A DNA stretch of 52,898 nt. It comes from an uncultured Pseudomonadota bacterium (GTDB lineage Bacteria; Pseudomonadota; Gammaproteobacteria; Methylococcales; Methylomonadaceae). Location of the stretch: the NCBI GenBank assembly GCA_903875455.1, contig CAIQWF010000220.1, forward strand, positions 1 through 52,898, in the 5' to 3' direction. The notes under the pieces are model-generated. The model made no database searches. It was not told the DNA's origin and saw nothing but the letters and a program-made list of their open reading frames with translations. This document shows positions 1-52,898 of this stretch, in pieces (within the stretch, counting starts at the first letter, position 1; each line of letters opens with the position of its first letter). The position numbers and the translations under genes were made by a program.

Positions 1-2
1 AA

Positions 3-131
3 ATCCTCTGGCGCAATGTGAAATATCAGTGGTTGCCTTTGTCGAGCTATTTTAGCTATGACAATTTGAAAAAATCCGTTTTAGAAGTGCTTTCAAGCTT
101 TGGTAGTAAATACCTGATAACTTTTGCTTAG
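3..131 (+). CDS. IS630-type transposase, C-terminal end (cut by window edge)
   Basis: An open frame enters from the left edge and stops at 129-131. Its 42 residues begin ILWRNVKYQWLPLSSY and end FGSKYLITFA. The pattern (bulky-W-x3-KYxW at the start, a helix, then FGxxYxIxFA at the end) matches the C-terminus of the IS630/Tc1-mariner-like DDE transposases. The catalytic core lies outside the window, so it cannot be said whether the element is intact. The terminal inverted repeat should lie just after the stop, but only one end is present and it cannot be confirmed. The identification rests on a short segment. Confidence 0.6.
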   Translation: MLWRNVKYQWLPLSSYFSYDNLKKSVLEVLSSFGSKYLITFA

Positions 132-262
132 ATACTTATATCAATCGGGAGTCGTCTCTGGAAATCATGGTACAGAAACCTGACGGAACAGTTATCAAGG
201 TGACAGGGAAAAATATCGGCACTAAAGAAGTTCAGCAGATTTTTACTGGCTTGAATAGCTAA
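131..262 (+). pseudogene. Orphan C-terminal coding tail next to the transposase
   Basis: A frame without its own convincing start continues to the stop at 260-262. Its last part reads SLEIMVQKPDGTVIKVTGKN followed by IGTKEVQQIF, a plausible beta-hairpin plus helix. It begins where the transposase frame ends, so it may be the tail of a gene whose front was displaced by the insertion. The only internal ATG (167-169) would give a 31-residue peptide. It lies 26 bases upstream of the caspase-FGE gene and could once have been its operon partner. No family is recognised. Confidence 0.3.
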
Positions 263-288
263 ATAGACTTCCAAACGGATAATAGAGC

Positions 289-2052
289 ATGACCAATTAC
301 GCAGTTCTCATCGGCAATAGCGAATTTCCCAATGAGCCGAGTTTAAAGCCTTTATCTTGTCCGCCGCAGGATGTGGAGGGCTTGAAAGCGGTATTAACGG
401 CGGAAAATCGCGGCCAGTTTTTGGCGGACAATATCAGCGTGTTGGTGAATGCGGAAAGCAAACAAGTCGCCCGCGAAATTAATCGGGTGTTAAAAGCCGC
501 CGGGAAGGATGATTTGGTGTTGCTGTATTATTCGGGGCATGGCTTGCCGAATAACCGCAACAATCTGTTTTTATCCGCGCACGATACCGAGTCGGAATTA
601 TTGGAGTCCACCGCTGTGTCGTTTAATCAGATTTATGAGCTGATTAACACCTTTTATTGCAAAAAAATCATTATTATTCTGGATTGTTGTTATAGCGGCG
701 CGGCGGGCGCGGTGTTTAAGGGCGATATTCCTTCACAATTACAAACCATCAATGACAAGGTAACGGGGACGTTTTTGATTACCGCGACCTCGAATGACCA
801 AGTGGCAATTGATAAAACGGCAGATAGTCGGTTTAGTTTGTTTACCAAACATTTGATTGACGGCTTGGAGACTGGGGCGGCAGATACAGATGGCAATGGC
901 TGGATTTCAATTGATGAGTTGTTTCGCTATGTGTCGAAAAAAGTGACAGAGGACAATCCGAATCAAATACCAAAAAGATTTGGGAAAAATGAAACGGGAG
1001 AAATGGTTGTTGCCAAAAGTGGGCGTGATTCGCGCAAGGAAAAAAATGAAAAACTGGAGGCGTTTTTTCTTGATTTGAAAAAGGAGAAGCGAATAGCGAG
1101 AGATATTTTGCTGGCTGTTCTGGACATGCTTGAAAAAAAGGAATCTGACTTTTCGGCTATTGAAAAACAGCAGTATGAGTTGGTTTTGGCTGTTTATGAA
1201 AGCAAAATTGAATCGGTTGAGTTTGTTAGAAAATGGGACAAACTTTCCAGTCAGCCAGACCTTCCAGGTTTTAAAAACCTGGAAGGTCTAAAACCAGAAC
1301 CGCCGGTGATTATTACGCCGTCAAAAACCATTGCCGAACCGCCTGCAACCTGGCAATGTCCGGTTACGGGGATGGAGTTTGTCTTTATCAAACCCGGTAC
1401 GTTTATGATGGGCAGTCCTGAAAGTGAGGAGGGAAGAAGCGATGATGAAAGACTGCATCAGGTGACGATTGAAAAAGGCTTTTATTTGGGGAAATATTTA
1501 GTCACGCAGGCGCAATGGCAACAGGTGATGGGTAACAATCCTTCCAGTTTTGAAGGCGATAACTTGCCGGTTGAAACGGTAAACTGGAATGATGTGCAGG
1601 AATTTTTGCAAAAACTGAACGCTAAAGCCGATAAAAACTATCGTTTGCCCACTGAAGCCGAATGGGAATACGCTTGTCGTGCGGGAACAACCACGCCGTT
1701 TTCCTGTGGAGAAACCATTTCTACGGAGTTAGCCAATTACAATGGTAATGGTGTTTACGGGAAGGGCAAAAAAGGTGTTTATCGTCGGCAAACTACAGCG
1801 GTTGGCTCATTTCCTGCCAATTCTTGGGGCTTGCATGATATGGCAGGGAATGTGTGGGAGTGGACTTGCTCAGACTATTCTGAAAATTATGATGGCAATG
1901 AAACAAAATGCTCTAGCGGTTCTGGTACGCTGCGTGCTATTCGCGGCGGTTCGTGGTTCAGCCGCCCGAGGTGGTTGCGTTCTGCCTATCGTAACAGGAG
2001 CTATCCGACTTACCGCAGCTTCATCTTGGGTTTTCGTATTTCCAGGATGTAA
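289..2052 (+). CDS. Caspase-like protease fused to FGE-sulfatase (C-type-lectin fold) domain; candidate DGR target
   Basis: 587 residues with two domains. Residues 1-240 form a caspase/metacaspase-like (peptidase C14) domain, with the catalytic His84 in YYSGHG and Cys134 in LDCCYSG. Residues 245-325 are charged and probably helical. A Pro-rich linker follows, partly encoded by a palindromic repeat at 1257-1289. Residues 355-587 are an FGE-sulfatase/SUMF1-type domain, with FMMGSP, RLPTEAEWEYACRAG, GNVWEW and the terminal GGSW...GFRI. Proteins of this kind are proposed to link a recognition domain to a death-type protease in bacterial conflict systems. The last 40 residues show the codon pattern of a DGR variable repeat (separate entry). 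No signal peptide is seen, so it is presumably cytoplasmic. The protease and FGE domains are clear; the biological role is inferred. Confidence 0.9.
   Translation: MTNYAVLIGNSEFPNEPSLKPLSCPPQDVEGLKAVLTAENRGQFLADNISVLVNAESKQVAREINRVLKAAGKDDLVLLYYSGHGLPNNRNNLFLSAHDTESELLESTAVSFNQIYELINTFYCKKIIIILDCCYSGAAGAVFKGDIPSQLQTINDKVTGTFLITATSNDQVAIDKTADSRFSLFTKHLIDGLETGAADTDGNGWISIDELFRYVSKKVTEDNPNQIPKRFGKNETGEMVVAKSGRDSRKEKNEKLEAFFLDLKKEKRIARDILLAVLDMLEKKESDFSAIEKQQYELVLAVYESKIESVEFVRKWDKLSSQPDLPGFKNLEGLKPEPPVIITPSKTIAEPPATWQCPVTGMEFVFIKPGTFMMGSPESEEGRSDDERLHQVTIEKGFYLGKYLVTQAQWQQVMGNNPSSFEGDNLPVETVNWNDVQEFLQKLNAKADKNYRLPTEAEWEYACRAGTTTPFSCGETISTELANYNGNGVYGKGKKGVYRRQTTAVGSFPANSWGLHDMAGNVWEWTCSDYSENYDGNETKCSSGSGTLRAIRGGSWFSRPRWLRSAYRNRSYPTYRSFILGFRISRM
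1257..1289. repeat. 33-bp palindromic repeat read in frame as a linker
   Basis: A near-perfect palindrome starting AGACCTTCCAGG and ending CCTGGAAGGTCT. The same 33 bases recur exactly at 12845-12877 between convergent genes, and a relative occurs at 45228-45260. Here it lies inside the caspase-FGE gene and is translated as PDLPGFKNLEGLK between the helical region and the FGE domain. This suggests a mobile intergenic repeat that landed in a tolerant linker. Confidence 0.85.
1930..2049 (+). other. Candidate DGR variable repeat (VR)
   Basis: The segment encodes RAIRGGSWFSRPRWLRSAYR and then NRSYPTYRSFILGFRIS. Ten codons (TTC, AGC, TAT, AAC, AGC, TAT, TAC, AGC, TTC, ATC) all end in C or T and all differ from AAC/AAT only at the first two bases. 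They are interleaved with constant codons for GGSW, RSA, NR, P and GFR. DGRs produce this when adenines of AAC/AAT codons in a template repeat are randomised during reverse transcription. No template repeat or reverse transcriptase lies in the window, so the element acting on it, if any, is remote. Boundaries are approximate. Confidence 0.65.
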
Positions 2053-2145
2053 ATCTATACTCTTTTTTCTTTTTCTCTTTAATTTCTGCAAACCCAAACT
2101 TTATGATGTAAAAGCAGATGGCTTGAGCGCAGATAATATGGGGTT

Positions 2146-2165
2146 CTAGGGGCGATAGCCCCTAG
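2146..2165. other. 8-bp stem / GATA-loop hairpin downstream of the candidate VR
   Basis: CTAGGGGC, a GATA loop, then GCCCCTAG form a perfect 8-bp stem. DGR targets are known to carry a GC-rich 7-10 bp hairpin with a GRNA tetraloop downstream of the VR, needed for efficient homing. GATA fits GRNA. It lies about 95 bases after the stop codon, farther than in the phage BPP-1 prototype. A run of eight T's begins a few bases later (about 2172), so it may equally be a transcription terminator for the caspase-FGE gene. Confidence 0.6.
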
Positions 2166-2292
2166 CCGCGATTTTTTTTGAACAGGATGGCACGGATTTA
2201 AAGATAATCAGCAAGTAATAAGCCGACATGAAATTAAACGCAACACACAAACGTTTTTTATAAAAGACATACCAGACAAAAAGGAAAACGCC

Positions 2293-2508
2293 ATGCAAAT
2301 TGTATTAAGCCAAGAATTTATTATGGATAACTCACACAGTTTTTCCATCAACAATGTTCCCATTTCAACCGGCGAAAAATTCACCGTGATTATTCTGCGT
2401 GACAACGAAAAACAAACCCTAAAACCACGCCGAAAAGTTTACGCACACCGTTTTTGCGTAGAAAATATTGACTTGCCTAAACGGGACGAATTATATGACC
2501 GTCAATAG
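2293..2508 (+). CDS. Antitoxin of a VapBC-type pair
   Basis: 71 residues. It starts MQIVLSQEFIMDNSHSFSIN and continues VPISTGEKFTVIILRD. This is the short beta-strand N-terminus common in small antitoxins paired with PIN toxins, followed by a basic tail that would bind the toxin. An AAGGAAAAC ribosome site lies 4-11 bases before the ATG. The gene overlaps the PIN-domain gene by 14 bases, the usual antitoxin-first order, so the two are probably co-translated and autorepressed. No DNA-binding motif can be named with certainty. Its first 50 bases are partly repeated after the toxin gene (see 2931-2970). Confidence 0.65.
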   Translation: MQIVLSQEFIMDNSHSFSINNVPISTGEKFTVIILRDNEKQTLKPRRKVYAHRFCVENIDLPKRDELYDRQ

Positions 2509-2902
2509 CTTCATTGACACCAATATTTGGGTTTATGCGCATTTTCAGGATGAGAATCAAAAATCCGCTATTGCTCTGGAATTATTGGAAACACTACCCT
2601 CTTTAACCAGCAGTACTCAGGTTTTAAATGAATACTATAGCGTTATGCTGAAAAAGAAAATCGCAGACAACTTAATTCAAGACAACATTGAAATAATTAT
2701 CAGCATCTGTGAGATTAAAATCATTGCAATTTCAACCATTCGATTAGCTCATCAATTGAAATTAAAATACGGATTTTCTTATTGGGATAGCTTGATTTTA
2801 GCCAGTGCGTTAGAGGCCGATTGTGACTCCATTTATTCTGAAGACATGCAGCATCAGCAAATCATAGAAGGAAAACTGCAAATTATTAATCCTTTTGTAT
2901 AA
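2495..2902 (+). CDS. PIN-domain ribonuclease toxin (VapC-type)
   Basis: 135 residues from the ATG at 2495, which overlaps the end of the antitoxin gene. PIN-domain acidic residues are visible: D in FIDTNIWVY near the N-terminus, E in LNEYYS, D in SYWDSLI and the C-terminal SEDMQH. PIN toxins are Mg-dependent RNases held inactive by their antitoxin. The C-terminal third closely resembles the second PIN toxin at 36638-37045, with shared [11 protein letters not shown] and INPF or LNPF. The two antitoxins are unalike. An upstream in-frame start at 2468 is possible, but 2495 gives the normal length and the normal first strand. Confidence 0.88.
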   Translation: MTVNSFIDTNIWVYAHFQDENQKSAIALELLETLPSLTSSTQVLNEYYSVMLKKKIADNLIQDNIEIIISICEIKIIAISTIRLAHQLKLKYGFSYWDSLILASALEADCDSIYSEDMQHQQIIEGKLQIINPFV

Positions 2903-2930
2903 AAACACGGCACACAAAAAGGAAAACCGG

Positions 2931-2970
2931 ATTAAGGCAAGAATTTATTATGGATAGCCGACATAGTTTT
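2931..2970. repeat. Partial repeat of the first antitoxin's 5' end (with 2304-2343)
   Basis: This 40-base segment after the toxin stop matches 2304-2343, inside the first codons of the antitoxin gene, at 35 of 40 positions. The 14 bases around the antitoxin ribosome site (2276-2289) are also repeated, at 2914-2927. The toxin-antitoxin pair is therefore flanked by imperfect direct repeats. They could be the decayed start of a second antitoxin gene or a recombination footprint. No usable reading frame continues from the second copy. Confidence 0.75.
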
Positions 2971-3033
2971 CTATAAAAGTACCCTGCGTGAGGGCTGCAT
3001 CCGTGCAGGAAAAGAACGCAAAGAATGGCTTGC

Positions 3034-6000
3034 TTAAACCGAAGAGCGAATATGAATCTCCCGCTGTGGCAGCGGAATTTCAATATTATTCTCCGCCAAG
3101 GCCTTATAAAGCCGCACATGCAACTCATGTGACACTGGCATTCTATGTCCCAACTCACTGACGTGCACCCGAATTGAAAACATCAGCGCACTCTCCCCAA
3201 ACCCGACAAAACACACATCCGGCTTGGGTTCTGCCAACACCAATGGCGTACTGTTCACAGCCTCAGAAAGCACCTGACACACCAGATCCACATCGGAACC
3301 ATAAGCAATGCCAACCGGAATCACCAGTCGGGTAATCTGGCTGCTTAACGCCCAATTCACCAGCTTATCGGTGATAAAAGTTTTATTCGGCACAATCAGC
3401 TCTTTCTGGTCAAAATCGACAATCCGCGTAGCCCGCATCTGAATCTGACTGACTTTGCCGCTGACATCACCAATGGTTACGGTATCGCCAACCCGAATTG
3501 GCCGTTCAAATAACAAAATAATCCCTGATACCAGATTGGCAAAAATTTCCTGCAAACCAAAACCCAAGCCGACGCTAAGTGCGGCCACCAGCCATTGCAC
3601 CTGCGACCAGCTGCCGCCCAGTTCATTGATGATAAAAATCAGCCCCACCGCAATCAGCACATAACGGCTGAGTTGATTAATCGCGTAACGGCTGCCCAGT
3701 TCAAAGGAAAAGCGTCTTAAAATCAAAATCTCCAGCAGACCGGGAAAATTGTTCACCGCAACCAGCATCACAAACAGATAAACGCCTGCCAGCAACAAAT
3801 TCCCCAAAGTAACGGCTTGCAGGGTTTCCTGCTTGTCAATCACGGCCAAATGCTGCCACAACACAATTTGATCCAGAAACGAAAAGGCCGGCAAAATGTT
3901 TCTCCAAATCATCCAGAGGCCTGCTAACAAACTGATGCCGATGAAAACGTTTAGCAGTTTGTTGGTTTGCTGATTGATGGTGGGAATATCCAGCAACGCC
4001 AATTCCGGTTTTTCTGCCTCAGTTGCAGCGGGGTGTTTGGTGCTGAGCAGGGCGGCCTTGCGTTTTTGCTGGGCATTTTTCAGGGCAAGCTGCCGGTTTA
4101 CCAGCGTCAGCCAGCGCACGATCATTTCATGGACAATGATAATCACAAAGCACAGCCGTAATGTCACTACCAGTTTTTGCTCCAGCTCCAGCGCACTTAA
4201 ATAATAGCCCGCCAAAGCAAAGCCGATTACGGTCAACGGAATTGCAAATACGCTGCCGTACCAGAGATAATGCAGCCGCGCCAGCCAGCTTGTCGGTTTT
4301 TCCTTAATCAGGTTTTGCAATATGCCCTGTTCAGGATTCAAGATTCGCGCCAGTAACAGCATTATCACCAGCATAATCAGGGTTAAAGCCAGCCGCCCCA
4401 GGCTGTCACTGTGCAAGGTGTTTTTTGAGGCATTCGCCATGTTCATCAAAAAAATCGCCGGCAACACAATGCGTCTCGCCCAGGCAATTTGCTGATGAAG
4501 TAACAGGGTGGTTTGGGTTTGCCAGTTAAAATGTTTCTCTACAATCCCATAGGGTGCAAACAGTTGGTAAAACAGATGCAGAAAAAACCAGGGCGGCGCG
4601 GTCGCCTGCAAACCTTTGGCGATTGCCAGACTGAAATCTGCCGATTGCGCACCGCTTTCCAGCAACCAGCCGGCAAAGAATAATGCCAACGGCACCGGCA
4701 AAATAGTGATGACGGTATAAGCCAATGCCGACAAAGTGAAATGAAACTGGTCGCTATAAATCAAACCGACTTTTATCCCGATGCCAGTGATTTTTTTGCT
4801 CAAGCGCTGTTGATAACGGAGCAATGTGGCAATCAGCAACACCGCTAAAAAAGTAAAAAAGGAGTTGCTAACCATGCTGTTAAACAAATTAACAGCGGCT
4901 TTCTGCCAGTTGGCAAGCGACAGCAGCCATTTTCCGGCATCATATAAGTTGAGGAAATAAGCCTTGTTGATAGGTGCGGAGCTGGGTACCCACAGCAGCC
5001 GCTCATCCAGATACAAAGCATATTTCCCGGCCTGTTTTAAGATTTGCTGCTTGGCAAAATCATAATCGCCCAGACTGCGCAAATAACTTGCATCAGCCTT
5101 GCTGAGTTTATTCAGCAACTCTTTTTGCTCGCTTAACAATTGCCGCAACTCGGCTTCAACAGCGGGGCGGGAAGTATTGTCCGGCATGGTTTGTCCGGCC
5201 ATCAGCCTTTGCAGTTCCACTTCAGAATCAGCCAGTTCCTTGAGTCGGGTTTCCAGTTTAAATTCAGCCAGACTGGTTAAGGCGGTTTCATTCTGAATGT
5301 ATTCGCTTTGCTGATTAAACTGGTCAATTGCGGCCAGTTTATAGCGCTGTTCGCGCAAGATTTTTCCCAATGCCGGACTCAATCCTGCCAGAGTGATTTT
5401 CTTTTCGGCGTTTTTGAAATCGTTTTCTATCTCCAGCGCTTCTGCCTCCAGCAACTCTTTTTCCTGATTATTTTTTTCCAGCTTGGTGCTGATAGTTTGC
5501 AACTCAAAACTGTAACTGATGTTTTCCTTGGTCAATGCTTGGATGGTCGGATGTTTATGCAGACTTTGCTTTTCAATTTTCAGCAGTTTGTTTTTTAAAG
5601 ATTGCGCTTCCAGTTGTTGCCGTTCTGAGAGATTGCGCTCAATTTCGCTAATAACCGGCAACTGCGCCTGTTTTTGCAGCATCAGCAATTGCAATTGACT
5701 TTTTAACAGTTCCACCCGCGCCGGATGACTAATCGCTTCCAGGCCCAGCATTTTCAGTTGGCTGGTCAATTTATTGTAGGCGGTTTTAATCTGCAACTGC
5801 CGGGCTTCGCGTTCCAACTCGGTTTCAGCTAACAGTTTGAGGATTTCGCTGTTTTTGTCGCTGTCATCCAAAGCCTGTTTTGCCGCTTCTGTTTCCTGTC
5901 TGATTTCTGTTTCCCGCGCTTCCTGAAAAGTCAGCTCATTTTCAAGCTTGGCGAGTTGGGTTTCCAGATTATTCAAGTTAGTTTTTTCCAGGGCCAGACG

Positions 6001-6396
6001 TTGCTCCAGTTGTTCGACCGACAGCCGGTTAAAAATTTCCGGCGTTTTGGTTTGCTGCGCTTGAAAATTATTCAGCTTGGCTTGCTGTTCTTTTAGTTTG
6101 CCCGCCGATTGCTCTATCGCCTGCTGATAGCTTTGGGCCAAAAACTGAAACCACTCATCATTGCGCAGGTTTTCATTGGCGGCGCGGTAAAATCCCAATA
6201 ACTTGTTTTTCTGAGCCTCATCCAGATCGGTTCTGTTCTTTAAGGCGTTGATTTTATTTTCCAGACTGTCTTGTGAAATTTCATGCTCAGCAACCAGTTT
6301 CGCCGTCTGGCGGGCTGGCGCGGCAGAAACTGCGGTGGTTAATGAGGTTAAAACCAGCAAAATTAACACTTTAAAAACAGAAGTTCGGTGATTCAT
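3034..6396 (-). CDS. MscK/MscM-type mechanosensitive channel
   Basis: 1120 residues, about the length of E. coli MscK. A signal peptide (KVLILLVLTSLTTAVSAAPA) is followed by some 450 residues of Gln/Leu/Glu-rich coiled coil, expected in the periplasm. A series of membrane helices starts near residue 500. The MscS pore and beta domain come at about 870-1060, with a glycine/alanine-rich pore helix (AALSVGLGFGLQEIFANLV), LFERPIRVGDTVTIGDVSGK and the PNKTFITDKLVNW stretch typical of MscK. The protein opens under membrane tension and releases solutes during osmotic downshock. It is transcribed alone, divergently from the gene at 6553. MscK and MscM cannot be told apart here. Confidence 0.93.
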   Translation of the reverse strand: MNHRTSVFKVLILLVLTSLTTAVSAAPARQTAKLVAEHEISQDSLENKINALKNRTDLDEAQKNKLLGFYRAANENLRNDEWFQFLAQSYQQAIEQSAGKLKEQQAKLNNFQAQQTKTPEIFNRLSVEQLEQRLALEKTNLNNLETQLAKLENELTFQEARETEIRQETEAAKQALDDSDKNSEILKLLAETELEREARQLQIKTAYNKLTSQLKMLGLEAISHPARVELLKSQLQLLMLQKQAQLPVISEIERNLSERQQLEAQSLKNKLLKIEKQSLHKHPTIQALTKENISYSFELQTISTKLEKNNQEKELLEAEALEIENDFKNAEKKITLAGLSPALGKILREQRYKLAAIDQFNQQSEYIQNETALTSLAEFKLETRLKELADSEVELQRLMAGQTMPDNTSRPAVEAELRQLLSEQKELLNKLSKADASYLRSLGDYDFAKQQILKQAGKYALYLDERLLWVPSSAPINKAYFLNLYDAGKWLLSLANWQKAAVNLFNSMVSNSFFTFLAVLLIATLLRYQQRLSKKITGIGIKVGLIYSDQFHFTLSALAYTVITILPVPLALFFAGWLLESGAQSADFSLAIAKGLQATAPPWFFLHLFYQLFAPYGIVEKHFNWQTQTTLLLHQQIAWARRIVLPAIFLMNMANASKNTLHSDSLGRLALTLIMLVIMLLLARILNPEQGILQNLIKEKPTSWLARLHYLWYGSVFAIPLTVIGFALAGYYLSALELEQKLVVTLRLCFVIIIVHEMIVRWLTLVNRQLALKNAQQKRKAALLSTKHPAATEAEKPELALLDIPTINQQTNKLLNVFIGISLLAGLWMIWRNILPAFSFLDQIVLWQHLAVIDKQETLQAVTLGNLLLAGVYLFVMLVAVNNFPGLLEILILRRFSFELGSRYAINQLSRYVLIAVGLIFIINELGGSWSQVQWLVAALSVGLGFGLQEIFANLVSGIILLFERPIRVGDTVTIGDVSGKVSQIQMRATRIVDFDQKELIVPNKTFITDKLVNWALSSQITRLVIPVGIAYGSDVDLVCQVLSEAVNSTPLVLAEPKPDVCFVGFGESALMFSIRVHVSELGHRMPVSHELHVRLYKALAENNIEIPLPQREIHIRSSV

Positions 6397-6552
6397 GGCG
6401 TATTTTTTATCGAGATGAGTTCAGCAAAAATATGACCGACTATGTTAATAGCATGAGGTGGATTTTGATAGCAATCACTATAATAAACACCGAAACAGCC
6501 GCTAAAATAGCCGGGCTGTTAAGATTTTTTTCTGGTTACTTTAAGGATACTG

Positions 6553-7308
6553 ATGATGATTAAATGGAAACTGATGCTGACAACCCTGCCGTTTGTGATT
6601 GTCATTCTGCTATGTACTTTTATTCGGGCGGAAATTTTGCATATTCCGCCCTTGCTGGAATTTTCCGATACCGCGCCGATTATTACTGCCACCGCTTTGG
6701 TGATTGGTTTTATGCTGGCAGGGATTATGGCGGATTATAAAGAGGGCGAGAAACTGCCGGGCGAGCTGGCGTGCGCTTTGCAGGCCATTGATGATTGCAT
6801 TCACGCCGATGTTTCACTGTTTAGCGAGGCTGATTTTGCCACGCTGAAACAGCTTAATGCCAAACTTTATGCGGCGGTGATGAGCTGGTTATTTAACCGT
6901 GAAACTGCGGAAAAAAGTTATGCCCTGATGCGGGAAATGATTGTGGCGACCGAGGCCTCAGTGGTGTTTAAAAATAATGTCCTGAAAAGCATTGATACCT
7001 TAAGACGCAATATCACCCGTCTGGATGTGATTCGCCGTACCGATTTTATTCAAACCGGTTATGCGCTGCTGGAGGTCTTTGTCACGATTACCTTGAGTTT
7101 GCTGGTATTCGCCAATTTTAAGAACCCGATTGCCCAATATCTGGTGGTCGGGGCGATTTCTTTGGTTTATGTTTATATGATTCGGCTGATTCGCGATTTG
7201 GATAATCCGTTTGATTATAATCAGGACGGCAGCTGTTCAGGGGCGGCGGAAGTCGATTATTTTCCGCTTACCGAAGCACAGAAACGCTTGGGTTATCCGC
7301 AGGAGTGA
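6553..7308 (+). CDS. Bestrophin-like (DUF4239) membrane protein
   Basis: 251 residues. Two hydrophobic segments lie at the N-terminus (WKLMLTTLPFVIVILLCTF and a second at about residues 45-65) and two more at about 175-215. The cytoplasmic loop between them is helical. The closing LIRDLDNPFDY is characteristic of the DUF4239/bestrophin-like family. The function of bacterial members is mostly unknown; distant bestrophins are anion channels. It is transcribed divergently from the mechanosensitive channel gene, with 156 bases between the starts, and convergent with the rhodanese gene. An alternative start is the second methionine. Confidence 0.7.
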   Translation: MMIKWKLMLTTLPFVIVILLCTFIRAEILHIPPLLEFSDTAPIITATALVIGFMLAGIMADYKEGEKLPGELACALQAIDDCIHADVSLFSEADFATLKQLNAKLYAAVMSWLFNRETAEKSYALMREMIVATEASVVFKNNVLKSIDTLRRNITRLDVIRRTDFIQTGYALLEVFVTITLSLLVFANFKNPIAQYLVVGAISLVYVYMIRLIRDLDNPFDYNQDGSCSGAAEVDYFPLTEAQKRLGYPQE

Positions 7309-7323
7309 TGTGCGCTGGTTTGC

Positions 7324-7354
7324 CTCGTTCCCACGCCAGAAGTTTGGGAACGAG
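7324..7354. terminator. Palindromic repeat between convergent genes
   Basis: CTCGTTCCCA at 7324-7333 pairs with TGGGAACGAG at 7345-7354, a perfect 10-bp stem with an 11-base loop. It sits between the stops of two convergent genes and may end transcription both ways. There is no long T run. It resembles dispersed intergenic palindromes rather than a classical intrinsic terminator. Confidence 0.55.
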
Positions 7355-7391
7355 CGCTATTGAAATACTGTTTGCTATTCAGCTTGAGGCG

Positions 7392-7769
7392 TTATTGAAA
7401 AGCGAAACCGGCTTTTTGCCAGGCGTTTACGCCGTCCTCAAGATTGGTTAAGTCGGTATAGCCCAGTTCATTTAGCGATCTGGCCGCCGCATTTGCCATT
7501 CGTCCGCTTTTGCAATACAGATAAATGGCGGTATTTTTATCTTTCGGCAGTTTGTCCTGATATTTTTCAATTTCGTCATAAGGGATAAAAAGATCGGTGC
7601 CTTTAATATGTTGTTGCTCTGGTGTATGGACATCCACTAAAAATATATCTTGGCTCTGCATCAGTTTGTTTAAATCGGCAGCTGTGACCATTTTCAGATA
7701 CTCCGGTTTTTGAAACTGGCAGCCGCTGATAAAAAGCATAAATGCGAGGATGGCAATGATTTTTTTCAT
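7392..7769 (-). CDS. Rhodanese-like lipoprotein
   Basis: 125 residues. The N-terminus is a lipoprotein signal (MKKIIAILAFMLFISGCQ) with the modified cysteine at about residue 17. The rest is one rhodanese domain: the DVHTPEQ motif near residue 47 and the active-site loop YCKSGRMANAA with the catalytic cysteine. Periplasmic single-domain rhodaneses of this size (PspE-like) move sulfane sulfur between thiols. The substrate is unknown. It is a single gene convergent with the bestrophin-like gene. Confidence 0.88.
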   Translation of the reverse strand: MKKIIAILAFMLFISGCQFQKPEYLKMVTAADLNKLMQSQDIFLVDVHTPEQQHIKGTDLFIPYDEIEKYQDKLPKDKNTAIYLYCKSGRMANAAARSLNELGYTDLTNLEDGVNAWQKAGFAFQ

Positions 7770-7951
7770 CTTTAAAATCTCTGGTGGCTGGTTTGACGGT
7801 GAATAAAACGCATTTGGGCAACATCTGTATCAATTTCTGCAATCGTGGGTGCTGTTTTGATGCAGCCCCTCTGCTTTTAACCTTATCGTGTGGGAGATAA
7901 TTTAACCACGCCATAGCGGTTTATCAAAATAATACTTATATTTTAATATGT

Positions 7952-7957
7952 TATAAT
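7952..7957 (+). promoter_or_regulatory. Possible -10 box upstream of the PKS-ACP pair
   Basis: A perfect TATAAT lies in the very AT-rich stretch 7920-7970, about 30 bases before a 31-codon frame and 118 before the PKS-like gene. No good -35 element is seen 16-18 bases upstream, so this is tentative. Apart from this and the small frame, 7770-8074 holds nothing else recognisable. Confidence 0.3.
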
Positions 7958-7982
7958 TCAAATATGTGCTGATTTTTTTGAA

Positions 7983-8078
7983 ATGGCTGCTGGTTTAAAA
8001 TTGAAAAAATTAACTAAAGCATCTGGAAAATTTTCGACACTGTTCGATGCAGTGTTGAACATCTCTACAAGGACTTGA
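7983..8078 (+). CDS. Possible 31-residue leader/small protein overlapping the PKS-like gene
   Basis: An ATG at 7983 opens a 31-codon frame encoding MAAGLKLKKLTKASGKFSTL and ending ISTRT. Its TGA at 8076-8078 overlaps a TTG start candidate of the next gene at 8075. It is Lys/Thr-rich and could be a translated leader that couples ribosomes into the PKS-like gene. It could also be chance. No ribosome site stands out in front of it. No homologue is recognised. Confidence 0.25.
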   Translation: MAAGLKLKKLTKASGKFSTLFDAVLNISTRT

Positions 8079-9145
8079 ATTTGGATATCCCTCGTTACAT
8101 TAACAGTATATTCACGTTGGAAACAGGTTGTTTCAACTCAAACGCTGAACTGCTCCATTATTATGAAGCTGCTATCGACAGGTTGAGCTTAGGCTCTGAA
8201 GATAAGGAAAAACTGCACAAGGCGGTCAGATTTTTTCTGGTTGGACAACGCACCCGTCGCGTCGTTGACGGCTGGTTGGACTTTAAAAGCTTTCAGGAAA
8301 AAGCCTGCGGTTTTGAACGCGGCGTAGAAGAGGCGATTGCCGGTCTTGTTACGCAAATTTCGCAGGCTTTCGCCGATAAAAAAATCAGCTTTGATGCTGT
8401 GATAACAGTCAGCGCCACCGGCAACATCATGCCAAGCATCAGCTATCGCCTTGCCCATCATCTTCCGCATTTAATTCCAGCACACTGCTTAATGGTCGAT
8501 TTTGGCCATGTCGGTTGCACTGGGAGTGTAAAAGCGCTCAATCTGGCTAAATCTTTAACGGCAAATTTTAAAAATATTTTGCTGGTTACCATCGAAGTGC
8601 CAAGCACTTTAGCAAATTTGCAGTCTGAAAAAACCGATGTCTGGCAGGGCAATTGTACTTTTGGCGATGGCGCGGCGGCACTTTGGATTTCTTCCGATCT
8701 GGAGCAGGGCGAGATGGCTCTCGAGTTGGAGCAAATTCACTATACCCAAAAAGCTGTAGATGGGTTGGAGTTGATTCACTGGGGTTATGAAAATTACTAT
8801 ACCTTTGAATTGGCGGATGAGACCACATTCAACCGCGATGTGCAGGCTTATGTTCTGGAAGTGTTAAAGCACACCGAGCAGACCTGGCGAGCCAATAAAC
8901 AATGGTGCATTCATCCGGCAGGAATTCTTTTGCTGTTAAAGTTATCTAAAAAACTGGGGCTGTCGCGTGATGCTATTGCCCCTTCTGTCGCGCATTATGA
9001 AAAGTTTTCCAATATGAGCAGCGCCAGCATTATGTATATACTGAAAGAGATTGCGAATGCTGAAAGTGCAAACCAGGCGATTAATCTGTTGACGATGGGG
9101 GCCGGTTTTAACGTAATTTATGGTTGTCTAAGAAAGGTACGCTAA
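8075..9145 (+). CDS. Type III polyketide synthase / KAS III-like condensing enzyme
   Basis: 356 residues of the thiolase superfamily, closest in motifs to chalcone/stilbene-type synthases. The catalytic triad is visible: Cys148 in GHVGCTGSVKAL, His280 in WCIHPAG and Asn313 in NMSSAS. The FGDGAAA loop is also present. Such enzymes condense an acyl starter with malonyl units. The length is normal for the family. The start is uncertain: TTG at 8075 overlaps the upstream small frame, while TTG at 8081 is better spaced from AAGGA at 8069-8073. The stop is immediately followed by the ATG of an acyl-carrier-like protein. Classical type III PKSs use CoA esters and need no carrier, so the pairing is unusual. 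The product is unknown. Confidence 0.8.
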   Translation: MNLDIPRYINSIFTLETGCFNSNAELLHYYEAAIDRLSLGSEDKEKLHKAVRFFLVGQRTRRVVDGWLDFKSFQEKACGFERGVEEAIAGLVTQISQAFADKKISFDAVITVSATGNIMPSISYRLAHHLPHLIPAHCLMVDFGHVGCTGSVKALNLAKSLTANFKNILLVTIEVPSTLANLQSEKTDVWQGNCTFGDGAAALWISSDLEQGEMALELEQIHYTQKAVDGLELIHWGYENYYTFELADETTFNRDVQAYVLEVLKHTEQTWRANKQWCIHPAGILLLLKLSKKLGLSRDAIAPSVAHYEKFSNMSSASIMYILKEIANAESANQAINLLTMGAGFNVIYGCLRKVR

Positions 9146-9415
9146 ATGAACAAGGTGGATATTTTAAACTTTATGCAGGATTATCTGGTTAAAAACACCG
9201 TGCATAAAGAGATTGCTGAAATCAACAGCTATCGGGTCAAAGAGCTATTAACCGCCAGTATTGATGCGGTTGATTTTGCGATGGAGCTGGAAAGCTTTTT
9301 AGGGTTTGAAGAGGATACGTTCAATATTGTGGTCTGGGTGGAAAAGTTTGAAAAATTCACCTTTGAACAGCTCGCCGAAGCACTTGAACAAATGCTGGCT
9401 GATTTAGCCGGTTAG
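9146..9415 (+). CDS. Acyl-carrier-protein-like protein
   Basis: 89 acidic, helical residues. The segment ASIDAVDFAMELESFLG aligns with the phosphopantetheine site of acyl carrier proteins (usual form D-S-L/I-D). Ser38 would carry the prosthetic group, and the preceding Asp is replaced by Ala. The helix II pattern fits; the stretch after it (EEDTFNIVVWVEKFEKFTFE) is atypical. The start codon abuts the stop of the PKS-like gene, so the two are almost certainly translated together. It most likely presents the starter or extender to that enzyme, or carries its product. Whether it is really phosphopantetheinylated cannot be told from sequence. Confidence 0.7.
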   Translation: MNKVDILNFMQDYLVKNTVHKEIAEINSYRVKELLTASIDAVDFAMELESFLGFEEDTFNIVVWVEKFEKFTFEQLAEALEQMLADLAG

Positions 9416-9504
9416 CAATGTTTTGCACATCTTTTTTCCAACGCATGATGGCAGGCAAAAAAACGTGCTCGCCCTAAAAAACTGAATTTGACAGGAGGCA
9501 TGGA

Positions 9505-10065
9505 ATGACAGATGAAGAGTTAAAACAATTGGTAGCAAGTCTTGCTATTGCCCAACAAAAAACCGACGAGCAAATAGCTTTAAACTTTAAAGAAGTTAGT
9601 AAAAAATTTAAAGAAACTGATAAAAAAATCAAAGAGGTAAGTGATTTAGTTGGCAATATAGGTAAAAATCAAGGCTTTGTTGCCGAAGAATTTTTTTACA
9701 ACAGCCTTGCCGAAGACCCGCATTTAGGTTCAATCCGTTTTGATGATATTGCCAAAAACGAACAGAAACGGCGCGGTAAAACCGAAGAAGAATATGATAT
9801 TGTAATGACTAACGGCGATGCAATCGGTATTGTCGAGGTGAAATACAAAGCGCACGAAAGCGATTTAGAAAAACTGGAACGAAAAATGCGCAATTTTAAA
9901 AAGCTGTTTCCGGTTTATGAAAAATACAAACTTTATGGCGCAATTGCTTCATTTCACATCTATGACGAGGCTAAAAATGAAGCCTTAAAACGCGGTTTTT
10001 TTGTTCTGCAACGCTCAGGTAAAGTTGTACATACCGAATGTGGGCAAGATTTGTTAGTGTTGTAA
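9505..10065 (+). CDS. Coiled-coil PD-(D/E)XK nuclease-fold protein
   Basis: 186 residues. Residues 1-55 are a Lys/Glu-rich coiled coil. The C-terminal part has the nuclease-fold signature: Glu61 in FVAEEFF, Asp98 in EEYDIV, and Glu111-x-Lys113 in IVEVKYK. The spacing is that of PD-(D/E)XK enzymes. Such small proteins (DUF3782-like) are common in cyanobacteria and some proteobacteria and have no settled role. A strong ribosome site, AGGAGG, sits 7 bases before the ATG. It is monocistronic, with a hairpin after the stop. A nucleic-acid-cutting role is inferred from the fold only. Confidence 0.72.
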   Translation: MTDEELKQLVASLAIAQQKTDEQIALNFKEVSKKFKETDKKIKEVSDLVGNIGKNQGFVAEEFFYNSLAEDPHLGSIRFDDIAKNEQKRRGKTEEEYDIVMTNGDAIGIVEVKYKAHESDLEKLERKMRNFKKLFPVYEKYKLYGAIASFHIYDEAKNEALKRGFFVLQRSGKVVHTECGQDLLVL

Positions 10066-10085
10066 CGTGAAAACCAGAAAATTGT

Positions 10086-10123
10086 ACAAAACCGTCGGTT
10101 GGCAAAAACACAGGCGGTTTTGT
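10086..10123 (+). terminator. Hairpin after the nuclease-fold gene
   Basis: ACAAAACCG at 10086-10094 pairs with CGGTTTTGT at 10115-10123, a 9-bp stem with a 20-base loop. It starts 20 bases after the stop. No T run follows, so the terminator reading is tentative. Confidence 0.45.
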
Positions 10124-10214
10124 GTGTTAAATCGCTATGATAGTCGTCGCCGCTCCAAGTAAGGCTATTTATTGGTTCGGTTTAGCTGAGGTAAAGATCA
10201 ATCCCCCAAAAAAA

Positions 10215-10403
10215 TCATATCTCACGCTTGCTTTTCTGCAAATTCGGCCAATCGGCAAACGCAAATACCCAGACCATAATCACATTCACCACTGGAATCA
10301 CCATCACCAGCATCCACAGCGGATCAAAACCGGCTTTTTGCAAAATTCTCGCCAACAGCCAGAAAACAAAAGCGGCAAACAAAAAACCTAAAACAATCTC
10401 CAT
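10215..10403 (-). CDS. Small two-helix membrane protein (twin B)
   Basis: 62 residues with two hydrophobic helices (VLGFLFAAFVFWLLARIL and MLVMVIPVVNVIMVWVFAF) joined by KAGFDPLW. The upstream neighbour has the same plan with RAGFNPMW in the same place, so the two are probably products of an old tandem duplication. A ribosome site AGGAG lies just before the ATG, in the 2-base space after the partner's stop. No family function is known to me. Both are presumably inner-membrane proteins, perhaps acting as a heteromer. Confidence 0.65.
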   Translation of the reverse strand: MEIVLGFLFAAFVFWLLARILQKAGFDPLWMLVMVIPVVNVIMVWVFAFADWPNLQKSKREI

Positions 10404-10405
10404 TT

Positions 10406-10609
10406 TTATTCTCCTGCTTGTTTATTTTGCTGGTTAGGCCAGGGAAACCAGCCCAAATGGAAAACCACAAAAAATACCCCGAACACAGGAATAAACAACA
10501 TCGCCGCCCACATCGGGTTGAATCCCGCCCGCTGATAAATAGCGCAAGTTGGCACGGCAATCATTAATGCCACAATCATGGCTTGCATAAACTCAGGAAA
10601 AAACAGCAT
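10406..10609 (-). CDS. Small two-helix membrane protein (twin A)
   Basis: 67 residues: a first helix (MQAMIVALMIAVPTCAIYQ), the linker RAGFNPMWAAML, a second helix (FIPVFGVFFVVFHLGW) and a polar tail. It precedes its look-alike with 2 bases between stop and start, so they form a two-gene unit. The shared AGFxPxW turn between the helices is the only motif seen. The function is unknown; membrane location is inferred from hydrophobicity. Confidence 0.65.
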   Translation of the reverse strand: MLFFPEFMQAMIVALMIAVPTCAIYQRAGFNPMWAAMLFIPVFGVFFVVFHLGWFPWPNQQNKQAGE

Positions 10610-10653
10610 TTGTATACCTCGTTAATTAATCCGAAAAACAGAGAGCCTGAACC

Positions 10654-11682
10654 TTAAATCTCATCCAGACGCACCACACGCCCCTGTTTGGTGGATTGCA
10701 ACGCGGCCAGAATCGTGCGGCAGTTGCTTTTGGCATCAGACAGCGGTAATTGCGGTGCAGTATTTGACAGTACGCAGTTGCTGAAATGTTCAATTTCCAG
10801 ATTAAAATGATTCGAGGCAGGCAAGCGTTCTTCGCATTGCTGTCCGGCTTCTGTCCACCAGGAAATCACCGGTACATCACCCGTGCCCGGCAATTGCCAA
10901 ACCACATGACATTTCACTCCGCCTTTGCTGCCGATAATTTCATATTCACAGCGGCGGGCACGTTCAAAACTGAAATCAAAATGCGCAAATTTGCCGTCGC
11001 CAAAATCCAGAATCCCGCTGGTGGCAATATCTGCGCCGCTGTCGATATATTTCGCAATGGCAGTCACTGCTAAAGGGTCTTGCTGAAAAAACATCCGCAG
11101 TGAATGAATCGCATAACAGCCAATATCCCACATTGCGCCGCCGCCGTGTTCTACATTCTCTGCCAGCCGATACATCCGCGCAGGACGCATCATGAACGAA
11201 TAACTGGCCCGCACCGAACGCACTTCGCCGATAATGCCGCTATTGATGATTTCCAGCACCCGCACATGTTGCGGATGAAAGCGGTACATAAAACCTTCCA
11301 TCACTTTCACATTTTTTCGTTGGGCTGCGGCTTCAATCGCCTCAATATCCGCCACAGTCAACGCCATTGGTTTTTCACACAAGACATGTTTGCCCGCTTC
11401 AATAGCCTTTAATGTCCATGCGGCGTGTTCCTGATTTGCCATCGGAATATAAACGGCCTGAATTTCATCATTCTCCAGCAAGGCTTCTAAACTATCATAC
11501 GTTTTTACGCCCTGTTGCTGAGGTGCATACTTTGCTAACGTTTCCGCAGCTGCGCCTTCGCGCCGACTGGCAATCGCCGCCAATTCTGCATTGCTGGCTG
11601 CCACAATCGCAGGCATCAAGCGTTCGTTAATCCGTGCTGCGCCTAAAATTCCCCAACGAAGTTTTGTTGTGTCTGTCATCAT
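10654..11682 (-). CDS. Gfo/Idh/MocA-family oxidoreductase
   Basis: 342 residues. The Rossmann NAD(P)-binding start (LRWGILGAARINERLMPAI), the EKPMAL motif near residue 103 and the helix-rich GFMYRFHPQH region are those of the glucose-fructose oxidoreductase/MocA family. These enzymes oxidise or reduce sugars, inositols or related alcohols. The family is too broad to name the substrate. The gene stands alone, divergent from ribA with 151 bases between, and has AGAGGAA just before two successive ATG codons. Confidence 0.88.
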   Translation of the reverse strand: MMTDTTKLRWGILGAARINERLMPAIVAASNAELAAIASRREGAAAETLAKYAPQQQGVKTYDSLEALLENDEIQAVYIPMANQEHAAWTLKAIEAGKHVLCEKPMALTVADIEAIEAAAQRKNVKVMEGFMYRFHPQHVRVLEIINSGIIGEVRSVRASYSFMMRPARMYRLAENVEHGGGAMWDIGCYAIHSLRMFFQQDPLAVTAIAKYIDSGADIATSGILDFGDGKFAHFDFSFERARRCEYEIIGSKGGVKCHVVWQLPGTGDVPVISWWTEAGQQCEERLPASNHFNLEIEHFSNCVLSNTAPQLPLSDAKSNCRTILAALQSTKQGRVVRLDEI

Positions 11683-11833
11683 GTTTCCTCTTTAAGTGCG
11701 AAGTGCTGATAATGGCAAACATTTTAGTCTATAAGCCACCTGTTTGGTGCAAGAATTAAACATGGAATCATTCAAACTTTTCTATCTAACAGTAGTAAAA
11801 TAATCGCAAGTTTTAGAGAGAGTCATCCTGCCT

Positions 11834-12448
11834 GTGAAAGCAAAATTAGAAAATTTAGTCCAAACCCGAATTCCCACCAAACATGGCGAATTCATTCTGC
11901 ATTATTACAGCAACACCCTTGATGATAAAGAACATGTCGCTTTCGTGAAAGGCGAGGTGGCGGGCAAAGATAACGTGCTGGTGCGGATTCATTCCGAATG
12001 TTTTACCGGCGATGTGTTAGGTTCGCGTCGCTGCGACTGTGGCGAGCAGCTTGATTTGGCCTTGCAGCTGATTAATGAGGCCGGTTGTGGCGTACTGGTT
12101 TATTTACGTCAGGAAGGACGAGGGATTGGGTTGTTGCAAAAATTAAAAGCCTATAATCTGCAAGATGCCGGTTTGGATACCGTGGATGCGAATATTCATC
12201 TTGGTCATTTAGCCGACGAGCGCGAATATGATATTGCCGCGCTGATGATTGAAAATTTAGGGATCAAATCAATTAATCTGCTGACTAACAACCCGAATAA
12301 AATTGAAGAATTACGCAAACTCGGTGTTACCGTTAATCAGCGGATTCCTGTGGAGGCGCAGGTAAATGTTGATAATAAAGGTTATCTGAAGACCAAAGTC
12401 AAAAAAATGCGCCATTTATTATCTATCCCGAAAGAAGCGGATAAATAA
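11834..12448 (+). CDS. ribA: GTP cyclohydrolase II
   Basis: 204 residues, the normal size of stand-alone RibA. It opens the GTP ring, releasing formate and pyrophosphate, in the first step of riboflavin synthesis. The zinc ligands are visible as Cys56, Cys67 and Cys69 in CFTGDVLGSRRCDCG. The QEGRGIGLLQKLKAYNLQD segment is the nucleotide site. The start is GTG at 11834. No FMN riboswitch is evident in the 151 bases upstream. A SirB-like gene follows after 26 bases and may be cotranscribed. Confidence 0.96.
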   Translation: MKAKLENLVQTRIPTKHGEFILHYYSNTLDDKEHVAFVKGEVAGKDNVLVRIHSECFTGDVLGSRRCDCGEQLDLALQLINEAGCGVLVYLRQEGRGIGLLQKLKAYNLQDAGLDTVDANIHLGHLADEREYDIAALMIENLGIKSINLLTNNPNKIEELRKLGVTVNQRIPVEAQVNVDNKGYLKTKVKKMRHLLSIPKEADK

Positions 12449-12474
12449 AACCATTTCATCATTTACATCCTTTA

Positions 12475-12840
12475 GTGAATTTCATGTTGTTTATCCATAT
12501 CATTTTTGTATTGCTGTCGTTTATCAGTTTTGTGGCACGCGTGGCATTGTCAGAATTCAAGCCGGAAATTTTGACCGCTAAAATTTTCAAAATCGCCCCG
12601 CATGTGATTGATACGCTTTTGCTGCTTAGCGGGATTACGCTGGTGTTTAATGGCAATTGGATTGCCAGCGGAAACTATGGCTGGATTATCAGCAAGTTTA
12701 TGGTGTTGCTGGCTTATATTGGCTTCGGTGTGTTCACCATGCGTTCCACAGGTGCGAAACGCTGGGGGGCTTTTGCTGGAGCATTGGCGTGTTATGGCTA
12801 TATTTTATCGGTGGCGATTACTAAGCACGGTTTTATGTAA
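12475..12840 (+). CDS. SirB-like inner-membrane protein
   Basis: 121 residues with four hydrophobic helices, starting LFIHIIFVLLSFISFVARVA. The KFMVLLAYIGFGVFTMRST segment and overall plan match the SirB family, whose function is not established. The start may be GTG at 12475 or ATG at 12484; the latter gives a helix right at the N-terminus as in relatives. It follows ribA closely and is convergent with the nucleosidase-like gene. Confidence 0.75.
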   Translation: MNFMLFIHIIFVLLSFISFVARVALSEFKPEILTAKIFKIAPHVIDTLLLLSGITLVFNGNWIASGNYGWIISKFMVLLAYIGFGVFTMRSTGAKRWGAFAGALACYGYILSVAITKHGFM

Positions 12841-12844
12841 TGCA

Positions 12845-12877
12845 AGACCTTCCAGGTTTTAAAAACCTGGAAGGTCT
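12845..12877. repeat. 33-bp palindromic repeat between convergent genes
   Basis: Identical to 1257-1289: AGACCTTCCAGG to CCTGGAAGGTCT around a TTTTAAAAA centre. It sits in the 40-base space between two convergent stop codons and could act as a bidirectional hairpin. There is no T run, so it is called a repeat first and a terminator second. Confidence 0.85.
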
Positions 12878-12880
12878 GAT

Positions 12881-13699
12881 TTATAAACTAAATTCCAGGG
12901 CATTAATTTTCTGTTCCAGCCACAACAACACCGCTTTGCCGTGCTGCAATTCTCGTTCTGAAAAATCCAGTTTCGCGTTGTCTGTCAATACATCCCAACG
13001 CTGTAAGAGGGCTTTTAGTTGCAGTTGCGCAGTCACAGTGAAATGCCATCTTTCCAATGCCATTTGATAATAAGCAGATTCCCTGTTTTCCAAAAGCTGC
13101 GCCAATAATTCCAATTGCTTAATGCCTTCGACAATGGTTTCGACTTTTGCATTAATCCATTCACTGACCAATTGCGCATCAATCTGGTTAATTGATGACT
13201 TCTGATTATCAGAGACAATTTTAAAAGCCTGAATCAATTCGCCAGACGTAAATCGCACCGCTATTTCATAAAAGGCACTGGCTTCCATTTCATATAAACA
13301 GTCATCGGCATAACTGGTTTCCGGGATGGACACAGTGTTAATCGCCAATGTTTGGCAAGGCAGCTTGGCGACAAGTTGCGGATAAAAATGTTTGCCGGTT
13401 TCCACGTCAGAGATTTTATGAGCGGCAAATAAATCGCCCAAACTGGCCGTTTTATGGCCGGCAATTCCGACATTTACTAAAACCGGATGCGCTGAATGTT
13501 GAAACTTCGCCAGACTATAAGCCACTGCCGCAGCCATGGCTATTTTGCTGCAACCGCTCACCGCTAACACCGTATTATCATTGTAATAAAGGGCGAAAGG
13601 GTGAGAGCTGTTGTCCTTTTTCAGCTTGAAATGCGTCACCAGCGGTTTGGCTTCACAAGGCAGGGCGGTGAAAATAAAGCTTTTAATCAGCTTATTCAT
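12881..13699 (-). CDS. Nucleoside phosphorylase/nucleosidase-family protein
   Basis: 272 residues. The first 180 resemble the purine/uridine phosphorylase and MTA/SAH nucleosidase superfamily: VNVGIAGH for phosphate or water binding, LYEMEASAFYEIA for ribose contact (Met-Glu pair) and FKIVSDN for the base-site Asp. The last 90 residues are helical and not part of the canonical domain. The protein may cleave a nucleoside or an adenosylated by-product. The substrate is not evident. Its end overlaps by 8 bases with the start region of the upstream membrane protein gene, so the two are cotranscribed. Confidence 0.7.
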   Translation of the reverse strand: MNKLIKSFIFTALPCEAKPLVTHFKLKKDNSSHPFALYYNDNTVLAVSGCSKIAMAAAVAYSLAKFQHSAHPVLVNVGIAGHKTASLGDLFAAHKISDVETGKHFYPQLVAKLPCQTLAINTVSIPETSYADDCLYEMEASAFYEIAVRFTSGELIQAFKIVSDNQKSSINQIDAQLVSEWINAKVETIVEGIKQLELLAQLLENRESAYYQMALERWHFTVTAQLQLKALLQRWDVLTDNAKLDFSERELQHGKAVLLWLEQKINALEFSL

Positions 13700-14456
13700 T
13701 ATGCGGTTGCGGTTCTGCGCTCAAAAACGCCGGTAGCCGTAAGCCATACCAATTATCAACGTGCAGATAATTGCGAATCGGGGTTTTTATCAGCAGCAAC
13801 AGCAAGCCGATGGAATATAAGCACCACACCGCCGCCCATTCGTTCATGTTATTGGTGCTTAAAAATGACAGCAGCGGGCCGGTGACAAGATGATAAAGCG
13901 TCAGTTTCCACGAACCATATAACAGCGGCAGCAAAAATGCCGCATAGACATAAGCATTCGCCATGTGAATACTGCCATTTGCCGGAATCGCCCAGGCAAT
14001 ATGCCATTGCCCGGAACTCGAACAAATCTGTTTGCCGCAAAACGGCATTTCAAATTCCATGCCGGTGAAAAACAGATAGCTTTTGTCAAAACAATATTGA
14101 ATGCCGGTAAACGGATAAATTCGCAGCATAAATATAGTTGCAGCGGCAAAACACAGCGCATAGACCCAAGGTGCAATGCGGTGACGCATCGATTGCGGGA
14201 TAAAGTGCATGGAGACCAAATTCACAAAAAACGGCTGGAAGGCAATGTGCATATAACCTAAAAAGGTGGCGACCTGATTATTGGGATTAAAGCATTGGTC
14301 AATCACGGTATAAGTGTAAGCCTGCAATAACTCCATCAAGGAAAAATACGCCAGCGCACCGCACAAGGCTTTGGATTCGCCTTTGTAATAGAAATAGGCG
14401 GTACTGCCAAAACCAGTTGCAGCCAGCACGGCTGACGCTTCACCACTCCAACACAT
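13692..14456 (-). CDS. DUF5765-like multi-spanning membrane protein
   Basis: 254 residues starting MCWSGEASAVLAATGFGSTA. It has about seven hydrophobic segments and conserved-looking tryptophans and cysteines (FDKSYLFFTGMEFEMPFCGKQICSSSGQWHIAW). The MCWSGEAS start is the hallmark of this uncharacterised family. The gene is followed, with an 8-base overlap, by the nucleosidase-like gene and lies 20 bases downstream of trpG. It could therefore be the tail of the ATPase-TOPRIM-trpE-trpG transcription unit. Function unknown. Confidence 0.7.
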   Translation of the reverse strand: MCWSGEASAVLAATGFGSTAYFYYKGESKALCGALAYFSLMELLQAYTYTVIDQCFNPNNQVATFLGYMHIAFQPFFVNLVSMHFIPQSMRHRIAPWVYALCFAAATIFMLRIYPFTGIQYCFDKSYLFFTGMEFEMPFCGKQICSSSGQWHIAWAIPANGSIHMANAYVYAAFLLPLLYGSWKLTLYHLVTGPLLSFLSTNNMNEWAAVWCLYSIGLLLLLIKTPIRNYLHVDNWYGLRLPAFLSAEPQPHNE

Positions 14457-14476
14457 AACTACTCCTTGTTATAAAT

Positions 14477-15067
14477 TTAGCGTTCCAGAAAGTTGCGCAA
14501 CATATCGTGGCCATGTTCGGTCAAAATCGATTCAGGATGAAACTGTACGCCTTCAATATCCAACGTTTTATGCCGCACGCCCATAATTTCATCAATCTGG
14601 CCGTTTTCATCCTGCGTCCAGGCGGTAATTTCCAAACAGTCAGGAATAGTTTTCTGAGAAATGACCAACGAATGATAGCGGGTTGCAGTGAACGGATTAC
14701 TCAAGCCTTTAAAGACTCCGACATTGTGATGATAAACCTGCGAAGTCTTGCCGTGCATAATCTGTTTGGCGTGAATAATATCGCCACCGAACGCAAAACC
14801 GATGCTTTGATGCCCTAAACACACACCTAAAATCGGCAGTTTTCCGGCAAAATGCAAAATACTTTCGACTGAAATTCCGGCTTCTTTCGGGGTACAAGGA
14901 CCGGGCGAAATCACCAGTTTATCCGGTTGCAGAGCTTCAATATCGGCAATGCTCACTTCATCGTTGCGCACCACCGTCACATCCGCGCCCAGTTCGCCGA
15001 AATACTGCACCAGGTTGTAAGTGAAAGAGTCGTAGTTATCAATCATCACTAACTTTATTTTGCTCAT
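14477..15067 (-). CDS. trpG: Anthranilate synthase component II (glutamine amidotransferase)
   Basis: 196 residues. It supplies ammonia from glutamine to TrpE for anthranilate synthesis. The class I amidotransferase triad is visible: Cys in [10 protein letters not shown], and His and Glu in [24 protein letters not shown] is the standard start. It overlaps trpE by 4 bases (ATGA). In many gammaproteobacteria the same subunit also serves p-aminobenzoate synthase, so pabA is an equally valid role. Confidence 0.95.
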
Positions 15068-16551
15068 TTTCCTGCTCCGTCCAAGCCTGCTTCCGCCATT
15101 GCCACCGCCCGAAAAATCGCGCGGCCTTTGTTCATGGTTTCATCCCATTCGTTACGCGGCACGGAATCATAAACAATTCCCGCGCCCGCCTGAATATGTA
15201 AAGTCTGGTCTTTAATCACCGCCGTTCTAATAGCAATCGCGGTATCCAGATTGCCCGACCAGGAAATATAACCCACCGCACCGGCATAAATGCCCCGTTT
15301 CACCGGCTCTAATTCATCAATAATTTCCATTGCGCGAATTTTCGGCGCACCGCTGACCGTACCGGCGGGAAACGTCGCCGCCAATACATCAAAGGCATTT
15401 TTTCCTGCCTTCAAAGTGCCGTTGACGTTGGAAACAATGTGCATCACATGCGAATAACGCTCAATCACCATTTTTTCGGTCAATTTCACGCTGCCGATTT
15501 CAGAAACCCGTCCGGTGTCATTGCGCCCCAAATCAATCAGCATCAAATGTTCAGCGATTTCTTTCGGGTCAGCCAATAAATCTTTTTCCAGTTCCACATC
15601 CTGTTCCGGCGTTAAACCACGTCGCCGCGTTCCGGCAATCGGGCGCACGGTGACGGTGTTATCTTCTAATCTAACCAGAATTTCCGGCGACGAGCCGACG
15701 ATATGAAAATCCTCCAAATTCAGATAAAACATATACGGCGACGGATTTAAGCAACGCAAGGCGCGGTATAAATTCAGCGGCGCGGCGGTGTACGGAATTG
15801 ACATCCGCTGTGACAACACCACCTGCATAATATCGCCGTTGGTAATGTATTCTTTCGCCTTGACAATCGCGTTTTCAAAACCTTCCTGGGTGAAACCGGA
15901 AATAAAATGCTCTTCGTCAACATGCTTAACGGTGTCGTGACTGTGCGACTGCGCTTTCAGTTCCCGCAGTTTCACCACTAAATCATCCAAGCGTTGCAAA
16001 GCATTGTCGTAAGCATTCGCCTCATTTGGATTCGCATGAGTGAGCAACAACATTTTGCCGGACAAATTATCGAACACCAGCATTTCTTCCGACACCATCA
16101 ATAGTATATCCGGTGCGCCAATCGGGTCGGGTTTATTCGAGTTCGCCAGTTTTGGTTCAATATAACCAATCGTTTCATAACCGAAATAGCCGACCAATCC
16201 GCCGTTAAAACGCGGCAAGCCTGCAATATCCGGCACGTTGAACTGCTGTTTAAATTGTTCAATCCATTCCAGCGGCTTATCGTGAGTTAAGCTTTCCGTG
16301 ACTTTGCCGTTATTTTCGACGGCAATTTGCTGGCTGCGAATTTTAATCACGGTTTTGCACGGCAAGCCGATGATGGAATAGCGTCCCCATTGTTCGCCGC
16401 CGTGTACGGATTCAAATAAATAGGAATACGCACCGTCAGCGAGTTTTAAATACGCGCTTAACGGGGTGTCCAAATCCGCTAAAATTTCGCGGGTTATCGG
16501 GATGCGGTTATAGCTTTGTGAGGCGTAGGAGTTAAATTGTTCTGGGGTCAT
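15064..16551 (-). CDS. trpE: Anthranilate synthase component I
   Basis: 495 residues. It converts chorismate and ammonia to anthranilate, the first committed step of tryptophan synthesis. The N-terminal regulatory region carries the [15 protein letters not shown]-like segment (here [18 protein letters not shown]), where tryptophan feedback acts. The chorismate domain has [28 protein letters not shown] and the closing [13 protein letters not shown]. Its ATG overlaps the stop of the TOPRIM-like gene upstream by 4 bases. Translation is therefore coupled to that gene, and the promoter must lie before the ATPase gene or inside it. Confidence 0.97.
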
Positions 16552-17129
16552 TTGAAAAGGTTTGTCAATTTGGTTTTTAATTCTTCAAAATGGGAGTGCT
16601 TAAAATCGTAAGGGGCATTTGGATATGCCATATTGTAGATTTGGTTAAGAATAGCTTTGTGATTTTCTTTGGATTTGAATTGCGAGCACTCCAAAAAACG
16701 CTCGATACAATTTTTTTGATGTTCGGGAATAGTGGATAAAATAAAAGATTCTAAATAGCCTATTTTTGTCACAGGGTCACACATAATATAAGTGCTGCAA
16801 ACTTCTTGAAAACCCAATTCTGCGATGATTTTATTTAATGCTTTTTCGGTATTTTCATATCCGCCGTAAAGTGCATCGTTTTTTATATCATCTGCATCAA
16901 CAACAAACAATATCTTTTTTATTCGGTCTGTTTCAACACCTTGTCTCAACAAAGAACTATAATTTTCCAGGTTAAAGAAATTACTTTTTCCACCCATGCC
17001 ATGAAATTCTACGTTATCCAAGTCAATTTCAGGCAGTTCTTTGATTAAATCTTCAAGCAATAAGCTAATGAGTTTATTATCGTGAGTCTTTCTTGCATTT
17101 CCTTCATGCAGGATATAGATAGGTTTCAT
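16548..17129 (-). CDS. TOPRIM-like (DUF3226-type) partner of an ATPase
   Basis: 193 residues. [20 protein letters not shown] places a conserved Glu9 at the end of the first strand. FVVDADDIK gives the D-x-D of a TOPRIM fold. [15 protein letters not shown] supplies a further acidic residue, as in DUF3226/DUF4435-type proteins. Proteins of this kind act as nuclease effectors beside OLD- or AAA15-type ATPases in antiviral systems such as PARIS and OLD. The start shares one base with the ATPase stop, and the stop overlaps trpE by 4 bases. The defence role is inferred from the pairing; the exact system is not identified. Confidence 0.65.
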
Positions 17130-18097
17130 TATCTAACCTCATGCCCTTGGTTGATAACGCTATCAATGATGTCTTTATATTCAAGAGAAATTGTTTTTAA
17201 TTCCTGTTTCTTGTTTTTTACTAAAAGCGTATAAGAAATATCCTGCTCATCCAATTTTTTAGCAACTCGCGCAAACGATTCCAGCATTTCTTTGGAATGT
17301 GTTGTGGCAAAAACCTGGCAATTGGTTTGCTTTGAAAGCGTTAAAATAATTTCCCATAATCTATCAAAATGTTCGTAATAAATGCCGTTATCAATTTCAT
17401 CAATAAATAAATAGCCGTTTTCGCAAGCATATAAAGCACAAATAAGAGTTATGTAACTTTTTAAGCCATCGCCGAATTCGGTAATATCTCGATATTCACC
17501 TTTTGATTTACATTGTGGTTTATCTCCAATTACTTTAAAGGTTGCAATGCTATCATCAAATTCTCGAATATAGTTATTTAACTCCTCTTCTTTATCAAGT
17601 TGTTGTATTTTTTGATATACTTTAACAAAATTTTTGTCAGAGCTTCCAAAACTATCTATGAATCGAATATTATCAATGAGTTTTGTAATAATAGATAAAT
17701 CCCTAGCATTAATTTTTGTCACACCATTAATAACAAAATGATATTGTTTTTGAGCATCTTCTTCATATAGATAAAATTCTCTAGTATTTAAATTAGATAC
17801 AGATGAATATCGCTTTGTAGCGTCTAAGTTCTTATTTACATCATTTTTTTGATAAATCAAATTTGCTTTTTCACGCTTAAACTTGATAATGCCAATAGCC
17901 GTTATCATTGTATTCACATTAATTGAATGCACATTAATAAACATCGCCTCCATTAACGCCGTTTTACCGATATTATTTTTTCCGCCCAGCAAATTCACCC
18001 GCTTAAAACCACTGGCTTTAAAGTCGGTAAAACATTTAAATTGCTTAATTTCAATATCGGTTAAAAAATGCTCATTCATACCCGGAGTTTTGTCCAC
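17129..18097 (-). CDS. AAA/OLD-like ATPase paired with TOPRIM-like protein
   Basis: 322 residues, ABC-like ATPase. Walker A is GGKNNIGKT (residues 38-46), a signature-like EFGDGLKSYITL is near 212-223, Walker B is YLFIDEIDNG, and the H-loop is TTHSKEML. The region between Walker A and the signature is short and shows no coiled-coil arm, unlike SMC or RecF. This build is that of AAA15/AAA21 proteins in defence operons. The start may be GTG at 18097 or the internal ATG at 18079, preceded by CCGGG. It is the first gene of a unit leading into trpE-trpG and is divergent from rsmA. Confidence 0.85.
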   Translation of the reverse strand: MDKTPGMNEHFLTDIEIKQFKCFTDFKASGFKRVNLLGGKNNIGKTALMEAMFINVHSINVNTMITAIGIIKFKREKANLIYQKNDVNKNLDATKRYSSVSNLNTREFYLYEEDAQKQYHFVINGVTKINARDLSIITKLIDNIRFIDSFGSSDKNFVKVYQKIQQLDKEEELNNYIREFDDSIATFKVIGDKPQCKSKGEYRDITEFGDGLKSYITLICALYACENGYLFIDEIDNGIYYEHFDRLWEIILTLSKQTNCQVFATTHSKEMLESFARVAKKLDEQDISYTLLVKNKKQELKTISLEYKDIIDSVINQGHEVR

Positions 18098-18278
18098 AAG
18101 GACTGGAAAGACAAGAAAGATAGGAGAATTTTCCCATGTAATCAGCTCAAAACAAAGAAAAGTCTTCTACTCCGCTGGCAAATCATGAAAGATTTTTCAC
18201 TGGTTTAGCAGGCAGGCGCGGTAAAATGAAGCGGAGCTGATTATTAGCCACTCTTTTAACTGTTTTCTCTCAAATTCC

Positions 18279-19082
18279 ATGACACATATAGCCCGCAAAC
18301 GTTTCGGCCAAAATTTTCTGCACGACCACAATATTATTTACAGCATCATTGCCCATCTTCAGCTCAGTGAAAATCAGCATTGGGTGGAAATTGGCCCCGG
18401 ACAAGGTGCGCTCACCGCGCCGCTATTAGCGCAAAACCTGCAACTTGATGTGGTGGAGTTAGACAGGGATTTGGTCGAGTTGTTAAAGCGAAAATTCACC
18501 TCGCAGGCTAAACTGACCATTCACAGTGCGGATGCGTTGAATTTTGATTTTGCTGGTTTGGCACAGGAAGGAGAAAAACTCCACATCATCGGCAATTTAC
18601 CTTACAACATCTCCACGCCGCTGTTGTTTCATTTGCTGGATTCCAGTCATTGCATCGCTGATATGCACTTTATGCTGCAAAAAGAAGTGGTGGACAGAAT
18701 TTGTGCTGCTCCGGGCAGCAAGCAATATGGTCGGCTGAGTTTGATGATGCAATATTTTTGTCAGGCAGAATTGCTGTTTGATGTACCGCCGGAAAGCTTT
18801 GACCCGGTTCCGAAAGTGATGTCTGCCATTATTCGCCTGATTCCTCATCCGCAACCGCCGGTAACCATTTCCAGCATGGAAAGCTTTAGCCAGCTGGTTA
18901 GCCATGCGTTTTCACAGCGACGCAAAACCATTCGCAACTCATTAAGAAACCTTTTAACCGCAGAACAAATCGCGAGCATCGGCATTAAACCTGATGCCAG
19001 AGCTGAAACCTTAACATTGGAAGAGTTCGCCGCCTTAAGCAATCTCGCAACTCAAATACAAAAAGCACCTGCGACAATTTGA
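18279..19082 (+). CDS. rsmA: 16S rRNA dimethyladenosine methyltransferase
   Basis: 267 residues. It dimethylates two adjacent adenines in the 3' terminal helix of 16S rRNA (KsgA). The motifs are in order: RKRFGQNFLHD, the SAM loop EIGPGQGALTAPLL, VVELDRDLVELL, and the target-base motif NLPYNIS. FSQRRKTIRNSLRNLL closes the protein. The length and start are standard. It stands alone, followed by a clear terminator at 19217-19245. Confidence 0.97.
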   Translation: MTHIARKRFGQNFLHDHNIIYSIIAHLQLSENQHWVEIGPGQGALTAPLLAQNLQLDVVELDRDLVELLKRKFTSQAKLTIHSADALNFDFAGLAQEGEKLHIIGNLPYNISTPLLFHLLDSSHCIADMHFMLQKEVVDRICAAPGSKQYGRLSLMMQYFCQAELLFDVPPESFDPVPKVMSAIIRLIPHPQPPVTISSMESFSQLVSHAFSQRRKTIRNSLRNLLTAEQIASIGIKPDARAETLTLEEFAALSNLATQIQKAPATI

Positions 19083-19216
19083 CTCAGTGACAATTTGCCA
19101 CATTCCCAAGCACAAGAGAAGGTATTAAACTGTGTACAACTTATAAACATATAGCAACTCCTCCTAAAGAAGCTTAAGTTTTTTGTTTTTATATCTTCCT
19201 AAAATATATCCCCTTT

Positions 19217-19245
19217 AATGCGGTCTAATCAGCCGCATTTTTTTT
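19217..19245 (+). terminator. Rho-independent terminator
   Basis: AATGCGG at 19217-19223 pairs with CCGCATT at 19233-19239, and T's run through 19245. It lies 135 bases after the rsmA stop. The 135 bases in between hold no frame I can support; a small 3' RNA ending here is possible but unproven. Confidence 0.85.
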
Positions 19246-19292
19246 GCCTGCTGAAAAGTTTCTGATTATTTTTATACTTTAAAATCAAGCAA

Positions 19293-19919
19293 CTAGAGTT
19301 TATTAATACTGAGCAAATAAACCTGAAAGCTGACAAACAGACTCACTATTAAAACCGCGCCGGTCATTCCCCATAATTCATAACTAAAACGACTGCAACA
19401 ATACAGCAGGATAATTGAATTTTGCAGTGTACCAATCATGCCAGGAACACCGCCTTGAGTATCCTGATGGTAATTCAGCCAAAACACCAATCTTGCCGCC
19501 ATCCACATAAAAGTGGCGACTTCCACCAACCGCATTGACTCACTGGTGTCGCAGTAAATCGCCAGCATCAGCAAACCGGGCATAAAAACCAGCATTTGCT
19601 CAATAGTCTGTTGTAAATAACGCTGATTAATCCGCAGACGCAAAGATTCACCATCTCCCAACGCGCTCACGAATGACGAAGAGCCAAGCCGCTCATAAGC
19701 GACAGCATTGATTCCCAATATCAGACAAAATAAAGTTGCCAGCCCCCAGCATTTAAAGGCAAAAATTAACCGCGCCAAAGGTTCAGTCATATTCGGCACA
19801 GGCGACAGAATCGCGTAAAGCAGCAGCCAAAACAGTACAGAGGTTAAGCAGGCAAAAATCAGGTTTCTAATCAGGATGAAGCGGGCTTTGCCTATCGTTT
19901 GTAATTTTTGGTCTTTCAT
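19293..19919 (-). CDS. MAPEG-like membrane protein
   Basis: 208 residues with four or five hydrophobic helices. The segment SLRLRINQRYLQQTIEQMLVF followed by AARLVFWLNYHQ resembles the MAPEG fold (N-x-x-E-Q and A-R motifs), a family of membrane glutathione- or eicosanoid-handling proteins. Bacterial members are mostly uncharacterised. It is a single gene downstream of, and on the same strand as, the multicopper oxidase, separated by 133 bases. The family assignment is moderate. Confidence 0.55.
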   Translation of the reverse strand: MKDQKLQTIGKARFILIRNLIFACLTSVLFWLLLYAILSPVPNMTEPLARLIFAFKCWGLATLFCLILGINAVAYERLGSSSFVSALGDGESLRLRINQRYLQQTIEQMLVFMPGLLMLAIYCDTSESMRLVEVATFMWMAARLVFWLNYHQDTQGGVPGMIGTLQNSIILLYCCSRFSYELWGMTGAVLIVSLFVSFQVYLLSINKL

Positions 19920-20052
19920 TTTTAAGTATGCTTTTCACGCAGTGCCATGGGAGCCCTGTACTGCCTGCCTGATTTTCCGGCAAAGTTTAGATAGATTTGA
20001 ACGACTACAGATATGGGCGCGATAGATTCGCGCCCATGGGTTGAATTACTGA

Positions 20053-21819
20053 TTAAGAAGGTTTTTTCGGATTTTTTAGCAGCCCGAAAATAACTTCGCG
20101 CTTGGCAATCAATAAATAGCTGAGTAAGCCCAAAACAATTCCAGACAATAATTTTCCAAAGCCTGAAGATTCTTCAGTTGCGGTTTCCGGAGCGCTGCCG
20201 TCGGAAGTTTGCTTTTTCGCCGCAGTTTCCAGAGCTTTGGCGGCAATTTCCAGATTTTTAGCGGCAACTTCTTTTGATTTTTCACTTTCCGGTACGCCTA
20301 AGCTTTGCCATTTATCATAATCCTGCCAGATTGGATATTTGCCTTGCCAGAATTCTTTGGTGAAATACGGTGACAAATCCATGCCATGCAGACTTGGAAT
20401 GCCTTGTTCGTTGAGGAATTTTTTATACACTACCAGGCTAATATCGCCGCCTTCGCCGATACCGTTGGTGGTAAAGGACTTTTCAACGTGATCATGGAAC
20501 ATCCATACCCCTTCGCCAAAACTATGCAAGCCGTCATCAGTGCCTTCCAATGATAAGTCCAGCCGTTGTGCAGGCGCCATGCCGTGCACGTCGCGGGTGA
20601 TATAAGAGCTTTGGCCGTTATCAACGCCGTCATAATGAGTGACTGTGGGTTTGTGGCCATGAATATGCAGCGCAAAAGTTTCGGTGTGACCGTTTAGCAC
20701 CCGCAGTTTAACTTTTTCACCCATTTGCATTTCAATCAGTGATTCCCTTAAGGTGTAAGGAAAAGACCGACCATTCAGCATGAAATAATTGTCGTTTGAT
20801 TTGGTGATGTTGTAATCATGGTTAAGGTGTTTGGCAGTCAAACGCGGGTCGTTGGATTTTCTGGCCAGCACTTCATGCAGTTCTTTGTCTGCGGATTGAA
20901 AATGCAGGTCGTATTCGCGGGCATATTTTTCCAGCACTGCCACTGATGGATGACGAACTTGTCCGTCACCGACGTTGAAAGTTTGCACCCAGTTATTGGG
21001 GCGGTTTTCTTCGACCACGAAAATGCCTTGCAAGCCCATTGGAATATGGGTGTGCGGCTGTACGTGGCAGTGATAATACATGGTGCCGGGTTGACGCGGT
21101 TTAATTACATAGGTTTTGCTTTGGCCGGGCATCACGTCCATATTACTGGTTTGTCCCACGCCGTCATTGCCTTCGCCGCTGTGATCCATGTAAGGATGGT
21201 CAATACCGTGCAAATGAATAGAGTGCGGCAAATAATGGGTGTTTTCCAAAGTAATCCAAACCACATCGCCCTGTTCAACCCGAATAGTGGGTGATGGTGC
21301 CCTCAGCAAGGGATTGGCGACCGAATTGTAAATGCTCTCGGTCGACATATCGCGGGTTTTAGGGGCAAAAACCCAAAATGTCGGTTGCAGTCCGGGGGCA
21401 ATATTAAAGGTGGTAATCGGGTCTTTGCCGTCGGGAGAATGACCGTTAAGCTCCGCCACTTCCAGTTTAATAAAGATATGGTCAGGGTCGCCGTCACCGT
21501 CCACGTCGTCTGACATGGTAATCGCATCAGCCGCCAGCTGCGTGTTCATTAACGTTTCCATAGAAACGTTGTTTGTGCCTTTTACAAACGCGGCGATATC
21601 GTAAGGATTGTCAGGGCTGCAAAGCTGTGAAGCCTGAATTTTTACCCCGTCAATCACCTGCTCTTTGCGCCATTCTGCATCAATGCTATCAGGACAAACC
21701 TTCTCTGCAACTCCCAGAGGAACTTTGGTTGAAGCGGGCAAATTACTTACCGCCTGAGTTAAAGGCGATGTAAGGAGCAACACGGCACTCCAACTAAGGG
21801 TAAGAAGTTTTTTACTCAT
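20053..21819 (-). CDS. Exported multicopper oxidase with C-terminal membrane anchor
   Basis: 588 residues from the ATG at 21819, chosen because GAGG lies 7-10 bases before it and a signal peptide follows (MSKKLLTLSWSAVLLLTSPL). All copper-ligand segments are present: HSIHLHGIDHPY and YYHCHVQPHTH in the first cupredoxin domain, FALHIHGH, and HDHVEKSFTTNG in the last. The tail is an Ala/Lys-rich helix (AAKNLEIAAKALETAAKK), a Ser/Glu linker, then LLSGIVLGLLSYLLIA, which should anchor the enzyme to the membrane facing the periplasm. It oxidises metal ions or organic donors with oxygen; the donor is unknown. An upstream in-frame start at 21840 is less likely. Confidence 0.88.
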   Translation of the reverse strand: MSKKLLTLSWSAVLLLTSPLTQAVSNLPASTKVPLGVAEKVCPDSIDAEWRKEQVIDGVKIQASQLCSPDNPYDIAAFVKGTNNVSMETLMNTQLAADAITMSDDVDGDGDPDHIFIKLEVAELNGHSPDGKDPITTFNIAPGLQPTFWVFAPKTRDMSTESIYNSVANPLLRAPSPTIRVEQGDVVWITLENTHYLPHSIHLHGIDHPYMDHSGEGNDGVGQTSNMDVMPGQSKTYVIKPRQPGTMYYHCHVQPHTHIPMGLQGIFVVEENRPNNWVQTFNVGDGQVRHPSVAVLEKYAREYDLHFQSADKELHEVLARKSNDPRLTAKHLNHDYNITKSNDNYFMLNGRSFPYTLRESLIEMQMGEKVKLRVLNGHTETFALHIHGHKPTVTHYDGVDNGQSSYITRDVHGMAPAQRLDLSLEGTDDGLHSFGEGVWMFHDHVEKSFTTNGIGEGGDISLVVYKKFLNEQGIPSLHGMDLSPYFTKEFWQGKYPIWQDYDKWQSLGVPESEKSKEVAAKNLEIAAKALETAAKKQTSDGSAPETATEESSGFGKLLSGIVLGLLSYLLIAKREVIFGLLKNPKKPS

Positions 21820-21970
21820 ATTGAACCTCAAGAAATACACTGTAAAAATAATGCCATGCTAGAACAGCAGGAGCTTTGGTTTATTATAATTATAATATTG
21901 TTATATGTTGTCATTTTAAACCAATCTTATGCTAAATTCCTTGCTTAGCATAAAAATAACAAACAAAGAG

Positions 21971-22627
21971 TTATAACGCTATCATCAACTGCCGAAAATC
22001 CGCTATCACCGGATAACCGGTAATTTCGCGGACCGGCTTTTTACTGTCCGGCCTGGCGATGGTTATTAAATGCGCAATCCCAAAACGTTTGGCTGAATCG
22101 AGCACCCGCAGGCTATCATCCACCAGCAAAGTACGCTGTTTATCAAACGGATGCCGTTGCTGGAGTGCCTCCCAAAACCCCGGCTGTTCCTTGGCCAGGC
22201 CAAAATCATGGGCGCAGACAATCGCATCAAAAAACGGCTGCAAACAGGTCTTTTCCATTTTTAAATTCAAACTGTCGCGATGGGCATTGGTGACCAGTAA
22301 TACTTCTCTGTGCGAGTTTTTAAGAGCCTCCAAAAAATCCATCACATGCGGCAACACCGCAATCAGTTGCGCAATTTCAGCTTTTAGTCCGGCAATATCC
22401 AGCTGCAAAACATCACTCCAGTAATCCAGGCAATACCATTCCAGCTTGCCCTCCATCGATTTAAACTGCGGTATCAACTGTTGTTTTGCCTGTTCTATTG
22501 AAAGATGATGTTTTTGCGCATATTTTTTCGGCACAAACTCCAGCCAAAAATGATTGTCAAAATTCAAATCCAGTAACGTGCCATCCATATCCAGCAAAAC
22601 CGTGTCACACAATGCCATATTAATCAT
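21971..22627 (-). CDS. yrfG: HAD-family GMP/IMP nucleotidase (YrfG-like)
   Basis: 218 residues. The HAD motifs are LLDMDGTLLDLNFDN (nucleophile Asp), VTNAH and LLVDDSLRVLDSAKRFG. FDNHFWLEFVPKKYAQK and DYWSDVL are typical of the YrfG/YjjG-like nucleotidases that dephosphorylate GMP and IMP. It is last in a unit mtnA, CysZ-like, small protein, this gene. ATG at 22618 is an alternative start. Substrate is inferred from the family. Confidence 0.82.
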   Translation of the reverse strand: MINMALCDTVLLDMDGTLLDLNFDNHFWLEFVPKKYAQKHHLSIEQAKQQLIPQFKSMEGKLEWYCLDYWSDVLQLDIAGLKAEIAQLIAVLPHVMDFLEALKNSHREVLLVTNAHRDSLNLKMEKTCLQPFFDAIVCAHDFGLAKEQPGFWEALQQRHPFDKQRTLLVDDSLRVLDSAKRFGIAHLITIARPDSKKPVREITGYPVIADFRQLMIAL

Positions 22628-22664
22628 AAAATTGCGGTTCCTTTGTTATATCAATTGAGTGTAT

Positions 22665-22955
22665 TTAGTCAGCCATTTCAACCTGTTTGGCCGTCACAAT
22701 ATTGTTCACGGTGCTGATTTGGCAAATTGCCGGGCGATAACTGCCGGTAAAATAAACGTTAAGGGTATTGCCTGACAAATAAAATTTTGCCCCGGCCTGT
22801 TTCGATTTTTTGATGGCATCAGCACTCGGCTGGCCTATTGCAACCTGCTTGTCACAAAACGAGGTAGCTTTAGCCAGCACTTGTTTAGTCGTGACAATGT
22901 TCACAACAATAGACAGCGCAATCAAAGCAGCGATAATTTCCAACAAGATTTTCAT
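22665..22955 (-). CDS. Small exported or membrane-anchored protein
   Basis: 96 residues. The N-terminus is hydrophobic (LLEIIAALIALSIVVNIVTT) and may be a signal anchor. The rest is soluble with two cysteines (SFCDKQ and AICQIS), possibly a disulfide in the periplasm, and it contains a strand-rich SGNTLNVYFTGSY. No family recognised. It lies between the CysZ-like gene and the nucleotidase gene with 15 and 37 base gaps, so it is part of that operon. Confidence 0.6.
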   Translation of the reverse strand: MKILLEIIAALIALSIVVNIVTTKQVLAKATSFCDKQVAIGQPSADAIKKSKQAGAKFYLSGNTLNVYFTGSYRPAICQISTVNNIVTAKQVEMAD

Positions 22956-22970
22956 ATCAGCAAAATCCGG

Positions 22971-23744
22971 TTATGACTTGTTTTCCTGTTTTGCGGCTTC
23001 ATCAATTTCATGGGCATAAACCGTTGCCGCAATCACAGCCGCCGGAGCCACCAGTAAGTTCAAAACAGGCAAACCTAATCCGGTCAAAACCATCCCGCCA
23101 AAGCTTAACCCGCCAAACAGCACAGTCTCAACATATTTTTTTTGCTCTGGAAACAGCAGCTTTTTGTTTTCCAACGGATAGGCAAAAAATTCCAAAGCAC
23201 AGCCCCATGCGCCAAAAATTGCCCATAACACCGGCGAAATTAAATTCAATACCGGAATCAACGAAATAATCACCAGCACCAGCAGCCATTTGAGTAAATA
23301 ACCAATCCGGCTTAGTTCCCCCAGCATGGTTTGTTGCCAGTTTGGTTCGGTCAAATCAAAATCGGAATTTTCTTCAGCCTCGTCTGTCTGATTGGTTCGT
23401 TGCAGCTGAGTTAGCAATTCCAAGGTTCGCGCTGATAATTTGCCATAAAAAGGCGATGCCATCAGATTGGCTAAAATGGTAAAGCTGAAAAAACCGGCGA
23501 TGATAAAACAGATGAAAAATAGCGGCGTGATTAGCCATGACAGCCAATGCAGCCATCCGGGAATTAATTGGGCAATAAAATCGGGCAAATACAGATAGCC
23601 TAAAATAAACGCCAGGGTATATAAAAGCAGATTAATTAAAATCGGGATGAGTAAAAATCTGCGGAGTCGGGCTTTGCCCAGCCATGCCACGCCTTTTAAC
23701 AGGCATTGAAGGGCGAAAACTGGGTTATTGGTTTTGCTTAGCAT
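22971..23744 (-). CDS. CysZ/EI24-like membrane protein
   Basis: 257 residues. The order GVAWLGKARLRRFLLIPILINLLLY at the start, ANLMASPFYGKLSARTLELL after the second helix pair, and FEYP-like LEFFAYPLENKK near residue 185 is that of CysZ, a sulfate-uptake membrane protein of the EI24 family. Four or more hydrophobic stretches are visible. It starts 7 bases inside the end of mtnA, so the two are coupled. Sulfate transport would suit a neighbour in sulfur metabolism, but the link is inferred. Confidence 0.8.
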   Translation of the reverse strand: MLSKTNNPVFALQCLLKGVAWLGKARLRRFLLIPILINLLLYTLAFILGYLYLPDFIAQLIPGWLHWLSWLITPLFFICFIIAGFFSFTILANLMASPFYGKLSARTLELLTQLQRTNQTDEAEENSDFDLTEPNWQQTMLGELSRIGYLLKWLLVLVIISLIPVLNLISPVLWAIFGAWGCALEFFAYPLENKKLLFPEQKKYVETVLFGGLSFGGMVLTGLGLPVLNLLVAPAAVIAATVYAHEIDEAAKQENKS

Positions 23745-24775
23745 AATAAACTCCTGACGCCTTCTGCGGCGGGATTTAACACAACGCCACGTTCAGTCAC
23801 GATAGCGGAAATCAAATGAGCCGGAGTGACATCGAACACCGGATTCCAGGCATCAACCAATGAATTTTCATGCAGGTAACAAGCAGGTAACAATTCACTT
23901 TGCAGGCGTTGTTCAATGGTAATTTCTGCGCCGCTGGCAATCGAACCATCAAGGGTTGAAGTCGGTGCCACCACCATCACTTTAACCCCATGCTGTTTTG
24001 CCAATACCGCCAGGGAATAAGTGCCGATTTTATTGGCGACATCACCGTTCGCGGCAATCCGGTCTGCGCCGACAATAATCCAGTCGATTTCACCTTGTGC
24101 CATCAGCCATGCTGCCGCAGAATCTGCAATCAAAGTGGCAGGAATGCCATCTTGCGCCAACTCCCATACCGTTAATCGTGCGCCTTGTAACCAGGGGCGG
24201 GTTTCACCGGCATAGATTTTTTTCAAGCCGCGTTTGCAAGCGCTGCGAATTACCCCTAATGCCGTGCCATAACCGCCCGTGGCTAATGCGCCCGCGTTGC
24301 AATGGGTCATTACGCCTTTGCAGTTCCCTAAAATATTTGCCCCCAATTCCCCCATTTTGTGATTGGCGGCAATATCATCAGCGTGAATTTTTTCTGCCAA
24401 GGCTTGCAAAGCGGGAATCGGATTACCATTTTGTGATTGCAACGCTTTTTGCATTAACTCCAAGGCCCAGAACAAATTGACTGCGGTCGGGCGTGATTGC
24501 GCTAAAAGCTGTATATCGTTTGTAACCTGCTCATACCAGTCTGGATTATTTTCTGCATAATGCTGTTGTGCCGATAACGCCACACCATAAGCAGCAGCAA
24601 TTCCAATCGCCGGAGCGCCGCGAACCTGCATGGAACTGATCGCTTGCGCAACATCGGGCGCGGTATGGTAATCGTGATAAATAACCTTTTCAGGCAATTG
24701 GCGCTGGTCTAAAACTTTTAAACAATCGCCTGTCCAGATCAGGGCTGAAACACTTAAATGGGGAGTTGAATTCAT
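23738..24775 (-). CDS. mtnA: S-methyl-5-thioribose-1-phosphate isomerase
   Basis: 345 residues, normal length. It isomerises methylthioribose-1-phosphate to the ribulose form in the methionine salvage pathway. The eIF2B-like fold motifs are RGAPAIGIAAAYG, THCNAGALATGGYGTALG (catalytic Cys) and GADRIAANGDVANKIGTY (catalytic Asp). No other salvage gene (mtnB, C, D) is in the window, although the nucleosidase-like protein at 12881 could act upstream. It heads an operon of four genes. Confidence 0.96.
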   Translation of the reverse strand: MNSTPHLSVSALIWTGDCLKVLDQRQLPEKVIYHDYHTAPDVAQAISSMQVRGAPAIGIAAAYGVALSAQQHYAENNPDWYEQVTNDIQLLAQSRPTAVNLFWALELMQKALQSQNGNPIPALQALAEKIHADDIAANHKMGELGANILGNCKGVMTHCNAGALATGGYGTALGVIRSACKRGLKKIYAGETRPWLQGARLTVWELAQDGIPATLIADSAAAWLMAQGEIDWIIVGADRIAANGDVANKIGTYSLAVLAKQHGVKVMVVAPTSTLDGSIASGAEITIEQRLQSELLPACYLHENSLVDAWNPVFDVTPAHLISAIVTERGVVLNPAAEGVRSLLC

Positions 24776-24846
24776 GGTGAGTTGGAGAAAATAAAACTGG
24801 ATACTTTACGCTTGAAGCAGGAAGCAAGGCAATCCAAAATTTGGGC

Positions 24847-24883
24847 AAAAAAAACCTCCCAGTACTACAAGTGTAAAGGGAGG
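24847..24883 (-). terminator. Strong rho-independent terminator
   Basis: On the minus strand CCTCCC (24883-24878) pairs with GGGAGG (24860-24855) and is followed by eight T's (24854-24847). The loop contains a small TAC/GTA pair. It ends the transcript of the 50-residue protein gene upstream and insulates mtnA from it. Confidence 0.88.
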
Positions 24884-24962
24884 CTGAGGAGAGTCAAGCG
24901 AGTTTATGAGGAGAACTTGCTTGTATTTACAACACCAGGAGGTATTCTGGAGAGGTGAAAAC

Positions 24963-25115
24963 TTAATCGTTTAATTTAGCGCGGATAACAATGTTGCTGT
25001 AAATTGCAGCAGCACCAAACAATACGGTAGAGATGATAAATTGACCGGAGATAAAGCTCCAAATGCCTGTTATAAACATCAGACCGATAAAGATGTCTTT
25101 GTTAAAGTTGCTCAT
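24963..25115 (-). CDS. 50-residue membrane protein
   Basis: MSNFNKDIFIGLMFITGIWS, then SGQFIISTVLFGAAAIYSNI and a basic end. It is a short two-helix or re-entrant membrane peptide. The start at 25115 is chosen over a longer frame from 25172 because AGGA lies about 9 bases before it and the longer N-terminus is unlike coding sequence. The gene has its own strong terminator and about 200 bases of AT-rich upstream sequence shared with the divergent lysR-type gene, suggesting an abundant, independently regulated product. Function unknown. Confidence 0.6.
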   Translation of the reverse strand: MSNFNKDIFIGLMFITGIWSFISGQFIISTVLFGAAAIYSNIVIRAKLND

Positions 25116-25312
25116 GATATTAAATCCTATAAGTAGTTTAAAAACTTGTTCGTGCGTTTGATAAAAAATCATTATGCGTTTCGGGTGATGTTTACTATAC
25201 AGACTTAAAATCAGTTTACAATATCACAATCATCAAACATATTGTTTCTTTTTAAGAAATAGTTAAAATGTCAAGAAATTTTGTTTGTTTAGTATAAGGG
25301 GGCTGCTATTAA

Positions 25313-26215
25313 ATGGATAAATTAACCAGTATGAGTGTCTTCATTCGAGTGGCTAAATCTGAAAGCTTTTCTAACGCAGCCAAAGACTTAGGAATTTCCA
25401 AAGCGATGGTGACCAAGCATGTAATGGAATTGGAAAATAAATTGGGGACGCGGCTTTTTAACCGCACTACCCGCAATTTAAGCCTGACTGAAGTGGGTTC
25501 GTTTTATCTGGAGCGGGCTCAGCAAGTGCTGCATGATGTGGAAGATATGGAAACGGTTATTTCCCAGTTGCAGTCTGAACCGCGCGGGGTTTTAAAGATC
25601 AGTGCGCCGCCGGTAATTGGCGTTACCCATATTGCTCCTGCGTTGGCTGAATTTTTAAAAAATCATCAGGATTTATCTGTCGAGCTAACCTTAAAAAGTA
25701 ATCAGACAGATTTGATTGATGAGGGGTTGGATATTGCGATTTATTTAGGCGCGGTGGAAGATACCAGCTTAATTGCGCGAAAGCTGGGAAGCTCTCCCTC
25801 TGTGGTCTGTGGTGCGCCGAGTTATTTTCAGCAATATGGTGTTCCAAAATATCCTGAAGAGCTGGAACAGCACAGTTGTCTGGTCAACTGGGCAGTATCG
25901 CCGCGTAATATGTGGCATTTTACCAGCGCGACCGGCGAACATAAAATTATCAAAGTTTCCGGGCGAATGCAGGCCAATGCTGCCGACCCGATAAAAGTTG
26001 CGGCGGTGAATGGTTTGGGGCTGATCATGCTCCCTAAATATATAGTCGGCAGACACATTGCCGAGGGCAGACTGCAAGTAGTGCTGGAAGATTACACTAA
26101 TCCGCCGCTGGAAATTTATGCCGTTTATCCGCATCGTAAATATTTATCGGCAAAAGTCAGTGTTTTTCTGGATTTTTTGCAATACTGGTTGCAGCATAAA
26201 GCAGGTGTCGCATGA
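25313..26215 (+). CDS. LysR-family transcriptional regulator
   Basis: 300 residues. The N-terminal winged helix (MSVFIRVAKSESFSNAAKDL, then KAMVTKHVMELENKLGTRLF) and the ligand-binding domain from about residue 90 are standard. Within the family it resembles the CrgA/DsdC-like group acting on quinones or small metabolites, but the effector is not deducible. Its last bases overlap the methyltransferase start by 4, so it is cotranscribed with the genes after it. It is divergent from the 50-residue protein gene, a common arrangement for LysR targets. Confidence 0.95.
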   Translation: MDKLTSMSVFIRVAKSESFSNAAKDLGISKAMVTKHVMELENKLGTRLFNRTTRNLSLTEVGSFYLERAQQVLHDVEDMETVISQLQSEPRGVLKISAPPVIGVTHIAPALAEFLKNHQDLSVELTLKSNQTDLIDEGLDIAIYLGAVEDTSLIARKLGSSPSVVCGAPSYFQQYGVPKYPEELEQHSCLVNWAVSPRNMWHFTSATGEHKIIKVSGRMQANAADPIKVAAVNGLGLIMLPKYIVGRHIAEGRLQVVLEDYTNPPLEIYAVYPHRKYLSAKVSVFLDFLQYWLQHKAGVA

Positions 26216-26790
26216 CATCCACTCTTAAGGAAAAATGGGATCAGATTTACGCCAAGCAATCGGACTGCTCTTTGCAAGCGGCAGCGGTATTGGCTGAGCA
26301 TACTTTTTTATTGCCAGAACAGGGAGCCGCGTTAGACTTGGCTTGCGGTCTGGGCGCGAATGCTTTGCTGTTAGCTGAATGCGGACTGGATGTTGAAGCA
26401 TGGGATATTTCCTCGGTTGCGATTGAAAAACTGCAAAAGCTGGCAGTCGAAAAAAATCTGAAAATCACAGCAAAGCAGGTGGATATTCAGCAAAACGCCT
26501 TGCCTGAAAATAGCTATGATGTGATTGTTATTACTCGATTTCTTGACCGTAGGCTTTGTCGTGAGATAATGGCGGCATTAAAACCCGATGGTTTGCTGTT
26601 TTATCAAACCTACACAAGACAAAAAATCTCCGAATCTTCCCCGCATAATCCCGATTTTCTGTTAGCCGAAAACGAATTGCTGTCATTATTTTCGCCCCTG
26701 AAAGTTATTTTTTACCAAGAGCATGGGCTGATTGGCGCTATGGAACAGGGGGAGCGTAATGAGGCTTTATTCATAGGACAAAAATCATGA
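26212..26790 (+). CDS. SAM-dependent methyltransferase (TehB-like)
   Basis: 192 residues, class I methyltransferase. The SAM motif is ALDLACGLGANALLLAECG, the acidic loop VEAWDISSVAIEKL, and motif IV YDVIVITRFLDRRL. LYYQTYTRQ-like LFYQTYTRQKISESSPHNPDFLL is typical of the TehB-related group linked to tellurite or thiol detoxification. It overlaps the regulator by 4 bases upstream and the rhodanese by 4 bases downstream. The substrate is unknown. Confidence 0.85.
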   Translation: MTSTLKEKWDQIYAKQSDCSLQAAAVLAEHTFLLPEQGAALDLACGLGANALLLAECGLDVEAWDISSVAIEKLQKLAVEKNLKITAKQVDIQQNALPENSYDVIVITRFLDRRLCREIMAALKPDGLLFYQTYTRQKISESSPHNPDFLLAENELLSLFSPLKVIFYQEHGLIGAMEQGERNEALFIGQKS

Positions 26791-27182
26791 TTGAGAATTT
26801 AGACCCGAAACAGTCTTTTGCATTTATGCAGGAAAGCCCGAATGCGGTGATGATTGATGTGCGGACAAAAATGGAGCATACCTTTTTAGGTCGTCCGGTT
26901 TGCAATATTGTGCATATTGCGTGGAAAGAGTTTCCAGACTGGCAGGTGAATCCTGATTTTGTGGCGCAGGTTTCTGAAATTGTGACAGATAAAAATACGC
27001 CGATTTTGCTGTTATGCCGGAGCGGTGTGCGCTCTGTAGATGCTGCAAAAGCATTGGAAGAAGCTGGGTTTACCCATTTGATTAATGTTCTCGAGGGTTT
27101 TGAAGGGAATCTGGATGCAAATAAACATCGCGGCACAACAGGCGGCTGGCGGTTTCATGGATTGCCGTGGGAACAGTCTTAA
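26787..27182 (+). CDS. Rhodanese-domain sulfurtransferase
   Basis: 131 residues, cytoplasmic (no signal). A single rhodanese domain with MIDVRTKMEHTFLG, the active-site loop LLCRSGVRSVDAAKAL (catalytic Cys at about 75) and the ending GGWRFHGLPW. The latter two are typical of small rhodaneses in methyltransferase operons. Overlap of 4 bases with the methyltransferase implies a shared task, perhaps sulfur or selenium/tellurium detoxification. That is inference. Confidence 0.9.
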   Translation: MIENLDPKQSFAFMQESPNAVMIDVRTKMEHTFLGRPVCNIVHIAWKEFPDWQVNPDFVAQVSEIVTDKNTPILLLCRSGVRSVDAAKALEEAGFTHLINVLEGFEGNLDANKHRGTTGGWRFHGLPWEQS

Positions 27183-27214
27183 AGCTTGCATTAAATAATT
27201 AGAGAAATACCAAA

Positions 27215-28366
27215 ATGAAGATTAAATCCCTCATCTATGAAGATCAATCTACGGATTGGAAATTAGAGAGAATAGATTTTAAGCCTCTAACTTTATTAGT
27301 AGGGGTTTCTGGTGTCGGTAAAACACAAATACTAAAAGCGTTAGTAAATTTAAGAAAAATCTCACGCGGAGAATCTATAAGTGGATTGAACTGGAATATT
27401 GAGTTTAGTACAAGTGCAGGATATGAGTATAAATGGTGCGGAGAATTTGAAAACAAAGGTTTTATTTCAGAAATTTTATCAGAAATTGTGGAAGATGATG
27501 AAAAAGACAAGCCTTTTATAGAAAGTGAAAAGTTATTTATTAATAATGAATTAATTGTTGATAGAAATAGAGATGGAATTATTTTTAATAAAAATAAAAC
27601 AGTTAAGTTATCACAAAAAGAAAGCGTTATATCTCTTTTAAAAGAAGAAGAGCAAATAAAAGATATATATGAAAACTTTAAAAAAATTATCTTTGATGAC
27701 AATACAGGTAATAACTTTCGACTTGCAAGATTTGGACTCACCGATGAAGTAAAATCAAAGTCAAAAAAATATAAAAGTCTAAAGTCCATTAGAAATAGTG
27801 ATGAAAACATAAAAACAAAGCTTTGCTTATTACATAGAAATCAGAAAAAATTATTTCAAGAAATCGTAGATAGCTTTGTTGATATTTTTCCATATGTTGA
27901 AGATATAAAAATGGAAACCATTAAAGATGATAGTAGAGAGCTACCTATTTTTCTGAGCGACTCTTTATTTGTTCATGTTAAAGAAAAAAATGTATCTCAT
28001 TGGATAGATGAGTTTAAAATGTCATCCGGTATGTTGAGAACATTAATGCACATTGCTGAATTGTATTTGTGTGCGGATGATACAGTTATACTAATAGACG
28101 AATTTGAAAATAGTTTAGGTATAAATTGCATTAATCAAATTACTAACAGCATAGTGGCTTCAGAACGTAATTTACAATTTATTATCACTAGCCATCACCC
28201 ATATATTATTAATGATATAGGTTTTTCGCATTGGAAAATAGTCACTAGAAAAGGTAGTAAAGTAAAAGCTATTGATGCGGATCAATTCCCGCTTGATAAA
28301 TCTAAGCATAAAGCCTTTACTCAGTTAGCTAATCTAACCGAATATACTGAAGGGATAGAAAGTTGA
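27215..28366 (+). CDS. AAA (AAA21/OLD-like) ATPase of a second defence-like pair
   Basis: 383 residues, Lys/Ile-rich and more AT-rich than its neighbours, a sign of transfer. Walker A is GVSGVGKT (residues 30-37). The signature-like MSSGMLRTLMHIAELYL is followed by Walker B VILIDEFENSLG and the switch His in TSHHPYII. The middle is long, charged and helical. The protein resembles AAA21/DUF3696-type ATPases that operate with TOPRIM or RloB-like effectors. It overlaps the partner gene by 4 bases. It is not closely similar to the ATPase at 17129-18097. Confidence 0.83.
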   Translation: MKIKSLIYEDQSTDWKLERIDFKPLTLLVGVSGVGKTQILKALVNLRKISRGESISGLNWNIEFSTSAGYEYKWCGEFENKGFISEILSEIVEDDEKDKPFIESEKLFINNELIVDRNRDGIIFNKNKTVKLSQKESVISLLKEEEQIKDIYENFKKIIFDDNTGNNFRLARFGLTDEVKSKSKKYKSLKSIRNSDENIKTKLCLLHRNQKKLFQEIVDSFVDIFPYVEDIKMETIKDDSRELPIFLSDSLFVHVKEKNVSHWIDEFKMSSGMLRTLMHIAELYLCADDTVILIDEFENSLGINCINQITNSIVASERNLQFIITSHHPYIINDIGFSHWKIVTRKGSKVKAIDADQFPLDKSKHKAFTQLANLTEYTEGIES

Positions 28367-29043
28367 ATATTTACTTTCTAGTTGAAGGTGAAAAAACCGA
28401 ACCTAAAGTTTATCCACAATGGTTATCTCATCTAACTCCTCAATTAGCACGGGTTAAATTCTCGTGCGATGCTAGAGAAAATAATTATTACTTGATGAGT
28501 GGCATGGGGTCGCCGCGCATTCTTACTGATGAACTAGCCAATTCAGTAGAGGATATTAATCAGCTAGGAAATTATAATTATCTTGTTTTAGTTATTGATG
28601 CTGATGATATGACAGCAGAAGAAAAAATTGCCGAAGTTGAACAGTTTATCAGTGATGAAAAAATCGTTTTAAATCCAAAATGCGAGTTACGAATTATCGC
28701 ACAAAAATATTGCATGGAAACATGGTTTCTAGGGAATCGCAAAGTCTATCCACGCAATATCGATAATGTTGATTTTATAAATCATGCCCAACATTATGAT
28801 GTTTCGCAAAACGACCCTGAGTTTATGATAAAACCCAATGCCTTTGCAGGCTCAACCTCTATTTATCACGAACTCTATTTGAGAAAAATGTTAGCAGCAA
28901 AAAACATCAGCTATACCAAATCAAATCCTAAAGAAGTCGGCGAAAAATATTATCTCGAAGAATTAAATAAGCGCATTAATGAAACTCCCCATTTATCCAG
29001 TCTAAAAAACTTCTTTAGTTTCTGTGAATCGATTTCCATTTAA
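28363..29043 (+). CDS. RloB/DUF4276-like TOPRIM-fold protein
   Basis: 226 residues from a TTG at 28363 that overlaps the ATPase stop. YFLVEGEKTEPKVYPQWL is the TOPRIM first strand with its Glu. YLVLVIDADDM gives the D-x-D, and KYCMETWFLGN supplies the third acidic site. Relatives named RloB or DUF4276 sit beside AAA ATPases in restriction and antiphage loci. The expected activity is Mg-dependent nucleic-acid cleavage controlled by the ATPase. The two genes stand between a rhodanese gene and bipA as a self-contained insert. Confidence 0.72.
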   Translation: MNIYFLVEGEKTEPKVYPQWLSHLTPQLARVKFSCDARENNYYLMSGMGSPRILTDELANSVEDINQLGNYNYLVLVIDADDMTAEEKIAEVEQFISDEKIVLNPKCELRIIAQKYCMETWFLGNRKVYPRNIDNVDFINHAQHYDVSQNDPEFMIKPNAFAGSTSIYHELYLRKMLAAKNISYTKSNPKEVGEKYYLEELNKRINETPHLSSLKNFFSFCESISI

Positions 29044-29104
29044 ACAAGTCGTCAATTAATGGCGCACAATAATTTATTTTTAACCTTTAACTTTAAAATA
29101 CACT

Positions 29105-30922
29105 GTGATTGAAAAACTAAGAAACATCGCCATTATCGCCCACGTTGACCACGGCAAAACCACTCTTGTTGACAAACTGCTGGAACAATCCGGCACCTTT
29201 GAAGCGCACGAAAAACTCGGTGTGCGGATGATGGACTCCAACGACCAGGAAAAAGAACGCGGCATCACCATTTTGGCAAAAAACGCCGCGATTGATTGGA
29301 ACGGCTACCACATCAACATCGTTGACACCCCAGGACACGCTGACTTCGGTGGCGAAGTAGAACGGGTTTTGTCGATGGTGGATTCAGTATTATTACTGGT
29401 TGACGCTGTTGACGGCCCGATGCCACAAACGCGCTTTGTCACCCAAAAAGCCTTTGCGTTAGGTTTAAAACCGATTGTGGTGATTAACAAAGTCGACCGC
29501 CCCAGCGCACGCCCTGAATGGGTTGTTGACCAAACCTTTGATTTGTTTGACCGCTTAGGCGCAACTGACGAACAACTCGATTTCCCCATCGTTTACGCAT
29601 CGGCGTTAAACGGCTACGCAGGATTAACCAGCGACGTGCGCGAAGGCGACATGACCCCGTTATTCCAAACCATCGTGGACATGGTGCATCCGCCTGTGGT
29701 TGATGCAGACGGCCCTTTCCAATTGCAGGTTTCCAGTCTGGATTACAACTCTTACGTCGGCTTGATTGGTGTAGGCAGAATTCAGCGCGGCACCGTTAAG
29801 AAAAATCAGCCGTTGACGTTAATAGATACCGAAGGCAAAACCCGTAGCGGCAGAATGCTGCAGATTTTTGAATTTGACGGCTTGGAGCGAGTAGAAGTTC
29901 CAGAGGCATCCGCTGGCGAAATCGTGGCCTTTACCGGTATTGAAAAACTGCAAATCTCTGAAACTTTATGTCATCCCGATAATGTGGAAGCGTTGCCGCC
30001 GTTGTCGATTGACGAGCCGACCGTGACCATGACTTTTCAGGTTAATAATTCACCGTTTGCAGGACGCGAGGGCAAATTTGTGACTTCGCGGCAAATTCGC
30101 GAGCGTTTGGAAAAAGAATTGCAACATAACGTGGCGCTGCGGGTTGAAGATACTTCTGACCCCGATAAATTTAAGGTTTCAGGTCGTGGTGAGCTGCATT
30201 TGTCGGTGTTAATTGAATCCATGCGCCGCGAAGGTTTTGAAATGGGCGTGTCGCGTCCTGAAGTGATTATCAAGGAAGTTGACGGCGTAAAATGTGAGCC
30301 TTATGAATTGGTCACGGTCGAAGTCGAAGAAGAGCATCAAGGTTCGGTGATGGAAAAACTCGGTGAGCGCAAAGGCGACTTGACCAATATGATGACCGAT
30401 GGTCGCGGGCGTGTGCGCTTGGAATATCGAATGCCCTCACGCGGATTGATTGGTTTTCAAACTGAGTTTTTAACCGCAACTTCCGGTTCTGGCTTGTTGT
30501 ATCACGTTTTTGACAGTTACGACCCAATAAAGCCCGGTGATGTTGCTAAACGTCAACGCGGGGTGATGATTTCCATGGCAAATGGCAAAGCCGTGGCATA
30601 TTCACTGTTTCCGTTGCAAGACCGTGGCGATTTGTTTTTGGTCAATGCTGAGGAGGTTTATGAAGGGATGTTGGTGGGTTTGCATTCGCGCAGCAATGAT
30701 TTAACCGTCAATCCAACCAAAACCAAACCGTTGACCAATATGCGGGCTTCCGGTTCTGATGATGCCTTGACCTTGGATAAAATCCAGAAAATGACGTTGG
30801 AACAGGCTTTAGAGTTTATTGAAGACGATGAATTGGTGGAAGTCACACCAAAATCCATTCGGTTGCGTAAAAAATTGTTGACCGAAAATGAGCGTAAACG
30901 CGCTTCCAGAGAAGCTGCATAA
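29105..30922 (+). CDS. typA: Ribosome-associated GTPase BipA/TypA
   Basis: 605 residues, full length, starting GTG at 29105. Translational GTPase motifs are AHVDHGKTT, the switch [14 protein letters not shown] and [10 protein letters not shown]. Domain V and the BipA-specific C-terminus ([20 protein letters not shown], then [12 protein letters not shown]) are intact. It binds the ribosome under stress and helps large-subunit assembly. It is monocistronic and ends in a hairpin before hisB. Confidence 0.97.
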
Positions 30923-30958
30923 AACTTTAGCAAGCCGTTTTTTTAACGCAAAACAAAA

Positions 30959-30985
30959 CCTGACAGGTCTTTAATGCCTGTCAGG
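30959..30985. terminator. Palindromic hairpin after typA
   Basis: CCTGACAGG at 30959-30967 pairs with CCTGTCAGG at 30977-30985, followed by TTT. It is a 9-bp stem with a 9-base loop between typA and the his operon. The weak T run leaves open whether it is a dispersed palindrome rather than a true terminator. Confidence 0.6.
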
Positions 30986-31093
30986 TTTCACTCGAATGTT
31001 ATTTTCCCCGCTAAAATCCCATACAGACACTGCCTAATCTTGGCAATTCATAGTAGAATGACACATATTTTCATTTTATCTGTCTTTTAGGTC

Positions 31094-31687
31094 ATGACAC
31101 CACGCACCGCGCGGGTTGAGCGTAATACGCTTGAAACGCAAATCACCATCGCCATCAATCTGGATGGTACCGGCAAAGCCGCATTCAATACCGGCGTTCC
31201 TTTTTTAGAACACATGCTCGACCAAATCTCCCGACATGGGGTTATTGATATGGATATTACTTGTGTTGGCGATTTACACATTGACGCACATCACACGGTG
31301 GAAGACATCGGTATTACGTTAGGACAAGCCTTCACGCAAGCATTAGGCGATAAAAAAGGCATTTTCCGTTACGGTCATGCCTATGTGCCGTTAGATGAAT
31401 CATTATCTCGCGTTGTTATCGATTTTTCCGGTCGTCCTGGTTTGTACATGGATGTGGATTTTCGCCGCGCGTCTATTGGTTCGTTTGAAACCGATTTGTT
31501 TTATGAGTTTTTTCAAGGCTTTGTCAATCACGCCGGTGTCTCGTTGCATATCGACAATTTAAAAGGTCGCAACGCCCATCATATTGCCGAAACTATTTTC
31601 AAAGCGTTTGGCCGTGCAGTGCGTATGGCTATTAGCGCAGACCCCCGCATGACCGGAGTCATGCCCTCCACCAAAGGTACGCTGTAA
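31094..31687 (+). CDS. hisB: Imidazoleglycerol-phosphate dehydratase
   Basis: 197 residues. It dehydrates imidazole glycerol phosphate to imidazole acetol phosphate, the sixth pathway step. The metal-binding HHTVEDIGI and [13 protein letters not shown]-like segments ([13 protein letters not shown]) are present, as is the C-terminal [15 protein letters not shown]. It is the monofunctional type, without the phosphatase domain of enteric HisB. It heads the his operon in this window; hisG, hisD and hisC are absent and must be elsewhere. Confidence 0.97.
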
Positions 31688-31730
31688 ACGCCCGTTTCCC
31701 CGATTTTTCAATTCTGATTCTTTAAATCTT

Positions 31731-32372
31731 ATGTCCCAAGTCGCTGTTATTGATTATGGAATGGGCAATTTACATTCAATTGCCAAAGCCTTACAACACG
31801 CTGCTCCCGAAGTGGATGTGTCTGTTACCTCTGATGCCGAAATTATTAAACAAGCCGATCGTGTCGTTTTTCCAGGAGTCGGAGCTATTCGTGATTGCAT
31901 GTCTGCTTTGCAAATAGCTGGTTTAGCCGATGTCATCAAAGAAGTCGCTACACAAAAACCGTTATTAGGTATTTGTTTAGGAATGCAGGCCTTATTGACT
32001 GACAGTGAAGAAAATAATCACACCGATTGTTTAAATATCTTGTCCGGTCATGTCGTGCGCTTTCCAGAGCCTTTATATGACAATAACCGCACCATTTTAA
32101 AAGTGCCGCATATGGGCTGGAATCAGGTTCAGCAACAGCCGCATCCGTTATGGGAAAGCATTCCGCAAAACAGCCGGTTTTATTTTGTGCATAGTTATTA
32201 TGCTGTGCCGAATGATAAAAATATTATTGCTGCCACCAGCGAATATCCAATGCCGTTTGCCTGTGCCTTAGCGCAGAAAAATATTTTTGCCGTGCAGTTT
32301 CACCCGGAAAAAAGTCAAACTGTCGGTTTGCAATTATTGAAGAATTTTTTACATTGGGATGGCAATCTCTAG
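31731..32372 (+). CDS. hisH: Imidazole glycerol phosphate synthase, glutaminase subunit
   Basis: 213 residues. Class I amidotransferase that feeds ammonia through HisF. The triad is seen as Cys in GICLGMQALL and His/Glu in VQFHPEKSQT. The start VAIDYGMGNLHS is standard for HisH. It lies 43 bases after hisB and 36 before hisA in the normal BHAF order. Confidence 0.97.
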   Translation: MSQVAVIDYGMGNLHSIAKALQHAAPEVDVSVTSDAEIIKQADRVVFPGVGAIRDCMSALQIAGLADVIKEVATQKPLLGICLGMQALLTDSEENNHTDCLNILSGHVVRFPEPLYDNNRTILKVPHMGWNQVQQQPHPLWESIPQNSRFYFVHSYYAVPNDKNIIAATSEYPMPFACALAQKNIFAVQFHPEKSQTVGLQLLKNFLHWDGNL

Positions 32373-32408
32373 TTTTTATTCCTTACCCGCCTCTTGAGGT
32401 TTTTTTGT

Positions 32409-33143
32409 ATGTTATTAATCCCCGCTATTGATTTAAAAGAAGGAAAATGTGTACGTTTACGCCAAGGTCGCATGGAAGATGATACGGTGTTTTCAGATGA
32501 CCCGGTTGCCGTTGCAGGTCGCTGGGTAGCAGCCGGAGCAAGACGCATTCATTTGGTTGATTTGGACGGCGCGTTTGCCGGAAAACCTAAAAATGCAGAC
32601 GTTGTGCATCGCATTGCGGAGGCGTATCCTGATTTGCCGATTCAAATCGGCGGCGGGATTCGTGATGAAGATACGATTGAAGCGTACCTTAATGCGGGTG
32701 TGCAATATGTAATTATCGGTACGAAAGCTGTGAGTACGCCGCATTTTGTCCATGATGTGGCGATTGAGTTTCCTGGCCATATTATTGTCGGTTTGGACGC
32801 GAAAGATGGTAAAGTCGCAGTGGATGGCTGGTCAAAGCTTTCTAATCACGATGTGATTGATTTGGCGCAAAAGTTTGAAGCGCAAGGCGTGGAAGCGATT
32901 GTTTATACTGATATTTCCAGAGATGGGATGATGCAGGGCGTGAATGTGGAAGCGACTGCGCGTTTGGCACGGGCGATTACCATTCCGGTGATTGCTTCGG
33001 GCGGCATTACTAATATGGATGATATTCACGCGCTTGGAGTGGTGGCTCATGAAGGGATTATGGGCGCGATTACTGGTCGGGCGATTTATGAAGGAACGCT
33101 GGATTTTGCGCAGGCGGAGAAAATCGCGGAGTCGTATTCGTGA
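32409..33143 (+). CDS. hisA: Phosphoribosylformimino-5-aminoimidazole carboxamide ribotide isomerase
   Basis: 244 residues from the ATG at 32409 ([20 protein letters not shown]); a slightly longer upstream start adds five non-conserved residues. It is a beta/alpha barrel with two phosphate sites, [11 protein letters not shown] and [10 protein letters not shown], and catalytic Asp in the first and fifth strands ([17 protein letters not shown]). It catalyses the Amadori rearrangement of ProFAR. The HEPN gene that follows starts on GTG overlapping the stop by 4 bases, which is not the usual hisA-hisF junction. Confidence 0.97.
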
Positions 33144-33613
33144 AGAATCCTGCTGAAATTCAAAAACTGGCTATCACGCGATTAGAAGAAGCAGAAATAC
33201 TCTGCCAAGCTGGAAAATACGATGGTGCCTATTATTTGGCGGGTTACAGTATTGAATTAACGTTAAAAGCAAGAATTTGCGAAAAGTTGGAAATTGACAA
33301 TTTATTTGATGATTCCGACAAAAAAGATGAAAACATCAATACCGTGAGAACAAAATTTAAAACGCATGATATTTCGCAATTGTTAATTTTTTGTGGCTTA
33401 TTTAAAAAACTGCAAAGGGATAAAGCACTTAATAAAATTTTAATGCAGACGTATGCTGATTTTATTGCACCGAGCAATAAAGATAATAAATGGAGTGAAC
33501 AAGTACGGTATCATTTTGCAATAGGTGGACAATTAAAAGGCGTATTTGTACAGGATTTTATTGCATTGTTGAAAGACCAACAGGGGTTATTGGAATGGAT
33601 AAAGAACAATTAA
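33140..33613 (+). CDS. HEPN-domain protein inserted between hisA and hisF
   Basis: 157 residues. [20 protein letters not shown], then [16 protein letters not shown], is the helical core of HEPN proteins. R-x5-H (Arg70 to His76 in [13 protein letters not shown]) fits the R-x4-6-H ribonuclease motif. HEPN proteins are RNases or toxins, usually neutralised by a partner such as an MNT nucleotidyltransferase. None is present here; instead an unrelated 100-residue gene overlaps its end. The GTG start overlaps the hisA stop by 4 bases. Its AT-rich, Lys-rich composition contrasts with hisA, suggesting acquisition. Toxin activity is inferred only. Confidence 0.75.
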
Positions 33614-33897
33614 AAATAAAGCTGGAAAAATTTAAACAGGCGTGTATTGAGAAAGGCAGCATTGATGCAAAAGAAATTCAGCCGTTTGAATTTGAAGAGG
33701 CCTATCCAGGACTGATACCTTCGCCTTTTATTGTTGATATTCATGTCAAAGAGCAATGGCTGGAAAGTAAGCAGAATGTTAATCCACTCCATGAACTGAT
33801 TGATTTGCTTTATGAAAATGCGGATGTTGATGCGCTTGAAGAAATATTAACCGTGCGCTTATCTCCTGCAAATGCACTTCACTGGATGACAATGTAA
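33595..33897 (+). CDS. Unknown 100-residue partner of the HEPN protein
   Basis: Acidic, helical protein starting [20 protein letters not shown] and ending [11 protein letters not shown]. Its ATG lies 19 bases inside the HEPN gene, so the pair is coupled. It could be the antidote or a regulator of the HEPN protein, on the analogy of small acidic antitoxins; no antitoxin family is recognised. hisF follows after 16 bases with its own AAGGA ribosome site. Confidence 0.6.
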
Positions 33898-33913
33898 TTT
33901 CAAGGAAATCAGT

Positions 33914-34687
33914 ATGAGTTTAGCCAAACGTATTATTCCCTGTTTAGATGTGGACAATGGCCGCGTGGTCAAAGGTGTGCAGTTTGTTGATATTCGTGAC
34001 GCAGGAGACCCTGTAGAAATCGCTCGCCGTTATGACCGTGAAGGGGCAGATGAGATTACTTTTTTAGATATTACTGCCACGCATCACGAGCGCGACACGA
34101 TGGTTCATGTCGTCGAACAAGTCGCCAGCGAAGTGTTTATTCCGTTGACCGTCGGCGGCGGGATTCGCACTTTAGACGATATTCGCACCATGTTAAATGC
34201 GGGGGCGGATAAAGTCGGCATCAACAGCGCGGCAGTATTTAGACCTGAATTTGTCAAAGAAGCCGCTGAGCGTTTCGGTTCGCAATGTATTGTGGTGGCG
34301 ATTGATGCGAAAAAAGTCAGCGTGGAAGGCGAGCCGAATCGGTGGGAAATTTTCACGCACGGCGGACGTAAACCGACTGGCATTGATGCGGTGGCATGGG
34401 CAATTCAAATGGTGGAATTCGGCGCGGGTGAAATTCTGTTGACCAGCATGGACAAAGACGGCACGAAAAGCGGTTTTAATTTACCTTTGACGCGGGCGGT
34501 GAGTGAAGCGGTGTCTGTGCCGGTGATTGCTTCCGGCGGCGTGGGGAATTTAGACCATTTAGCCGATGGCATTTTGGAAGGTAAAGCCGATGCTGTGTTG
34601 GCAGCGAGTATTTTTCATTTTGGGGAATATACCATTGCCCAAGCGAAGCAAAGGATGGCGGAGCGCGGAATCGAAGTGAGGTTGTAA
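33914..34687 (+). CDS. hisF: Imidazole glycerol phosphate synthase, cyclase subunit
   Basis: 257 residues. It uses ammonia from HisH to close the imidazole ring and release AICAR. Barrel motifs: [28 protein letters not shown], the strand-five [14 protein letters not shown] and [10 protein letters not shown]. It ends [18 protein letters not shown]. The coding sequence for that ending is present a second time, diverged, at 35308-35364 without the rest of the gene. Confidence 0.97.
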
Positions 34688-34688
34688 A

Positions 34689-35288
34689 GTGGCTTATTCC
34701 GGTTTTAAGCTGAAAGAATTAAAACAACAATTCCAATTAGAAGAAAAAGGCATTCGGTTATTTACCCAAATTAATTCTATTGAACCGAGCGATTGGTTAA
34801 AGCAAACGTTAAAGTTGGGATTAAAAATGCCGTTATTGTCGGAAAAAGCCCGTTCTGAACGGATTGTTTCACCGATTTTATTTGAATGTTGGGAGCAAAA
34901 TAAGGAAAGTTTTGGCATTTATTCGGGTATTAATTTAGAAGCGGATATTGAAAATGGCTTAAATGGCGAATGTGATTTTATTATTGCTGCGCGTGCGGAT
35001 ACTTATACGGTGGAATCGCCGATTTTTATGTTAATCGAGGCAAAAGATAACGATATAAAATCAGGGCTTCCGCAATGTGTGGCGCAAATGTTGGGGGCGC
35101 GGCTTTATAATCAAAAAGACGGTAAAGATATTCCGGTGATTTATGGTTGTGTGACTACGGGCGATGATTGGCAGTTTTTGAAATTGCAGGATAATACGAT
35201 TTATATTGATATTGAACGTTATTATTTAGATAACGTGCCGCAATTGTTGGGGATTTTACAAAGTATTGTAGACTCTCATAAATTATGA
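34689..35288 (+). CDS. PD-(D/E)XK nuclease-fold protein after hisF
   Basis: 199 residues from GTG at 34689, one base after the hisF stop. The nuclease core is Glu57 in RSERIV, Asp96 in GECDFIIA and Glu117-x-Lys119 in MLIEAKD, followed by a Gln helix (GLPQCVAQMLGARLYNQ) as in many restriction-type proteins. VIYGCVTTGDDWQFLKL is typical of stand-alone proteins of this fold that surround cyanobacterial and gammaproteobacterial genomes. The target is unknown. A diverged repeat of the hisF 3' end lies 20 bases after its stop, so the gene appears to have arrived together with a hisF copy. Confidence 0.72.
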   Translation: MAYSGFKLKELKQQFQLEEKGIRLFTQINSIEPSDWLKQTLKLGLKMPLLSEKARSERIVSPILFECWEQNKESFGIYSGINLEADIENGLNGECDFIIAARADTYTVESPIFMLIEAKDNDIKSGLPQCVAQMLGARLYNQKDGKDIPVIYGCVTTGDDWQFLKLQDNTIYIDIERYYLDNVPQLLGILQSIVDSHKL

Positions 35289-35307
35289 ATCTACAAGTTA
35301 AAAAGAA

Positions 35308-35364
35308 ACCATTGCGCAAGCCAAGCAACGGATGGCGGAGCAGGGGATTGAAGTCCGGTTGTAA
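35308..35364 (+). pseudogene. Second, diverged copy of the hisF 3' end
   Basis: 57 bases that, in their own frame, encode [18 protein letters not shown] and a stop. They match the real hisF end (34631-34687) at 48 of 57 positions. Eight of the nine differences are synonymous or lie in the one replaced codon (Arg to Gln), the pattern of two natural alleles rather than a recent copy. It lies inside the start region of the following frame and is not expressed as protein. It marks a recombination joint around the PD-(D/E)XK gene. Confidence 0.88.
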
Positions 35365-35392
35365 CTTAGCTAATTTCAAACTAAACAAATAT

Positions 35393-36361
35393 ATGTCAAA
35401 CAAAATTGATGTAATTACATACGCTGGCACAGTAAATACTCTAGGCTATGAAAGAATTTGCCAAGAACTTGGGAAAAAAGATTCAGAAAAGGCTATTCTT
35501 GTGTTAGCCACACCTGGCGGCGACCCTCATGCAGGTTTTCGTATTGCGCGAGCTCTTCAGTGTAACTATGGCAGTTTTGATGCTCTTATTCCACGCTATT
35601 GCAAAAGTGCAGGGACACTTATAGTAATCGGTGCTTCCACAATTTACATGGATGATATGGCAGAGTTGGGACCGCTTGATATTCAGGTGAAAAAGGGAGA
35701 TGAGTTAATAGGACGTAATTCTGGACTTGACATATTTCAAGCCGTAACTTATTTGCAAGTGCAGTCTATGAATGCTTTTAGGAATTATCTTGTCGAATTG
35801 ACACAAGATACAGGTCTTTCTACACGAATAGCTTCGGATATTGCTTCACGACTAACTTCTGGTTTATTTGAACCCATAGCCGCACAAATTGACCCAATAA
35901 AGCTCGCAGAAATGCAACGCGCTACAGAAATAGCCTTTCATTATGGTTCTCGCCTTAATGAGAAAAGTGAAAATATGCTTGCTGATGGAATGCGAAAACT
36001 CGTAACAGGCTATCCATCTCATGGTTTTGTTATTGACCGTAAAGAAGCTAGAACAATTTTTTCAAAAGTCGAAAAACCAATTGATTTTTTAGCCACTCTA
36101 AGTAAACACTTTAGAGAATCTTTGGAAAACTTCATAGACTCACCAAATCCAGTAGTAAATTTATCTACCTATCCATTAGAGAACGACAATGACGACACAA
36201 CAAATGACAATGACAACACACCAAATGCCGAAGATAGTGCAGGATGCGCTTCGGCAAATGAACGAGAAGTCAATAGAGATTGCGCGGATATTGACACCTC
36301 AAAACCAGATGAATCCTTTCAGCCAAGTGAATCCACCGAATTGGAACAATCCAACGCATAA
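35393..36361 (+). CDS. Clp/SppA-fold serine protease (SDH-type)
   Basis: 322 residues from the ATG at 35393. The longer frame from 35285 is rejected because its first part reads through the hisF remnant in the wrong frame. TPGGDPHAGFRIARALQ forms the oxyanion loop, Ser72 in RYCKSAGTLIVIGA is the nucleophile, and ELGPLDIQV follows, as in the serine dehydrogenase proteinase (SDH_sah) family of Clp-fold enzymes. The last 60 residues are Asp/Asn/Glu-rich and disordered. No signal peptide, so cytoplasmic. Substrate unknown. It lies between the nuclease-fold gene and a VapBC pair inside the his operon. Confidence 0.8.
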   Translation: MSNKIDVITYAGTVNTLGYERICQELGKKDSEKAILVLATPGGDPHAGFRIARALQCNYGSFDALIPRYCKSAGTLIVIGASTIYMDDMAELGPLDIQVKKGDELIGRNSGLDIFQAVTYLQVQSMNAFRNYLVELTQDTGLSTRIASDIASRLTSGLFEPIAAQIDPIKLAEMQRATEIAFHYGSRLNEKSENMLADGMRKLVTGYPSHGFVIDRKEARTIFSKVEKPIDFLATLSKHFRESLENFIDSPNPVVNLSTYPLENDNDDTTNDNDNTPNAEDSAGCASANEREVNRDCADIDTSKPDESFQPSESTELEQSNA

Positions 36362-36438
36362 ACGGCTAAATTTAGATTGAAGTGTTTGATGTGTGATTTA
36401 ATCTGTTGGATAGTTATTAGTTTAAGGATATTTATCAA

Positions 36439-36660
36439 ATGAACACCGCAGAATTAATTTATCAAGAAAGCAAAGACTTACCTGAATTTGAAGCCAGAGA
36501 AGTTTTGGATTTTGTGGCGTTTTTAAAAGCGAAAAGACAGCGGTTAAAATTAGCTGAAAAACAAGAAACATCCGATATGAGCGAGTTTGACCAATTCGGT
36601 GCGGTTTTTGATGGAAATTTTGACAGAGAAGCGTGTTATGACCGACTTCATCTTCGTTGA
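36439..36660 (+). CDS. Antitoxin (DUF2281-type) of second VapBC pair
   Basis: 73 residues. MNTAELIYQESKDLPEFEAR, then EVLDFVAFLKAKRQRLK, is the helical N-terminus of DUF2281 antitoxins. The acidic tail DFDREAC-like ([15 protein letters not shown]) would wrap the toxin. It overlaps the PIN-domain toxin by 23 bases and is unlike the antitoxin at 2293. AAGGA lies about 10 bases before the ATG, and 77 bases of AT-rich DNA separate it from the protease gene, room for its own promoter. Confidence 0.8.
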   Translation: MNTAELIYQESKDLPEFEAREVLDFVAFLKAKRQRLKLAEKQETSDMSEFDQFGAVFDGNFDREACYDRLHLR

Positions 36661-37045
36661 TACGAATATCGTGCTTTATACGCTAGGAGAAGATGAACAC
36701 AAAAAAGCAATTGCACGAAGTATTTTGGCAGAACGTCCTTTGTTAAGTTCGCAAGTAATTAATGAAGCTATCAATGTATGTTTGCGGCGTTTTAAATTTA
36801 CGCGCGAACAAGCTTACACTTTTGCGGATGTGGTGATGCGAAAAACGAATGTGCAAGCCGTTGATGAAATGACGATTCGCAAAAGTGCCGAAATCGCACT
36901 ACGCTATCAGTTTTCTAATTGGGACTCGCTTGTTATTGCTGCCGCTTTATTGGCAAAATGTGACATTCTTTATTCGGAAGATATGCAACATAATCAAGTG
37001 ATTGATGGTCACTTAACCATTTTAAATCCTTTTTTTGAATCATGA
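36638..37045 (+). CDS. PIN-domain ribonuclease toxin (VapC-type), second copy
   Basis: 135 residues from the ATG at 36638. Acidic PIN sites: Asp in FVDTNIVLY, Glu in VINEAINV, Asp in SNWDSLV, and SEDMQHNQ near the end. It shares the last third with the toxin at 2495, so the two are paralogues with different antitoxins. The stop overlaps the hisI start by 4 bases (ATGA). Translation of hisI is thus tied to the toxin gene, and loss of the pair would be expected to disturb histidine synthesis. Confidence 0.88.
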
Positions 37046-37434
37046 CAAACACAACTTGGTTAGATGAAATCCGCTGGACAGCCGACGGCTTAGTTCCTGC
37101 CATTGCCCAAGATGCAAAAAGCGGGAAAGTATTGATGTTCGCCTGGATGAACAAAGAATCGTTGGCATTAACAGCACAAGAAGGCTATGCGGTGTATTGG
37201 TCACGCTCCCGCAATAAACTCTGGCGTAAAGGCGAAGAATCCGGTCATCGGCAAAAAGTGTTAGCGATTCAACTCGATTGCGATGAAGATGTGATTTTAT
37301 TGAAAATCGAGCAGGACGGCGGCATTGCCTGCCATACCGGACGGGAAAGTTGTTTTTATCGGCAATTGATTGATGGGCAATGGCAATCGGTTGAGCCAGT
37401 ATTGAAAGACCCAGCCAGCATTTACAATCATTAA
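37042..37434 (+). CDS. hisI: Phosphoribosyl-AMP cyclohydrolase
   Basis: 130 residues, the stand-alone form. It opens the adenine ring of PR-AMP in the third pathway step. Zinc and catalytic motifs are [25 protein letters not shown] and [13 protein letters not shown]. hisE is a separate gene 480 bases on; in close relatives they are adjacent, whereas here two small genes intervene. Confidence 0.97.
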
Positions 37435-37436
37435 AG

Positions 37437-37685
37437 ATGACAATTTCGTTTGAAGTTATCAGCGAAATTAACGACATAGAAACTTTTGCGGTCGGCTCTA
37501 AAATTCGTGAAGTCGCAAGACTACAAGAAACCTATGGCAAAGGACGTTGGCGAAAATGCAAAGGAACGGCAATGATTCAATTAAGTGATAAATCATTATT
37601 TTTAGCTGAACTGCATTGGTATGAAGCAAATGGAATCGGCAAAAAAGAACTAAAAATTAAATCTTTGTTGGAGAAAATACAATGA
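37437..37685 (+). CDS. Small unknown protein between hisI and hisE (first)
   Basis: 82 residues, basic. The section REVARLQETYGKGRWRKCKG followed by AELHWYEANGIGKKELKIK is a recurring ending of small bacterial proteins of unknown role (often annotated only as hypothetical). It starts 2 bases after the hisI stop and overlaps the next gene by 4 bases. The positively charged surface suggests nucleic-acid or partner binding; no more can be said. Confidence 0.6.
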   Translation: MTISFEVISEINDIETFAVGSKIREVARLQETYGKGRWRKCKGTAMIQLSDKSLFLAELHWYEANGIGKKELKIKSLLEKIQ

Positions 37686-37909
37686 ACATTACTACACACT
37701 GTTTTGTAGTTTGCATAGATAACAAAGAATATCCTGCTTCTTTAGAGCAATTCAAGATTTATCAAATTCTTGAAGACGAAACAGCCGCTGAACATAATCT
37801 AATTAGAGTCATTGATGAGTCAGGCGAAGATTATTTATACCCTGCCGATTACTTCATACCAATTTCTCTCACTGAAAAAATTGAACAAGCTATTTTACAA
37901 GCTGCTTAA
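37682..37909 (+). CDS. Small unknown protein between hisI and hisE (second)
   Basis: 75 acidic residues: [20 protein letters not shown], then KIYQILEDE and [19 protein letters not shown]. The pattern of a short barrel ending in L/YPADYF resembles small immunity- or antitoxin-like proteins. It overlaps the basic 82-residue gene by 4 bases and hisE follows after 5 bases. A basic protein followed by an acidic one suggests a mutually binding pair. That is inference; no homologue is recognised. Confidence 0.6.
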
Positions 37910-37914
37910 AACTT

Positions 37915-38232
37915 ATGAACAACACTCTCTCCCAACTCGCCGAAGTCCTCGAACAGCGCAAAACCCAACCGGCTGATAAATCCTACGTTGCCAGCTTGTA
38001 TAACAAAGGCTTGGACACCATATTAAAAAAAATCGGTGAAGAAGCCACCGAAACTGTAATTGCCGCAAAAAACGGCGACAAAGAACAGATTATCTACGAA
38101 ACCGCTGATTTGTGGTTTCACTGCATGGTGATGCTGGCGCAACAAGGCTTGCATCCCGACGATGTGTTACATGAATTACAACGGCGATTTGGATTGTCCG
38201 GTCTGGAAGAAAAGGCCGCGCGTAACAAATAA
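37915..38232 (+). CDS. hisE: Phosphoribosyl-ATP pyrophosphatase
   Basis: 105 residues, MazG-like helical fold. It removes pyrophosphate from PR-ATP in the second step of the pathway. [30 protein letters not shown] with the metal-binding EExxE is diagnostic, as is the closing [16 protein letters not shown]. It is followed 27 bases later by tatA, the usual order in Pseudomonas-like gammaproteobacteria. Confidence 0.96.
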
Positions 38233-38259
38233 GTCACCGTTCACCTTAAGGAGTCCATC

Positions 38260-38481
38260 ATGGGTTTTAGTATTCCACATTTACTCGTTGTTTTAGCCAT
38301 TGCGATGGTGGTATTTGGCACAAAAAAGCTGAAGAATGTCGGCTCTGATTTAGGCGGCGCGATTAAAGGTTTTAAAGATGCGATGAAAGAAGGCGAGGAC
38401 GAGCAAAAAATCAGTAAAACCGAAGGCGCAACCATTGAAGGACAGGCCCGTACTGAAGAAAAATCACCGCTTGAAAAATAA
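38260..38481 (+). CDS. tatA: Twin-arginine translocase subunit TatA
   Basis: 73 residues. One N-terminal membrane helix ([18 protein letters not shown]), the FG-T/PKKL hinge ([20 protein letters not shown]) and a charged amphipathic tail. It forms the variable-size pore for folded proteins. Ribosome site AAGGAG precedes the ATG. The stop shares one base with the tatB start. Confidence 0.95.
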
Positions 38482-38834
38482 TGTTTGATGTCGGTTTTTC
38501 TGAACTGCTGATGGTAGGTTTGGTTAGTCTGTTGGTGATAGGGCCGGAAAAACTGCCTAAAGTTGCCAGAGTCGCTGGTTTGTGGCTCGGCAGAATGCGG
38601 GCTATTTCTGCGAACTTAAAAGCCGAAATTCATCACGAGCTAGAGTTGGAAGAAATGAAGCAAATTATGCAACAGCAACAAGCTTTATTTGAACAGCAAA
38701 TCCGTGAGCAACAAATGAAACTTCATGCCGTTGAAAATGACCTTGAGCACCTTTCCGATCTTGAACATTCAGTAGGAAATCCGCCAAATTCTGCAACTGT
38801 GCAACTGAATAAATCAGCCGATGACGCAGCCTAA
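38481..38834 (+). CDS. tatB: Twin-arginine translocase subunit TatB
   Basis: 117 residues. [20 protein letters not shown], then GPEKLPKVARVAGLW, is the classic TatB start with its conserved Glu and GPEKLP hinge. A long Gln/Glu-rich amphipathic helix follows. TatB forms the receptor complex with TatC. It overlaps tatC by 14 bases. Confidence 0.95.
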   Translation: MFDVGFSELLMVGLVSLLVIGPEKLPKVARVAGLWLGRMRAISANLKAEIHHELELEEMKQIMQQQQALFEQQIREQQMKLHAVENDLEHLSDLEHSVGNPPNSATVQLNKSADDAA

Positions 38835-39618
38835 TTTTTCTGACAGCGAACAGCCGTTTCTTTCTCACCTGATTGAGCTGCGCAGTCGGTTATTGCGGAT
38901 TGTGTTGGCAGTGCTACTGATATTTCTGTGCTTAGCTCCCTATGCCAACGAAATTTACAGCTATTTATCCGTACCGCTGCTGAAACATCTGCCTGAGAAT
39001 AGCACGATGGTGGCGATTGATGTGGCTTCGCCGTTTTTTACGCCGTTTAAACTTTCCTTAGTCTGCGCCGGATTTATTGCCGTGCCGGTGATTCTGTACC
39101 AAATCTGGGCATTTGTTGCACCCGGTTTATATGCCCACGAAAAACGCCTGATTTTGCCGCTGCTGATTGCCAGCACGGCTTTGTTTTATATCGGCGTTGC
39201 TTTTGCTTATTTCGTAGTGTTGCCACTGTTATTTGCATTTTTAACCACCACCGCGCCTGTTGGAGTGACGGTAATGACAGATATTGCCAAATATCTGGAT
39301 TTTACCCTGACTTTGTTTTTGGCTTTCGGCGTGACGTTTGAAGTGCCGATTTTTACCATTGTGTTAATTTGGACTGGTTTGGTAACTCCCCAACAACTTT
39401 CCGATGCGCGTCCCTATATTATTGTTGGCGCGTTTGTGGTGGCGATGTTTTTAACCCCGCCTGATGCCTTGTCACAAACTTTATTAGCCGTGCCCATTTG
39501 CCTGTTATTTGAAGCGGGATTATTGTTTGCGAGATTCTTTATCCCCAAAGCGCATTATCAAAACGATGATTTAGAAGCCAAGTTTGACTTAATCGAAAAG
39601 GATGAAAATCGCGGTTAG
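38821..39618 (+). CDS. tatC: Twin-arginine translocase subunit TatC
   Basis: 265 residues with six membrane helices. SEQPFLSHLIELRSRLLRIV at the N-terminus and FVAPGLYAHEKRLILPL are the conserved cytoplasmic and first periplasmic parts that bind the twin-arginine signal. FLTPPDALSQTLLAVPI closes the core. The stop overlaps the stop of the convergent xthA gene by 4 bases. Confidence 0.96.
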   Translation: MTQPNFSDSEQPFLSHLIELRSRLLRIVLAVLLIFLCLAPYANEIYSYLSVPLLKHLPENSTMVAIDVASPFFTPFKLSLVCAGFIAVPVILYQIWAFVAPGLYAHEKRLILPLLIASTALFYIGVAFAYFVVLPLLFAFLTTTAPVGVTVMTDIAKYLDFTLTLFLAFGVTFEVPIFTIVLIWTGLVTPQQLSDARPYIIVGAFVVAMFLTPPDALSQTLLAVPICLLFEAGLLFARFFIPKAHYQNDDLEAKFDLIEKDENRG

Positions 39619-40388
39619 AGCGGATAATTGTAATCGATTATCAACGGGGCGTGGTCAGAAAATCGCTGTTCGGTATAAATGCTTCCTGCCTCAACTTTCT
39701 CTTTCAATCCCGCGCTGATAATTTGATAATCAATCCGCCAGCCGACATTTTTAGCCCACGCTTGCCCACGGTTGGACCACCAGGTGTATTGTTCGGCTTG
39801 TTGATTAATGAGTCGAAACGCATCAAACCATTCGCCCGTTGCAAATAAAGCATCCATCCACGCCCGCTCTTCCGGTAAAAAGCCGGAATTTTTTAAATTG
39901 CCTTTCCAGTTTTTCAAATCAATTTCTTTATGGGCAATATTCCAATCGCCGGCAATCACATAATCACGGCCATTTTTTGCCAACTCTTGCAGATAAGGCA
40001 AGAACCGCTCCAGAAATTTAAATTTCACCGCTTGTCGCTCATCACCGGAAGAGCCTGAGGCCAAATACAGCGAAATTACGCTTAAATTACCGAATTGCGC
40101 TTCAATAAAACGCCCTTCGCTGTCCACGTCTTCCCAGCCAATTCCGCTAATAACTTTGTCAGGCTGTTTCTTGCAATATAAAGCGACACCGCTATAGCCT
40201 TTTTTTTCGGCATCATGATAAAAACAGCGATAATCCTGCGGCCAAAATACCTGGTTCTCTAGCTGATGCTCTTGGGCTTTGGTTTCCTGAATGCAAATGA
40301 CATCGGCGTTTTGTTGCTCCATCCAGTCAAAAAAACCTTTGGATTGAGCCGACCTGATCCCGTTGGCATTTAAAGTAATGATACGCAT
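39615..40388 (-). CDS. xthA: Exodeoxyribonuclease III / AP endonuclease
   Basis: 257 residues of the exonuclease III family. Motifs: LNANGIRSA, the metal Glu in CIQETKAQ, YSGVALYC, the GDWNIAH loop with Asp/Asn, and the catalytic SDHAPLIIDY. It repairs abasic sites in DNA. Its 3' end overlaps tatC tail-to-tail by 4 bases, leaving no room for a terminator between the two. Confidence 0.92.
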   Translation of the reverse strand: MRIITLNANGIRSAQSKGFFDWMEQQNADVICIQETKAQEHQLENQVFWPQDYRCFYHDAEKKGYSGVALYCKKQPDKVISGIGWEDVDSEGRFIEAQFGNLSVISLYLASGSSGDERQAVKFKFLERFLPYLQELAKNGRDYVIAGDWNIAHKEIDLKNWKGNLKNSGFLPEERAWMDALFATGEWFDAFRLINQQAEQYTWWSNRGQAWAKNVGWRIDYQIISAGLKEKVEAGSIYTEQRFSDHAPLIIDYNYPL

Positions 40389-40481
40389 ATTAATTGGTGG
40401 TTGCGATTTTGTTAAGGAACTCGTATTATACGCAGTTATCTTTCAAAACTGTAAGCCCCGTGCGGGTAATGTGAAATCATT

Positions 40482-40682
40482 ATGAAACCAGAAATTCATC
40501 CTAACTATACGCCAATCACTGTTACTTGCGGTTGTGGCAACAAATTTGAAACCGGCTCTGTATTGGCAAAAGATTTACATATTGAGGTATGTTCAGCTTG
40601 CCACCCTTTTTATACTGGCAAACAAAGAGTGGTTGATACTGCCGGTCGTGTTGATAAATTCCGTAAAAAATTCGGCAGATAA
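40482..40682 (+). CDS. rpmE: 50S ribosomal protein L31
   Basis: 66 residues, the zinc-binding L31 form. The cysteines are in [13 protein letters not shown] and [13 protein letters not shown], consistent with a zinc ribbon. [15 protein letters not shown] is the conserved end. A zinc-replete growth isoform is implied. It is monocistronic, divergent from xthA with 93 bases between. Confidence 0.96.
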
Positions 40683-40753
40683 GATTTTAAAACTTACGAA
40701 GCGGCAAAAGACCTTGCCACGACTTTTGTTTGCTAACGCTGTACTCGTCCTTT

Positions 40754-40785
40754 TTGTAGGGTCGCCTGATAAAGCAACCCTACAA
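40754..40785. terminator. Palindrome between rpmE and the AP2-like gene
   Basis: TTGTAGGGT at 40754-40762 pairs with ACCCTACAA at 40777-40785 around a 14-base loop. It lies between convergent genes and has no T run on either side longer than five. It could serve as a bidirectional terminator or be another dispersed palindromic repeat. Confidence 0.5.
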
Positions 40786-40796
40786 GTCGCGTTAAG

Positions 40797-41309
40797 TTAA
40801 GCGGCGTTCAAGTTTTCCATTTCATATAGACGCGCTTTTTTCCAACCAGCAAATTTTTCCTCGTTGAAAGGAATGTCGTGGTCAATTGAGTGTTCATAGC
40901 AGTTTCTGAATAGCCGCGCGGTACGGAATGCGTGCAACTCATCATCGGCGGTAATGGTTTGCACATTACCTACTTGAAAGGTCTTGTTTTTTGATTTGCG
41001 ATCTTTCACCCAAAACACGGTGTAACAAAGATAACTTTTATCTTTTCTGTGATCGTATTTAACGGTTCTGGAAACTCCGGTAATACCGGTAGTGGTTTTA
41101 TTTTTCGGTGGTTTTAGAAAACGAGTCCTGCTGCCTTTAAGCACGGTTAACATTTGGTCACGCCATGCAATAGCAGCTTGTAAGGATTTATTTTTGCTTC
41201 CCCATAGCTTGTGGGAAAAATAACGACTCGTTTCTTTGCCCCGTCTGACAATGCGAACTTGAAATCCGAAAACGTCTGGTTCAGTGATATGTTTATTTTT
41301 GACAATCAT
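40797..41309 (-). CDS. Protein with two AP2-like DNA-binding repeats
   Basis: 170 residues from the ATG at 41309, which has AGGA 8 bases before it; a longer frame to 41393 is less likely. Two repeats of about 50 residues each show three strands and a helix. The first runs FGFQVRIVRRGKETSRYFSH to WRDQML and the second TGVSRTVKYDHRKDKSYLCY to AFRTARLFR. This matches the AP2/ERF-like domain found in plant factors and in bacterial and phage proteins beside HNH nucleases. No HNH domain is attached here. A stand-alone DNA-binding role is likely; the target is unknown. Very basic. Confidence 0.68.
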   Translation of the reverse strand: MIVKNKHITEPDVFGFQVRIVRRGKETSRYFSHKLWGSKNKSLQAAIAWRDQMLTVLKGSRTRFLKPPKNKTTTGITGVSRTVKYDHRKDKSYLCYTVFWVKDRKSKNKTFQVGNVQTITADDELHAFRTARLFRNCYEHSIDHDIPFNEEKFAGWKKARLYEMENLNAA

Positions 41310-41572
41310 TTTTTTATTCCTAAACACTGATTTTAACAGCGCGGTTGCGCAGCTAAAAAGCAATAAGACTCTCTGTTTCACAACAGAACCCACTTACAAA
41401 AAATATCTTGTAAGCTTATGCTTACAAATTGTGTAACTAAGTTAAGATAAAAGCAAGCAAAAGTTTTCAGCAATTCCCTACTATTTTGGTGTAGAATAAT
41501 AAAACCCTCTGCAATGTGATGGGTCTATTTACATATAACCCTTTGTTTTAAAATATTTTTTAGGAGTCTTCC

Positions 41573-42175
41573 ATGAGCGTATTAGTAGGTAAGCAAGCCC
41601 CGGATTTTACCGTGCCAGCTGTATTAGGTGACGGTCAAATAGTTGATTCTTTTACTTTTTCAAAAGCAACCAACGGCAAATATGCGGTGGTATTCTTTTA
41701 TCCGTTAGACTTTACCTTTGTTTGCCCCAGTGAACTGATTGCATTAGATCACCGTATTGACGAGTTTAAAAGCCGTGGTGTAGAAGTGGTTGCAGTTTCT
41801 ATTGACTCGCATTTTACTCACAATGCCTGGCGTAATACTCCGATTAATCAAGGCGGTATTGGACCGGTACGTTACACATTGGCGGCAGATATTTCTCATA
41901 GCATCTGCAAAGATTATGATGTTGAAGCAGCGGCAGGCGTTGCCTATCGTGGCAGCTTTTTAATAGACAAAAACGGCATGGTGCGTCATCAAGTGGTTAA
42001 TGACTTACCACTGGGTCGTAATATGGACGAAATGTTGCGCATGATTGACGCGCTGCAATTCTTTGAAGCAAATGGCGAAGTTTGTCCAGCGGGCTGGAAA
42101 AAAGGTGATGCAGGCATGAATGCAAGCCCTGCCGGTGTTGCAGAATACTTAAGCGGCAACGCAGACAAATTGTAA
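41573..42175 (+). CDS. Peroxiredoxin (2-Cys, AhpC/TSA family)
   Basis: 200 residues. It reduces peroxides with a peroxidatic Cys in YPLDFTFVCPSEL and a resolving Cys in EVCPAGWKKG, so it is a typical 2-Cys enzyme. AAAGVAYRG-like AAAGVAYRGSFLID and DLPLGRNMDEMLR are family markers. It has a good ribosome site (AGGAG), about 170 bases of upstream AT-rich DNA and a strong terminator, suggesting a well-expressed monocistronic gene. No ahpF neighbour; the reductant is probably thioredoxin. Confidence 0.95.
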   Translation: MSVLVGKQAPDFTVPAVLGDGQIVDSFTFSKATNGKYAVVFFYPLDFTFVCPSELIALDHRIDEFKSRGVEVVAVSIDSHFTHNAWRNTPINQGGIGPVRYTLAADISHSICKDYDVEAAAGVAYRGSFLIDKNGMVRHQVVNDLPLGRNMDEMLRMIDALQFFEANGEVCPAGWKKGDAGMNASPAGVAEYLSGNADKL

Positions 42176-42202
42176 GATTTAACTGCAGGCAGTAGTTTTT
42201 TT

Positions 42203-42240
42203 AAGGCGCGTTGTGGTTAAGACATAACGCGCCTTTTTTT
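42203..42240 (+). terminator. Rho-independent terminator of the peroxiredoxin gene
   Basis: AAGGCGCGTT at 42203-42212 pairs with AACGCGCCTT at 42226-42235, a perfect 10-bp stem, followed by T's to 42240. It begins 28 bases after the stop codon and runs into the end of the convergent gene. Confidence 0.92.
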
Positions 42241-42535
42241 ATTCTGTTTCCGATGGCAGGTTAGCCGCATCTGCGATTAACTTCCCTCTAATCACATACG
42301 CTGCGAATGCTCCAGAGATTGCCGGAATTTGCATGACCAAAAATCCCATAACCATTGTTCGGGTTACCGCCGCAGGTAGCAGAATATGTATCAGCCCGTA
42401 TGTTAAGCCCCAAACTAAGAGATATCCAATTAAACCGATAATCGCCCATTTTATCGGGGGCTGTTTATGAGCCTGGGCAGCTAAATAAAACCAGATCACT
42501 ACCGCGACCGCCAGAATTTTTGCTAAAAGCAACAT
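42239..42535 (-). CDS. Small three-helix membrane protein, unknown
   Basis: 98 residues with three hydrophobic helices: LAKILAVAVVIWFYLAAQAH, WAIIGLIGYLLVWGLTYGLI and MVMGFLVMQIPAISGAFAAY. The end is polar. A KQPP turn after the first helix resembles small inner-membrane proteins predicted in many proteobacteria. The ribosome site AGGAG lies a few bases before the ATG. No function known. Stands alone, convergent with the peroxiredoxin gene. Confidence 0.65.
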   Translation of the reverse strand: MLLLAKILAVAVVIWFYLAAQAHKQPPIKWAIIGLIGYLLVWGLTYGLIHILLPAAVTRTMVMGFLVMQIPAISGAFAAYVIRGKLIADAANLPSETE

Positions 42536-42698
42536 TTTTTTCTCCTGCTTAATATTAAAACACTCTCATTCATTGATTTAGTTAGGAATATCATTAGAAT
42601 TTATCCCCGACGATCATTAAAAAGACGTTGTGATGAAGCAACAATAATATTCTATATTTATCAGCATTACATCTTTTTCAAAATAACAAAAAATCAAC

Positions 42699-44678
42699 AT
42701 GAGAAAAACGCTCAAAATCACGCTGTCAATGCTTGCAAGTTTGCTATTGCTAGGAATAGTAACCCTGGTTACAGTGCCTTTCATGGTTGATGTGAATGAT
42801 TTTAAAGCGCAAATTGAAGCAGCAGTGCAGGAAAATACCGGCAGAAAGCTCAAGATTGAAGGCGAGCTAAGTTTGTCAATTTTTCCTTGGTTTGGAATAA
42901 CCACCGAAAAAATGACGCTGGAGAATGGTCAGGGCTTTTCTGCACAACCTTTTGCGCAAGTCAATAAAGGCCAGATTAAAGTTAAGTTAGTGCCGCTATT
43001 ATTCAAGCATGTTGAAGTCAGCGAAGTTGTATTAAAAGACCTTAAGTTAAATCTGTTGAAAAGCCAGCAGGGGGTAAATAACTGGGATGATTTGGCGGCA
43101 TTAATTCAAAACAGTCCGCAGCAGAAAAATCCGTTAAAACTACTCGAAATTGCTGGAGTTTCAATTCAAAATGCGCAGATTAGCTGGCATAACCAACAGG
43201 CAAATCAAAAAGTCGAACTTAAAGATTTTAACCTTGTCACAGATAAACTGGTTTTTAATCAGCCGGTAAAACTGGCCGTCAATTTCATTGCCAATTACGC
43301 AGAGCAGGCGTTGACAGAAAAACTGGATTTTTCAGGCAACTTAACGCTTAATGATGCGGTTGATACGATTCATTTGAAAAAAATCAAGCTGCGGGCCCAA
43401 ACGGAAGCCGATTTCCTGCCTAAGGGCAAATTGGTTAGTTTATTACAAGGCGATGCCAAATTTGATCTTAAGCAGCAAACTCTTAAACTTGCGCCTCTGC
43501 AAATCAAAACCGACACCTTAACCGTGTCATCAACCACGTTGACCGCCTGTTTTAAAGAGTCATTTAAAGTCGCAGGCTCGATTCATCTGCCCAATTTTGA
43601 TGTGGCTGAATTCATTAAACAGCATCGTTTTGTGCAGCTGCCGCAAATGGCTGATGAAAAAGCTTTAACCTGGCTGGCTGCGGACTTTCACCTTGAGGTT
43701 GATGGCAATCACGTCAAACTGCAAAATCTGGAAATACTACTGGATGAAACGACAGTAAAAGGTTTTGTGCAGATTAGTCATTTTGCGGAACCGGCGATTG
43801 ATTTTAATCTCGCTTTGGATACGGTTAATTTTGATCGCTATTTACCCCCGCCACAATCAGAATTGAAAACCTTTCAAGCGATGAACAATAAACTGGCAGC
43901 CAAAAAACAACTGCTACCGCTAGAAACTTTAAGAAAGCTTAATCTCAACGGCCAGATACTGATTGATGAGTTAAAAGCCAGCAATTTAACCATGCAGGGG
44001 ATTCGGCTGCTTTTCAATGCCAAAAACGGACAAATACAGAGCGTTCAAACAGTGGACAAACTTTATCAAGGGGCTTATACCAGTAAAATCGGTCTTGATG
44101 TGAACGGTGAGTTACCGGTTTTGTCGTTACAGCAACAGCTGTCACATATTCAAATTGCCCCTTTATTGACTGATTTGAACGGTCAATCGCAATTTGCCGG
44201 CTTAATTGATCTTAATGCCAAACTGGAGGCTCGCGGCAATAGCAATTTCGCTTTTAAGTCCTCGCTGAACGGCCGTTTAAGTTTTTTAGCTAAAGACCTG
44301 CTAATTCGCGGTTTTAATCTGCAAAAAATGGTTGATAACGGCAAGATTCTGCTTAGCAGTTCGCCTTTGGTTAGTGAAAACAAAAAAGACCAAACCGCTT
44401 TTTCCAAAGTCACCGGCACAATGATTATCAGCAACGGTATTCTCAATAATAACGATTTGTCTGCTATTGCCCCAAAAATGAAAGTTGGCGGGATGGGGGC
44501 GATAAGTCTGGTTTCCCAGCAACTGGACTATAAAATCATCGCGGTTTTACTCAAAGAAAAAATGATCGCGACTCATGCCAAAGTGATTAATAATCTGCCG
44601 GTTTTTATTAACATTGCCGGCACTTTTGATACGCCTGCCTATCAAGTTGATTTAGCGGCGATGGGCGTAGGTTTATAG
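42699..44678 (+). CDS. AsmA-family protein
   Basis: 659 residues. One N-terminal membrane anchor (LKITLSMLASLLLLGIVTLV) is followed by FMVDVNDFKAQIEAAVQENT and GRKLKIEGELSLSIFPWFGI, the classic AsmA start. The rest is a long, strand-rich periplasmic groove ending in a C-terminal helix region. AsmA-like proteins bridge the two membranes and carry phospholipids to the outer membrane. The length is near E. coli AsmA (617). It stands 53 bases ahead of the thioredoxin-like gene. Confidence 0.9.
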   Translation: MRKTLKITLSMLASLLLLGIVTLVTVPFMVDVNDFKAQIEAAVQENTGRKLKIEGELSLSIFPWFGITTEKMTLENGQGFSAQPFAQVNKGQIKVKLVPLLFKHVEVSEVVLKDLKLNLLKSQQGVNNWDDLAALIQNSPQQKNPLKLLEIAGVSIQNAQISWHNQQANQKVELKDFNLVTDKLVFNQPVKLAVNFIANYAEQALTEKLDFSGNLTLNDAVDTIHLKKIKLRAQTEADFLPKGKLVSLLQGDAKFDLKQQTLKLAPLQIKTDTLTVSSTTLTACFKESFKVAGSIHLPNFDVAEFIKQHRFVQLPQMADEKALTWLAADFHLEVDGNHVKLQNLEILLDETTVKGFVQISHFAEPAIDFNLALDTVNFDRYLPPPQSELKTFQAMNNKLAAKKQLLPLETLRKLNLNGQILIDELKASNLTMQGIRLLFNAKNGQIQSVQTVDKLYQGAYTSKIGLDVNGELPVLSLQQQLSHIQIAPLLTDLNGQSQFAGLIDLNAKLEARGNSNFAFKSSLNGRLSFLAKDLLIRGFNLQKMVDNGKILLSSSPLVSENKKDQTAFSKVTGTMIISNGILNNNDLSAIAPKMKVGGMGAISLVSQQLDYKIIAVLLKEKMIATHAKVINNLPVFINIAGTFDTPAYQVDLAAMGVGL

Positions 44679-44731
44679 CCTCAGTTTTTCTGCAAATACT
44701 TCCATAATTTTTTTAAAAGGACATCATTTTT

Positions 44732-45208
44732 ATGCCCAAAAAAGTTTCGTTTTTATTGTTAATACTCTTCATGTCAATCAATTTCCGCGCCTACGGACAA
44801 CCCGATTTAAAACCTTTTGTTTCCGGCAGCTATCAGCAAATTCTGGCAAATAATGCCAAAAAGCCGTTCATGCTCGTGGTTTGGTCGATTGACTGCTCTT
44901 CCTGCATTAAAGACATGACGCTGTTAAACGAAATTCACCAGGAAAATCCCGCGCTAAAAATTGTTATGCTGGCGGCGGATGAGCCTTCTGTGGGTGACCA
45001 GGTTAAGCAAATTTTAAGCAAATATAAAATGGATAGCGTGGAGAATTGGTTATTTGCGGATGAGAATAGCGAAAAACTGCGCTTTGAAATTGACCCGAAA
45101 TGGTATGGAGAACTACCGCGCACTTATTTTTTTAATGCCGCCCATCAACGCACTGGTATCAGCGGTGTGCTGTCCAAGAAAGACATCCTTGCCAAAATTG
45201 CAAAATAA
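44732..45208 (+). CDS. Periplasmic thioredoxin-like protein with CSSC motif
   Basis: 158 residues. Signal peptide (KKVSFLLLILFMSINFRAYG), then a thioredoxin fold. WSIDCSSCIKDM carries a C-x2-C active site (CSSC), and the cis-Pro loop is ELPRTYFF. It is probably a periplasmic thiol-disulfide protein. The nearby exported BNR protein has a CxCC cluster that could be a substrate or a metal site, although the genes are convergent and a link is only suggested by proximity. Confidence 0.82.
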   Translation: MPKKVSFLLLILFMSINFRAYGQPDLKPFVSGSYQQILANNAKKPFMLVVWSIDCSSCIKDMTLLNEIHQENPALKIVMLAADEPSVGDQVKQILSKYKMDSVENWLFADENSEKLRFEIDPKWYGELPRTYFFNAAHQRTGISGVLSKKDILAKIAK

Positions 45209-45227
45209 ATCGTTACTCAGCTTGAAA

Positions 45228-45260
45228 AAACCTTCCAGATTTTAACAATCTGGAAGGTTT
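45228..45260 (-). terminator. Palindromic terminator of the BNR-protein gene
   Basis: AAACCTTCCAGATT pairs with AATCTGGAAGGTTT. Read on the minus strand the stem is followed by six T's, placing a good terminator directly after the minus-strand gene that ends at 45266. The sequence is a variant of the 33-bp palindrome at 1257 and 12845. Confidence 0.82.
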
Positions 45261-45265
45261 GCAGT

Positions 45266-46549
45266 TTATTTATCAGTGATACGCTGTAAATGATAATCCT
45301 GCGGTGCGACTTTCCACGATAAATACGCCGCTTTACCATCACTGACCAAAAAAGGCTGATCGGCTTTTTTATCGGTTTTTGCCAAGACTTCTGCCTTGCC
45401 CCAAGTTTTGCCGCTATCGTTCGATTTTATTAACTGCACACTGGTTTGTTTGCCATCAAACTGTTGCCAGACAATAAAAACCCGCTTGCCGATTGCCAGG
45501 ACATGCGGATGTCCGGCGCCCTCTTTGGCAAAATTAACCGGTTTGGAAAAGTTTTTACCTTGATTGTTTGAATATCCGTAAAACAGTCCTTGATGTGTGG
45601 CTGAGTTGCTAAACCAGACCGCATGATAACTGCCATCATTGCCAATCGAAAAACCTGTACCGTGATGCGGGCAAGCGTCAATTTTCCAGTTTTCATAACT
45701 GATGCGGCTGATTTCGGCGGGTGTATTCCAGTCTTTGAATTTCAGCAGCGCATGGTCACGAATTCCACCTTCAAACACATGCCGCCACACCACAACCGGG
45801 CTATTGTCCGGGGCTATTTCAGTTTGCAAACGGCAACACTCGCAGCTATGTGCCGCAACCTGTTTATTCGGGTGAAAATGTTTGCCGCCGTCATCCGACC
45901 AGGCGTAATACACGGAGCTGCCTAAATGTTCCACATTGGCTTTCTTCGCTGCCACTTTGTCACGCGCATCCAGCCAGGCGATAAATACCTCGCCTTTTTT
46001 GCCAATGGCCAAACTGTCAAACCGATGTCCAGCCACCTCTGGATTTTCATCATTCACCGTCACAGGTTCAGAAAAAGTTTTGCCGCCATCAGTTGAGCGA
46101 CTGAAACGGACATTGCCGTTATGCCGTTCTTTGGCATTGGGAATGTCGCTGGTCCAGGTTAAATAAAGATTATTTTCAGAATCAAACTTGATTTTCGGCC
46201 GACTTTCATCCCGTGCTGCAATTCCCTCCTGAATCGGGTTGACTTTAACCGCAGGGCCAAAAGTTTGCCCTTTGTCCTTTGACGATTGCAGATACAAATA
46301 TTTATCGCTGACGTAAGCAATCCACAACGCACCTTTATTATCAAAAGCAGTCGTAACAGTTTTTGCACATTCCAGTTGTGAACCAACGCAGGTTTCAGCT
46401 TCAGGTTTGACATTGGCGGTGGCCATTTTTTTGTCAGCATCGGCATGATTTGCGTGCTCTGTTGTTGCCTGATTTGCGCAGCCTGCCAAGGCAAGTAATA
46501 AAGCCGCACTTAAATAAAATTGCGCCTGGAATCGACTTGATTTATTCAT
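45266..46549 (-). CDS. Exported BNR/Asp-box (sialidase-fold) lipoprotein
   Basis: 427 residues. Lipoprotein signal with the lipobox LALAGCANQ. The mature protein is a beta-propeller with five Asp boxes: SKDKGQTFG, STDGGKTFS, SDDGGKHFH, SNNQGKNFS and SNDSGKTWG. A CECC cluster (AAHSCECCRLQTEI) with several His nearby (HFHPNK) suggests a metal site rather than a glycosidase. The sialidase RIP motif and catalytic tyrosine are not evident. It is divergent from the TonB-dependent receptor with 303 bases between, so both may answer to one regulator. A metal-handling partner of that receptor is an inference. Confidence 0.75.
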   Translation of the reverse strand: MNKSSRFQAQFYLSAALLLALAGCANQATTEHANHADADKKMATANVKPEAETCVGSQLECAKTVTTAFDNKGALWIAYVSDKYLYLQSSKDKGQTFGPAVKVNPIQEGIAARDESRPKIKFDSENNLYLTWTSDIPNAKERHNGNVRFSRSTDGGKTFSEPVTVNDENPEVAGHRFDSLAIGKKGEVFIAWLDARDKVAAKKANVEHLGSSVYYAWSDDGGKHFHPNKQVAAHSCECCRLQTEIAPDNSPVVVWRHVFEGGIRDHALLKFKDWNTPAEISRISYENWKIDACPHHGTGFSIGNDGSYHAVWFSNSATHQGLFYGYSNNQGKNFSKPVNFAKEGAGHPHVLAIGKRVFIVWQQFDGKQTSVQLIKSNDSGKTWGKAEVLAKTDKKADQPFLVSDGKAAYLSWKVAPQDYHLQRITDK

Positions 46550-46852
46550 GGGAGTTTGTCCAGTTAAAATAAAAACGGGCAGTTTATGCAGTCAATGGTA
46601 ATAGTGCAACAGCAAAAGAATTTCGTATTTAAACAATGTTATTTAACGTAACTTTACTATGGCATATCGCCTAAAAAAACCAACATCCCTTGTTTTTTTA
46701 AATCAGTATTCAAAAAAATAGCGCTGTTAAAAAAATATAACCTAAAACAAATCAAATAATTAAATAGGTTAAGTTGATATTAAATTCGGTTAGGCATAGG
46801 AGTTGCAGACAAGAGCGGATAAGCAAAATTATTACCGCCATGAGGGGCAGAA
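46550..46852. other. Divergent intergenic region, nothing recognised
   Basis: 303 AT-rich bases between the BNR-lipoprotein and receptor starts. I looked for a Fur box, a cobalamin or other riboswitch and an ECF-type promoter, and cannot support any. A GAGGGG ribosome site is present just before the receptor ATG. Confidence 0.6.
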
Positions 46853-49180
46853 ATGAAAAAAAGCGTGATTTTATTGGGGATTGGATATTTAAGCAGTGCG
46901 ATTGCTGCGGAAAACCCAAAAAACAAGGTGGAAGAAATACAGCAATTGGATGAGGTGACTGTTTCTTCAGAAAAGGAAGTCAAAAAAACTAAAGCAAAAC
47001 AGTTGTTCCCTAAAACTGATAAAGCCACGCCTAAACAGGTGATTACCGCGAAGGAGATTGAACAAACCACCAATAGCAATTCAGCTGAAGATGTGGTGAG
47101 AAAAATGCCCAGCGTTAACATTCGCAAACGCTATATTGGTGATACTAACAGCCCGTTAGGAATCCGCGATTCAAATGCTTATCAAACGGCACATACCATG
47201 GTGTATGGTGACGGAATGCCACTGCATAATCCACTGCGTACCAGTTTCAGTGGCGCCCCTCGTTGGCATTTGGTTTCTCCAAGCGAAATTGATTCAGCCG
47301 AAGTTTTGTACGGTCCTTTTTCAGCTGAATACAGCGGTAATTCATTTGGCGGCGTAGTGCGTTTAAATACCAGAATGCCGGAAAAGTTTGAAATGCAGGC
47401 TGATGTGATGGGAATTTTTCAGCCGATGAATCGTGCGGGACGGAAAGAAACTTTACTCGGAGACAAGGCTTTTTTCTCGATTGGCAACCGCTGGGATAAA
47501 TTTAGTGCTTATGCGTCTTACAATCGCTTGGAAAATGAAGGGCAGCCGATGACTCCGAGCACACTAGGAGTGTCAAAGACAGTGTTAGACCCAGCAAAGG
47601 TGGCAACTGGTGGCGAATTTCAGCCTTTGCCTACTGGTGCGCCTGGTATTTTGTACGGTGATGACGGGATTCAGCAATCTACAAGTGATTTGTTTAAACT
47701 GAAACTAGGCTATGATTTTACCCCGGATTTACAAGGTCGATTCACCATAGCTTATGAAGATCGGCAAGTAAAAACCGATGATGCCCAAAGTCAATTGCGT
47801 GATGTCAAAGGTAATATCATCTGGGGGGGGAAAGTAAATGTTGCTGGCAATTACTTTACTGTGCCAAATTCAGTTTTTGGAAATAGTTTCTTTGAACGCA
47901 AATCTCTAAACTACGGTTTAAGTTTAAAAGGGAAGATTTCAGACAACTGGAAAATTGACACTACTGCCAGTTATTACGATGCGTTTAAGGACCAGACTAT
48001 AAAAGCAAATTTCAATTCTTTAGATCCTGCTAATAATGGAAGTGGTCAAGTAACTGATGTTAAAGCTTGGTGGGCATCCTATGATTTGAAACTGGCAACC
48101 GATAAGTTTTTAGACCGAGATGATTTGTCATTTATGGGAGGGTATCAATTTAACCATGCCAGTTTGAATTCAAAGGCTTTTAATAGCACCAATGTTGCAA
48201 TAGGTTCGCATAACGCTCCACAGAACGATGTTGGTGGAGCAACGCAAACAAATAGTGTTTTTGCTCAATTAAACTGGCGTTTTATGCCGGATTGGGAAAT
48301 TATGGCAGGCCTAAGAATGGATCATTGGCAAACAATGGATGGACACTCTCACGATGTGACGCAAGCAACGGCTGCACTAAGAGATCAAAATTACCTCGAT
48401 CGTGATGCAACCCGTGTATCTCCGAAAGCATCGATTGAATATTCGCCTGATGCCTGGACGTTTCGTTATTCTTTTTCCAAAGCCTATCGCTTTCCGATTG
48501 TGGAGGAAATGTTTTCCAGTGCCTCATCACTTAATGCTAAAAAAGTATCTTTTCCAGGCTTAGGACCTGAACACGGATATTTCAACAACTTTATGGCGAA
48601 ATACGATATTCCCAGAGGTTATGTACAAGCCGACTTTTTCTACAATCTGATTAGCGATGAGATTAATAGCACGGTGCAAAACTTTGGGGCTACCCAGGTT
48701 TCAACATTCTTGCCGATTGATAAAACCGAAGCTTATGGGGTTGATTTAACCTTTCAACAAAAAGAAATTTTCAATTTGCCGTTGGATTTAAACGTGAATG
48801 GTGCCTGGATACATAAACGCATTATTGAAAATGCTAGAAATCCGGCTTTAGTTGGCAATCAATGGAATCAGATTCCAAAAATTCAAGTAAACGCCACTGC
48901 AACCTATCATATTTTGCCAGTATGGGATGCCGCAGTGGGTGTGCGCTATCGCAGCGATGAATATCAAAAAATTGATAACACCGACATAGCCAACCATGTT
49001 TATGGTACAACCAATGAATATACTTTGGTGGACTTTAAAACATCTTATCAATTACCTGAAGTCAAAGGTTTGAAAAGTACAATTTCAGCCGGGATTGATA
49101 ACATGTTGAATCAAAACGTGTTTGAAAACCACCCTTATCCACAACGGACTTATTTTGTAAAAGCATCGTTTAAATATTAA
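46853..49180 (+). CDS. TonB-dependent outer-membrane receptor
   Basis: 775 residues. Signal peptide (KKSVILLGIGYLSSAIAAEN) and a TonB-box-like LDEVTVSSEK just after it. The plug domain contains SAEDVVRKMPSVNIRKRYIG and ends around residue 150 in YGPFSAEYSGNSFGGVVRLN. The beta-barrel ends in the aromatic YFVKASFKY. The plug segment SPLGIRDSNAYQTAHTMVYG is distinctive, but the ligand is not deducible; iron chelates, copper complexes or another nutrient are all possible. A dedicated tonB-exbB-exbD set follows on the same strand, so it probably has its own energy transducer. Confidence 0.93.
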   Translation: MKKSVILLGIGYLSSAIAAENPKNKVEEIQQLDEVTVSSEKEVKKTKAKQLFPKTDKATPKQVITAKEIEQTTNSNSAEDVVRKMPSVNIRKRYIGDTNSPLGIRDSNAYQTAHTMVYGDGMPLHNPLRTSFSGAPRWHLVSPSEIDSAEVLYGPFSAEYSGNSFGGVVRLNTRMPEKFEMQADVMGIFQPMNRAGRKETLLGDKAFFSIGNRWDKFSAYASYNRLENEGQPMTPSTLGVSKTVLDPAKVATGGEFQPLPTGAPGILYGDDGIQQSTSDLFKLKLGYDFTPDLQGRFTIAYEDRQVKTDDAQSQLRDVKGNIIWGGKVNVAGNYFTVPNSVFGNSFFERKSLNYGLSLKGKISDNWKIDTTASYYDAFKDQTIKANFNSLDPANNGSGQVTDVKAWWASYDLKLATDKFLDRDDLSFMGGYQFNHASLNSKAFNSTNVAIGSHNAPQNDVGGATQTNSVFAQLNWRFMPDWEIMAGLRMDHWQTMDGHSHDVTQATAALRDQNYLDRDATRVSPKASIEYSPDAWTFRYSFSKAYRFPIVEEMFSSASSLNAKKVSFPGLGPEHGYFNNFMAKYDIPRGYVQADFFYNLISDEINSTVQNFGATQVSTFLPIDKTEAYGVDLTFQQKEIFNLPLDLNVNGAWIHKRIIENARNPALVGNQWNQIPKIQVNATATYHILPVWDAAVGVRYRSDEYQKIDNTDIANHVYGTTNEYTLVDFKTSYQLPEVKGLKSTISAGIDNMLNQNVFENHPYPQRTYFVKASFKY

Positions 49181-49337
49181 ACAACGCAGCTTCGAGGCTG
49201 AAAAGATGGCACAATATGCGCTATTTTTTCAGCTTAAGACGTTAAAATATGACAAATGCAGTTAGCTGAAAACATCGCCTTCCCGCCGTTATCAAATTAT
49301 TTCCAGACACCATGGGCATCGGTTTATAAAATTTAAT

Positions 49338-50066
49338 ATGTTGAATTTACGTTTAGAAGAAATCGTAGTCATTATCTGTTTTACGGTATTGCATCTTGGT
49401 TTTTATTATCATTACTCGCACTTGCCGCCTAGAAAAATAGCAGCCAAGCCTATTTTGATTGAATTTATTCATCCTAAACCCAAACCTGTACCGATTGTGG
49501 AACAGCCGAAACCGAAATTGATTGAAGCGCCGCCCAAACCGAAAGAACCGCCGAAAGAGCCTCCGAAAATCAAGCCTAAAAAGGTGATTGTGAAAAAACC
49601 GGTGGTGAAAAAAGTGGTTTTCAAACCGCGTTTGCAACAGGAAAGCATTATCAAAACCCATGCTGAAGAAGTAGTGGTCAAAGAAGTGGTTGAACATGCG
49701 CATCCTGTGACTGAGCCGGTGGTGAAAAAGCCTGACAATAAGCCAGAGGAAAAAGTAGAGCCGCCAGAACCACCGCATACTCCGGTTATTACCAAAGTAA
49801 CAGGAATCGGCAGTTGTGCCGGCACATTGAATAACTATCCAAGTGGCGCACGTGAAGAAGGTCTGGAAGGCACGGTCAAAGTCAAAGTACAAGTATTAGC
49901 GGATGGCAGTGTTGGCGGAGCCAGCATTGTAAAAAGCAGTGGACATAGCATTTTGGATGACAGTGTTTTGGCTAACGTGCACGATTGCAACTTTGAACCT
50001 GCTGAAAAAGACGGCGTACCGATTGCCAGCAAAGTGATTATTCCGGTTCGTTTTAAATTAGATTAA
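49338..50066 (+). CDS. tonB: TonB energy-transducing protein
   Basis: 242 residues. One N-terminal membrane helix (VVIICFTVLHLGFYYH), a long Pro/Lys/Glu-rich spacer that crosses the periplasm (KPKPVPIVEQPKPKLIEAPP and onward), and a C-terminal TonB domain with YPSGAREEGLEGTVKVKVQV and the closing VIIPVRFKL. It passes proton-motive energy from ExbBD to the receptor. The start is preceded by no strong ribosome site. Confidence 0.92.
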   Translation: MLNLRLEEIVVIICFTVLHLGFYYHYSHLPPRKIAAKPILIEFIHPKPKPVPIVEQPKPKLIEAPPKPKEPPKEPPKIKPKKVIVKKPVVKKVVFKPRLQQESIIKTHAEEVVVKEVVEHAHPVTEPVVKKPDNKPEEKVEPPEPPHTPVITKVTGIGSCAGTLNNYPSGAREEGLEGTVKVKVQVLADGSVGGASIVKSSGHSILDDSVLANVHDCNFEPAEKDGVPIASKVIIPVRFKLD

Positions 50067-50069
50067 TTG

Positions 50070-50093
50070 TTTATCGGCCACATTCCCGATAAA
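50070..50093 (+). terminator. Hairpin between tonB and exbB
   Basis: TTTATCGG at 50070-50077 pairs with CCGATAAA at 50086-50093, an 8-bp stem with an 8-base loop. No T run follows. It may partly reduce read-through or stabilise the upstream message within the tonB-exbB-exbD unit. Confidence 0.4.
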
Positions 50094-50130
50094 TAACACC
50101 CAATAAAAGCCTTAAGGAGTTTTTAGTAAT

Positions 50131-50802
50131 ATGAATATGTTCACCATGTCGTCCTCTCTTGCTGTTAATGCCGCGTTGTGGCTATTAGTTGTGTTTTCGA
50201 TTATCACCTGGAGCATTATCGGCATCAAAGTTATTGCCTTGTGGAAACGTGGTATTGACAATGAAAAATACAATGACGAATTTTGGAGTGCACCCAATTT
50301 AGCCCGCGCGATTAAAATAGATATTGAATGCCCGATGAGTCGGATTACGCAGGAAGGGGTGAAATTTTTGCAGCAGGATTGCTCTGAAAACGCAACTAAA
50401 GACCTGTTTCACGCCGGAACCAAACAAGACATTCTGGAGCGTTGTTTACGGCTGGAAATTCAGCAGGAGCGGCATGAACTGGAGCGCGGTTTAACAGTAT
50501 TGGCAAGTATTGGCAGCACCGCGCCTTTTGTCGGTTTGTTCGGTACGGTGTTGGGTATTATGCACGCCTTGCAGGAAATTACCGCCAAACATTCCGCCAG
50601 TGTTGATGCGGTGGCAGGCCCTGTCGGTGAAACCTTGATTGCAACCGCCATCGGGATTGCCGTGGCGATTCCTGCGGTATTGGCCTATAACTTTTTCCTG
50701 CGCAAAGTGAAGCTTTGTGAAGCGGAACTGGAGAATTTTGCCAATGATTTTTTAAGATTGATTATTCAGGCCGATTTTAAAATCACTAACGGGGATAAAT
50801 AA
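50131..50802 (+). CDS. exbB: ExbB proton-channel protein (MotA/TolQ family)
   Basis: 223 residues with three membrane helices. The LLVVFSIITWSIIGIKVIAL helix, the APFVGLFGTVLGIMHALQEI core and GETLIATAIGIAVAIPAVLAYNFF are the signature regions of ExbB. AAGGAG precedes the ATG by about 12 bases. It shares one base with exbD. It powers TonB. Confidence 0.94.
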   Translation: MNMFTMSSSLAVNAALWLLVVFSIITWSIIGIKVIALWKRGIDNEKYNDEFWSAPNLARAIKIDIECPMSRITQEGVKFLQQDCSENATKDLFHAGTKQDILERCLRLEIQQERHELERGLTVLASIGSTAPFVGLFGTVLGIMHALQEITAKHSASVDAVAGPVGETLIATAIGIAVAIPAVLAYNFFLRKVKLCEAELENFANDFLRLIIQADFKITNGDK

Positions 50803-51242
50803 TGGCATTCAGCAATAAAAACGATGACTCGGCGATGAGCGAAATTAACGTCACGCCGCTGGTGGATGTGATGCTGGTTCTGTTGATTATTTTTATTGTC
50901 ACCGCGCCGTTGATTACGCAGTCGATTAGCGTGCATTTGCCGGAAACGCAAAAAGATTTAACCATTGTCGATACGCCAGAAGATCATCTGGTTAATATTG
51001 AACTGACCTTAAGCGGGCAATTGACCATTACCAAAAAAGGCGAAAAACAGATTTTTCAAGCGGCCGAGAAAGATAAAATCACTCAGGCTTTTAAAACTTT
51101 ATTGGAGCAGGATAAAGACTTGATTTTGGCTTTTAGTGCTGATGATAAAGCGCCACACGGTGATGTGATGAAAATTATGCAGCAGGCTGAAAATGTCGGG
51201 ATTTTAAAAATCTCGTTTTTGACCATGGAAGAACATCAATAA
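50802..51242 (+). CDS. exbD: ExbD (TolR family)
   Basis: 146 residues. MSEINVTPLVDVMLVLLIIF, then IVTAPLITQSI, contains the single helix with the essential Asp. The periplasmic domain follows with SADDKAPHGDVMKIMQQAEN. It completes the ExbBD motor. The gene starts at the exbB stop and ends 47 bases before the convergent trpC stop. Confidence 0.95.
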   Translation: MAFSNKNDDSAMSEINVTPLVDVMLVLLIIFIVTAPLITQSISVHLPETQKDLTIVDTPEDHLVNIELTLSGQLTITKKGEKQIFQAAEKDKITQAFKTLLEQDKDLILAFSADDKAPHGDVMKIMQQAENVGILKISFLTMEEHQ

Positions 51243-51251
51243 GGCTGGCAA

Positions 51252-51281
51252 CCCCTCCAGTTTTTTGGAAGTCTGGAGGGG
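51252..51281. terminator. Bidirectional hairpin between exbD and trpC
   Basis: CCCCTCCAG at 51252-51260 pairs with CTGGAGGGG at 51273-51281, a 9-bp GC-rich stem between convergent stops. No T run; termination is likely but not certain. Confidence 0.65.
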
Positions 51282-51288
51282 GAGAAGC

Positions 51289-52089
51289 CTATAAAGAAAA
51301 CAACTCGCGCATTTTTTTGCCGGGATGTTCCGCCCGCATAAATGCCTCGCCAACCAAAAAGGTATAAATCTCGTGATCCAGCATTAACTTTACATCTTCC
51401 GGGGTGTGAATCCCGCTTTCGGTGATAATCAAACGATCAGTTGGCACGTTCTGTTTCAGTTCTAATGTGGTTTGCAATGAGGTTTCAAAAGTGCGCAGGT
51501 TGCGATTGTTTATACCGATGAGCTTGGTTTCCAATTGTAAAGCCCGCTCCAGTTCTGCCGCATCATGCACTTCTACCAGCACATCCATCCCCAAGGTTTT
51601 TGCCAATGCCGCCAAATCCTGCATTTGCTTGTCTTCTAACGCTGCAACAATCAGCAGAATACAATCGGCTCCCAAGGCCCGCGCTTCATAAACCTGATAT
51701 TCATCTATCATAAAATCCTTGCGCAACACCGGCAGTGGACAGCGTTCCCGAACCATTTGCAGATAGGCCTCAGAGCCCTGAAAGTATTCCTTGTCGGTCA
51801 ATACCGACAAACAGGTCGCGCCGTTCATGGCGTAATCCTGAGCAATATAAACCGGCTGAAAGTTTTCCCGAATCACGCCCTTGCTGGGCGAGGCTTTTTT
51901 AATTTCAGCGATAATCGCCGGCTTTTTTGTTAAGGTGCGAGATTGCAAAGCCCGATAAAATCCGCGTGGCGCTTCTACGCCGCTGGCAATGTCCTGCAAC
52001 ATGCTAATCGGGGTTCGCAGACTGCGACGCGCAACTTCTTCAACTTTGGTGGCGAGAATTTTTTGTAAAATGTCGGGGGGATTCGTCAT
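51289..52089 (-). CDS. trpC: Indole-3-glycerol phosphate synthase
   Basis: 266 residues, monofunctional. It closes the indole ring in tryptophan synthesis. Barrel motifs: [65 protein letters not shown] and [10 protein letters not shown]. It is alone here, about 35 kb from trpE-trpG, so trp genes are dispersed. Confidence 0.97.
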
Positions 52090-52340
52090 GATGATTAATG
52101 TTAACGTTAAATTTTCGGATTCATGCTCTTTACTTGAGCGGCGTTTATTAAAAAACAGGTTAGATAACTCAGGGAAAGTTACCGTATATTCTACTGCATA
52201 TAAATTCTACTCCACCTAAAAAATCCACAAATCTGCTATTTTCATTTAATTCCCTACTTATCTCTGTAGCTACCCAACTGTCGCAAATAGATAGATTTTG
52301 CACTGTTGTAGATTGAAATAACCCACAAATTTAGGATTCC

Positions 52341-52898
52341 ATGCCACTAAGCCACTCCTCGACTGGATCTCTCGCCGAAGAGGCGTACGCGTACTTCTAT
52401 CCCCTAGTGATTATGGAAAAAACTCGTTTGACCCACATGGCGGTCGGTTCTGAAATGGGAAAACTCTTTCACCAAAGAAAGCGATCTACTCATAGAGAGC
52501 GCACCGTTGCTCGACCAAATGCGGACACGTTGTTCTCAAGTGTTTGGCTAGATCTGAGCAATGGGCCGGTCATACTTAAAACCCCAGAGTCACTCGGGCG
52601 TTATTACATGTATCAAGTGCTCGATGCTTGGTCCGACACAATTTGTGTGGTTGGCTCGCGCACTGTTGGCGAAGGGCCCTCTGCTGTGGCTTTCGTGCCA
52701 ACTGGCTGGACGGGTGACTTGCCAGAGGATGTGTTCGCAGTGACTGCACCAACCAGAACACTCTGGATAATTGGCCGTGTGTACGTGGCTGGAGATGATG
52801 ATCTAAGCGGTGCGCTGACCTTCCAGAAAAATGTTGAGGTCGTTCACATCCAAGGATCAAGTGATGTAGCCACGAGAGAGCAGATTCCTCCTGTCACC
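52341..52898 (+). CDS. DUF1254-family protein, N-terminal part (runs off window)
   Basis: 186 codons from the ATG at 52341 with AGGA at 52333-52336 and no stop before the edge. AYAYFYPLVIMEKTRLTHMA at the start, RPNADTLFSSVWLDLSNGPV, then GRYYMYQVLDAW and TLWIIGRVYVAGDDDL match DUF1254 proteins. These usually precede a DUF1214 domain; the catalytic role is unsettled. Codon choice (more CGA, GGA, GTC, CTC) differs from neighbouring genes and suggests recent transfer. The 250 bases before it hold no gene I can support. Confidence 0.85.
   Translation, partial: MPLSHSSTGSLAEEAYAYFYPLVIMEKTRLTHMAVGSEMGKLFHQRKRSTHRERTVARPNADTLFSSVWLDLSNGPVILKTPESLGRYYMYQVLDAWSDTICVVGSRTVGEGPSAVAFVPTGWTGDLPEDVFAVTAPTRTLWIIGRVYVAGDDDLSGALTFQKNVEVVHIQGSSDVATREQIPPVT

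Follow-up and report, generated by a model that had tools for sequence, protein, structure and literature searches.

A caspase-FGE fusion gene of a Methylomonadaceae bacterium with a candidate relict DGR variable region

DGR variable proteins with orthocaspase-like N-termini are known in cyanobacteria (PMC7517822), and FGE sensors diversified by DGRs have been described for conflict systems (PMC10907252, PMC7159879, and PMC8195603). Proteins with the domain pair metacaspase/FGE-sulfatase account for 33 of 671 in PMC3501461. Here, we describe a gene at the start of a 52,898-nucleotide stretch of DNA from an uncultured bacterium of the Methylomonadaceae (contig CAIQWF010000220.1, positions 1 to 52,898; from here on, the whole stretch will be referred to as the window), which resembles these proteins as the passages concerned describe them. 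As in the cyanobacterial proteins of PMC7517822, a caspase-type domain is combined with a C-type-lectin-like domain whose tail is of the DGR type, and the two domains follow each other in the order given in PMC3501461, where the passages on these proteins do not discuss DGRs. The gene shares with the Thiohalocapsa PB-PSB1 systems, as treated in PMC10907252, an FGE-type CLec tail as the proposed sensor and effectors of the caspase or TIR type. With the EACC1 two-gene conflict system (System 4 in the text of PMC7159879), it shares an EACC1-associated caspase, a C-terminal variable module and, in the genus, an EACC1-like gene upstream.

Domain structure of the caspase-FGE protein

The initial annotation described the ORF at 289-2052 (+) as a caspase-FGE fusion with intact His84 and Cys134, and we confirmed the ORF together with Pfam matches to both domains and found both residues on checking. 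The features of the gene are as follows.

289..2052, + strand: gene for a caspase, helical linker and FGE protein (ORF of 587 aa; first gene in the window)
295..975, + strand: caspase (Peptidase C14) domain, residues 3-229 (Pfam E 3e-20)
538-540 and 688-690, + strand: codons of His84 and Cys134, respectively (residues checked)
1030..1248, + strand: linker with four predicted helices, residues 248-320 (AlphaFold2 model, pLDDT about 63-78)
1375..2040, + strand: FGE-sulfatase/C-type-lectin-like domain, residues 363-584 (Pfam E 1e-46)
1957..2028, + strand: variable-region-like tail of 24 codons, between GGSW and GFR, with ten core columns and retention of C at the third base

The caspase is of the EACC1-associated type (NCBIfam NF047832; 167 bits compared with a cut-off of 140). 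The AlphaFold2 model of the 587-aa protein (mean pLDDT 85.6, pTM 0.58) consists of the caspase, the four-helix linker, which is modeled with moderate confidence, and the FGE domain. The solved folds closest to the caspase part are those of MALT1 (Z 25.3, rmsd 2.6, 210 residues aligned) and plant metacaspases, and the residue check located a Cys133-Cys134 pair in addition to His84. We take Cys134 to be the catalytic cysteine by the DxCxSG pattern. Judged from its sequence and the model, the window protein, with a caspase fold and a His-Cys dyad, is a putative active caspase. The linker stretch comprising residues 243-322 was also matched in a TIR-FGE protein encoded in the same genome (contig C152; 46%).

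The solved fold closest to the FGE part is PvdO (Z 31.8, rmsd 1.9, 230 residues aligned), followed by the Treponema denticola variable protein TvpA (2y3c; Z 31.2, rmsd 1.9, 220 residues aligned). The tails of TvpA and the window protein align, and the aligned tail of TvpA is presumably its variable region.

Codon signature of the tail and the search for a DGR

The initial annotation considered the tail to be a DGR variable repeat because ten of its codons are one or two adenine changes away from AAC or AAT. The ten codons do occur in the tail in the order listed; however, the list has no diagnostic value, since any NNY codon (third base C or T) can be turned into AAC or AAT by at most two changes at its first and second bases, and AAC itself is among the ten. 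Using 11 template repeats taken at related loci, we defined ten core columns as those in which six or more of the repeats have AAC or AAT; 12 of 115 tails were left out of the comparison since their spacing differs from 24 residues (the C152 tails are among these). The window tail has NNY codons at 9 of the 10 core columns, and scores of at least 9 are also reached by 38 of the 71 FGE tails that have no template in their locus, some of which may have been written from elsewhere. The codon count was, for this reason, rejected as evidence of a DGR.

DGR templates use AAC heavily (PMC12875486, in the part concerned), as do the 11 template repeats examined here, and, because a DGR keeps the third base of the template codon, C is predicted at the third base of the core columns. 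In the window tail, all nine NNY codons at core columns end in C compared with a share of 0.30 among the 193 NNY codons of the gene (binomial p = 2e-5; after codon-box correction, p = 5e-5 against the 34 other ORFs of the window and 1e-6 against the gene itself). Phenylalanine is encoded by TTC at both of its core-column sites and by TTT at all 25 others in the gene. The non-core part of the tail is T-rich (2 C of 8), random sets of columns from the same tail reached 9/9 in 8 of 5000 draws, and the pattern was unique to the tail among 11,908 starts in the frames of the long ORFs of the window. We note that the test was devised after the codons had been seen and that the signal is weaker with 12 columns, both TAT codons being included (p = 9e-4), or over all 24 tail columns (p = 0.045). 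Derivation of the whole tail from a GC-rich donor is unlikely because its C-richness is confined to the core columns.

The same property was compared between groups of tails, using only genes with a C share below 0.6 because C-rich genes give no power (9 of 19 DGR tails, 7 of 7 orthologues, and 5 of 5 tails from the genome itself). The nine DGR tails with sufficient power have 71 C of 81 at core columns, compared with 36.7 expected, whereas the seven stable orthologues have 27 of 54, compared with 24.8 expected, and thus no bias (Fisher 3e-6 between the two groups). We conclude that, as far as codon usage can tell, the window tail shows what appears to be a trace left by a template at its AAY columns.

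The genome assembly comprises 3.49 Mb in 265 contigs and is 93.9% complete, and the window is its contig C220, at a contig edge. The reverse transcriptase (RT) and template repeat that the initial annotation proposed to look for, and whose absence it gave as the first of two joint grounds against its proposal, were not detected: no RT was found in the assembly with RVT_1, a DGR RT protein, or an alignment of nine DGR RTs, and the tail DNA has no second copy in it. Nor was a present-day template common to the paralogues of this genome seen, the next DNA match of the tail having an E value of 0.25. The 50 kb downstream of the gene and contig C183, the likely upstream neighbor, are also free of an RT. 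As positive controls, the DGR RT protein query found DGR RTs in two other genomes (G045 and G027), and the tail DNA of G045 found its own template at E 4e-34. RVT_1 detected two RTs in G001 and one in G002, both of the same genus; with the DGR model, those of G001 scored 52 and 50 bits and that of G002 nothing, and we took them to belong to other classes. Of the proposal that the tail is a DGR variable repeat, the template-type signature is thus borne out in the form of third-base C, but an operating DGR in this genome is not.

Among 150 other genomes, none contains a close DNA match to the window tail, and short matches at E ≤0.01 occur in 11. The best, 81% over 52 bases in G074, is to the tail of an FGE gene that has a DGR-type RT as its neighbor; two further matches are templates of G045 on its contigs C31 and C34 (73% over 75 and 62 bases, respectively). 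We rejected these matches as the template of the window tail, as they are too short and weak. By DNA similarity, the nearest kin of the tail include DGR loci.

Relatives of the FGE domain and of the caspase-FGE protein

In a tree built quickly from 132 FGE domains, their tails removed, the window FGE groups with five paralogues from its own genome, a protein of genome G024 and a row on a 3.3-kb contig (SH-aLRT 91). No member of this clade is known to be DGR-linked, and 13 of the 22 DGR rows fall into a different cluster, which is starred in the tree. The nearest FGE relative, on contig C40 of G024, has the third-base signature at 9 of 10 positions (p = 7e-4), and G024, which is 99% complete, has no DGR RT despite this signature. 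Among the own-genome paralogues, that on C109 has a weak third-base signature and those on C93 and C21 have none. In the sibling caspase-FGE gene on contig C171 (G000; L008 2160), third-base C is weaker, with 6/8 at the core compared with 2/9 elsewhere.

Core-column identity within the window's clade is 0.10 (5 pairs; body identity 0.64). The corresponding values are 0.46 in 20 pairs of orthologues and 0.05 in 8 pairs of DGR tails. The core columns of the clade are as variable as those of DGR tails, but paralogues may diverge there anyway, and, because unclassified pairs (0.14; 46 pairs) are DGR-like as well, core hypervariability is not proof of a DGR. Further, with a threshold of about 190 bits, a DGR-type RT is present in 6 of 15 signature-positive genomes versus 2 of 15 signature-negative ones (p = 0.21). 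Here, the positive group consists of genomes with tails at p < 0.01 and the negative group of 14 genomes with p > 0.3 and G020 (p 0.26); G171 (mixed), G155, G176, G001, G002, and G074 were left out, and the negatives L128, L135, and G035 also stand outside the groups. At the genome level, the signature and a DGR-type RT do not go closely together.

Two other loci are of note for their tails. In L117 (10681), the tail within an FGE gene consists nearly entirely of Asn codons and resembles an unmutated template. In L173, a single ORF contains two FGE domains (5219 and 6017) with identical 24-residue tails and bodies that are 68% identical, and, from their sequences, the tails look as if homogenised.

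Contig C92 of G045, a genome of the same order, carries two caspase-FGE genes together with an RT and a template. The full-length caspase-FGE protein encoded there is 34% identical to the window protein, and, of 18 mismatches of its variable repeat to the template, 16 coincide with template adenines, a sequence pattern that clearly marks this protein as a DGR target. Both C92 caspases score above the EACC1-type cut-off (150.5 and 167 bits). The second gene (L077 389-2524) is out of frame inside its variable repeat, which aligns with the template only when a one-base gap is allowed. L119 and L120, the latter from a cyanobacterium, are also caspase-FGE DGR targets (13/13 and 19/19 mismatches at adenines, respectively), whose caspases, at 78 and 59 bits, do not reach the EACC1-type cut-off. 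Because a DGR-type RT is present in 3 of nine genomes with a caspase-FGE gene that were examined for one (those of L113, L119, and L120), the architecture is found both with and without DGRs.

The EACC1-like gene and the neighborhood of the caspase-FGE gene

Two features precede the caspase-FGE gene in the window.

1..138, + strand: end of a multicopy insertion sequence with the last transposase residues, at the contig edge (by sequence comparison)
140..262, + strand: EACC1-like C-terminal remnant just upstream of the caspase gene, aligning with residues 75-117 of the G001 EACC1

The remnant at 140-262 is below the Pfam EACC1 cut-off, and the score of its alignment with the EACC1-like protein of G002 was reached by 0 of 1000 shuffles. 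The insertion sequence, which we take to be IS630-like, gave no Pfam match for residues 3-128; its end occurs in copies of 100% identity at 5 other sites of the genome and of 76-83% at 15 more, often at contig starts, and is probably responsible for many of the assembly breaks. A first part of EACC1, matching residues 1-77 of the G001 protein, is located at the end of contig C183, next to sequence that looks like the other end of an element of this kind, and no EACC1 match beyond these two parts was found in the genome at E 10. The two parts are most simply explained as one gene that an insertion has interrupted. Comparison of the sequences suggests that the EACC1 gene was probably split by the insertion sequence, and we infer from it that C183 and C220 are adjacent.

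Both same-genus genomes have an EACC1-like gene upstream of an EACC1-type caspase gene; the EACC1 of G001 is above the Pfam cut-off (37.2 bits versus 23.6) and that of G002 below it, and a Uma2 gene lies between EACC1 and the caspase gene in G001. The genome of the window also encodes two more caspase-FGE proteins (C171 and C93) and two TIR-FGE proteins (C152), and effectors and sensor modules seem to have been shuffled. In G001 (L091 2356-3837), an EACC1-type caspase carries the same linker, but its tail is Lcl_C (E 3e-19) instead of FGE. Downstream of the caspase-FGE gene in the window, at 2293-2902, a small ORF is followed by a gene for a PIN-domain protein (Pfam PIN, E 1e-11), an arrangement like that of an antitoxin-toxin pair.

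Because the retroelement is missing from the assembled genome, we regard a variable region that has become frozen as the best interpretation of the tail. We favor, with moderate confidence, the view that the window gene encodes an effector of the EACC1 type whose variable region is a DGR relict and that the DGR is gone from the assembled genome; an origin of the tail from a template and a subsequent loss of the DGR would be its history. The sensor tip would have been written in the past by error-prone copying of an AAC-rich template, with the first two bases changed and the final C kept, and would now be fixed, the caspase, with its C-terminal FGE sensor, being part of a two-gene conflict system of the EACC1 type. 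The FGE binding surface may bind an invader or stress ligand; ligand binding or clustering could bring the caspase domains together and activate them, and the activated caspase might then cleave itself or cellular targets, leading to cell death. The tail would, in this way, control a death-type protease, as the initial annotation supposed. Where intact, EACC1 would be the membrane-side partner, as proposed for the system in the text of PMC7159879. Because EACC1 is probably broken here, the system may be decaying. A wider version, which we put forward tentatively, is that a DGR wrote the tips of FGE domains in this lineage and was then lost while the tips were kept and the FGE modules were shuffled between caspase and TIR effectors. 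If so, cells devoid of a DGR possess ready-made sensors that were selected through one and are coupled to effectors.

The most serious competitor, though an unlikely one, is that the tail was never written by a DGR but is an ordinary ligand-binding loop, shaped by mutation and selection in lineage-specific paralogues, in which the C-endings reflect chance or codon choice. Such paralogues are expected to differ at a binding site, the window's FGE clade has no DGR-linked rows, NNY codons are common at the core columns of many tails, and the third-base bias also occurs in genomes with no detected DGR RT; this reading, however, fits poorly with the value of p = 5e-5 that remains after codon-box correction, with the restriction of TTC to core columns against 25 TTT elsewhere and a T-rich remainder of the tail, and with the lack of third-base bias in stable orthologues. 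It is less probable still that a working DGR, in an unassembled part of the genome or acting from elsewhere, is still rewriting the tail. The incompleteness and fragmentation of the assembly, the position of the window at a contig edge and an intact signature (9/9 NNY core codons) leave room for such an element, but three kinds of query found no RT, the DNA search found no template, neither the 50 kb downstream nor C183 holds an RT, and the EACC1 gene is probably disrupted. The Pfam family name would also accommodate a working formylglycine-generating enzyme that acts with the protease, and joint action of FGE and protease has been speculated on for such fusions in PMC3501461. We regard this as highly improbable, because the window protein has no cysteine from residue 552 to its end at 587, where aligned FGEs have their active-site cysteines (C336 and C341 mutants of formylglycine-generating enzymes are named in titles), and because its FGE part comes closest in fold to PvdO and the Treponema variable protein.

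The relict variable region, as we read it, differs from the described systems in several respects. The PMC7517822 proteins are presented there as DGR targets, whereas the assembly of the window genome lacks both RT and template and the caspase is of the EACC1 type. The sensors in the account of PMC10907252 are mostly NTPase or vWA proteins linked to effectors; the window protein is, in contrast, one polypeptide, and no DGR was found for it. Section 33 of PMC7159879 includes neither FGE (FGS) among the C-terminal modules it names nor a DGR, and, unlike in the EACC1 system, EACC1 is probably split at the window locus. The solved chain of TvpA, unlike the window protein, has no protease domain. 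Within the text of the open-licence literature, we know of no paper that links a DGR to an EACC1-type caspase; as far as this search goes, the DGR-written FGE on an EACC1-type caspase in G045 is new. In G045, where such a caspase is fused to a variable region with the template and RT adjoining, ligand recognition could be studied together with activation of the protease on a single polypeptide. The window is the likely aftermath of such an arrangement, as its gene, which is also new in this respect, seems to keep the writing without the writer. Further, third-base C retention at template columns may serve as a simple candidate test for fossil variable regions. Overall, we conclude that the combination of a caspase-FGE protein and a DGR is close to published systems and that the link to EACC1 and the frozen state are probably the new parts.
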